Positions 1 through 38,053 of a stretch of 38,053 nucleotides of DNA are shown one piece after another. Source of the DNA: Gammaproteobacteria bacterium (GTDB taxonomy: Bacteria; Pseudomonadota; Gammaproteobacteria; GCF-002020875). The stretch is taken from positions 1-38,053 of the forward strand of contig DUYW01000012.1 of NCBI GenBank assembly GCA_013349825.1, written 5' to 3'. Every line of letters begins with the position of its first letter. Within the stretch, counting starts at the first letter, position 1. The notes below the pieces were generated by a model. That model was not told the DNA's origin. It saw nothing but the letters and a program-made list of their open reading frames with translations, and searched no databases. A program made the position numbers and the translations under genes.

Positions 1-125
1 ACCCAGTAAATTGGCTTTTCACTGTTCATACCAATCAATGTATGTAATTTTATACACTATGTCAATAATATGATGACTTTACTTCACTTTCTTTGGCTAA
101 CAGTTAACTATACAGAATTACTAAC

Positions 126-158
126 TATTGAATTATACGGATTCTGTATAATTCAATA
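126..158. repeat. Perfect 13-bp inverted repeat with 7-nt loop
   Basis: TATTGAATTATAC (126-138) is followed after 7 bases by its exact reverse complement GTATAATTCAATA (146-158). A second copy of part of the arm, TATACAGAAT at 109-118, is the exact reverse complement of ATTCTGTATA at 141-150, so two mutually exclusive hairpins can form. The AT-rich stem and absence of a following T-run make a simple terminator unlikely; an operator or an alternative-fold leader for a gene left of the window is possible. Confidence 0.6.
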
Positions 159-358
159 ACTACTGCCCTAGTTTGCGGAAAATCTCTGTATTTCCTCATT
201 TTCATATCAACCATTCTGACCCATTAGACACACCGTGCAACCAAAAAACAACCTGTCCTTTTGTACAGGTATAGCAACAAGTGGCTGGTTGTCATTAATC
301 AAGTGTATTGAGTGTTCTGGAAAATCTACCAATGACCATGTTGTTTCTTAAAATACCC

Positions 359-541
359 CTAATCATGCCGCCATTGTGAGTCGATATGTTGGCTTCTTTC
401 TGCAAGCCACTGCTCAATCTGCCTTCTATCTTGACCTGGTTGTGCGGAGGGGAGTTGTTTCAGTGATTTCTGGTATTTTCGGTACAATTTTCCTGTTTGG
501 AGTGGTTAAAAGAGCCTTGTGACCTGCTGTTCGCTGCTCAT
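359..541 (-). pseudogene. Possible small ORF with one internal stop
   Basis: On the minus strand an ATG at 541 opens a 61-codon frame ending with TAG at 359-361. It is broken by a TAA at 506-508 (codon 12). The part after the stop is hydrophilic, rich in Q, R, K and two Trp, and reads like a natural protein tail (for example QIEQWLAERSQHIDSQWR). A shorter reading from a TTG after the internal stop is also possible. There is no clear ribosome binding site. I do not recognise the product, and chance is a live alternative. Confidence 0.2.
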
Positions 542-691
542 GTTATAGATGGTCTGGTCGTGTTGGGCCAACAGTAGACCTCTTCCTCTGTTACTGAGAT
601 TACCAAGCCTGTTTGGGATGATATTTGCGATTGTAGCAGCAAGTTCGAACAAATTCTTAGGGTAGAGCCTTCTTTGCCATGACGTTGTTGG

Positions 692-2872
692 CTAAGCCGG
701 TTCCAGCTTGGCGTAGCTGGCAACCAGCCATTTGGTGCCTGCCTCTGGGAAGTGGATCTGAATACGGGCCTGTGGGCCGCTTCCTTCCAGCATCAATACC
801 GTCCCTTCACCAAATTTGGTGTGACGTACCTGTTGGCCCGGATGCAGTCCGGTACCAGAATCTTCAACAATGCGTGAACGGCTGTTTTGGGTGTAGCTGG
901 AGGAGTAGCTACTGACGGGGCGGGAGATGGTGGAGCGAATCCGCACCTCCTGCAGCAGTTCATTGGGGATCTCTTTGATAAAGCGAGAGACCCGTGGATA
1001 GCTCTCTTTTCCGTAGAGTCTGCGACTTTCTGCGTGGGTCATGGTCAACTTCTGTCTGGCGCGGGTGATGCCGACATAACAGAGGCGACGCTCCTCCTCC
1101 AGACTGTCGGGATCTTCTGCCGATCGGCTATGGGGGAATAGCCCCTCCTCCATGCCGCTCAGGAAGACTTGCGGAAACTCCAGCCCTTTGGCGCTGTGCA
1201 GCGTCATCAACTGTACGCAATCCTCCCACTCATCTCCTTGGGTATCACCTGCCTCCAGTGCGGCCTGGGCGAGAAATTCATCCAGTATATTGAGTGATCC
1301 ATCTTCCGGGCTGTATTGGCGGGCGGCGGTAACCAACTCCTCAAGATTCTCTACCCGTGCTTGTGCTTTTTCACTCTTCTGGTTTTTATAGTGGTCGAAC
1401 AGGGTGCTTTTATGGATAGCAATATCGACCTGATCACTGAGTACTTTATCGGTTGCCTCTTCACTCATCCGCTCAATCAGTTGCATAAAGTTGATCAGTG
1501 CATTGCGGGCACGGGCGGCAAGTAGTGTCCCTTCGCTCTGTTCTGTGGCAGCTTGCCAGAGAGAAATACCGGCACCACGGGCATGGCTGCGTACTACCTC
1601 TACGGTTCGGTCCCCGATTCCACGGGTGGGTGTGTTAACAATGCGCTCAAAGGCGGAGTCATCATGACGGTGGGCCATCAAGCGCAGATAGGCAAGGGCA
1701 TCCTTGATCTCGGCACGTTCGAAGAAACGCAGTCCACCATAGATGCGATAGGGGATATTGGCACTGAGCAGCGCCTCCTCCAGTACTCGCGACTGTGCAT
1801 TGGAACGGTAGAGAATAGCGTTTTCATCTCTTTTACCCCCTTTATCAACCCAAAATTGGATCTGTTCGGCGATAAAACGCGCTTCGTCGAGATCATTGAA
1901 GGCGGCATAAAGCTGAATCGGCTCCCCCTCATGATCCTCGGTCCATAGCTCTTTACCTAACCTGCCAGGATTATTTTCAATGAGTGCATTGGCGGCATTG
2001 AGGATATTTCCAGTGGAGCGGTAGTTCTGTTCGAGTCGAAAGGTCTTGGTGTTTTCGAAGTCTTTATCAAAATTGATAATGTTCTCAATCTTTGCATTAC
2101 GCCACCCATACACTGCTTGGTCGTCGTCACCGACTATGAAAATATTACCCTGTTCACCGCTCAAAAGTCGCAGCCAGGCGTATTGGATGGTGTTGGTATC
2201 CTGAAACTCATCGACCAATACATGGCTGAAGCGATTTCGATAGTGGGTGAGCAGATCCGGGTTGTTGAGCCACATTTCGTGGGCACGTAGCAGTAGCTCC
2301 GCAAAGTCCACCAGTCCACCCCGTTGGCAGGCCACCTCGTAGGCCATGTAGACCTGTATCATCTGCGTTAACCAGTGGTCATGACCCGGATCGATATGAG
2401 CGGCACGAACCCCTTTGTCTTTCTGTTCACTGATAAACCACTGTGCCTGTTTGGGGGGCCAACGCTCTTCATCGAGATTCATCTCCTTGATCAGGCGGCG
2501 TACCAATCGTAGTTGATCCTCGCTATCGAGAATCTGAAAATTCTGTGGCAGATTGGCCTCTTGCCAGTGGTTACGTAGCAGACGGTGGGCCAGCCCGTGA
2601 AAGGTGCCGACCCAGAGGTTACCGGAGGGCATCTGTAGCAGGGTTTCAATGCGCCCCTTCATCTCCTTTGCCGCCTTGTTGGTAAAGGTGACGGCGAGGA
2701 TTGACCAGGGTGAAACCTGTTCTGCCTCAATCAGCCAGGCGATACGGTGTACCAGCACACGGGTTTTACCACTACCGGCACCGGCCAGTATCAGGGTGTT
2801 TTTGGATTCGGTGGTGACCGCCTGACGTTGTGCCTCGTTGAGCGGTTCAATAATTTCAGTAATATCTTCCAT
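692..2872 (-). CDS. uvrD: DNA helicase II UvrD
   Basis: A superfamily 1 ATP-dependent 3'-5' DNA helicase that removes the incised oligonucleotide in nucleotide excision repair and the nicked strand in mismatch repair. The 726 residues match the usual length (E. coli about 720). Visible motifs: Walker A GAGSGKT near residue 31, TFTNKAA (motif Ia), DEFQDTN (motif II), GDDDQAVYGWR (motif III), YRSTGNI (motif IV), TLHSAKGLEF (motif V) and VGITRAR (motif VI). The C-terminal tail carries the Tudor-like segment typical of UvrD/PcrA (HTKFGEGTVL). The gene starts 11 bases after the comF stop, so the two are probably cotranscribed. UvrD is preferred over Rep because of the C-terminal Tudor-like segment and N-terminal sequence. 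Confidence 0.97.
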   Translation of the reverse strand: MEDITEIIEPLNEAQRQAVTTESKNTLILAGAGSGKTRVLVHRIAWLIEAEQVSPWSILAVTFTNKAAKEMKGRIETLLQMPSGNLWVGTFHGLAHRLLRNHWQEANLPQNFQILDSEDQLRLVRRLIKEMNLDEERWPPKQAQWFISEQKDKGVRAAHIDPGHDHWLTQMIQVYMAYEVACQRGGLVDFAELLLRAHEMWLNNPDLLTHYRNRFSHVLVDEFQDTNTIQYAWLRLLSGEQGNIFIVGDDDQAVYGWRNAKIENIINFDKDFENTKTFRLEQNYRSTGNILNAANALIENNPGRLGKELWTEDHEGEPIQLYAAFNDLDEARFIAEQIQFWVDKGGKRDENAILYRSNAQSRVLEEALLSANIPYRIYGGLRFFERAEIKDALAYLRLMAHRHDDSAFERIVNTPTRGIGDRTVEVVRSHARGAGISLWQAATEQSEGTLLAARARNALINFMQLIERMSEEATDKVLSDQVDIAIHKSTLFDHYKNQKSEKAQARVENLEELVTAARQYSPEDGSLNILDEFLAQAALEAGDTQGDEWEDCVQLMTLHSAKGLEFPQVFLSGMEEGLFPHSRSAEDPDSLEEERRLCYVGITRARQKLTMTHAESRRLYGKESYPRVSRFIKEIPNELLQEVRIRSTISRPVSSYSSSYTQNSRSRIVEDSGTGLHPGQQVRHTKFGEGTVLMLEGSGPQARIQIHFPEAGTKWLVASYAKLEPA

Positions 2873-2883
2873 GGATTGCCATT

Positions 2884-3561
2884 CTACTGGTGGGGCGGGG
2901 TGTATGCGAGTGCCCAGAGCTGAATCTTGCGGACACCGGCCTGTTTCAGGGCCTTTGTGACCGCCTCCATGGTACTACCGGTGGTGACTACGTCATCAAA
3001 CAGTGCGATATGAGCCCCTTTGAGGGGTTGGGTTACAGTGAATGCATGGTTGAGATTCTCTCTTCTTGCCTGGGCGTCCAGTCCGTGTTGGTCCGGGGTA
3101 AAGCGGACTCTGCGGCAGCCGTGGCGGTTGATCGGGATGCCGAGTGTCTTGGCGGGTATGCGAATCATCTCCAGTGCCTGGTTGAAACCGCGCTGTCGTA
3201 GCCGCTTGGGGTGGAGGGGGATTGGGAGAATTTGGTCCGGCAGTTCAAAGGGTTGCTGCTGTAGCCGCTGTTGTAGTTGTTGCTGGATCAGCAGCCCAAA
3301 GAGCCGGGAGAGGTGGAGTTTATGGTTAAATTTGAGTTGATGGATCAGTGGTGCCAGTGGCTCCCGATACTGGAAAGGGACAAAAATCTCGTCCCAACGA
3401 TCTCTCTGCTTTAGCTCAAGTGGGACATGAGGCTGTATCGGTAGCTTGGGTCTACAGCGGTTGCAGAGAGGTATCGGGCCATGCGTTACAGGTTTCTGGC
3501 AGATTGCGCAGGGGCCGGTGGGCAGTAGTTGTTGAAGTCGTTGGTATACTTTTTTCAGCAC
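2884..3561 (-). CDS. comF: ComF family phosphoribosyltransferase-like protein
   Basis: This 225-residue protein has the ComF/GntX layout: an N-terminal zinc-finger with two CxxC pairs (CAIC at about 17-20, CNRC at about 33-36) followed by a type I phosphoribosyltransferase fold with the PRPP-binding motif DDVVTTGST near residue 190. ComF proteins are linked to DNA uptake and, in enterics, to use of DNA as nutrient; the enzymatic substrate is not settled. It lies directly upstream of uvrD and is divergent from bioB, with 61 bases between the starts; ComF/BioB divergence is a familiar gammaproteobacterial arrangement. Confidence 0.9.
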   Translation of the reverse strand: MLKKVYQRLQQLLPTGPCAICQKPVTHGPIPLCNRCRPKLPIQPHVPLELKQRDRWDEIFVPFQYREPLAPLIHQLKFNHKLHLSRLFGLLIQQQLQQRLQQQPFELPDQILPIPLHPKRLRQRGFNQALEMIRIPAKTLGIPINRHGCRRVRFTPDQHGLDAQARRENLNHAFTVTQPLKGAHIALFDDVVTTGSTMEAVTKALKQAGVRKIQLWALAYTPPHQ

Positions 3562-3622
3562 GATTGGTTGACAGTGTTTCAGAGCAGGGTACGATCATCG
3601 ACATTCTATAGGAGTAGACCGA

Positions 3623-4606
3623 TTGAAGACCCCTGAAATTCGAAATAACTGGCAGCTGGAGGAGGTGGAGGCACTGTTTGACCTCCCTTTTAATGACTTG
3701 CTGTTTCAGGCACAGACTATCCACCGCATGACCTTTGACCCCAACAAGGTGCAGGTGAGTACCTTGATGAGTATCAAAACCGGTGGCTGTTCGGAGGATT
3801 GTAGCTACTGTTCGCAGAGCGCACGCAACAATACCGAATTGGAGCGTGAAAAGCTGGCAGAGGTGAATGAAGTGCTGGAGGCTGCGCGTGAGGCGAAGCG
3901 TTCCGGCTCTTCCCGTTTCTGTATGGGGGCAGCATGGCGTAACCCGAAAAGTAAGGATATGGAGCGTTTACTGACCATGGTCAGTGGGGTCAAGGCGTTG
4001 GGGATGGAGACCTGCATGACCCTGGGGATGTTGACGGACCATCAGGCGCAGAAGCTGAAAAAGGCGGGGCTCGATTACTATAACCATAATCTCGACACCT
4101 CCGAGGCCTACTATGGTGAGGTGATCACCACCCGTACCTATCAACAGCGTCTGGATACGCTGGAGCATGTACGTGATGCCGGACTGAATGTCTGTAGTGG
4201 CGGTATTGTCGGAATGGGAGAGTCGCGTCAGGACCGTGCCGCTCTATTGGCGACACTGGCCAATCTACCGAAGCAGCCGGATAGTGTGCCCATTAATCGA
4301 CTGGTGAAGGTGGCAGGCACCCCGCTGGATGAGATGGAGAGTCTGGAGGCGTTAGAACCGTTGGAGTTTGTACGCACGATTGCTGTGGCGCGAATTTTGA
4401 TGCCAGTTTCGTGGGTACGATTATCGGCAGGACGAGAATCGATGCGTGAAGAGCTGCAAGCACTCTGTTTTGCCGCGGGGGCGAACTCAATGTTTTCGGG
4501 TGAACAGTTGTTGACTACACCGAATGCGGGTGAGGAGAGTGATGCCTCTCTGTTTGCCAAGTTGGGGTTGGAAGCCTTGGCTGGAGAGGAGGTTGTGTTG
4601 GGATAG
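3623..4606 (+). CDS. bioB: Biotin synthase BioB
   Basis: A radical SAM enzyme that inserts sulfur into dethiobiotin, the last step of biotin synthesis. The 327 residues carry the radical SAM motif CSEDCSYC (Cys56, Cys60, Cys63) for the [4Fe-4S] cluster, and the conserved cysteines of the sacrificial [2Fe-2S] cluster in [17 protein letters not shown] and LNVCSGG, with the conserved Arg in RLSAGRES. The start is a TTG placed 8 bases after GGAG (3611-3614). The other biotin genes in the window, bioF-bioH-bioC, lie 3.3 kb downstream on the same strand but are separated by a large kinase gene. Confidence 0.97.
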
Positions 4607-4718
4607 TGTAATGAATGCCTACACTATAAATACCTTTTAAAACTTATGGTAAAGTTAGCACTTAGTTGTATAGCAGTGATTCCCATTAATTTTCGAAGGC
4701 AGTTCTCTTTTTATCGAT

Positions 4719-7700
4719 ATGGCCCCGTTTAATCCAATGGATACTCAGGAAAACAGACGCATTCTTGCGGTTGATGATGAAGAGGGTGTGCTCGCCCACT
4801 ACCGGACAATTTTTACCCCGTCCGACCGCAAGGCTCTGCTTGCACAAGATCAGTTGTATGGTGTGTTGGAGGATGGTTCGGAGACAGAGCCGAATCTGGG
4901 CGCTGAGCAGCCTACCTATCTGCTGGACTGTTTTTCACAAGGTATGGATGCGGTTGCAGCAGTCGAAGCCTCATTGAAGGATCAGCAGCCGTATGCGGTA
5001 GCACTGATTGATATGCGCATGCAGCCGGGGATCGATGGGCTGGAGACGGCACAAAGAATCAGGCTTCTGGACAGCGAGGTGAATATTATTTTCATCACCG
5101 CCTACAGTGACTATACGACCGATAAAATATTCCACCAGATCAGTGGTTCGGTACTCTGGTTTCGTAAACCCTTTCATACTGGAGAGATTGTTCAGGCCGT
5201 CCGTAATAGCTGTGATCAATGGCATCAGGCGTATGAGTTAGAACAGTTACGACAAGATCTGGCCTATCGGGTTGATCTGCAAACCGAGCGTTTGCAGTCA
5301 AAAGTAAAGTCACTTTCAATTCTGCAGAGAAACAGTCTCAAACGTGAGCTGAAAATGGGGGAGATGAAGCGGCAGATCTATAGCTTGAAGGCATTTCAGG
5401 ATTTGCGACTGCTTCTTTCAAGTAATCCGCTACCGGAGCCGGACGCTTCCAATACAGAGTTCAGGCCAGTTGAGTTGTTGCTGGTTGATGATACAAGTTC
5501 AGCACACTCAACCTATCTGCCACAGTTGACCGCTATCGGGTTTCAGGTGATGGTTGCAGGCTCTTTTGATGAAGCCTTTAAGCTTGCAACGCGCTCCTCG
5601 ACTGAAGTAGTTTTGATTGGTATCTGTCTATCCGGTGACTGTGGTAAGCAGCTGATCACGCAATTGCGTGATGATTCTCATACTCTGTATACATTACCCC
5701 TGTTGCTTACCAACAGATGTGATGAGATGGTGGCGGTAGAGGCTGGAGCAGCCTATTGCATCAATAAAGGGCACCCCGCTTTTCTGAATCAGATGGAGTT
5801 GGTGCGTGACTATGTTCAGAAAAACAGATCGCTTCAGTCCGCTTATATTCCTGAGAACAACTTCTCTGAAAATCGGCGTGTGTTACTGGTGGATGATGAA
5901 CCACAAGATTTGGATCTACTTCAAAATTGCCTGAGAAGTGAGGGAGACCCCAGTGGTATGGTTCCACTTGAGGAGTTCGTTGATAAGACAAGTAGGCACC
6001 ATAAGGTGGAAGAGTCGCTGCAACAGAGAGCATTTTTACCTTTTGAGATAACAGTACTGAATCAGGGGCTGGATGCTGTTGCTGCGGTACGTGAAGCACA
6101 GTTTGTAGAGCGCCCATTCGCAGTGGCAGTAATTGATACGCAGATGTCACCGGGGATTGATGGCTTGGAGACGGCGCGGCAAATCCGCCAAATTTCTCCA
6201 CAAATTGATATTGTGATGTTGAAGGTTGATAGTGACTATTCACTCAATCAGATTCGGCAGGTTTTGGGTGGTAATTTTTCTCTGCTAGAAAAGCCTCTTA
6301 AAAAGAATGAGATACAACAGCTGGTGGTAGAGGGGTGTGCAAAATGGGCAATCGCCCACGAGGTCAATACCTCGAATCAGGCGCTGTTGAATCTGGCTGA
6401 GGACCTGGAACAGGAGAACATTCTTCGTAGAGAGGTGGAAGAGCAACTTCTGCAGGCGAGTCATGCCAAAGATGATTTCCTCTCTAATATGAGTCATGAG
6501 CTGCGTACGCCACTGACCTCAATCATTGCCAACAGTGAATTTCTGGCAGAAGAGCTGGTTGATCCGGGTCAGGAGCAGCAGCAGATTATCAAATGCATTG
6601 AAGTGGCGGGCCGAAATCAGCTGGCTCTGGTCAATGATATTCTCGACCTCTCCAAGATTGAGTCAGGAAAATTTACCATTGATAAGACGCTGTATGATCT
6701 CTCTTCTCTATTAGAAGATCTTGAGCATATCTTTTTGATTCGTGCAAAAACGTTGGGCTCTGAACTCACCATTGAGCAGCGAAATAGTGAGCATTTTCAG
6801 TTGATTGGAGACCCACAACGGATTACACAGATCTTGATCAACCTGCTGGGCAATGCGATCAAATTTACACAGAAAGGGGTCATAAGCCTGACAACGGAGG
6901 TTCGTGATCAGTGGTTGTGTTTTATCGTTAAAGACAATGGTATCGGGATGTCTCCTGAGGCGACGCAAAAGCTCTTCAAAAAATTTGAGCAGGCAGATGG
7001 GTCTATTTCACGCCGTTTTGGAGGCAGTGGACTTGGGCTATTCATCTCACTAAATTTGTCTGAAATGATGGGGGGGCACATTGAGGTGGAGAGTGAAAAG
7101 GGTGTCGGTTCGACCTTTACCTTGACCTTGCCATACAGGCCCAGTGAAGAGCCTATACCGGAACACAGTACCGGATCCTCCGACCGACAACACTTCTCTG
7201 GGACAGTATTACTGGCAGAAGACACACCGGATATACAACAAGTGATTATCAGGATGCTTGAGAAAAGAGGCGTTACTGTGACGGCGGCCAATAATGGTCA
7301 GGAAGTTTTGGACCAGGCTCTTGTCACACCATTCGACCTGATTTTGATGGATATGCAGATGCCGGTGATGGGTGGAGTAGAGGCAACAGAGATGTTGCGA
7401 AGTCTTGGCTGTGATACGCCGGTGGTGGCCTTGACGGCTAATGTAATGAAGAGGCATCGGGACCTGTTTGAGCAGGCAGGAGCTAATGACTTCCTCAACA
7501 AACCGATTCATCAACAGGAGTTGAATCGGGTTCTGCAACACTATCTCAAGCCTGATGATCAATCAGAACAAGCGGTGGAGGATGATGAGCCACTGATCTC
7601 TGACGAGCTGCGTATCCTTTTTATTGAACGGGTTATAGAGCAGAGGAAGGTATTACCTATATTGTTAAGAGAGCAAAACTGGCCGGAGATCCGGTTGGTT

Positions 7701-7853
7701 GCCCATAACATGAAGGGAAGTTGTGATATCTATGGTTACTCAGAGATCGCTGATACAGGAAAAAACATCTCTGATGAGATTGATGCAGGCTCCTATGATG
7801 TGGTCGTACCACTGGTGAGTCAGCTTATTGAACAATTGGGTGGGGTTGAGTAA
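4719..7853 (+). CDS. Soluble hybrid histidine kinase with four REC domains and Hpt
   Basis: A 1044-residue cytosolic phosphorelay protein without membrane segments. Order: REC1 (about 12-168, acceptor Asp98, with an insertion of about 40 residues), coiled coil (about 170-225), REC2 (about 250-368, degenerate: no Asp at the acceptor position), REC3 (about 386-545, Asp473), coiled coil, HisKA with His593 in SHELRTP, HATPase_c with N box NAIKFT near 712 and GGSGLGL, REC4 with Asp878 in LILMDMQMP, and a C-terminal Hpt with His996 in AHNMKGSC. REC1 and REC3 share the insertion and the strings AVAAV and PGIDGLETA, so they look like an internal duplication; REC3 has lost the usual Thr before its switch loop. 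The protein could sense its input through the N-terminal receivers. It sits between bioB and bioF with no visible link to biotin. An alternative ATG lies at 4737. Confidence 0.9.
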   Translation: MAPFNPMDTQENRRILAVDDEEGVLAHYRTIFTPSDRKALLAQDQLYGVLEDGSETEPNLGAEQPTYLLDCFSQGMDAVAAVEASLKDQQPYAVALIDMRMQPGIDGLETAQRIRLLDSEVNIIFITAYSDYTTDKIFHQISGSVLWFRKPFHTGEIVQAVRNSCDQWHQAYELEQLRQDLAYRVDLQTERLQSKVKSLSILQRNSLKRELKMGEMKRQIYSLKAFQDLRLLLSSNPLPEPDASNTEFRPVELLLVDDTSSAHSTYLPQLTAIGFQVMVAGSFDEAFKLATRSSTEVVLIGICLSGDCGKQLITQLRDDSHTLYTLPLLLTNRCDEMVAVEAGAAYCINKGHPAFLNQMELVRDYVQKNRSLQSAYIPENNFSENRRVLLVDDEPQDLDLLQNCLRSEGDPSGMVPLEEFVDKTSRHHKVEESLQQRAFLPFEITVLNQGLDAVAAVREAQFVERPFAVAVIDTQMSPGIDGLETARQIRQISPQIDIVMLKVDSDYSLNQIRQVLGGNFSLLEKPLKKNEIQQLVVEGCAKWAIAHEVNTSNQALLNLAEDLEQENILRREVEEQLLQASHAKDDFLSNMSHELRTPLTSIIANSEFLAEELVDPGQEQQQIIKCIEVAGRNQLALVNDILDLSKIESGKFTIDKTLYDLSSLLEDLEHIFLIRAKTLGSELTIEQRNSEHFQLIGDPQRITQILINLLGNAIKFTQKGVISLTTEVRDQWLCFIVKDNGIGMSPEATQKLFKKFEQADGSISRRFGGSGLGLFISLNLSEMMGGHIEVESEKGVGSTFTLTLPYRPSEEPIPEHSTGSSDRQHFSGTVLLAEDTPDIQQVIIRMLEKRGVTVTAANNGQEVLDQALVTPFDLILMDMQMPVMGGVEATEMLRSLGCDTPVVALTANVMKRHRDLFEQAGANDFLNKPIHQQELNRVLQHYLKPDDQSEQAVEDDEPLISDELRILFIERVIEQRKVLPILLREQNWPEIRLVAHNMKGSCDIYGYSEIADTGKNISDEIDAGSYDVVVPLVSQLIEQLGGVE

Positions 7854-7962
7854 GGGTGACAAGGTCAGAAGCGAATGGCTGCAGCTGGGTGTGAGTCACT
7901 GTTGCGTTGGAGCAGAGTCTTGATAATACCCGCTCTCCCGGTCTGACTATCTAAAAGAGCAC

Positions 7963-9111
7963 ATGAGTCTGGATTTTCAACTACAGCAACAGCTGGATGT
8001 GCGTAAAGTACAATCGCTCTACCGGATGCGTCGTACAGCCTCTTCACCGCAGGGGGTGGAGCTTGAGGTCGATGGTCAGCACTATCTATCCTTCAGCAGT
8101 AACGACTATCTGGGGCTTGCCAACCATCCACAAATTATCGAGGCCTTTCAGCAGGGGTTATCCCGCTGGGGAACCGGGAGTGGTGCAGCCCATCTGGTGA
8201 CCGGACATAGTGCTGCGCACCATGCTCTGGAAGAAGAGCTGGCCGATTTTCTCGGCTATCCGCGTGTGTTGCTCTTCTCTTCCGGTTATCAGGCCAATCT
8301 TGGAGTTCATCAGGCGTTATTGGGGCGCAAGGATAGTACCCTTCATGATCGTCTGAACCATGCTTCACTGCTGGATGGAGCCAAACTCTCAGGGGCAAAA
8401 TTGCTGCGTTATGGTCATACCGATGTCAATGCGCTGGAGCGGCGGCTATCTGAAGTCAGCAGTGGACGTATACTGGTGGTGACTGATGGAGTTTTCAGTA
8501 TGGATGGAGATATCGCTCCGTTATCAGCAATTGCAAACGAGTGTCGCTGTGGTGGTGCGACCCTGATGGTGGATGATGCGCATGGGGTGGGCATAGAGGG
8601 CGCAGAGGGCAGGGGTACGGTCTCCGGATTTGGGTTAAGCCCTCTGGAAGTTCCTGTTTTGATGGGGACGCTGGGGAAGGCGTTCGGGGTTTCCGGTGCC
8701 TTTGTTGCCGGCAGTGAGGCGCTGATTGAAACCTTGATTCAGCAGGCCCGAACCTATATCTATACCACGGCAACCCCACCGGCACAGGCAGAGGCAACGC
8801 GAAAGGCGCTGCAGTTGGTGAGGGAAGGTGAAGATCGGCGTCAACATCTACAGCAGTTGATTGCCCGCTTCCGTAGCGGAGCTACAGCACTGGGGCTGAA
8901 TTTGATGCACTCTGTGACACCAATTCAGCCCCTGTTGGTGGGTGATTCTGCGGCAGCCCTGCAGCGCTCCAGACAGCTACAGAAGAGCGGCATTCTGGTG
9001 GCCCCGATGCGCCCGCCTACGGTACCCGAAGGGGGGGCGCGACTGCGCATTACCCTCTCTGCCAACCATACATTTGAACAGGTGGATCGTCTGTTGGAGG
9101 CACTTCAGTGA
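7963..9111 (+). CDS. bioF: 8-amino-7-oxononanoate synthase BioF
   Basis: A PLP-dependent enzyme that condenses pimeloyl-ACP (or -CoA) with alanine to give 8-amino-7-oxononanoate. The 382 residues match the family length (E. coli 384). The PLP lysine is Lys239 in GTLGKAFG; the N-terminal SSNDYLGL and the DDAHGVG segment are characteristic. The stop overlaps the GTG start of bioH by four bases (GTGA at 9108-9111), so translation is probably coupled. Confidence 0.97.
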   Translation: MSLDFQLQQQLDVRKVQSLYRMRRTASSPQGVELEVDGQHYLSFSSNDYLGLANHPQIIEAFQQGLSRWGTGSGAAHLVTGHSAAHHALEEELADFLGYPRVLLFSSGYQANLGVHQALLGRKDSTLHDRLNHASLLDGAKLSGAKLLRYGHTDVNALERRLSEVSSGRILVVTDGVFSMDGDIAPLSAIANECRCGGATLMVDDAHGVGIEGAEGRGTVSGFGLSPLEVPVLMGTLGKAFGVSGAFVAGSEALIETLIQQARTYIYTTATPPAQAEATRKALQLVREGEDRRQHLQQLIARFRSGATALGLNLMHSVTPIQPLLVGDSAAALQRSRQLQKSGILVAPMRPPTVPEGGARLRITLSANHTFEQVDRLLEALQ

Positions 9112-9836
9112 AGCCGAAACTTGTACTGATTCATGGCTGGGGATTCAACGGAGCCGTCTGGAATTCACTATTGCCGCAATTAAAGCAGCTATTTGAGGTG
9201 ATTGTCGTTGATCTTGCAGGATATCGCAGCCAGCCTCTGCTGGATGAAATGACACTTGAGGCAATGGCTGTTGACGTTGCAGCCAGAGTGCCGGAGTCGG
9301 CAATCTGGCTGGGTTGGTCTCTGGGGGGGCAGGTGGCACTACAGGCGGCATTGAAACAGCTTGGCCAAATCAACAAGCTGATTCTGGTGGGGGCAACCCC
9401 CCGTTTTGTGCAGGGTGCAGGGTGGAGAGCAGCGGTTAAGCAGAAGATATTGGATGACTTTGGTGAGGCGCTGATCCGCTCGCGTGAGACCACCTTGGGT
9501 CATTTTCTGACCCTGCAGATGTTGGGGGTACAGGATGCAAAACCATTGTTGCAAGAACTCAAAATCTCATTGGCACAATCCCCGCAAGCTGGCACCCTGG
9601 AGGCGGGACTGGAGATTCTCAATCACAGTGATTTTCGCCAGCAGCTGAGCCAGATTGAGCAGCCAACACACTGGATTATGGGCGAGCGCGATCAACTGGT
9701 TCCATACCGTGCAGGAGAAGAGGCCGCTGGTGTTATGCCAAACGGCTCTGTCCGAGTCATTGAAGGGGCGGCACATGCCCCTTTTCTCAGCCACCCACAT
9801 CAATTTTTGGATGAGGTGTTCAGCTTTGGAGGATAA
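9108..9836 (+). CDS. bioH: Pimeloyl-ACP methyl ester carboxylesterase BioH
   Basis: An alpha/beta hydrolase that removes the methyl group from pimeloyl-ACP methyl ester, ending the masked fatty-acid cycle started by BioC. At 242 residues it is close to E. coli BioH (256). The oxyanion-hole motif HGWGFN is at the N-terminus; the triad is Ser71 in GWSLGG, Asp195 in GERDQ and His223 in AAHAPF. It starts with GTG overlapping the bioF stop, and its 3' end overlaps the start of bioC by about 26 bases. Placement between bioF and bioC fixes the assignment among many similar hydrolases. Confidence 0.95.
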   Translation: MKPKLVLIHGWGFNGAVWNSLLPQLKQLFEVIVVDLAGYRSQPLLDEMTLEAMAVDVAARVPESAIWLGWSLGGQVALQAALKQLGQINKLILVGATPRFVQGAGWRAAVKQKILDDFGEALIRSRETTLGHFLTLQMLGVQDAKPLLQELKISLAQSPQAGTLEAGLEILNHSDFRQQLSQIEQPTHWIMGERDQLVPYRAGEEAAGVMPNGSVRVIEGAAHAPFLSHPHQFLDEVFSFGG

Positions 9837-10692
9837 GCGTTATCAACTGCAGCGACAGCAGGTCCGTGCCAATTTTGATCGGGCAGCGGGTAGCTACGAT
9901 GCGGTGGCTCAGTTGCAGCGTGAAGTGGCAGACCGGATGTTGGAGCAGTTGCAGTATGAACGTATTAATCCGCAGCGAATTCTCGATGTAGGTACGGGTA
10001 CCGGTTACTGTGCCCGTGGTCTGGAGGCTAGATTCAAAAAGAGCTCAATTATCGCGCTTGATCTGGCAGAGAGGATGTTGCAGCAGGCGAAAAAGGAGAA
10101 GCGGTGGCGCTCCAGGCAGTGTTTTCTCTGTGCGGATACACAACAGATCCCCTTGGCAGGCCAGAGTGTTGATCTGATCTTCTCCAACTTCACGTTGCAA
10201 TGGTGCAGAGATTTACAGGCTGTATTGGCAGAGTTTCGAAGGGTGCTACGTCCGGGAGGGCTGCTGAGCTTCTCCACTTTGGGGGTCGATACCTTGGCTG
10301 AGTTGCGTGAAAGCTGGGCGACAGTGGATGATCAGGTCCACGTAAACCAGTTTGTGGATTTGCAACAGGTCGGGGATGACCTGTTACAGCAGGGGTTTGC
10401 CGAACCGGTTACCAGTGTGGACCGTTTCACCTTGACCTACCCGGATGTGATGAGCCTGATGCGAGACCTGAAAGGGTTGGGTGCAACCAATGTGAACCCT
10501 GGACGGCGTGCCGGTTTGATGGGGCGTTCTGTGCTACAGCAGTTAGAGGCAGTCTATCAGCCTCGTGATGAAGAGGGGCGTATTGCAGCCAGCTGGGAGG
10601 TGGTTTATGGACATGCCTGGATGATGGAGAGTAGTTTTGCTGAACCCCAACCATTTTCTCTACCCCTGAAAGAATTTACTATACCTGATTAA
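9811..10692 (+). CDS. bioC: Malonyl-ACP O-methyltransferase BioC
   Basis: A SAM-dependent methyltransferase that methylates malonyl-ACP, so that the fatty-acid enzymes can build the pimeloyl chain. The SAM-binding motif is ILDVGTGTGY, followed by the NFTLQWC and LRPGGLLSFST segments typical of BioC. The frame stays open upstream to 9655 but that region is bioH. The ATG at 9811 has no ribosome binding site; a TTG at 9826 has GAGG nine bases upstream and would give a 288-residue protein starting nearer to the family consensus, so it may be the true start. No bioD follows, unlike E. coli. Confidence 0.95.
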   Translation: MRCSALEDKRYQLQRQQVRANFDRAAGSYDAVAQLQREVADRMLEQLQYERINPQRILDVGTGTGYCARGLEARFKKSSIIALDLAERMLQQAKKEKRWRSRQCFLCADTQQIPLAGQSVDLIFSNFTLQWCRDLQAVLAEFRRVLRPGGLLSFSTLGVDTLAELRESWATVDDQVHVNQFVDLQQVGDDLLQQGFAEPVTSVDRFTLTYPDVMSLMRDLKGLGATNVNPGRRAGLMGRSVLQQLEAVYQPRDEEGRIAASWEVVYGHAWMMESSFAEPQPFSLPLKEFTIPD

Positions 10693-10703
10693 AATAGTAG
10701 GTC

Positions 10704-10731
10704 TTGACAGGCCGTGCAGAGTCGTTATGAT
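10704..10731 (+). promoter_or_regulatory. Sigma-70-type promoter for the peroxiredoxin gene
   Basis: A consensus -35 box TTGACA (10704-10709) and a near-consensus -10 box TATGAT (10726-10731) are separated by 16 bases. They lie in the bioC to peroxiredoxin gap, about 70 bases before the start codon, so the peroxiredoxin is probably expressed on its own from a strong promoter. Confidence 0.75.
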
Positions 10732-10799
10732 TCGCATACAAGATTTATTGATTTTTAGCAGTACAATTTTATTTTAAGCACAAAGCAAGGAGTTAACAT

Positions 10800-11405
10800 A
10801 TGAGCGTATTAGTCGGACGCGAAGCACCAGATTTTACAGCCCCAACAGTTCTCGGAAATGGCGAGATCAAGGCAGATTACAACTTCCATGAGGCGAAAGC
10901 TGGAAAATATGCGGTCGTATTCTTCTATCCTCTCGACTTCACTTTTGTTTGTCCTTCTGAGTTGTTGGCTTTCGACCACCGTATGGCGGAGTTTGAAAAG
11001 CGCAATGTTGAGGTGGTTGGTGTGTCCATCGACTCACATTGGACACACAATGCCTGGAGAAACACCGATGTGAAAGATGGTGGTATCGGTGCGGTGAAGT
11101 ATTCAATGGTGGGTGACATGAAGCAGGAAGTCACGCAGGCATTTGGCATCCAGGTTCCTGGTGGTGCACCTGCACTGCGCGCCTCTTTCTTGATCGACAA
11201 AGATAATATTGTTCAGCATCAAGTCGTAAATAACCTTTCGCTGGGACGTAATGTCGACGAGATGATCCGTATGGTTGATGCTTTGCAGTTTACAGAAGAG
11301 CATGGTGAGGTCTGTCCTGCGGGTTGGCAGGAGGGAGATGAGGGTATGAAAGCAACCCCAGAGGGTGTTGCCTCTTACCTCGCTTCACATGAGAATGACC
11401 TGTAG
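10800..11405 (+). CDS. Typical 2-Cys peroxiredoxin (AhpC/Tsa family)
   Basis: A thiol peroxidase that reduces hydrogen peroxide and organic peroxides. The 201 residues carry the peroxidatic Cys51 in FTFVCPSE and the resolving Cys172 in VCPAGW, which define the typical 2-Cys class with obligate dimers. The electron donor could be AhpF or thioredoxin; no ahpF is adjacent. A strong ribosome binding site AAGGAG lies 8 bases before the ATG. The gene is a single unit between the promoter at 10704 and the terminator at 11423. Confidence 0.95.
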   Translation: MSVLVGREAPDFTAPTVLGNGEIKADYNFHEAKAGKYAVVFFYPLDFTFVCPSELLAFDHRMAEFEKRNVEVVGVSIDSHWTHNAWRNTDVKDGGIGAVKYSMVGDMKQEVTQAFGIQVPGGAPALRASFLIDKDNIVQHQVVNNLSLGRNVDEMIRMVDALQFTEEHGEVCPAGWQEGDEGMKATPEGVASYLASHENDL

Positions 11406-11422
11406 TTTTTAGTCACACTCTG

Positions 11423-11460
11423 AAAAAAGGGGTACAGCTGAAAGGCTGTACCCCTTTTTT
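11423..11460. terminator. Bidirectional intrinsic terminator
   Basis: AAAAAAGGGGTACAGC (11423-11438) and its exact reverse complement (11445-11460) flank a six-base loop, giving a 16-bp stem whose ends are A6 and T6 runs. This is an ideal rho-independent terminator in both directions and sits between the convergent peroxiredoxin and pilin-like genes. Confidence 0.95.
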
Positions 11461-11472
11461 ATTGAGCCTTTT

Positions 11473-11889
11473 TTATTGTGTGTAGCCCTTGGTCACTCCA
11501 CCGCCACTGGCGGCCCAGCTGAGGGGCGAAGCGGCAGTGGGCGTCAGAATATAAGTATCAGCAGCCACTACACCATTGGCTACATCGGGTGTAACGGTGA
11601 CAATGCCATTACTGGTTGAGACTGAGTCTACAGCTCCGGTGACCGTTGTCTGGTTGGCGGGTACTCCATAACTTCCACCATCACAATCAGCCAGGTCTCG
11701 ACGAATCTGATAACACTGCTCGATCCCGATTTTGAGTGGTTGGGCAGCGAGAACGACCTCAGAGTAGTAGGCGCGTGTGGTGTATTGGGTATAGGAGGGG
11801 ATTGCGACTGAGGCCAGGATTGCAATAATAGCGATGGCTATAATCAGTTCAATGAGTGTGAACCCGCTCTGGTTCTGTGACTGTTCCAT
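11473..11889 (-). CDS. Type IV pilin-like protein
   Basis: A 138-residue prepilin. The start chosen is the ATG at 11889, which has AGGAG about 9 bases upstream; the frame opens further upstream but without support. The leader (MEQSQNQSG) ends in the prepilin peptidase site G|FTLIE with Glu5 of the mature protein, followed by a hydrophobic alpha-helix (about residues 10-32). Two cysteines near residues 78 and 87 could form a short disulfide loop. It could be a major pilin of a type IV pilus or a minor pilin/pseudopilin; no assembly genes are adjacent, though a pilus-type ATPase and a PilX-like gene are found at 28.9-30.8 kb. Confidence 0.85.
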   Translation of the reverse strand: MEQSQNQSGFTLIELIIAIAIIAILASVAIPSYTQYTTRAYYSEVVLAAQPLKIGIEQCYQIRRDLADCDGGSYGVPANQTTVTGAVDSVSTSNGIVTVTPDVANGVVAADTYILTPTAASPLSWAASGGGVTKGYTQ

Positions 11890-12071
11890 GTCGCTCTTCT
11901 CCTTAATATTAACTCGACTCCAAGTTTCTCCAGGACAGTACAATTTTCTTGAACTCAGAAGAAATTCGCACGGTTAGAAGTACCTTTTATGTGCAGAGAT
12001 AATAGAGGTGAATTTAGGGCAAGGGAAGCAGTATTAGGTTACAAAATGTTACAGGATTATTCAGGGGGCTC

Positions 12072-13052
12072 TTAATGGGTCCGACTCTGTGTGAACTGGG
12101 CCAACTCAATCAGTGCATCTCGATACGGTGTATCAGGGAGCTTTATTGCAGCAGCAGAGGCCTGGTCTACCGCATGTTGTGCAGCCTTTAAGGTATATTC
12201 AATGGCTCCTGTTTTGTGGATGGTCTGCATAATGGCATCAAACTGGTCACCCCCACCGTTTTCAATCGCATCACGAATGGTCATCCGTTCAGCATCGTCT
12301 GCTTTTTCCATCGCATAGATCAGAGGTAGTGTAGGTTTACCTTCAGCAAGGTCATCTCCGACATTTTTACCCATCTCGGCGGATGATGCGCTGTAGTCGA
12401 GAGCATCATCAACCAGCTGAAAGGCATTCCCCAAATGTTTCCCGTAGGAGATCAGAGCCTGCTCTGTCGCGTTGTCTTTGGCGGAAACCACTGCACCCAG
12501 TTGTGCCCCCGCCTCAAATAGCTTGGCGGTTTTGCGATAAATCACCTCATAATACTGTGCTTCCGTGGTGTCGGGTTCATTGCAGTTGAGTAGTTGCAGC
12601 ACTTCGCCCTCTGCGATTACGTTGGTTGTTTCGGCGAGAATATCCATGACGCGCATCTGTTGTACCTCTACCATCATCTGAAATGCGCGTGAATAGAGGA
12701 AGTCACCGGTCAATACAGCGGCCTGGTTACCAAACATAGAGTTTGCGGTCTCCCGACCACGTCTTAGCTCAGAGGTATCGACCACATCATCATGCAGAAG
12801 TGTGGCGGTGTGGATAAATTCAATGACCGCAGCCAGCTGAATCGCCTCATCTCCCCGTGCTCCACAGGCTCGTGCGGAGAGTATGACAACGATTGGGCGA
12901 ACCCGTTTGCCACCACCACCGATGATGTAGTGTCCGAGTTGATTGATTAAGACAACATCCGACTGGAGTCTTTTCAGGATTAGTGCATCAACAGCTTGTA
13001 GATCATCGCTGATGAGGGACTGGATAGATGAGAGGGAATCAGGATTTGACAA
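12072..13052 (-). CDS. ispB: Octaprenyl diphosphate synthase (polyprenyl synthetase)
   Basis: A trans-isoprenyl diphosphate synthase that elongates farnesyl diphosphate to the side chain of ubiquinone or menaquinone. The 326 residues (E. coli IspB 323) carry the first aspartate-rich motif DDVVD at 88-92 and the second DDALD at 215-219, with GGGGKRVRP at 45-53. The small residues before the first motif fit a long-chain product, but the exact chain length cannot be read from sequence. The usual neighbour rplU is not upstream here. Confidence 0.93.
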   Translation of the reverse strand: MSNPDSLSSIQSLISDDLQAVDALILKRLQSDVVLINQLGHYIIGGGGKRVRPIVVILSARACGARGDEAIQLAAVIEFIHTATLLHDDVVDTSELRRGRETANSMFGNQAAVLTGDFLYSRAFQMMVEVQQMRVMDILAETTNVIAEGEVLQLLNCNEPDTTEAQYYEVIYRKTAKLFEAGAQLGAVVSAKDNATEQALISYGKHLGNAFQLVDDALDYSASSAEMGKNVGDDLAEGKPTLPLIYAMEKADDAERMTIRDAIENGGGDQFDAIMQTIHKTGAIEYTLKAAQHAVDQASAAAIKLPDTPYRDALIELAQFTQSRTH

Positions 13053-13272
13053 GAGTATAGTTTGGAATATGTGATTGTGTAGAAAACGTGCTGATCCTAG
13101 ATTTTCTCAGTGGATGGGTCAAGTGTGAGTTGCTTATTAATTTTGAAAGGACGAGCTGAAAAATGTATTGAGATGGAAAAACAAAAATATTGAGCGACGA
13201 GTAATGGCCAATTTTGATATGCTAAGATAGAACAACTACTGACCATAATAATAAATTTAATAACGGGGGGTC

Positions 13273-13491
13273 TTGGTGGATATAACTTTAACAGACGCAC
13301 TGATTGTTGCAGGTAGCGGTATGGTGGTGATTTGGCTCTTTCTTTGGTACATCAATACCCACCCAAAAGGGTGTTGCGGTATTCGTCGGGCAATCTTGAA
13401 AGATGAGGATCTGCCATTGAACCGGCTGATTGAAGAGGAGAAGGAGAAATCACACGTTGTTACCCCAAATCTTTCCTCTTCACCTTCATAA
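13273..13491 (+). CDS. Small single-pass membrane protein, unknown
   Basis: A frame of 72 residues starting with TTG at 13273 or, one codon on, GTG at 13276, just after a G6 run (13265-13270) that could bind ribosomes. Residues about 8-27 form one hydrophobic helix (IVAGSGMVVIWLFLWYI), followed by a short Cys-Cys segment (HPKGCCGIRR) and a charged, acidic C-terminal tail. I do not recognise it. It precedes the candidate RNA and soeABC on the same strand, but those have their own promoter, so a link is only positional. Confidence 0.5.
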   Translation: MVDITLTDALIVAGSGMVVIWLFLWYINTHPKGCCGIRRAILKDEDLPLNRLIEEEKEKSHVVTPNLSSSPS

Positions 13492-13520
13492 AACAAGAGC
13501 TTTAATATTCAATAAATCTA

Positions 13521-13549
13521 TTGACAATGATGGGGCGCATCGCTATAAT
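13521..13549 (+). promoter_or_regulatory. Perfect consensus sigma-70 promoter
   Basis: TTGACA (13521-13526), a 17-base spacer and TATAAT (13544-13549) match the sigma-70 consensus at all 12 positions with the optimal spacing. The predicted transcription start, about 13556-13557, is only two or three bases before the long hairpin at 13559. Confidence 0.9.
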
Positions 13550-13555
13550 GTGCAG

Positions 13556-13643
13556 CATAGGCCTTCAGAGGGTTTCCTTCGAAAAAGAACCTCCTCCTCC
13601 TTCTTTCGTAGGTTCCCCCACCCTCTGAGGGCCTTCTTTTTTA
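13556..13643 (+). ncRNA. Candidate small RNA or soeABC leader with CCUCC loop
   Basis: A predicted transcript of about 88 nt. Positions 13559-13573 pair with 13620-13634 in a 15-bp stem with one G-U wobble (U13564-G13629); the stem is followed by a T-rich tract (TTCTTTTTTA), as in an intrinsic terminator. The 46-nt interior holds ACCTCCTCCTCCTT (13590-13602 region), which repeats the CCUCC core of the 16S anti-Shine-Dalgarno, and can form an inner helix either with 13580-13589/13601-13608 or 13587-13592/13610-13615. It could be a free small RNA ending at the T-run, or an attenuating leader of soeA, whose start is 65 bases further. It does not resemble a molybdenum cofactor riboswitch that I know. 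Confidence 0.6.
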
Positions 13644-13707
13644 TGGTCACAGACCTTTTACACTTTCCTGCATCTCATTCTCTGGATTTAGCGTATCCTC
13701 ATCTTCC

Positions 13708-16614
13708 ATGAATGAGAACAGATCCCGAACGGAGACCAAAAATACAACCTGTTACATGTGTGCCTGTCGTTGTGGTATTCGGGTCACGTTGCAGGATGGT
13801 GAGGTCCGGTTTATTCAGGGTAATCCCGACCATCCACTGAACAAAGGGGTGATCTGTGCCAAGGGTGCCTCAGGCATCATGAAACAGTACTCACCAGCAC
13901 GCCTGACTAAACCACTGTTACGTAAAGAGGGTTCAGAGCGTGGGGCGGGTGAGTTTGAACCGGTCTCGTGGGAGAAGGCGTTTGAGATGATGGCGCAGCG
14001 TTTGGGCAAAATTCGCTCGACCGACCCCAAGAAGTTTGCACTTTTCACCGGACGTGATCAGATGCAGGCTCTGACAGGTCTTTTTGCCAAGCAGTATGGC
14101 ACCCCCAACTATGCCGCACATGGTGGCTTTTGCTCTGTCAACATGGCAGCAGGGATGATCTACACCATTGGTGGATCATTCTGGGAGTTTGGTGGCCCCG
14201 ATCTGGAGCGCTCCAAGCTCTTTATCATGATTGGCACCGCAGAGGATCACCACTCCAATCCGATGAAGATGGCGCTCTCCAAATTCAAGCGTGACGGTGG
14301 GCGGTTTATCTCGATTAACCCAGTACGTAGCGGATACTCGGCAATCGCAGATGAGTGGGTGCCGATTAAACCGGGTACAGATGGTGCCCTGCTGTTGGCA
14401 CTCACCAATGAGATTATCAATAGAGGGCTGTTTGATCGCGACTACCTGATCGACTACACCAATGCACCGGAGTTGGTGAATCAGGATGAAGAGAGCAATG
14501 AATTCGGTCTCTTTATCCGTGACAGGTCAAACGAAGTTGAAGAGGGTTGTTTTGATCCACAGAATAAATTCTGGTGGGATAGCAAGAGTGAGCAGATTGT
14601 TGCCAACCGTACCGAGGGGGCTGACCCTTACCTGCTGGGAACCTACACGCTTGAGGATGGAACGGCCGTAAAGACGGCCTTTCAGTTGCTGGTAGATCGG
14701 CTCAAAGAGTACACCCCGGAGTGGGCGGAGAAGATCACTGGAATTCCGGCAGAGACCATTAAACGTCTGGCACATGAGATGGGTGTTACAGCGCGAGATC
14801 AAAAGATAGAACTTCCCATCGCCTGGACTGATGTCTGGGGCAAAGAGCATGAGACGGTAACCGGTAATCCGGTCTCGTTTCATGCGATGCGTGGTCTGGC
14901 AGCTCACTCTAATGGATTTCATGCAATACGTGCGCTGTCGATTTTGATGACCCTGTTGGGGACCATCGACCGGCCGGGTGGTTTTCGTCACAAGGCTCCA
15001 TTTCCACGCCCTGTTCCTCCTTGTGCCAAGACCCCGAAAGGGCCGGAGGGTGTGCAGCCCGATACGCCGTTAAACGGGATGGCGCTGGGTTGGCCAGCCG
15101 ACCCGGAAGATCTCTTTGTGGATGAAGATAATGAGCCGGTCCGTCTTGATAAAGGGTTCTCGTGGGAGCATCCACTCTCCGTGCATGGGTTGATGCATAA
15201 TGCGATCACCAATGCCTGGCGGGGCGATCCATACAAGATTGATACTTTGTTGATCTTTATGGCAAATATGGCATGGAATTCCTCCATGAACACCGCTGAA
15301 GTGCGCAAAATGCTCAACGATAAAGAGGAGAATGGAGAGTATAAGATTCCATTCCTGATTGTCTGTGATGCCTTCCAGTCGGAAATGACCGCCTTTGCCG
15401 ATCTGGTGTTGCCAGATACCACCTATCTGGAACGGCATGATGTGATGTCAATGCTGGATCGCCCGATCTCTGAGTTTGATGGTCCGGTGGATTCGGTGCG
15501 TATTCCAGTACTGCCTCCAACCGGTGAGTGCAAACCGTTTCAGGAGGTACTGATCGAGTTGGGCAGTCGTTTGGGGCTACCCGCCTTTGTCAATGAGCAG
15601 GGCGAGCGTAAATATCGTGACTACCCCGATTTTGTGGTCAACTATGAGACAGAGCCTGGCTCTGGTATCGGTTTTCTCTCTGGATGGCGAGGTAAGGGGG
15701 GGGAGAAGTTTATGCAAGGTGATCCCAACCCGAACCAGTGGGAGATGTATGCGCAGAATAATTGTGTCTACCACCATGAGTTGCCCAAATCCTACCAATA
15801 TATGCGTAATTGGAACCAGGGCTATCTGGAGTGGTCGCGGCACCATCGGTTGACGCGTTATGTAGAGCCGATCAATATCCATATCTACTCCGAGGTTTTG
15901 CAGAAATTCCGCCTTGCAGCACAAGGTAAACGTCCGGGCAAACAGCCACCACAACGGCTGCGTAAACGGGTGGAGGAGTACTTTGATCCACTGCCGTTCT
16001 ACCATGAGCCGCTAGAGGCGGCGCGTACAGATCGTCACAAATACCCGCTGAGTGCAATTACTCAGCGACCCATGGCGATGTACCATTCATGGGATTCACA
16101 AAATGCATGGTTACGACAGATCCATGCCCACAACCACCTCTATCTCCACCCCAGCGTTGGGGTAACCAACGGTTTTGAAGACGGTGACTGGATCTGGGTG
16201 GAGTCAATGCATGGCAAAGTGCGTTGCATGTGCCGCTTCAGTGAGGCGGTTGAGCCGGGTACAGTGTGGACCTGGAATGCCATTGGCAAGGCCTCCGGTA
16301 GTTGGAATCTGGATCCCAATGCCAATGAGTCCAAGAAGGGTTTCCTGTTAAACCATCTGATTGCTGAGGAGTTACCGGTAAAAGCGGGTGAGACACCACT
16401 CTCCAATTCAGACCCTGTTACCGGTCAGGCGGGTTGGTATGATGTGCGAGTACGTGTCTACAAGGCAGAAGATCAAGAGCCAGGGATCACCTCGCCGCAG
16501 TTTGATGCCGTCAAGCCAGCGCCTGGAATGGTGAAACGGGCAGGTAAATGGCTTGCCTTCAGAGGGGGCAGTGGCCTGTTTAAAAAGTTACTGCCAGAGG
16601 GAGATCATTCATGA
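13708..16614 (+). CDS. soeA: Sulfite dehydrogenase (quinone) molybdopterin subunit SoeA
   Basis: The catalytic subunit of the cytoplasmic sulfite:quinone oxidoreductase that oxidises sulfite to sulfate in sulfur-oxidising bacteria. The 968 residues are a DMSO-reductase family protein: a [4Fe-4S] motif CX2CX3CX27C (Cys15, 18, 22, 50), a likely Mo-ligand Cys142 in GGFCSVN, and the C-terminal molybdopterin dinucleotide-binding domain (from about residue 770, HLYLHPSVGVTNGFEDGD). There is no Tat signal, which fits a cytoplasmic enzyme and argues against Psr/Phs reductases. No Shine-Dalgarno precedes the ATG; the leader is pyrimidine-rich. The stop overlaps soeB by ATGA. Assignment rests on the subunit sizes and order as well as sequence. 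Confidence 0.87.
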   Translation: MNENRSRTETKNTTCYMCACRCGIRVTLQDGEVRFIQGNPDHPLNKGVICAKGASGIMKQYSPARLTKPLLRKEGSERGAGEFEPVSWEKAFEMMAQRLGKIRSTDPKKFALFTGRDQMQALTGLFAKQYGTPNYAAHGGFCSVNMAAGMIYTIGGSFWEFGGPDLERSKLFIMIGTAEDHHSNPMKMALSKFKRDGGRFISINPVRSGYSAIADEWVPIKPGTDGALLLALTNEIINRGLFDRDYLIDYTNAPELVNQDEESNEFGLFIRDRSNEVEEGCFDPQNKFWWDSKSEQIVANRTEGADPYLLGTYTLEDGTAVKTAFQLLVDRLKEYTPEWAEKITGIPAETIKRLAHEMGVTARDQKIELPIAWTDVWGKEHETVTGNPVSFHAMRGLAAHSNGFHAIRALSILMTLLGTIDRPGGFRHKAPFPRPVPPCAKTPKGPEGVQPDTPLNGMALGWPADPEDLFVDEDNEPVRLDKGFSWEHPLSVHGLMHNAITNAWRGDPYKIDTLLIFMANMAWNSSMNTAEVRKMLNDKEENGEYKIPFLIVCDAFQSEMTAFADLVLPDTTYLERHDVMSMLDRPISEFDGPVDSVRIPVLPPTGECKPFQEVLIELGSRLGLPAFVNEQGERKYRDYPDFVVNYETEPGSGIGFLSGWRGKGGEKFMQGDPNPNQWEMYAQNNCVYHHELPKSYQYMRNWNQGYLEWSRHHRLTRYVEPINIHIYSEVLQKFRLAAQGKRPGKQPPQRLRKRVEEYFDPLPFYHEPLEAARTDRHKYPLSAITQRPMAMYHSWDSQNAWLRQIHAHNHLYLHPSVGVTNGFEDGDWIWVESMHGKVRCMCRFSEAVEPGTVWTWNAIGKASGSWNLDPNANESKKGFLLNHLIAEELPVKAGETPLSNSDPVTGQAGWYDVRVRVYKAEDQEPGITSPQFDAVKPAPGMVKRAGKWLAFRGGSGLFKKLLPEGDHS

Positions 16615-17339
16615 CACAGCTAGCGCTGGTTATTGATCTCAATGTCTGTGTCGGCTGTAGTGGCTGTGTCACCAGCTGTAAGGAGTGGAATACCTCGGGT
16701 GAAGCGGGTCCGATGCCGGACCAAAACCCCTACCGGGCAGAACCCACAGGCACCTTCTTTAATCGGGTGCAGACCTATGAGATTGGCACCTTTCCCAATA
16801 CCGAAACCCTGCACTTTCCCAAATCTTGTATGCACTGTGCAGAACCTCCCTGTGTACCGGTCTGCCCGACTGGAGCCAGCTATAAACGTGAAGAAGATGG
16901 TATCGTGCTGGTCGACTACGACAAGTGTATTGGCTGTAAATACTGCTCCTGGGCCTGCCCTTACGGTGCACGGGAATTTGATGAGCAGTCAAAGGTGATG
17001 AAGAAATGTACACTCTGCGTAGACCGCATTTATGACATGTCACTGCCAGAGTCAGAGCGTCAGCCTGCCTGCGTCATCTCTTGCCCTACCAGTGCTCGTC
17101 TGTTTGGAGATGTGGAAGACCCTGATTCCGAGGTCTCGGTGAAAATTCGTGAAGAGGGCGGCTATCCGTTGATGGCAGAGTGGGGTGCGCAACCCTCCAA
17201 CCACTATCTGCCACGTCGCAAGGTTCATATCCGGGTGCGTGCGGATGAACTGGTACGCGCCGATAACCCGCTGAAGAAAGAGAACTTCAGCAAGCTATCC
17301 AAAGATGAGCAATCTTTGGATGATGTAATGAGCTGGTAA
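16611..17339 (+). CDS. soeB: Sulfite dehydrogenase iron-sulfur subunit SoeB
   Basis: A 242-residue ferredoxin-type electron-transfer subunit (DmsB/NrfC family) that passes electrons from SoeA to the membrane subunit. Four cysteine clusters for four [4Fe-4S] centres are visible: CVGCSGCVTSC (Cys13, 16, 19, 23), CMHCAEPPCVPVC, CIGCKYCSWAC and KKCTLCVDR...ACVISC. There is no signal peptide. The ATG overlaps the soeA stop (ATGA) and GGGAG lies 7 bases upstream. Confidence 0.9.
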   Translation: MTQLALVIDLNVCVGCSGCVTSCKEWNTSGEAGPMPDQNPYRAEPTGTFFNRVQTYEIGTFPNTETLHFPKSCMHCAEPPCVPVCPTGASYKREEDGIVLVDYDKCIGCKYCSWACPYGAREFDEQSKVMKKCTLCVDRIYDMSLPESERQPACVISCPTSARLFGDVEDPDSEVSVKIREEGGYPLMAEWGAQPSNHYLPRRKVHIRVRADELVRADNPLKKENFSKLSKDEQSLDDVMSW

Positions 17340-17366
17340 CGGTCCTACTTTTCTGGAACTACAAAT

Positions 17367-18350
17367 ATGCATCCTGCCTTTTCAGTCATCTTTCTCACTA
17401 CCTTGATCGGCCTGGGTCAGGGGCTCTTTCTCGCCATCTATACCGCACAGGTCTACTCTGTAGTTGAGTTGATCCCGATGACACAGGGAGATGACCGTAT
17501 TGTCTACGGGGTTGGGAGTATTATTGCATTGGCAGTATTGGGGCTGGGGTTGGTGGCCTCCTTTTTCCATCTGGGCCATCCCGAACGTGCATGGCGTTCC
17601 GTTACTCAGTGGCGTACCTCCTGGTTATCGCGCGAGGTGATTGCGCTACCACTATTTATGGGCAGTGTGTTTCTCTACGGACTGTTCCACTTTATGGGGT
17701 GGAACCCTCTGTTGATGACCATAGGAGAGGGTTTTCCTATAGATTTAACCTTGGTGATGGGGGCGCTTGCAACCGTGATGGCCTTTATCCTCTTCCTTTG
17801 TACCGCAATGATCTATGCCTCAATTCGCTTTCTGCAGGAGTGGTCCTCACCGCTAACGGTGTTGAATTTTATCCTCTTGGGTGGTGCCTCCGGTTTTACC
17901 CTGGCCACACTGTTTGTCTTTTATGCAGCACCGGAGTTGGTAGGGTTTATCGGTGGCTGGGCGATTGTGTTGACGATTACAGCACTGTTGAGCCGAATGG
18001 CATCGCTGGTCCGTAACCGGCTTTTGCGCCCTAAATCGACTCCACAGAGCGCCATTGGCGTGCGCCACTCAACGATTCGTCAGATTGCACAGGGGGCAAT
18101 GGGGGGCTCATTCAATACCCGTGAATACTTCCACGGACAACCGCAACGGGTGGTTAAGATGGTGAAGTGGAGCTTTCTGCTGTTTGTCTTTCCGCTGCCG
18201 ATTTTACTGTTAGCACTGGGGATCATTGTTCAGGTTGAGACGCTGTTAATTGCAGCAGTGGTTGTACAGTATTTGGGGTTGATGGCGGAGCGCTGGTATT
18301 TCTTTGCCGAGGCGAACCATCCGCAGAATATCTACTATCAGGCCGCTTAG
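17367..18350 (+). CDS. soeC: Sulfite dehydrogenase membrane anchor SoeC (DmsC family)
   Basis: A 327-residue integral membrane protein of the DmsC type, with about eight hydrophobic segments, that anchors SoeAB on the cytoplasmic side and delivers electrons to quinone. Typical features are the N-terminal MHPAFSVIFLTTLIGLGQGLF and the SFFHLGHPERAWR segment after TM2. It follows soeB after 27 bases. Its TAG stop overlaps the stop codon of the convergent Crp/Fnr gene by four bases, leaving no room for a separate terminator. Confidence 0.9.
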   Translation: MHPAFSVIFLTTLIGLGQGLFLAIYTAQVYSVVELIPMTQGDDRIVYGVGSIIALAVLGLGLVASFFHLGHPERAWRSVTQWRTSWLSREVIALPLFMGSVFLYGLFHFMGWNPLLMTIGEGFPIDLTLVMGALATVMAFILFLCTAMIYASIRFLQEWSSPLTVLNFILLGGASGFTLATLFVFYAAPELVGFIGGWAIVLTITALLSRMASLVRNRLLRPKSTPQSAIGVRHSTIRQIAQGAMGGSFNTREYFHGQPQRVVKMVKWSFLLFVFPLPILLLALGIIVQVETLLIAAVVVQYLGLMAERWYFFAEANHPQNIYYQAA

Positions 18351-19096
18351 AGTACAGAGTCCCGCAGTTTTTTCAGATTGGTGATCTGAATTTCGCTTCC
18401 TTTTACGCTAATCATATTCTCAGCCTTCATCTTTCCGAGAATACGTGAAAAGGTCTCGCGCTGAATGGATAAAAGAGAGGCGATGGTTGCCTTTGATGTG
18501 GGTAACTTCAGACTACAGCCTTCACCGTTTTTACACGTTTGAGTGTTTGAATCACACTGATATTTATCGCGACACTCAATTTGAGAGAAGATGTAATGGG
18601 TTAAGCGGTAGCGGGCATCGACCAGTGTAAGGTGACCAATCTCCTCCATCTGTTGCTGGATCTTTTGACTCAGATTACGAATCAGTGGCAGGGCATACTC
18701 AGGCTGTTGTTGCAAAACCTGCAGGTATGTTTGGCAATTAAACTCAAATAGCTCACCACCTTCCAGCATCTCTCCATTACAGCAATGTTCAGCCTGTTGC
18801 AGAAATACCTGAATTTCGGCCAGCGCAGAGCCGGGCCGAATAACATTGAGAGTCTTCTCATGCCCATCCGGTGAGGTGAGGAACTGCTTGGCACAACCGC
18901 TACGGACAACATAGAAGTGAGTGGCAGGATCACCTTTATTAAAGAGTGGACTACATGATTTTTTGTAGATAATTTTCGATTTCAGGAAAATTTGGTCGAG
19001 CACCGTCTCATTAAACGTTGAAAACAGTTTCGAACGTCGAACCTCATTCTTGTAGATAGGTGACAGTGTCATACGATGGCTAATTGATTCATCCAA
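18347..19096 (-). CDS. Crp/Fnr family regulator with a cysteine cluster before the HTH
   Basis: A 249-residue transcription regulator: cyclic-nucleotide-type sensor domain (about 25-140), dimerisation helix (about 140-160) and a winged HTH (about 199-235, with SIQRETFSRIL as the recognition helix; the E..SR pattern is like the FNR/DNR group). The sensor lacks the N-terminal FNR cysteine motif. Instead an insertion just before the HTH holds four Cys (175, 181, 188, 194). Cys48, 68, 105, 106 and 121 are also present. It may sense redox state, metal or a sulfur species. It ends tail to tail with soeC, and regulation of soeABC is a plausible but untested role. The first start is TTG (19096); an ATG at 19072 would give 241 residues. 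Confidence 0.85.
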   Translation of the reverse strand: MDESISHRMTLSPIYKNEVRRSKLFSTFNETVLDQIFLKSKIIYKKSCSPLFNKGDPATHFYVVRSGCAKQFLTSPDGHEKTLNVIRPGSALAEIQVFLQQAEHCCNGEMLEGGELFEFNCQTYLQVLQQQPEYALPLIRNLSQKIQQQMEEIGHLTLVDARYRLTHYIFSQIECRDKYQCDSNTQTCKNGEGCSLKLPTSKATIASLLSIQRETFSRILGKMKAENMISVKGSEIQITNLKKLRDSVL

Positions 19097-19156
19097 ATAG
19101 GCGGTACATTATCAGAGGGATTGCCCGCCTGTGCAATACATTGCCAAGTTTATAAA

Positions 19157-19170
19157 TTGATATTTATCTG
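19157..19170. promoter_or_regulatory. Partial FNR/DNR-type site upstream of the Crp/Fnr gene
   Basis: TTGATATTTATCTG matches eight of the ten defined positions of the FNR consensus TTGAT-N4-ATCAA. It lies 60 bases upstream of the regulator start and 124 bases upstream of the yihY-like gene, so it could serve autoregulation. A chance match in this AT-rich gap cannot be excluded. Confidence 0.3.
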
Positions 19171-19293
19171 TTTTTGGCCAAGAGAGCTACTGTAACAGTT
19201 TGTGCTCTGGGTATCTAACCATCTTCTTGGAGTGGCAGTAATTGTACAGAAGCCTGTTGTTGACTGTCATCAGCTGCGGTACATTGAGCAGTT

Positions 19294-20175
19294 ATGGAAC
19301 CAATCTCTAAATCCCACCTTGAGGAGCAGTTGCTGATGCTATTGAAGCAGGGGCAGCAGTTTTTGCGCTTCTTCAGCCACAAGCTGGTCAAGGATCGTAT
19401 TCCATTAAATGCAGGGTCACTCTCTTACATCACTCTGCTCTCACTGGTACCCCTGTTGGGAGTGATGGTTGCTGTCTTCTCAGCCTTTCCAGCCTTTGAA
19501 CAGGTTTCAGGTCAACTGGAAGCTTTTGTTTTTCGTAATTTTGTCCCCGCTGCCGGAGAGCAGATTCAGCAGTCCTTACAAGCATTTGTTGCCAACACCA
19601 AGCAGATGACGGCATTTGGGATTCTGTTTCTGGTGGTTGTGGCGATGTTGTTGATGTCAGCGGTTGATCGAACCATTGACGAAATTTGGGAAAACCCTCA
19701 CCGTCGCAGATGGACCACCGCCTTTATGCTCTACTGGTCAGTTTTGACCCTGGGGCCTCTGTTGATTGGTGGCGGGTTGGCAGTCTCCTCTTTTTTGCTG
19801 AGCGCTGCGGAGGGGGGAGTGATGGCCGGGTGGGGGCTGAAAGGGGCACTGCTCAAAGTGCTCCCCTATCTGACCTCAATATTGGCCTTTATGATGATTT
19901 ATACACTGGTGCCTGGAAAACCGGTCCGTTTTATCCATGCACTGACCGGGGCGTTGGTAGCTTCCGTTCTGTTTGAGCTGAGTAAACAGGTTTTTGCTAT
20001 TTACATCACCCACTTCTCCGCGTATGAAGCCCTCTATGGCGCATTGGCAGCAGTGCCAATCCTTTTTATCTGGGTCTATCTCTCCTGGGTTGTGGTGCTG
20101 CTGGGGGCAGAGTTTACCTACTGTCTGGGACACTTTCAGCCTGAAAAATCGGTGGATTTAAAAGTATCTGGATGA
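19294..20175 (+). CDS. yihY: YihY/BrkB family inner membrane protein
   Basis: A 293-residue membrane protein of the YihY/virulence factor BrkB family (once mislabelled ribonuclease BN), close to E. coli YihY in length (290). The family signature LNAGSLSYITLLSLVPLLGV opens the first helix; about six hydrophobic segments follow, with AAVPILFIWVYLSWVVVLLGAE near the end. Its function is unresolved; transport or envelope roles have been proposed. It is divergent from the Crp/Fnr gene. Confidence 0.88.
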   Translation: MEPISKSHLEEQLLMLLKQGQQFLRFFSHKLVKDRIPLNAGSLSYITLLSLVPLLGVMVAVFSAFPAFEQVSGQLEAFVFRNFVPAAGEQIQQSLQAFVANTKQMTAFGILFLVVVAMLLMSAVDRTIDEIWENPHRRRWTTAFMLYWSVLTLGPLLIGGGLAVSSFLLSAAEGGVMAGWGLKGALLKVLPYLTSILAFMMIYTLVPGKPVRFIHALTGALVASVLFELSKQVFAIYITHFSAYEALYGALAAVPILFIWVYLSWVVVLLGAEFTYCLGHFQPEKSVDLKVSG

Positions 20176-20271
20176 GTTCGTTATAAAATACGTATTTGTG
20201 CGTATTTAACTAATCTTGGAAGCGGCTACTATTGGTAATAAGAATTATTTCCAATCGTGATGGAGTTCAAG

Positions 20272-20442
20272 ATGATTCAATCAGTACCTCAGCAACAGGG
20301 TGTAAGCGAGCAGTCTTCAGCGTTAAAACAGCTACAAGCAGACCTTTACGGTGCAGCCATTCCTGTGATCGGAGCGCTCTCTTTGTCAGCGCTCTTTTGT
20401 TGGATTGTCGCTTCGATGGTTGAGTTTATGGTCTCTGTCTGA
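20272..20442 (+). CDS. 56-residue single-pass membrane protein, unknown
   Basis: The frame opens with GTG at 20257, but the ATG at 20272 has GGAG six bases upstream and is preferred. The product has a polar, Gln-rich N-terminus (about 1-28) and one hydrophobic helix (about 30-53, ending in MVEFMVSV). I do not recognise the family. It stands alone between the yihY-like gene and bamD, and its start-site signal makes it more credible than a chance frame. Confidence 0.5.
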   Translation: MIQSVPQQQGVSEQSSALKQLQADLYGAAIPVIGALSLSALFCWIVASMVEFMVSV

Positions 20443-20475
20443 GCCTCTTACAGCGCACTCTATCTATCGGATAAG

Positions 20476-21300
20476 CTATTGACTCACACTCATGCTGGGT
20501 GGAAGTGCAGGGGCCGGATCCTCTTGAGTGTTCTCGCTTCCTATGCCGCTATAGTTCAGGTCATAAACCCGCTGTGAGTCGGCGGCCAGATCCTCCATTC
20601 CCATCTTGTTATAGACCTCAACCAACAACAACAGAGCCTCTTGTACTGCAGGTGTTTTCTGGAAATTTTTGATCACATAATTTGCCCTTTTTGAGGCGGC
20701 AACATAGGCATCACGCCCTAGGTAGAAGCGGGCCACATGAATCTCATGTTCTGCAAGTTTATTACGGGTGAAGAGCATCCGTTTGCGGGCATCCTGACTA
20801 TATTTACTCTCCGGGAACCGTTCTACCAGTTTGGAGAAATAGTGGAACGCCTCACGCAGAGATTTGGGGTCGCGCATGCCGGGGTCCGTTGGAACATATT
20901 TGTCCAACATGGATTGACCACTATTATAGTTGACCAGTCCACGCATGTAGTAGACGTAATCTACATTGGGATGACGAGGGTGTTGTTTGATAAAGCGGTC
21001 CGCAGCAGCGATGGCAGACTCTGGCTCATCCCACTTATAGTAGGTATAGATAATCTCAATTTGGGCCTGTAGTGCATGTTTATCGTAGGGGAAACGTGAC
21101 TGTAGTTTTTCGAAATGGTCGATTGCTTTTTCATAGTCTCCGCTCTGCATCGCCTCATGACCCTCAAAGTAGAAGCGATTTGCTGACCAATCCTTGGTGA
21201 CATCAATTTGGTCAGGGAGTAGTGAGCAACCCGATAAAGTGGAGGCGATGATGGAAACCAGAAGGAGGATAGTGGAGAATGGGCGTTGTATGTGGGTCAT
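20476..21300 (-). CDS. bamD: Outer membrane assembly lipoprotein BamD
   Basis: An essential lipoprotein of the BAM complex that folds beta-barrel proteins into the outer membrane. The 274 residues start with a lipoprotein signal peptide whose lipobox LSGC gives lipidated Cys25. Five TPR-like units follow (for example AMQSGDYEKAIDHFEKLQSRFP and EPESAIAAADRFIKQHP). The tail (Pro-rich, about 20 residues) is not conserved. It is divergent from rluD, with 108 bases between the starts, as in E. coli. Confidence 0.95.
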   Translation of the reverse strand: MTHIQRPFSTILLLVSIIASTLSGCSLLPDQIDVTKDWSANRFYFEGHEAMQSGDYEKAIDHFEKLQSRFPYDKHALQAQIEIIYTYYKWDEPESAIAAADRFIKQHPRHPNVDYVYYMRGLVNYNSGQSMLDKYVPTDPGMRDPKSLREAFHYFSKLVERFPESKYSQDARKRMLFTRNKLAEHEIHVARFYLGRDAYVAASKRANYVIKNFQKTPAVQEALLLLVEVYNKMGMEDLAADSQRVYDLNYSGIGSENTQEDPAPALPPSMSVSQ

Positions 21301-21408
21301 TGTATTACCGCAGAGTTAAAGGCAGGTTTGTTCAGTATTGTATGGTGCTGCTCAGTGACATCACAAATCTTGTAGTGGATTAGAGAATAGAAGGGTAGCG
21401 AAAAGAGT

Positions 21409-22392
21409 ATGGTACTGCAACTGGCTGAAAATGGTGAAAAAGAGCGTAGTGAAATACAAATTCCGCAAGAGTTGTCTGGAAAACGCTTTGACGTTGCGCT
21501 AGCGACACTCTATCCGGAGTATTCCAGAAGCAGGCTTCAGTCCTGGATCAAGTCCGGGGATGCACTTATTGAAGGTGAAAAGCGTCGCCCCCGAGACCCT
21601 GTTACAACCGGAGAGCACGTCACACTGCAGGCTGCGCAGCAGGAGGTGGTGCAGTGGGGCGCAGAAAATATTCCGCTTGAGATCCTTTATGAAGATGAAT
21701 CCATCCTCTTTATCAATAAACCTGCCGGAATGGTAGTCCACCCTGCAGTGGGTAACTGGAGCGGTACCTTGGTCAATGGCTTGCTGCATCATGCCCCCCA
21801 CCTTGCAGAGGTACCCAGAGCAGGGATTGTGCATCGGCTGGATAAAGATACCAGTGGGGTGCTTGTGGTTGCTAAGACACTGGAGGCGCACGCACATCTG
21901 GTGAGGCAGCTTCAGGACCGTGCAATGAAGCGGGAGTATCAGGCTATCTGTAAGGGGGTGATGACGGCTGGAGGCACCGTAGATGCTGCGATTGGTCGCC
22001 ACCGGGTTGATCGTAAAAAGATGGCCGTCACGGAGAGTGGCAAGCCGGCGGTCACCCACTATCGGGTGATTGAGAAATTCCGGGCGCACACCTGGGTTCG
22101 TCTCACCCTGGAGACGGGAAGAACTCACCAGATCCGCGTCCATATGGAGCATGTCCGTTTTGCCCTGCTCGGCGACCCCGTCTATGGGCATCGTCTGCAG
22201 ATTCCGGCAAAGAGTTCTCCAGAGTTAATTGATGCCTTGCGCAATTTTAAACGACAGGCACTGCATGCAGCGCGACTGGGGTTAGAGCATCCCAAAACAG
22301 GTGAATGGGTAGAGTTTGAGGCTGAAATTCCACAAGATATGGTTGAGATGGTTGAGTTATTACGGTTAGATCGTGAGGCTCAACTCAGGTGA
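21409..22392 (+). CDS. rluD: 23S rRNA pseudouridine synthase RluD
   Basis: Makes pseudouridines 1911, 1915 and 1917 in helix 69 of 23S rRNA. The 327 residues (E. coli 326) have an N-terminal S4-like RNA-binding domain (about 20-80) and the catalytic domain with the HRLDKDTSG motif, catalytic Asp145. The divergence from bamD and the following pgeF match the enteric order bamD / rluD-yfiH. Its stop overlaps the GTG of pgeF (GTGA at 22389-22392). Confidence 0.95.
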   Translation: MVLQLAENGEKERSEIQIPQELSGKRFDVALATLYPEYSRSRLQSWIKSGDALIEGEKRRPRDPVTTGEHVTLQAAQQEVVQWGAENIPLEILYEDESILFINKPAGMVVHPAVGNWSGTLVNGLLHHAPHLAEVPRAGIVHRLDKDTSGVLVVAKTLEAHAHLVRQLQDRAMKREYQAICKGVMTAGGTVDAAIGRHRVDRKKMAVTESGKPAVTHYRVIEKFRAHTWVRLTLETGRTHQIRVHMEHVRFALLGDPVYGHRLQIPAKSSPELIDALRNFKRQALHAARLGLEHPKTGEWVEFEAEIPQDMVEMVELLRLDREAQLR

Positions 22393-23147
22393 TTTCCGGT
22401 TTTACTCCGGAGTGGCCCGTGCCCGGTCATGTAAAAAGCTGGGTCACCACACGGTCAGGTGGTGTGAGTCAGCCACCCTATGATCAACTCAATCTGGCAA
22501 CTCATGTTGGTGACGTGGTTGAGAGGGTGGACAAAAATAGAGCGCAACTCGAGCAGCAGCTCTCGCTTCCACAACAGCCACAGTGGCTTGAGCAGGTACA
22601 CAGCTGTGAAGTTGCAACGCTCCCGGCCCCGGCTACCCACCAGACCATACCTATAGCCGATGGCAGCTGGACTGACCAAAGTGGTGTGGTGTGTGGAGTA
22701 TTAACTGCAGATTGCCTGCCGGTCCTGTTGAGTAATCAACAAGGAAGTGCAGTTGCGGCACTCCATGCCGGATGGCGTGGTCTGGCAGACGGTATACTTC
22801 AGCGGGGGGTTGCGCGTTTTATGGAGCCAGCCGATCAGTTATTGGCCTGGATCGGGCCGGGCATTGGACAATCTTCTTACGAGGTGGGAGGCGAGGTGCG
22901 GGAGACCTTCTGCAGTCGCTACCCTGGAGCAGAGAGAAACTTTATCCCATCACAGTCAGGGCGTTGGCTCGCCTCGATGGAGGGTTTAGCGAGAGACCAA
23001 CTGCAGCAACTTAAACTGAATGGTGTGCATGGTGGTGGAAGAGACACCTATGCAGAGGAAGATTTTTTTTCCTATCGAAGGTCGGGGGTAACAGGAAGAT
23101 TTGCTACACTGATCTGGATTGAAGCAGAGCAGAAAGGTACTCAATGA
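22389..23147 (+). CDS. pgeF: PgeF/YfiH, multicopper-oxidase-like purine nucleoside enzyme
   Basis: A 252-residue member of the DUF152/YfiH family, which has been described as a polyphenol oxidase, a purine nucleoside phosphorylase/deaminase (FAMIN-like) and a peptidoglycan editing factor that removes L-Ser from UDP-MurNAc. The metal-binding residues are visible: His in EQVHSCEV, Cys in LTADCLPVL and His in LHAGWRGLA. It starts at a GTG overlapping the rluD stop, so the two are probably translated together. The next gene is the ACT-domain protein rather than clpB as in E. coli. Confidence 0.92.
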   Translation: MISGFTPEWPVPGHVKSWVTTRSGGVSQPPYDQLNLATHVGDVVERVDKNRAQLEQQLSLPQQPQWLEQVHSCEVATLPAPATHQTIPIADGSWTDQSGVVCGVLTADCLPVLLSNQQGSAVAALHAGWRGLADGILQRGVARFMEPADQLLAWIGPGIGQSSYEVGGEVRETFCSRYPGAERNFIPSQSGRWLASMEGLARDQLQQLKLNGVHGGGRDTYAEEDFFSYRRSGVTGRFATLIWIEAEQKGTQ

Positions 23148-23157
23148 GGAGTAAAAA

Positions 23158-23676
23158 ATGAAAAAGTGGTACATGATGTCACTGGTTGGAAAGGACCAGT
23201 CAGGAATTGTGGCACAGGTGAGTGCGGCACTGTTTGAGGCGGGTGGTGCATTGGGGGAGACCTCAATGATGCGCTTGGGATGTAACTTTACCATTATGAT
23301 GATGGTTGAGATGGAGGGGAGTGCCGACCAACTCGGAGTCGTGGTTGGGCCGGTGGCAGAGAAGCTCGGTCTCCACCTGCATATTGATGAGATTGATCCA
23401 GGTCTGCATCAACACCAGATTCCTGATCTGCGTGTTGTGGTTCATGGTGCAGATCGCCCTGGAATTGTGGCACAGGTCAGCGGTGCGCTGGCAGATTCGG
23501 GTTTTGATGTGACTGATCTGGATTCACAAGTGGGAGGCTCTGAGGCGGCACCGATCTATATCCTGTTGATTGAAGGGGTCGCCAATAGTGGTATTGAGAC
23601 CATTCATCAGGCACTGGAACCCCTCTCTACAACAGTGGATTTCCGTGTTGAAGAGATTGAAACACTCATTGGATAG
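23158..23676 (+). CDS. GcvR-like protein with two ACT domains
   Basis: A 172-residue protein made of two ACT domains (about 3-75 and 90-168), each opening with a D.SGIVAQVS or DRPGIVAQVS segment, the usual ligand-binding turn. This is the layout of GcvR, which blocks GcvA in control of the glycine cleavage genes, but many paralogs with other roles share it, and no gcv gene is nearby. It lies 10 bases after pgeF and 15 before def and is probably in the same operon. Confidence 0.82.
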   Translation: MKKWYMMSLVGKDQSGIVAQVSAALFEAGGALGETSMMRLGCNFTIMMMVEMEGSADQLGVVVGPVAEKLGLHLHIDEIDPGLHQHQIPDLRVVVHGADRPGIVAQVSGALADSGFDVTDLDSQVGGSEAAPIYILLIEGVANSGIETIHQALEPLSTTVDFRVEEIETLIG

Positions 23677-23691
23677 GATTGTTCACAGTCT

Positions 23692-24198
23692 ATGAAGATA
23701 TTGACCTATCCTGACGCAGGCCTGAAACAGGACTGTGCGACAGTGACGAAATTTGATGAGCCGTTGCGACAGTTTGTGACCGAACTGGAGACCTTTATGC
23801 GCTCTCAGCCGGGTGGGATAGGCATAGCTGCTCCACAGGTAGGAGAGGCGATACGACTCTGTATTGTTGATTTAACGGGTATGACCCGGGGTAAAAAGAG
23901 ACAGTCGGTACCGAATCAGGGAAGGATGGTGCTGATCAACCCGGAGATTACCGAGTGGGAAGGGTTTGAGCTGGGACGTGAAGGGTGCATGTCGGTACCT
24001 GACTATACCGGAAATGTGATCCGGGCTACCCGTATCACCTTTACTGCGGAGGATGAGTGGGGGGAGCGGCACGAATACGAGAGTGAAGGGTTCGAGGCAA
24101 GGGCAATCCAGCATGAAGTGGACCATTTGGATGGGCTGCTCTTTCTCGATCGGCTGGTCAGCCGTCGTAGCGACCTGTTTCAACGCAAAAAAAGATGA
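23692..24198 (+). CDS. def: Peptide deformylase
   Basis: A metalloenzyme that removes the formyl group from new polypeptides. The 168 residues show all three motifs: GIGIAAPQVG (43-52), EGCMSVP with metal-ligand Cys99, and HEVDH with His141, Glu142 and His145. The Met after Cys99 replaces the usual Leu. It is not followed by fmt, the usual partner, so it may be a second deformylase. It closes the rluD-pgeF-ACT run. Confidence 0.93.
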   Translation: MKILTYPDAGLKQDCATVTKFDEPLRQFVTELETFMRSQPGGIGIAAPQVGEAIRLCIVDLTGMTRGKKRQSVPNQGRMVLINPEITEWEGFELGREGCMSVPDYTGNVIRATRITFTAEDEWGERHEYESEGFEARAIQHEVDHLDGLLFLDRLVSRRSDLFQRKKR

Positions 24199-24273
24199 GT
24201 TTTTCTTCCTCAATTTGACAGATTTTCAGGATGGCAACAAAGGGTGGTCCGCTGTGCTCAACGGGGTGGAGAT

Positions 24274-24346
24274 TAAGAAAGCGCCCGGTTGGCCTTCACG
24301 AGGAGGAGGGAGGAAGACCAACCGGACTACACCCCTAAGGATGTGT
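24274..24346 (-). ncRNA. Candidate small RNA with CCUCC loop, minus strand
   Basis: A predicted transcript of about 73 nt reading leftwards. A small 5' hairpin (ACACATCC / GGGGTGT) is followed by a 15-bp stem formed by 24327-24313 and 24297-24283, with a 15-nt loop CTCCCTCCTCCTCGT. The stem is complete only on the minus strand, where U24317-G24293 is a wobble; on the plus strand the same position is a C-A mismatch. The stem is followed by GCGCTTTCTTAA, a weak T-rich tract. The loop repeats the anti-Shine-Dalgarno core, as in the candidate RNA at 13556. The 24199-24512 gap shows no gene otherwise. Confidence 0.5.
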
Positions 24347-24351
24347 TCAAC

Positions 24352-24380
24352 ATTATAATTGAATGATGATTAATATGCAA
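24352..24380 (-). promoter_or_regulatory. Predicted promoter for the minus-strand RNA
   Basis: On the minus strand, TTGCAT (24380-24375) and TATAAT (24357-24352) are separated by 17 bases; the -10 is perfect and the -35 matches four of six. The predicted start is about 24346. The palindromic TTATAA also gives a TATAAT on the plus strand, but with no -35 box. Confidence 0.55.
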
Positions 24381-24432
24381 CAAAAAATTGACTAATATCA
24401 TATATTGGCCGATTGTTTGCGCGTATTTTTGG

Positions 24433-24445
24433 CTCCTGAGAGATC
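24433..24445 (+). promoter_or_regulatory. 13-mer shared with the hvfA upstream region
   Basis: CTCCTGAGAGATC lies 67 bases before the hemerythrin start. The same 13 bases occur in the same orientation 74 bases before hvfA (minus strand, 28003-27991), and both copies are preceded by CGTATT. This suggests a shared operator or promoter element, but no known factor is recognised. Confidence 0.35.
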
Positions 24446-24512
24446 TATTTTAGAGAACTATTTTTTGATCCAAGACATATTGGTTTTCATCGTTACTCGG
24501 TAGAATTTCCAC

Positions 24513-24938
24513 ATGAGTAATCAAAACATAGTTTTACGTACCATTGAGTGGAGTGAGAAGTTCTCAGTAGGTCATCCTGTTATGGATGAGCATCACAAAA
24601 CTTTGCTGGAGTACATCAATCAACTGATTGAAATCGTGCAGAGCGATATTCATGAAGAACAGGTACGCTGGCTGATACATTTACCAAAATTTCAGATCTA
24701 CGCAGATCGTCATTTTACAGTGGAAGAGAGACTGCTTTCAAAGGTAAATTTCCCAAATTTGGATGAACAGATTCAACAGCATGGCAACTTCTCTGACCGG
24801 ATTTCAAGATTGATTGCTCAAGGGGGGCTGGCTGGAGACCCCTGCCACTTTGCGGAGAGTATGATGCATTGGTGGACGGACCATGTTCTGGTTCACGATA
24901 TGGCATACAAACAATATATGGTTCAACTCCAAGAGTAG
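24513..24938 (+). CDS. Bacteriohemerythrin
   Basis: A 141-residue single-domain hemerythrin that binds O2 at a non-heme di-iron centre, used for oxygen storage or sensing in microaerobic bacteria. The iron ligands fit the family pattern: DEHHKTLL (His27/28), RHFTVEE (His67, Glu71), His90, and HVLVHD (His124, Asp129). No kinase or methyl-accepting domain is fused. It stands alone, between a candidate minus-strand RNA and a MITE-like repeat. Confidence 0.93.
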   Translation: MSNQNIVLRTIEWSEKFSVGHPVMDEHHKTLLEYINQLIEIVQSDIHEEQVRWLIHLPKFQIYADRHFTVEERLLSKVNFPNLDEQIQQHGNFSDRISRLIAQGGLAGDPCHFAESMMHWWTDHVLVHDMAYKQYMVQLQE

Positions 24939-24965
24939 CAGACGGCTACCCCAAACTAAAAACTG

Positions 24966-25236
24966 TTAAGGAACCTCTGAACAAGTCTGGGTAATTTGAA
25001 TTACGTCCATAGTGTTCAAGATCAAGGCGCACCCCAGGGTGTCTCTCTCGACGTAATACGTCTCACCTTGAAAGATCGCAGCCAATACCCCAGGGCACCT
25101 TCTCTTGCGCAAGCGCAATTTACCTTGTAGCGGGCTATTAGCAAGGTTTTCAACCGAGGAACGAGGTCGAGCAACGAAGATATTGAGCGCTATGGGCGTT
25201 AGGCATTTACACATGACTTATTCAGGGGTTCCTTAA
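24966..25236. mobile_element. MITE-like repeat, copy 1
   Basis: A 271-bp element with imperfect terminal inverted repeats of about 22 bases: TTAAGGAACCTCTGAACAAG at the left and, inverted at the right, TTAAGGAACCCCTGAATAAG, two mismatches. It has no transposase gene. The ends fit insertion at TA or TTAA. A second copy starts at 37954. This copy has two extra internal segments of roughly 42 and 43 bases (near 25028-25069 and 25087-25129) with short palindromes such as GACGTAATACGTC, which are missing from copy 2. It sits between the convergent hemerythrin and doxX genes. Confidence 0.8.
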
Positions 25237-25306
25237 CACTCAGGCCTGCTCATTGTGTTAACAGTGTGTGTTCAAATCGTGTAAGAGGGGCAGTGGTGCA
25301 GGGCGT

Positions 25307-25903
25307 TTATCCCATCCAGCGTTTGCGAATCCAGTAATCTACACTGACCAGGCGACCAGCACCGAGAGCAAACAGTGCCAGCAGCATGATCAGATAAGTG
25401 GCGGCCCACTCAGCGCCATTGTTGGAGATTACGAAGTTACCACTGGCGGTGAGCCACTCATAATTGCCATGCTCTTGCAGGATTGAGCGTGCAGCCTCCA
25501 GGCGCTCGCCAGCTTCTGTAATATCTGCAGGAGGGAAAGGGCTCATTTTATCGGCAACAGCCTGCCAGCCATGTTCCAGATGGACAGAGAGGATGGCAAC
25601 TGCCATGGTGGCCATCAGTGGTATGGAGATCCAGCGTACACCAAAGCCAAACAGCAACATCACGGCTCCAACAACCTCGGAGGCTGTGGCCAGAAAGGCC
25701 ATTAACCAGGGAAAGGGTAGTCCCAGTCCCCATTCGCTATTACCGAACCACTGCACAATATCTTCAAATCCATTGAGTTTATTGGTGCCGGCGATCCAGA
25801 ATACCGGTGCCAGGTAGAGCCTGAGTGCAAGTGGTGCGAGAAAGTCGAGGTTGCTGCGACTTCGGTCGAGCAGGTTTTGTAGTGAGGTGAGTAATTGTGT
25901 CAT
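25307..25903 (-). CDS. DoxX family membrane protein (HvfD-like)
   Basis: A 198-residue DoxX-family protein with four predicted membrane helices (about 22-42, 66-88, 90-108, 163-183) and a soluble loop between the third and fourth (about 110-160). DoxX proteins are often encoded beside MNIO (DUF692) genes, and the place here, 17 bases after hvfC, matches the fourth gene of hvfABCD operons. Its role in such operons is unknown; redox or thiol handling at the membrane has been proposed for the family. Confidence 0.85.
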   Translation of the reverse strand: MTQLLTSLQNLLDRSRSNLDFLAPLALRLYLAPVFWIAGTNKLNGFEDIVQWFGNSEWGLGLPFPWLMAFLATASEVVGAVMLLFGFGVRWISIPLMATMAVAILSVHLEHGWQAVADKMSPFPPADITEAGERLEAARSILQEHGNYEWLTASGNFVISNNGAEWAATYLIMLLALFALGAGRLVSVDYWIRKRWMG

Positions 25904-25920
25904 GAGGTGACTCTTGATCT

Positions 25921-26706
25921 CTATTGTGTAGTCTTATAGCCGAGTAATATGCCCCGGCTCAGTAAATTATTGAGCATCTGTGCGCCCTGTTGTAGCAGGG
26001 TTTCATTCAGCTCCAGGCCAGATTCCTGGGCAATGGTGTCCATGGCCTGTTGTCCGCTGATGTTCGTTTCTGTATGAATCAGTTCCAGTAGTCGTGATAC
26101 AAATGGAGAGGACTCCATAAAGTGGATTTCACCATCACGGTCGCGGTAGACCACTAGGAAATGGGGCTGTGGAGAGGGGGCAAGCGGGATTTGATCCACT
26201 GCAATGGTGTGTACGGGGAAGCTGTACTGTAGTGACCGTACCAGTGGAGAGAGAACAGGGACCCCTTGTAGAGGGTCTAAACGTCTGTTTCCATACTCCC
26301 AGTCAGGCTCATCAGTAGAGATACTAAGCTCCAGTTCGACCCACTCATAGTGAGCAAGCTCCAACAGAAAAACAGGATCTTCAGGGTTTGAATGGCTACG
26401 ATTCTGTAGAAACTCTAGGAACTCCATAGGAATTTCAGCGAAGTAGGGGGTGGTGCAGCGGTAGTCACGGATAAATTCAGCAACCAGACTGTTCCAGGCC
26501 GAGTCACTGTAGAGAGTACGGAGGACAGGAAACCCTGTGGAGAGGAAATCCTCGATGTTATTGTAAAAAAGCTCTTGATAGACACCCATTCTGCGACGTT
26601 CAACACCTTGTGGTAGCTCTGCTCCGTTCAGTCCACGAATATTGGCAGCAAACTGCTGCTGTAATTTTTGTGTCGGATTCAACATCGGGTTCTCTTCAGG
26701 CTGCAT
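25921..26706 (-). CDS. hvfC: DUF2063 MNIO partner protein HvfC/BufC
   Basis: A 261-residue protein of the DUF2063 family, the usual partner that presents the precursor peptide to the DUF692 enzyme. The N-terminal half (QQQFAANIRG to about 95, with RRRMGVYQELFYNNIEDFLSTGFPVLR) is the conserved DUF2063 domain; a winged-helix-like C-terminal part follows. The frame is open well upstream, but the ATG at 26706 has AAAGGAG four bases before it and overlaps the hvfB stop by 11 bases. A second ATG at 26685 is also possible. Confidence 0.88.
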   Translation of the reverse strand: MQPEENPMLNPTQKLQQQFAANIRGLNGAELPQGVERRRMGVYQELFYNNIEDFLSTGFPVLRTLYSDSAWNSLVAEFIRDYRCTTPYFAEIPMEFLEFLQNRSHSNPEDPVFLLELAHYEWVELELSISTDEPDWEYGNRRLDPLQGVPVLSPLVRSLQYSFPVHTIAVDQIPLAPSPQPHFLVVYRDRDGEIHFMESSPFVSRLLELIHTETNISGQQAMDTIAQESGLELNETLLQQGAQMLNNLLSRGILLGYKTTQ

Positions 26707-27559
26707 GGTGCTCCTTTGCTGAGTTGTTAACAGCAGCCAAATCTTGATAGTGGTGAATTTGATTGATCTCCTCCAAAAGGGTCTCCATTGGGGGAATATT
26801 GAAGTCACGCTCCAGTAATGTGGGGACCTTGCCGTAGAGCTGGTAGGCTTGCTGTAACAGCTGCCAGACTGGGTCCCCGATGTCTGCACCATGGGTATCA
26901 ATAATGAGGTCAGGGGCCTCATGGTAGTGACCGGCTACATGGAGATAGCGGATGCGGTCTCCTGCTATCGCATTCAGGTACTCGGTAGCATCATATTGAT
27001 GGTTGACACTGTTGACGTAGATATTGTTAATATCCAGTAATAGCTCACAACCAGACTCTTCCAGTACAGCATTGACGAATTCGATTTCACTCATTTCACT
27101 GCCAGCGGCAGCATAGTAGGAGATATTTTCTGCAACAAATGGACGTTGTAAGATATCTTCAATCTGTTGGATGCGGTTGACCACATGGTGGACCGCCTCT
27201 TCAGTGAAAGGGATTGGCATCAAGTCATAGAGATGCCCATCATCACCACAGTAGCTGAGATGTTCGCTGTAGATCTCTACTTCGTAGCGATCAAGGAAAA
27301 TGCGCAACTGTTTGAGAAAGTCGGTATCCAGCGGGGTGTAGCCACCCAGGTTGAGTGAGAGCCCATGACAGATCAGAGGGACCTCGGCCACGGCCTGTTC
27401 AAGTGTTTTGATCAGCTTGCCGCCGATACCCATCCAGTTCTCTGGTGCAACCTCCATAAAGTTGATTGCATCGGGCACACCCTGACTCAGGGCTCCTGCC
27501 ATGGAGCGCCTGAGTCCGAGTCCGACACCAGAAATGGTGCGGTTTTCTGGTATCAACAT
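26696..27559 (-). CDS. hvfB: Multinuclear iron oxidase HvfB/BufB (DUF692)
   Basis: A 287-residue MNIO with the TIM-barrel DUF692 fold. Enzymes of this family modify cysteines of precursor peptides, as MbnB does for methanobactin and HvfB/BufB for oxazolin and bufferin peptides. Conserved metal-site segments are visible: CHGLSLNLG, YSEHLSY, FVAENISYY, LLLDINNIYVN, HVAGHYHE and LLERDFNIP. It begins three bases after the hvfA stop, so its substrate is very probably HvfA. Confidence 0.93.
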   Translation of the reverse strand: MLIPENRTISGVGLGLRRSMAGALSQGVPDAINFMEVAPENWMGIGGKLIKTLEQAVAEVPLICHGLSLNLGGYTPLDTDFLKQLRIFLDRYEVEIYSEHLSYCGDDGHLYDLMPIPFTEEAVHHVVNRIQQIEDILQRPFVAENISYYAAAGSEMSEIEFVNAVLEESGCELLLDINNIYVNSVNHQYDATEYLNAIAGDRIRYLHVAGHYHEAPDLIIDTHGADIGDPVWQLLQQAYQLYGKVPTLLERDFNIPPMETLLEEINQIHHYQDLAAVNNSAKEHHAA

Positions 27560-27562
27560 GGG

Positions 27563-27916
27563 TTAGGCCTTACCACCACACTTCCCTTCACCACACTTCC
27601 CTTCTTTACTCTTGGGAGCAGGCTTGGAACCACCGCATTTACCTTCACCACATTTTGCCTCTTTGGTTTTGGCTCCACCGCAGCTGCCTTCACTGTTCTT
27701 GGAACCACCACAGCTACCCTCTTTGCTCTTGGAGCCACCACATTTGCCTTCACCACTTTTAGAGCCACCGCACTTACCTTCCATGCCGGCAATCTGATAA
27801 CCGCCAGGCAGTTCAGTCAGGCCGAACGGGTTGGTGGCGGCCTCAACAGTGATGGCTGAAGAGAGGCTCAGTGCAATACCGGTTGCAATAGCAATGGAAG
27901 TTTTTCTGTTTTTCAT
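27563..27916 (-). CDS. hvfA: Cysteine-rich precursor peptide HvfA/BufA
   Basis: A 117-residue exported precursor. An N-terminal signal peptide (about 1-27, ending VEAA) is followed by a leader segment (FGLTELPGGYQIAG, 31-44) and a Gly/Lys/Ser-rich core with eight Cys: 49, 59, 69, 79, 89, 94, 108 and 113. Five sit in EGKCG, two in EGSCG and one in EAKCG. In H. influenzae HvfA the cysteines of EGKCG motifs are converted to oxazolone and thioamide groups that bind copper, and bufferins protect against copper; the same outcome is likely here but is inference. GGAG lies 12 bases before the ATG. The DNA of the core is a run of about 30-bp repeats. Confidence 0.9.
   Translation of the reverse strand: MKNRKTSIAIATGIALSLSSAITVEAATNPFGLTELPGGYQIAGMEGKCGGSKSGEGKCGGSKSKEGSCGGSKNSEGSCGGAKTKEAKCGEGKCGGSKPAPKSKEGKCGEGKCGGKA
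27615..27783 (-). repeat. Tandem ~30-bp repeats inside hvfA
   Basis: The core of hvfA consists of imperfect 30-bp units encoding a 10-residue pattern (EG-K/S-CGG-S/A-K), seen as exact 10-residue spacing of Cys49 to Cys89. The last three Cys follow a different rhythm of 5 and 14 residues. Such repeats can vary in number between strains by slippage. Confidence 0.7.
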
Positions 27917-27972
27917 CTTTCTTTGACTCCGTAATTTCGTTATTCATAGTGTTTTGATAGAAATCTTTGAGT

Positions 27973-28003
27973 AGATCACACGCTATCTTTGATCTCTCAG
28001 GAG
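27973..28003 (-). promoter_or_regulatory. Possible operator upstream of hvfA
   Basis: AGATCA (27973-27978) and TGATCT (27990-27995) are an inverted repeat with an 11-base spacer, 57-79 bases before the hvfA start. The outer arm overlaps the 13-mer GATCTCTCAGGAG (27991-28003), which is the reverse complement of the 13-mer at 24433-24445 ahead of the hemerythrin gene. The bound factor is unknown. Confidence 0.35.
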
Positions 28004-28064
28004 ACAATACGGGGTCAGGAGTTAGATAGATTCAATTTTTTGACAAAAGTTATTTTTCTGCGCA

Positions 28065-28907
28065 TTAATGGCCTTTAACCGTAAGTCGCATTGAGAGGTC
28101 AATGGCATGGATATGTTTGGTCAGCGCACCAATTGAGATGAAATCGACACCGGTATTGGCAATAGGATCAATCTGTTGTTGAGAAACGTTACCAGAGACC
28201 TCCAGTTTGGCACGCTGCTGGTTGAGTGCAACAGCCTGCTCCATTTCTGAAATGGAGAAGTTATCCAGCATAATGATATCGCTGCCCGCATTGATTGCCT
28301 GCTGCAGTTCATCAAGAGACTCTACCTCAATCTCCACCGTTTTACCGCTAGTCTGTTTCCTTGCCGCGTTGATTGCAGCTTCAATCGATCCACAAGCAGC
28401 AATATGGTTCTCCTTGATCAAAAATGCATCATAGAGGCCCAGCCGGTGATTTTGTCCTCCACCACAGCGTACCGCATATTTTTGGGCCTCACGCAGCCCA
28501 GGAACAGTCTTGCGTGTATCAAGGATACGGGTGGTGCTCCCCTCAAGCTGCCTGATGTAGTGGCGGGTAGTGGTGGCAGTAGCAGAGAGGGTTTGTAGAA
28601 AATTCATTGCCGTGCGTTCCGCAGTAAGCAGTGTACGGGTATCTCCCTCAAGGGTCACCAGGGTCTCATTAGCCGCAGCCTCATCACCATCATTTAACTT
28701 CCAGTTTAAGATGATCTCAGGGTTGAGTTGGTGAAAGCAGGCGTTGAACCATGCCTGACCACACAGCACCATCGGTTCCCGAGTGATGAGGGTAGCGGCT
28801 GAATGCTGTGATGCCGGAATCAGCTGTGCGGTGATATCACCTTCGCCAATATCCTCTTGCAAAGCCAGGGCAACACTGTGTTCTAATGAAGCGTTACTCA
28901 GGTTCAT
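28065..28907 (-). CDS. nadC: Quinolinate phosphoribosyltransferase (decarboxylating)
   Basis: Converts quinolinate and PRPP to nicotinate mononucleotide in de novo NAD synthesis. The 280 residues show the family landmarks TARTAMNF-like TAERTAMNFLQTLS, DTRKTVPGLR, KYAVRCGGGQNHRLGLYD, IKENHI, EIEVE and the C-terminal SIGALTKH. The ATG at 28907 follows AGGAG by ten bases; a TTG one codon earlier is also possible. It overlaps the end of the upstream ATPase gene by 14 bases. The pairing of nadC with type IV pilus genes is common in gammaproteobacteria. Confidence 0.95.
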   Translation of the reverse strand: MNLSNASLEHSVALALQEDIGEGDITAQLIPASQHSAATLITREPMVLCGQAWFNACFHQLNPEIILNWKLNDGDEAAANETLVTLEGDTRTLLTAERTAMNFLQTLSATATTTRHYIRQLEGSTTRILDTRKTVPGLREAQKYAVRCGGGQNHRLGLYDAFLIKENHIAACGSIEAAINAARKQTSGKTVEIEVESLDELQQAINAGSDIIMLDNFSISEMEQAVALNQQRAKLEVSGNVSQQQIDPIANTGVDFISIGALTKHIHAIDLSMRLTVKGH

Positions 28908-30369
28908 CAATTTTTAACTCCTGTTGAGTGGTGGCCTGTTGTTCAAGCAGTGCTGCACCATACTGAGTCATTGGTACCATTCCCTCAGTGACCGCTAACT
29001 GACGTACCTCCTCCGCAGTGATGCCATCATGCACATGAGACATCATTTCGGAAGAGACCTGCATCAGCTCATAGAGCGGGATACGGCCATGATAGCCACT
29101 CTGGTTGCAATGGTTACAGTGTGAGACAAGCTCGCTGGCACCATGACACTGTGTACAACTCTTACGGATTAGTCGTTGGGAGAGTACACCGAGCAGCGTA
29201 TCCTTCAGGGTATAGGGTTCGACCCCCATATCCAATAATCGTGGAATGGCACTGGGAGCATCGCCAGTATGAAGTGTGCTCAAGACTAAATGACCGGTAT
29301 AGGCGCTTTGCAGTGCAATTCTTGCGGTTTCATGGTCACGGATCTCCCCAATCAGAATAACATCAGGGTCGTGGCGCAGTACATGGCGAAGGTTGTTGGC
29401 AAAGGTGCTGCCAGCGGCTTCATTGATCTCAATCTGGCGAATACGATCCAGTTGATATTCAACAGGGTCCTCCAGGCTGATGATGTTGACATCGCGCTGT
29501 CTTAATTCGCGCATGGCAGCATAGAGGGTGGTTGATTTGCCTGATCCGGTAGGGCCGGTGACCAGAATCAGCCCGCTTTTCTGCTGCAGCATCTCACGAA
29601 AACAGGCTTCATCCCGGCTAAGAAAGCCGATGTCAGAGAGGGCACGTAGCCCACTTTGAGGATCAAGAATTCGAATCACAATACTCTCACCCTCCAGCAC
29701 AGGCATAGAAGAGATACGTAAATCCACCTTTCGCCCCTGGTATGAGAAGTGGTGGGCCCCCCCTTGTGGGTGTCGCTGTTCAGCAATATCCATATTGCCG
29801 AGTATCTTGATACGGCTGACAATGGCAGGGTAGTGGTGTAGAGAGAGCTTTTTATTGGGTTCCAACACTCCATCGATGCGGTAACGGACCTCAACATACT
29901 GTTGCATCGGGCGCATATGAATATCTGATGCACGAGCAGTGATCGCTTCATCGATCAGGTCAACCACTTGCTGGGAGGCTTCTAGCTGTTCATTGTTTGG
30001 CTCAATGTCAGGATTGTCAGTGGAGAGTATCAGTTGATGAGCGCTTTCACGAGGCAGGCAGAGATGGAGTGGGGGCTTCTCTGCGGTAATATTGTAGAGG
30101 TGGTCACCGGTCTCATCGGTCTGGTGGTGCTGGGCCTCTGCCTGGAGCGTGGTACCGTTGGAGAAGATGATCCTGAAGGGAAAATTGCGGCCAGCGGGAT
30201 AGGGCTTGTAGTAGTAGAAATGGCTCATCTCATCCATGGGTATGGTGTGTTGAGTATTACTGGAAGAGGGCATGAATTGCACTTGCCTCTTCTGTGAATC
30301 GATCTCCAATAGTTGACCGTAGAGAATCTCTCCACTGTTCAGGTGGCAGGCAAGAGGTCTGTTATTCAT
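28894..30369 (-). CDS. GspE/PilB family secretion or pilus ATPase
   Basis: A 491-residue ATPase that drives assembly of type IV pili or a type II secretion pseudopilus. Visible: Walker A GPTGSGKST (272-280), the Asp box SLEDPVEYQ, Walker B-type VILIGEIRD, the His box TLHTGDA, and a Cys4 zinc motif (CTQC, CNHC) near the end. The N-terminal 110 residues are not the usual MshEN domain: they look like two related beta-rich repeats (LNSGEILYGQLLEID and FSNGTTLQAEA). The ATG at 30369 overlaps the stop of the pilX-like gene (ATGAATAA). No pilC or pilD is near, so it may work with distant pilus genes. Confidence 0.88.
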   Translation of the reverse strand: MNNRPLACHLNSGEILYGQLLEIDSQKRQVQFMPSSSNTQHTIPMDEMSHFYYYKPYPAGRNFPFRIIFSNGTTLQAEAQHHQTDETGDHLYNITAEKPPLHLCLPRESAHQLILSTDNPDIEPNNEQLEASQQVVDLIDEAITARASDIHMRPMQQYVEVRYRIDGVLEPNKKLSLHHYPAIVSRIKILGNMDIAEQRHPQGGAHHFSYQGRKVDLRISSMPVLEGESIVIRILDPQSGLRALSDIGFLSRDEACFREMLQQKSGLILVTGPTGSGKSTTLYAAMRELRQRDVNIISLEDPVEYQLDRIRQIEINEAAGSTFANNLRHVLRHDPDVILIGEIRDHETARIALQSAYTGHLVLSTLHTGDAPSAIPRLLDMGVEPYTLKDTLLGVLSQRLIRKSCTQCHGASELVSHCNHCNQSGYHGRIPLYELMQVSSEMMSHVHDGITAEEVRQLAVTEGMVPMTQYGAALLEQQATTQQELKIDEPE

Positions 30370-30814
30370 GCTCAAGCCAGCTCTCAATGGTTGGAGAGGT
30401 TCCGGGGGGGCCAGAGAGCAGCGCAGTGATGGTGCGACGCGACCCGGAGTTGGGGTGGCTGCCGAAGCTCTCTACCGTATAGAGAGCGGCGGTTTGTGTG
30501 ACTGTAGCGCTGTACTCCCCCTCCCCGATGTTACCAGTCAGTGCAGGGGTAATTTGCCCATCGGTATGGTTGTTAATCGCCAGCTGTAGACCGGCCTCCG
30601 CTGCATAGAACGCCTGAGTTGAAAAGCGGAAATTAGAGGCCATCTTCTCCTCAATAGTGGCGCCTTCCATGGCCTGTAAACCGAGTGCGCTCATAAGGAC
30701 CAACAGCAGCAGGCTCAGTACCAAGGTACTGCCGCGCTGGTGTTGAGTGAAGAGGAGAGGAGAGGAGTACAGGTTGAACAATGTTGGACTATGATCTGCG
30801 AACAAGTGGCACAT
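30362..30814 (-). CDS. PilX-like minor pilin
   Basis: A 150-residue protein with the PilX N-terminal domain: a G|STLVL type site (QRGSTLVLSLLLLVLMSALG, about 27-46), the hydrophobic helix and the conserved EEKMASNFRFSTQAFYAAEAGL. These proteins are minor pilins that prime type IV pilus assembly. The leader before the cleavage site is 28 residues, longer than usual, so the true start may be further in. No pilV, pilW or pilY1 is adjacent. Confidence 0.8.
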   Translation of the reverse strand: MCHLFADHSPTLFNLYSSPLLFTQHQRGSTLVLSLLLLVLMSALGLQAMEGATIEEKMASNFRFSTQAFYAAEAGLQLAINNHTDGQITPALTGNIGEGEYSATVTQTAALYTVESFGSHPNSGSRRTITALLSGPPGTSPTIESWLEHE

Positions 30815-30987
30815 TCTACTCTAAAGAGCCTCATGGAGAGAATGGATTCCTGATCGTAAAGAGTCTCTGCGGTGAATGCAGGCAGTACTGGAGATCTGGA
30901 GGGGCAATGGTCAGGGAAATGGGTACAGCACTGTAGAGACATCTTAACAGGTGAAATTAATGGCCTACCATTATACGATACCCCACC

Positions 30988-31905
30988 ATGATTGAGACCG
31001 CATTGATTGTAACTACAGTACTGCTGCTGGACCGTTGGTTGGGGCAGTTCAGAAGGCACCAGACACTGGTTGGCTTTGGGCTTTTGGGCGCACGGGTGGA
31101 GCGTATCCTGTTTCGTGGCACAGACCGCTCTACCCGAATGTGTGGGGTTGTGGGTTGGATTGCGATGGTACTCCCTGTATTGGTGGTTGCGCTGTTACTG
31201 ATGCATTTGCAGGGTTTCTTATTTCTTCTGGCACAAGTGTTTACACTCTACTTGGTGCTCAACAGCCGAACTCTCTCGGTGCAGGCGTTTGGTGTTCAGC
31301 AGGCACTGTTGCAAAAAAACCTTGCTCTGGCCCGTGAACGCCTAGGGTGGATCGTACAGCAGGATTGTGAGCAGTTGGATGAGGAGCAGATTGCTTCGGT
31401 AACGATTGAGTCACTGCTGGAGCGTGCCAATGAGTCACTGTTTGCACCGATCTTCTGGTTTGTGGTGGCAGGAATTCCCGGTGTACTGCTGTTTCGTGCA
31501 GTGTCGATATTGAGCTCCATGTGGAGTTACAAAAATGACCGTTACTATCAATTTGGTTGGTTTTCAGGGCGTGCCCACCACTGGTTGTGCTGGATACCGG
31601 TACGCTTAATGGCGCTCAACTATCTGCTATTAGGAAAAAGTTCAGCGGTGGTCAATGGATGGCGCTATCAGGCGAACCTCTGTAGCAGCCAAAACAGAGG
31701 GGTCATGATGGCAACCGGTGCAAATGCCCTTCAGATTAAATTGGGAGGTGTTGCCTGGCACCATGACAAATTAATTGCCCACCCGATTCTGGGGTGTTGT
31801 CGCAGACCGTTTCCAAATGATATTGAGCGGATAATGGTACTGATTGAACACGGGCTACTGGTCTGGATTGCTCTGCTTTGGCTGGTCGGGTTCTATTATG
31901 GTTAA
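30988..31905 (+). CDS. cbiB: Adenosylcobinamide-phosphate synthase CbiB/CobD
   Basis: An integral membrane enzyme that attaches aminopropanol (phosphate) to adenosylcobyric acid in cobalamin synthesis. The 305 residues carry the family segments ERLGWIVQQD, ESLLERANESLFAPIFW, GIPGVLLFRAVSILSSMWSYKNDRY (in place of the usual N-D around the substrate site) and GANALQIKLGG near the end. It is diverged from the family in the sixth conserved block. No other cobalamin gene is in the window. The gene overlaps the ROK kinase by eight bases (ATGGTTAA). Confidence 0.82.
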   Translation: MIETALIVTTVLLLDRWLGQFRRHQTLVGFGLLGARVERILFRGTDRSTRMCGVVGWIAMVLPVLVVALLLMHLQGFLFLLAQVFTLYLVLNSRTLSVQAFGVQQALLQKNLALARERLGWIVQQDCEQLDEEQIASVTIESLLERANESLFAPIFWFVVAGIPGVLLFRAVSILSSMWSYKNDRYYQFGWFSGRAHHWLCWIPVRLMALNYLLLGKSSAVVNGWRYQANLCSSQNRGVMMATGANALQIKLGGVAWHHDKLIAHPILGCCRRPFPNDIERIMVLIEHGLLVWIALLWLVGFYYG

Positions 31906-32836
31906 GTTGAACTGCAGAGTTGGGATAGACTTGGGAGGCACCAAGATTGAGGCTGTGGTATTGGACCGTTCAGGTGCTGAGTTGGCGCGCCGCCGTGTAC
32001 CAACCCCTAAGAGGAGCTACGCAGACACTTTAAGCACAATCACTGAATTGGTTGCTGTGGTTGAGGCAGAGAGTGGTTGCACAGGATCAATCGGGATTGG
32101 TATCCCTGGTGCCCTTTCTCCACAGAGCGGTTTGGTGAAAAATGCCAACTCAACTGCACTGATTGGCCATCCACTGGATAAAGATCTGCAGCAGCTGCTA
32201 CAGCGACCCGTGCGTATAGCCAATGATGCCAACTGTTTTGCGCTCTCTGAGGCGGTAGATGGTGCAGCAATGGGTGCTTCTACTGTGTTTGGGGCTATTT
32301 TAGGGACGGGTACCGGATCTGGAATTGTGATTAACGGGCAGGTGTTGAGAGGGCGCAATGCAATTGCTGGTGAGTGGGGGCATAATCCACTACCGTGGCC
32401 CAATGAGGATGAGCTGCCGGGTCCCGCCTGTTACTGCGGTAAAAGTGGCTGTAATGAGACATTTCTCTCTGGACCTGGTCTGCAGATGAGTTATTATCGA
32501 ATGACAGGCACGGAGATATCGGCTGTTGAGATTGCAGCACGTGCACAACAAGGAGAGCAACATGCAAACAGAGTTCTGGAGCAGTATGAAGATCGGTTGG
32601 CACGAGGGCTTGCATCTGTGATTAATCTACTCGATCCTGATGTTATCGTTCTGGGCGGTGGTGTCTCCAATATTGACCGCCTCTATCCTCATGTGAAAAA
32701 CCTCTGGGGAGAGTATGTCTTCTCTGATGTGGTGAGAACTGAACTGATCAAGGCAGAGTATGGAGACTCCAGTGGCGTTCGTGGAGCTGCATGGCTCTGG
32801 TCTGACCAAGAGATCTGGGGAGATCAGGAGTCTTGA
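31898..32836 (+). CDS. ROK family sugar kinase
   Basis: A 312-residue ATP-dependent sugar kinase of the ROK family. It has the phosphate-binding DLGGTKIEA, the catalytic Asp in NDANCFALSE, and the zinc site in GEWGHNPLPWP...CYCGKSGCNETFLSG. The tail matches GGGVSN. The substrate (fructose, mannose, N-acetylglucosamine or N-acetylmannosamine) cannot be settled by sight; it resembles NagK/Mak. The ATG at 31898 overlaps the cbiB stop; a longer frame starts inside cbiB and is unlikely. Its stop overlaps the TTG of the thioredoxin-like gene. Confidence 0.9.
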   Translation: MVKLNCRVGIDLGGTKIEAVVLDRSGAELARRRVPTPKRSYADTLSTITELVAVVEAESGCTGSIGIGIPGALSPQSGLVKNANSTALIGHPLDKDLQQLLQRPVRIANDANCFALSEAVDGAAMGASTVFGAILGTGTGSGIVINGQVLRGRNAIAGEWGHNPLPWPNEDELPGPACYCGKSGCNETFLSGPGLQMSYYRMTGTEISAVEIAARAQQGEQHANRVLEQYEDRLARGLASVINLLDPDVIVLGGGVSNIDRLYPHVKNLWGEYVFSDVVRTELIKAEYGDSSGVRGAAWLWSDQEIWGDQES

Positions 32837-33171
32837 GTGATGAAGGCACACTGAATAGCCTAGAGGCGCTGAATACCCTTCTCAATCAACATGAGGGGTT
32901 GCTACTCTACTTTTCAACACCACAATGCAATGTCTGCAAGGTGCTGCGTCCCAAGTTGATGGCGCTGTTTGAAGAGCACTATCCTGAGATTGCACACTAC
33001 TATGTTGACACCACCGAAACTCCAGAAATTTCGGGCCAATATGGCGTCTTTGCCGTCCCAACCATTCTTCTCTTTTTAGATGGTCGGGAGTACATCCGCA
33101 AGTCGAGAAATTTCAGTCCTGCAGAATTGATTGAAGAGGTGCGACGCCCCTGGGCCTTAATGCATAGTTAG
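32833..33171 (+). CDS. Thioredoxin-like protein
   Basis: A 112-residue thioredoxin-fold protein with active site QCNVCK (CxxC, here Cys-Asn-Val-Cys rather than the canonical CGPC) and the cis-Pro in FAVPTILLF. The changed centre predicts a redox potential unlike that of thioredoxin. It starts with TTG overlapping the ROK kinase stop (TTGA at 32833-32836), with GGGGAG about ten bases upstream. Its partner is unknown. Confidence 0.85.
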   Translation: MSDEGTLNSLEALNTLLNQHEGLLLYFSTPQCNVCKVLRPKLMALFEEHYPEIAHYYVDTTETPEISGQYGVFAVPTILLFLDGREYIRKSRNFSPAELIEEVRRPWALMHS

Positions 33172-33243
33172 GAAGCTCTACAATAATAAGCTTCTAATAA
33201 GTTTCTAGAGAGTATTGCTATAGGGAGGTATAGACAACTCTAC

Positions 33244-33402
33244 ATGTTTCAAATGGTGTTCTATCAGTATGCCGGGGATGAGTTTCCTGTGCTAAATCGA
33301 CAGTCTCATTGTACTGGGCTGGTTAAAATGGCGGTGCGTCTGGCACAGCGTCTTCAAAATAGCTTGGGTATGGACTCTCTTGTCCCGGAAGTAGTGAAGT
33401 GA
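33244..33402 (+). CDS. Possible 52-residue protein coupled to the kinase gene
   Basis: An ATG frame of 53 codons too short for most gene tables. Its TGA overlaps the GTG start of the histidine kinase by four bases (GTGA at 33399-33402), the arrangement of translational coupling. A GGGAGG at about 33224 is too far from the ATG for a standard binding site. The product is soluble, without a signal. It may be a remnant or a chance frame; the exact overlap is the only positive sign. Confidence 0.3.
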   Translation: MFQMVFYQYAGDEFPVLNRQSHCTGLVKMAVRLAQRLQNSLGMDSLVPEVVK

Positions 33403-36088
33403 ATATACGCAATAGCGTGATCACCCTCTCGGTATTGATAGGATTGATACTGCTCTTTGCAGGCGGGCATGTGCTTTCGTTACTGCAGCAGGTGGCTTCG
33501 ATCAATCAGGAAAAGAGGGTGGTTGAGGCGGTCTACCACGCTTTTGAGAAGACACATCAAGGGGTGGAGGAGATCCTGCTATTGCAGAGTGATGCATCGA
33601 TGGTGAGACAGTCTGAACTCAATGTTCAGACAATGGAGCAACTCCTCAATCAAGCAATTCAAACCCGAACACACTCCTATCATCAAAACTTGGGTGAAAT
33701 TCAATCTCACTGGAGAAGGTACAGTGGGCTGTTGAAAGAGCTATTATCACTGGATCATGTGGTCCCGGATAACGATCAAGCACTCTTGGTTTTTATTGAA
33801 TTGGTTGAACTGAAAGGGTTGGTTGAGAGTCAGTTTCACCAACTATTGAGCGCAGTTTCTGAGGATGAAGTGACACAGGTTGATACCATCCGGCAGCACC
33901 TGTTCTGGGGAATACTGCTCATAATAGTGATCGTAGTGCTGGTACTGCTCTATCTCTATTTCCGTATTGTTCCAGCGTTATCCAGACTCTCAACTACCTT
34001 GATGGAACTTTCCGGGAGTGGTGATTTGTCACAGGCACTGGAGCTGAAAGGCAATTCCAGAAAGGATGAGATCTACTTTCTCACCTACAGTTTTAACCAT
34101 CTGATTGGTTCACTGCAGCAGAGTGAAAAGCTGTTGAAGAAGAGTAATTTCGCACAGGAGAAAAGTCTGCTGGAGATTCGCTCCATTCTTGAGGCGATTG
34201 ATGAAGGGTTGGTTGTGTTGGATCAGGATGGAAACATTCTACAGGTTAACCCCAAGTTGGCCCGGTTGACAGGAAAAGAGCCCCAGCAACTGCAGGGACA
34301 ATCCTTCCATGTGCTGCTAAAGGGTGCGGATCAGATTGATCTCAGTGGGCTATTGACCACCTTTAAGAGCCGTATTCAGCGCATCCATGATGAGGATCAT
34401 GAAAAATTTCACCAGACACTACAACAGGCCCCGGTTCCATTGATTGTGGTGGACCTGGATTCAATCAATGGAGAGTATACGGTTTTCCTTACAAGTCATG
34501 GCTTTGAGCAGCAATTTGGTTACTCTCAACAGGCACTACAGGGGCAGCCGCTGCGAAAGCTGATGCTTTCAGAGGAGTATGAGGCGATTCGGCAGAGGTT
34601 ATTATTTGCAGGCACGGTGATGGGATCGCTGGATCAACATCGCTACTATTGGCGGCGTGCAAATGGTGGCGAATTGGTATCAGAGGTTAAATTTCTGAGG
34701 ATAGAGTGTGGTGGTAACAGCCATGTGTTGATACAGCTTGAATCGACAGAGAACATTGATCAGGAACTGCTTAGAATCACACCCTATGGACGCTTGATGG
34801 TTGATCAGGGGCTTGCTACGGGCAGTGATATGGGTTGGGAGCTGATGCATCAGGATGGAACGTTAATTCCTGTCCATATGTCGGGCTCTCCACTCTATCG
34901 GCAGCAGAATGAGGAGCGCCAATTGTCAGGTGCAGTCTTCGTAATCAGTGATATGCGGGATATTCTCAGTGCAGAGCAGGCTCGCCGTTCCAATAAGGCA
35001 AAGGATGACTTTCTGGCCTCAATGAGCCATGAATTGAGAACCCCTTTAAGCTCAATAATTGGTAATAGTGAGATTTTGAGTGAGAGTCATATGTCTCCGG
35101 ATCAACGCAAGATGTTGCATTCGATTGAGATCTCAGGCCGGGCACTGTTGTCCTTGATCAACGATATACTCGACTTCTCCAAGATTACTGCCGGTAATTT
35201 TAAAGTTGAGCAAAGTAGTTTTGCTATCCATAGTTTGATTGAGGAGATACAACATATCTTCACCTCTCGGTTTGTCGATGCAGGGCTCCGTTTTGATCTG
35301 GATATTCGTGAACCCTTAGGGGAAATTGTGGTGGGTGATGGCCGGCGTATTGGACAGATTTTAATCAATATTCTGAGCAAGGGAGGGTACAGCTCAATAT
35401 CTGGGTGGAGAGAGAGGAGGGGACACTCCATTTTGCGGTGATTGATGAGGGAATCGGGATGTCTCCAAAGGTTTTGGAACGGCTCTTCTTACCTTTTGAG
35501 CAGGCGGAAAACACCATATCCCGCCGTTTTGGTGGGACAGGGTTGGGGCTTCACATCTCAAAAATATTGGCCGAATTGATGGGTGGCACCCTTGAGGTAT
35601 CCAGTGTAGAGAGGCGCGGATCACGTTTTGAGCTTATTCTTCCCTATGTGGAAGGCGTTAAAGAGGCGCTGGCTTCTCAATCAAGGGAGGCGTTGCCGCT
35701 ACAACTGAAAGGACATGTTCTGATTGCTGAAGATACACCGGAGCTGCAACTGCTTGAACGTCGTATTCTCGAGTCGATTGGATTGACCGTAGAGATTGCA
35801 GTAAACGGACGGGAAGCGATCGAAAAATGGAGTGGTAACACCTTTGATCTGATTTTGATGGATATGCAGATGCCGGAGATGGATGGTATTGAAGCGACCT
35901 CTAAATTGCGTGAAATGGGGTGTAAGATTCCAATTGTTGCGCTGACCGCAAACGTAATGGAAAAGCATCGCAAGCAGTTCGGGGAGGCCGGTGGAAGTGG
36001 GTTTCTGGAAAAACCGATTGATCGTCAGGTGTTAATTGAGCGACTACAACAGGAGCTTGGACAGGCATCTAAGATTATCCGGGGATGA
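33399..36088 (+). pseudogene. Membrane hybrid histidine kinase, frameshifted in the ATPase domain
   Basis: Two overlapping frames (33399-35441 and 35405-36088) together encode one hybrid kinase. Order: TM1 (about 8-30), extracytoplasmic region, TM2 (about 166-190), HAMP, coiled coil, two or three PAS domains (about 260-530), HisKA with His544 in SHELRTP, HATPase_c, and a REC domain with Asp in LILMDMQMP. The frame breaks at about 35380, exactly where the N box should follow QILINILS; the sequence then resumes in the other frame as QGRVQLNIWVERE. The missing segment holds the Asn that binds ATP-Mg, so kinase activity should be lost. The two halves are otherwise open, so the break is recent, or a sequencing error removed 22 bases. 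Confidence 0.8.
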
Positions 36089-36105
36089 TAAAGAACTGAG
36101 CAGCA

Positions 36106-36225
36106 ATGAGCGAGGTCGCGGTTTCGGGCAGCATCTATGACTTCAGTGAAGGACAGAGCTTGGGTACAACAGCAACGCTGATGCTACCCGAAACAGTCGA
36201 TGAGAGGCCGTTACCGGGTGAGCAG
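36106..36225 (+). pseudogene. Possible remnant of a kinase ATPase domain end
   Basis: Just after the broken kinase, a frame reads VSGSIYDFSEGQSLGTTATLMLPE, which resembles the end of a HATPase_c domain (typically GG-I-I-SE-G-GTT-LYLP). No kinase precedes it in frame; the protein of the preceding gene has already ended in its REC domain. It is either a fragment of another kinase or a chance similarity. It overlaps the end of the convergent repeat protein gene. Confidence 0.3.
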
Positions 36226-37722
36226 AACCGTTGCTGCCGCACGTTCATCTCCGTAGAGTTGGCTGAGAATGGGCTCGATTGCTTCAGCACTGAGTGGGCC
36301 TTCAATCAACTGCTGTTGTCCCAGCTGTTCAATGATCAGGAAGGGGTTGGCGCTGCGTTCCAGAAGTCGCTCAAGCTGTTTCACCGATAAGGGCTGAGAG
36401 AGGTAGTGATGCTGTAATCTGTTTTTACCACTCAGTGCAGAGATCGCCTTATAGCGATTCTCTCCAAACAGCTCCTGAATAAGATCAATCAGGTGATCTC
36501 CATCCATTTTCTGTAGCGACCCTATATCAGCCATCTGTTGAATCAGCTCATCCTGGTAGGCACTACCCTCCAGTAGGGTTGACGCAGCCGTTGCGTCAAT
36601 TGAGTTTTGCAGGTAACTCTGCTGCAGCTCATTATTGCCGAGTAGTGCGCTGAGTGCATCATAACGGTCGGCACGGGTGAGTGACCCCAGTAGTTGCAAA
36701 GCCTCATCCGGGTTGAGTGGTGACTGGAGTGCCTGATGATCGGTAAACAGCCCGATCATCTCATCTTGATAGGCCATTCCATCCAGTAGAGTACGAGCCT
36801 CGGAGAGCCCCAGCGGAAGTTGCAGATAACCTTGTTGTTGGCGATTCTCGCCGAGCAGGGATTTGACAACATTGAAGCGGTCGGTGTGTTGAATATCCTG
36901 CAGTAGTTGTTGGCTTTCAGTGGCGGTCAGTGGTGCTGCAAAGAGGCCACGGTTGGTAAAGTGTCGAATAATCTCTTCGGGGAGGGCACTTCCCCGGACG
37001 AGCTGTAAAGCATCCGCATGGGAGAGCGGAAGCGCAAGATAATCTTGCTGTTGCTGGTTCATCCCCAATAGCGCCTTAACGGCATCGTGACGCCCCATCG
37101 GACCCTGTTGACCGATAATCTGTTCCGCCTCTTTGACGGTGAGAGCTGTCGTGAAGAGTGTTCGGTCTGCCATATAACGGATCATTCCTGACCGATCATG
37201 GCTCTGATTGAGTAGTTGGTTGGCCTCTTTTACCCCAAAAGCAGAGAGTCCGTAGTTTTGCGCAAGGCGATTACTGCCGAGTAATGCACGTAGCGGCTGA
37301 TCATATCGGCGACTCCCGGCAGCCCCCATGAGTGTCTGTATTTGATCCGCATTCATGTTGGGGCTTGGAACCCCATAGTCTGCAAGATATTGAATAATCT
37401 CCTCACGTTGTGGACCGACCCCGGATAACAGAGTGTTAATCTGCTCTGTAGAGAGAGGCTCAGAGATCAGCTTGTGATGAGAGCGATTATTTCCAAACAT
37501 TGATTTAATCGCGTAGTAACGGTCACTGTTGGAGAGGCCTTGCAGCATGTTAAGCCCTTGATCAAATGAAAAGGTTTGGTTTTCCCAGATAGAATCAGCA
37601 AATTCAGAGATAGAGGCCCTGCGCTCATAACCTGTTTTGCCTTCCAGTAGATCAACTTCTGCACCATTTACAGTGTGTGCTGTGGCGATCATCAACAGTA
37701 GCGGGGAGAGTAGTTTGTTCAT
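36211..37722 (-). CDS. Exported repeat protein of about 70-residue helical repeats, unknown
   Basis: A 503-residue protein with an N-terminal signal peptide (about 1-20, ending VNGA) followed by a tandem array to the end. One unit of about 70 residues holds two helical halves: DRY-A-KALLG-NR-QQ-YL--PLS--EA--LL-G and YQDEMI--FAD-G-L--PL---EA--LL. I count six full units from about residue 67 to 490, preceded by a half unit and ended by a short start of a seventh. The pattern suggests an alpha-solenoid like HEAT or TPR, but I recognise no family. It is convergent with the broken kinase and has no other neighbour. Confidence 0.85.
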   Translation of the reverse strand: MNKLLSPLLLMIATAHTVNGAEVDLLEGKTGYERRASISEFADSIWENQTFSFDQGLNMLQGLSNSDRYYAIKSMFGNNRSHHKLISEPLSTEQINTLLSGVGPQREEIIQYLADYGVPSPNMNADQIQTLMGAAGSRRYDQPLRALLGSNRLAQNYGLSAFGVKEANQLLNQSHDRSGMIRYMADRTLFTTALTVKEAEQIIGQQGPMGRHDAVKALLGMNQQQQDYLALPLSHADALQLVRGSALPEEIIRHFTNRGLFAAPLTATESQQLLQDIQHTDRFNVVKSLLGENRQQQGYLQLPLGLSEARTLLDGMAYQDEMIGLFTDHQALQSPLNPDEALQLLGSLTRADRYDALSALLGNNELQQSYLQNSIDATAASTLLEGSAYQDELIQQMADIGSLQKMDGDHLIDLIQELFGENRYKAISALSGKNRLQHHYLSQPLSVKQLERLLERSANPFLIIEQLGQQQLIEGPLSAEAIEPILSQLYGDERAAATVLLTR

Positions 37723-37953
37723 CAGAGGCTCCTTCTCGAAGGGAAAAATTAAAATCAGCTGAATGGTAGCAATTTATTGCCTGCAGTGAGAAAGGTTTAT
37801 GGCGATCATTTTAGTTTGGAGATACCCACACCATCTCTTCGCGAAGATTAATAGTTCGTGTGTAGCGCGTGTGCTCCCCTTCTATGGCGCGACTCCTGTC
37901 AGAGTGTTCATCGGGCCTTACAGTCAGGTACAGATGGTTGGTCATCAGACACC
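37723..37953. other. Non-coding gap between the repeat protein and MITE copy 2
   Basis: This stretch holds the upstream region of the repeat protein gene (SD AAGGAG reading leftwards about eight bases before the start). A 60-codon plus-strand frame (37799-37981) reads into the MITE and has no ribosome binding site. Nothing else is visible. Confidence 0.4.
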
Positions 37954-38053
37954 TAAGGAACCTCTGAACAAGTCTGGGTAATTTGAATTACGTCCATAGC
38001 GTCCAAGATCAAGGCGAAGATCGCAGCCAATAGCAGGCTATTAGCAAGATTTT
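37954..38053. mobile_element. MITE-like repeat, copy 2 (cut by window edge)
   Basis: The first 62 bases match copy 1 at 24967 onwards with three or fewer differences (TAAGGAACCTCTGAACAAGT and following). The two internal segments of copy 1 are absent, so that AAGATCGCAGCCAATA and GGCTATTAGCAAG are joined directly. The right end lies outside the window. Confidence 0.8.

Follow-up and report, generated by a model that had tools for sequence, protein, structure and literature searches.

A predicted small RNA with an anti-Shine-Dalgarno-like loop behind a consensus promoter in a genus of uncultivated marine Gammaproteobacteria

The stretch of DNA analyzed here (38,053 nucleotides, hereafter the window) carries, shortly upstream of soeABC, a promoter that matches the sigma-70 consensus at every position, which raises the question of what such a promoter serves. 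An initial annotation had offered two answers, a stand-alone RNA of about 88 nt with a CCUCC loop, likened to the cuckoo RNAs, or an attenuator of soeABC. The promoter itself was confirmed as TTGACA-N17-TATAAT at 13521-13549, with 12 of 12 matches to the consensus and a 17-bp spacer. We searched for this exact pattern in the six genomes of the genus, G000 (the window's own) to G005, which within the genome set searched also make up the whole order. Six matches were found in total (three in G001, one each in G000, G002, and G005, and none in G003 and G004), four of which are positioned to drive the predicted RNA described below, RNA A. Its promoter is the only perfect one in the 2.87-Mb genome of G000, and likewise in G002 and G005, and the reversed control pattern had no match in the six genomes. 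Based on the fact that the exact pattern occurs once in a 2.87-Mb genome and never in its reversed form, and that RNA A has homologs in all five congeners, we consider the site to be more than a chance occurrence.

The exact pattern also stands 5' of RNA A in G001, G002, and G005, and inspection of the remaining homologs showed a promoter one base off the consensus in G004 (TTGACT) and TTGCAA in G003. The TATAAT hexamer is invariant in all six homologs, the spacer GAATACTAA preceding it is common to G001, G004, and G005 (and nearly so in G003), and a G+C-rich discriminator follows the -10 hexamer throughout. In well-studied bacteria a discriminator of this type accompanies growth-rate and stringent control. 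The locus is a specific example, open to experiment, of a genome whose one consensus promoter would serve a non-coding RNA.

Transcription from this promoter would be expected to start at approximately 13555-13557, 2-4 nt 5' of a 15-bp stem that ends in a T-run, an arrangement the initial annotation had described accurately (Table 1). At 89 nt, the predicted fold of RNA A has a minimum free energy of -34.9 kcal/mol, which no shuffle out of 200 equaled (z = -5.4). The anti-Shine-Dalgarno (anti-SD) core repeat that had been noted inside the RNA is present as well (ACCTCCTCCTCCTT, at 13589-13602). Absent from that annotation were two features of the fold: the CCUCC motif is displayed as a hairpin loop by an inner stem, and a UUCCCCC stretch is single-stranded. 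RNA A has an architecture in which a seed hairpin is nested within the terminator stem.

Table 1. Locations of RNA A and its parts, the adjoining small ORF, and RNAs B to E (window positions unless a genome and contig are given).
Feature	Location	Strand	Basis or description
-35 hexamer TTGACA	13521..13526	+	Sequence match
-10 hexamer TATAAT	13544..13549	+	Sequence match; G+C-rich discriminator after it
RNA A, putative independent sRNA, about 87-88 nt, ending in T-run	13556..13642	+	Fold z, covariance model, outer-stem covariation
Outer 15-bp stem, 5' arm	13559..13573	+	Pairs with 13620-13634
Inner stem, 5' arm (CCU-U-CGAAA)	13576..13584	+	Pairs with 13604-13612
Anti-SD-like loop CCUCCUCCUCCUU	13590..13602	+	Motif kept in the loop in six genomes
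Inner stem, 3' arm (UUUCG-U-AGG)	13604..13612	+	Fold
Single-stranded C-rich bulge UUCCCCC, 3' side of internal loop	13613..13619	+	Kept in five of six genomes
Outer stem, 3' arm, doubling as terminator stem	13620..13634	+	Fold, covariation
T-rich terminator tail TCTTTTTT	13635..13642	+	Sequence; T-rich tail in all homologs
71-codon small ORF (MDITLTDALIVAGSGMVVIWLFLWYINTHPKGCCGIRR...), predicted membrane protein	13276..13491	+	Adjoins RNA A in four of six genomes
RNA B, about 140 nt	G000:C6:9293-9434, with counterparts in five genomes		Two loop hairpins and a terminator hairpin
RNA C	G001:C80, about 15750-15804	-	Perfect sigma-70 promoter, UUUCUCCUCCUUU-loop hairpin, terminator; only in G001
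RNA D, near ligA	G005:C46:57973-58104		Two hairpins, loops ACCCUCCUCCUC and CUCCUCC; only in G005
RNA E, anti-SD-loop hairpin RNA	about 24346-24270	-	-10 TATAAT at 24357-24352; loop CUCCCUCCUCCUCGU

A covariance model identified homologs of RNA A in each of the six genus genomes. G002 to G005 were already recovered by BLASTN, and the covariance-model match in the sixth genome, G001, had an E value of 1.9e-9. Among the five closest sequences, five of the 15 outer-stem pairs are changed on both sides, compared with 2.1 in shuffles, and there are 8 cells compared with 2.5. The covariation score of this stem is 0.278 versus 0.162 in shuffles, every measure falls when the pairing partner is slid, and the result is unchanged with G001 added. 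Five genomes have an identical inner stem; the G001 version is rebuilt as CUUACGA/UCGUAGG around a loop that is still CUCCUCCUCCU. Loop length varies (GAA-CCUCCUCC, A-CUCCUCCUCC, GAA-CCUCCUCCUCC), yet CCUCCUCC or CUCCUCCUCC is retained in all six genomes, and CCUCCUCC or CUCCUCC is present in every variant. The UUCCCCC bulge is kept in five of the six, with G004 having UCCCCCC, and is replaced by UUUUU in G001. The fact that the outer stem covaries while the loop letters stay constant as loop length varies indicates selection on pairing outside and on letters inside. The stem and CCUCC loop, on whose conservation in related genomes the initial annotation had staked its proposal, are conserved, compensatory changes included.

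The G002 gene is split over two contigs (C175 and C333) whose ends have 41 identical bases of the hairpin in common, with ssb on one side of the break and a tolC-like gene on the other; this may be a rearrangement or a collapsed repeat.

When 84,980 species were scanned for the pattern, the only matches were four contigs, which belong to three metagenome-assembled genomes of this same genus (Gammaproteobacteria bacterium co234_bin55, SI037_bin54, and a bin labelled Methylophaga). Beyond the genus, covariance searches of 369 class genomes gave two marginal matches (G369 and G322; E 0.001-0.008), which have neither the promoter nor the nested hairpin and were judged to be chance, and a match in G009 is a chance similarity inside other sequence. 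The class-genome search used stricter filters, so remote relatives of RNA A may have been missed. We found no sRNAs described for this uncultivated marine group of Gammaproteobacteria, to which RNA A adds an undescribed family.

The genes flanking RNA A bear directly on the second of the two original proposals. As annotated, soeA starts 65 bases after 13643 (ATG at 13708), and no SD is visible for it in the window. There is no other promoter match between the T-run and soeA, and read-through from so strong a promoter could feed soeABC in G000, all of which would suit a soeABC leader or attenuator whose terminator stem controls read-through into soeA. However, soeA is present only in G000 and G003 among the six genomes, four of which carry RNA A without it. 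Downstream of RNA A, G000 has soeA, G003 has an ankyrin-type gene, G004 and G005 each have a gene for an MFS transporter, G002 has a TolC-like gene, and G001 has purD in convergent orientation (neighbors in the other genomes were named from their translations by inspection, with no family search). In G003 the soeA gene (protein 92% identical) is on a different contig, and the unrelated 103-base stretch available 5' of it contains no RNA A. RNA A itself keeps its ancestral place in that genome; the upstream synteny of peroxiredoxin, pilin, polyprenyl synthetase, and small ORF is common to G000 and G003. The G003 soeA likewise has no SD, so the missing SD belongs to the soeA gene itself. In addition, neither an alternative antiterminator fold nor a leader peptide was seen. 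Since the downstream gene varies by genome and the other soeA lies elsewhere without the RNA, we consider RNA A to be a stand-alone sRNA and not a conserved soeABC attenuator. Attenuation of soeABC, which we now regard as very improbable, is refuted as a conserved role; read-through in G000 is possible and cannot explain the retention of the RNA.

On the other side of RNA A is a 71-codon small ORF that has a homolog in all six genomes (weak in G001) and no Pfam family. In four genomes it directly precedes RNA A, and in two of these (G004 and G005) its stop codon runs into the -35 region, as might be the case if RNA A merely served the ORF as a strong terminator or RNA end and had a fortuitous promoter. 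We find this scarcely credible, because in G001 and G002 the RNA and its perfect promoter stand elsewhere, behind other genes, and because a terminator needs neither an invariant interior nor a 12/12 promoter.

The loop motif of RNA A recurs in other predicted RNAs of the genus. A search for TATAAT followed 15-45 bases on by CTCCTCC found RNA A in all six genomes and, similarly, RNA B in all six. The 24 matches of this search are not an enrichment over the reversed control (about 24); A and B stand out in that each is found, with stems that covary, in all six genomes, and RNAs C, D, and E were each seen in one genome. RNA B has a first hairpin with the loop ACCCUCCUCCUC, a second with the loop UUUUCCCCCAAUU, in which the UUCCCCC motif of the RNA A bulge recurs, and then a terminator hairpin. 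Ten of its 22 pairs are changed on both sides, with 20 cells compared with 6.1 in shuffles, none of 500 of which was as high. By inspection, RNA B is flanked in every genome by a pyridoxamine-oxidase-like gene, beyond which is metF; its other neighbor is rsmE, except in G003. RNA B has no Rfam match; its best sub-threshold sRNA matches are tfoR, LhrC, sX13, and alpha-r14, mostly C-rich-loop sRNAs, and its score against the sX13 model (RF02232) is 16.1 bits, far below the gathering score of 50. Apart from the two C-rich motifs, RNAs A and B do not evidently resemble each other in sequence. RNA B, also undescribed, is one sibling at least that is conserved throughout the genus.

One of the other two perfect promoters of G001 precedes RNA C, which sits between prmA and dusB-fis and reads AAUCACCA-UUUCUCCUCCUUU-UGGUGGUU before its terminator. 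RNA E is intergenic, between def and a hemerythrin gene, and has a 15-bp stem (24327-24313 with 24297-24283). A and E are the only strong intergenic hairpins with a CTCCTCC loop in the window, which has one weaker match, with mismatched arms, in a coding region. A possible further hairpin, with the loop GACCUCCUCCCA, is located behind a TATAAT at G003:C62:1496-1545.

We compared RNA A with known sRNA families, and a scan of the window, the RNA A region (E <= 10), and the homologous loci against Rfam gave nothing credible. The top match, mir-136 (18.5 of 64 bits), is due to chance, and RNA A does not match 6S RNA (RF00013), for which there is a separate gene in each of the six genomes. The cuckoo or CcsR RNAs carry CCUCC-type loops. 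This loop is the only likeness between RNA A and those of the CIN1 locus, and it is the part of the original comparison that holds. CcsR RNAs form a tandem series processed from the transcript of a DUF1127 gene and have RpoH promoters (PMC10253847), whereas RNA A is a single hairpin and has a sigma-70 promoter to itself; the window's other CUCCUCC hairpin is on the opposite strand, 10.7 kb away. No Pfam model match to DUF1127 was found in the 71-aa ORF or the other flanking proteins, and Rfam showed no similarity to alpha-r14.

The alphaproteobacterial alpha-r14 RNAs (NfeR1/Smr14C, SmelA075; RF02344) resemble RNA A in that they are stand-alone, trans-encoded, and have anti-SD hairpin loops, in their case CCUCCUCCC, a motif repeated on poorly conserved, unrelated stems (PMC10746234, PMC3927594). 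However, they are about 123 nt long with three hairpins, each with CCUCCUCCC, while gammaproteobacterial RNA A has one hairpin, with CCUCCUCCUCC, nested in the terminator stem, and it did not match RF02344 even at E <= 10. The sX13 RNA of the Xanthomonadaceae (RF02232) is, like RNA A, gammaproteobacterial and strongly structured with C-rich single strands. It is highly expressed in its host, and its C-rich loops (CCCC, CCCCC) act independently of Hfq to repress mRNAs that carry G-rich motifs close to the start codon (PMC3771888). Unlike RNA A, which does not match RF02232, sX13 is located at polA and has three stem-loops; the nested seed hairpin sets RNA A apart from both alpha-r14 and sX13, for which three separate hairpins are described. 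The neisserial sibling sRNAs NgncR_162/163, whose stem-loop single strands cover the ribosome binding sites (RBSs) of many metabolic mRNAs, are comparable to RNAs A to E as siblings in one genome with single strands in stem-loops (PMC9973317). They differ from RNA A in class, sequence, and architecture, and the two are of a single kind, whereas all that RNAs A to E have in common is the loop motif. RNA A is thus outside alpha-r14, CcsR/cuckoo, and sX13 by every feature tested. It shares with the class of anti-SD/C-rich-loop sRNAs its own promoter and terminator, a conserved structure, independence of its neighbors, and a conserved unpaired CCUCC/C-rich seed, and it most probably works like these RNAs. 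In our assessment RNA A is a new sRNA family whose functional kind is already known; its unusual promoter and convergent siblings are the most notable features.

We consider it likely that RNA A is an independently transcribed, trans-acting sRNA whose C-rich stretches block the RBSs of a set of mRNAs. The consensus promoter would give rise to an RNA of about 88 nt, folded as one long interrupted hairpin, with the outer stem and U-run as its intrinsic terminator. The inner hairpin would offer CCUCCUCC(UCC)UU and the bulge UUCCCCC, both as single strands, which could pair in trans with G-rich or purine-rich RBSs of several mRNAs and so block initiation, as in alpha-r14/NfeR1 and sX13. Supporting this expectation is the recurrence of CUCCUCC on unrelated stems, for which selection acting on the loop, as a pairing seed for purine-rich RBSs, is the best explanation. 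The original interpretation is accordingly supported in part: the stand-alone RNA with a CCUCC loop by the conserved stem and loop, the RNA's own promoter, and its independence of neighbors, with RBS pairing as its probable mode of action. RNA A may be highly abundant, and it may act with or without Hfq. An hfq gene is encoded in five of the six genus assemblies; none was found in the G000 assembly, probably because of an assembly gap.

With respect to targets, no conserved extended site was found in the six genomes, as sites for AAGGAGGAGG, the longest exact complement, are mostly Lys-Glu-Glu codons. One such site, common to G000 and G003, is antisense to a branched-chain aminotransferase-like gene. 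In the window, with start codons called mechanically, translation starts have no advantage over gene interiors in the predicted strength of loop pairing, and a motif search of the Hfq upstream region, considered by analogy with sX13, found nothing. An anti-SD loop alone confers little specificity, and the lack of the UUCCCCC bulge in G001 also speaks against this mode of action. In a broader reading, the unrelated RNAs A to E would have converged on one free anti-SD loop as a genus-wide layer of global translational control, with the most consensus-like promoter reserved for one of them and a soluble anti-SD competing with 30S subunits for strong SDs genome-wide. We regard this as speculative and on the whole doubtful. 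Here another lineage again shows unrelated RNAs converging on the ribosome's own anti-SD sequence.

Rho favors pyrimidine-rich RNA. The single-stranded parts of RNA A are nearly pure pyrimidine and are conserved more strongly than a short seed requires, and a consensus promoter suits a titrating RNA, which must be abundant; RNA A might therefore bind or titrate a protein or another RNA in place of mRNA RBSs, such as Rho, Hfq, or the GGA loops of CsrA-sequestering RNAs. We think this unlikely, based on the fact that the motif repeats of the siblings lie in hairpin loops, which fits kissing or base pairing better than Rho loading, and that no candidate partner was identified. The presence of a separate 6S RNA further indicates that RNA A is no 6S replacement.

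Pairing with mRNA RBSs, which remains our preferred reading, might extend to the 71-codon ORF. If RNA A were foremost a cis-linked regulator of this ORF, with UUCCCCC and CCUCC both pairing with its G-run RBS, the CUCCUCC siblings would be left unexplained; G-runs are also ordinary SD variants, and the comparison concerns few genomes and a target chosen post hoc, so we judge such a role to be highly unlikely. As one possible target of the UUCCCCC bulge, the G-run RBS is a suggestive candidate, albeit one picked post hoc. It is GGGGGG or GGGGAGGG in the four genomes in which the ORF adjoins RNA A, compared with GGGAG in G002, where the two are apart, and the predicted bulge-RBS duplexes in those four genomes range from -12 to -17 kcal/mol, values that shuffles rarely match.
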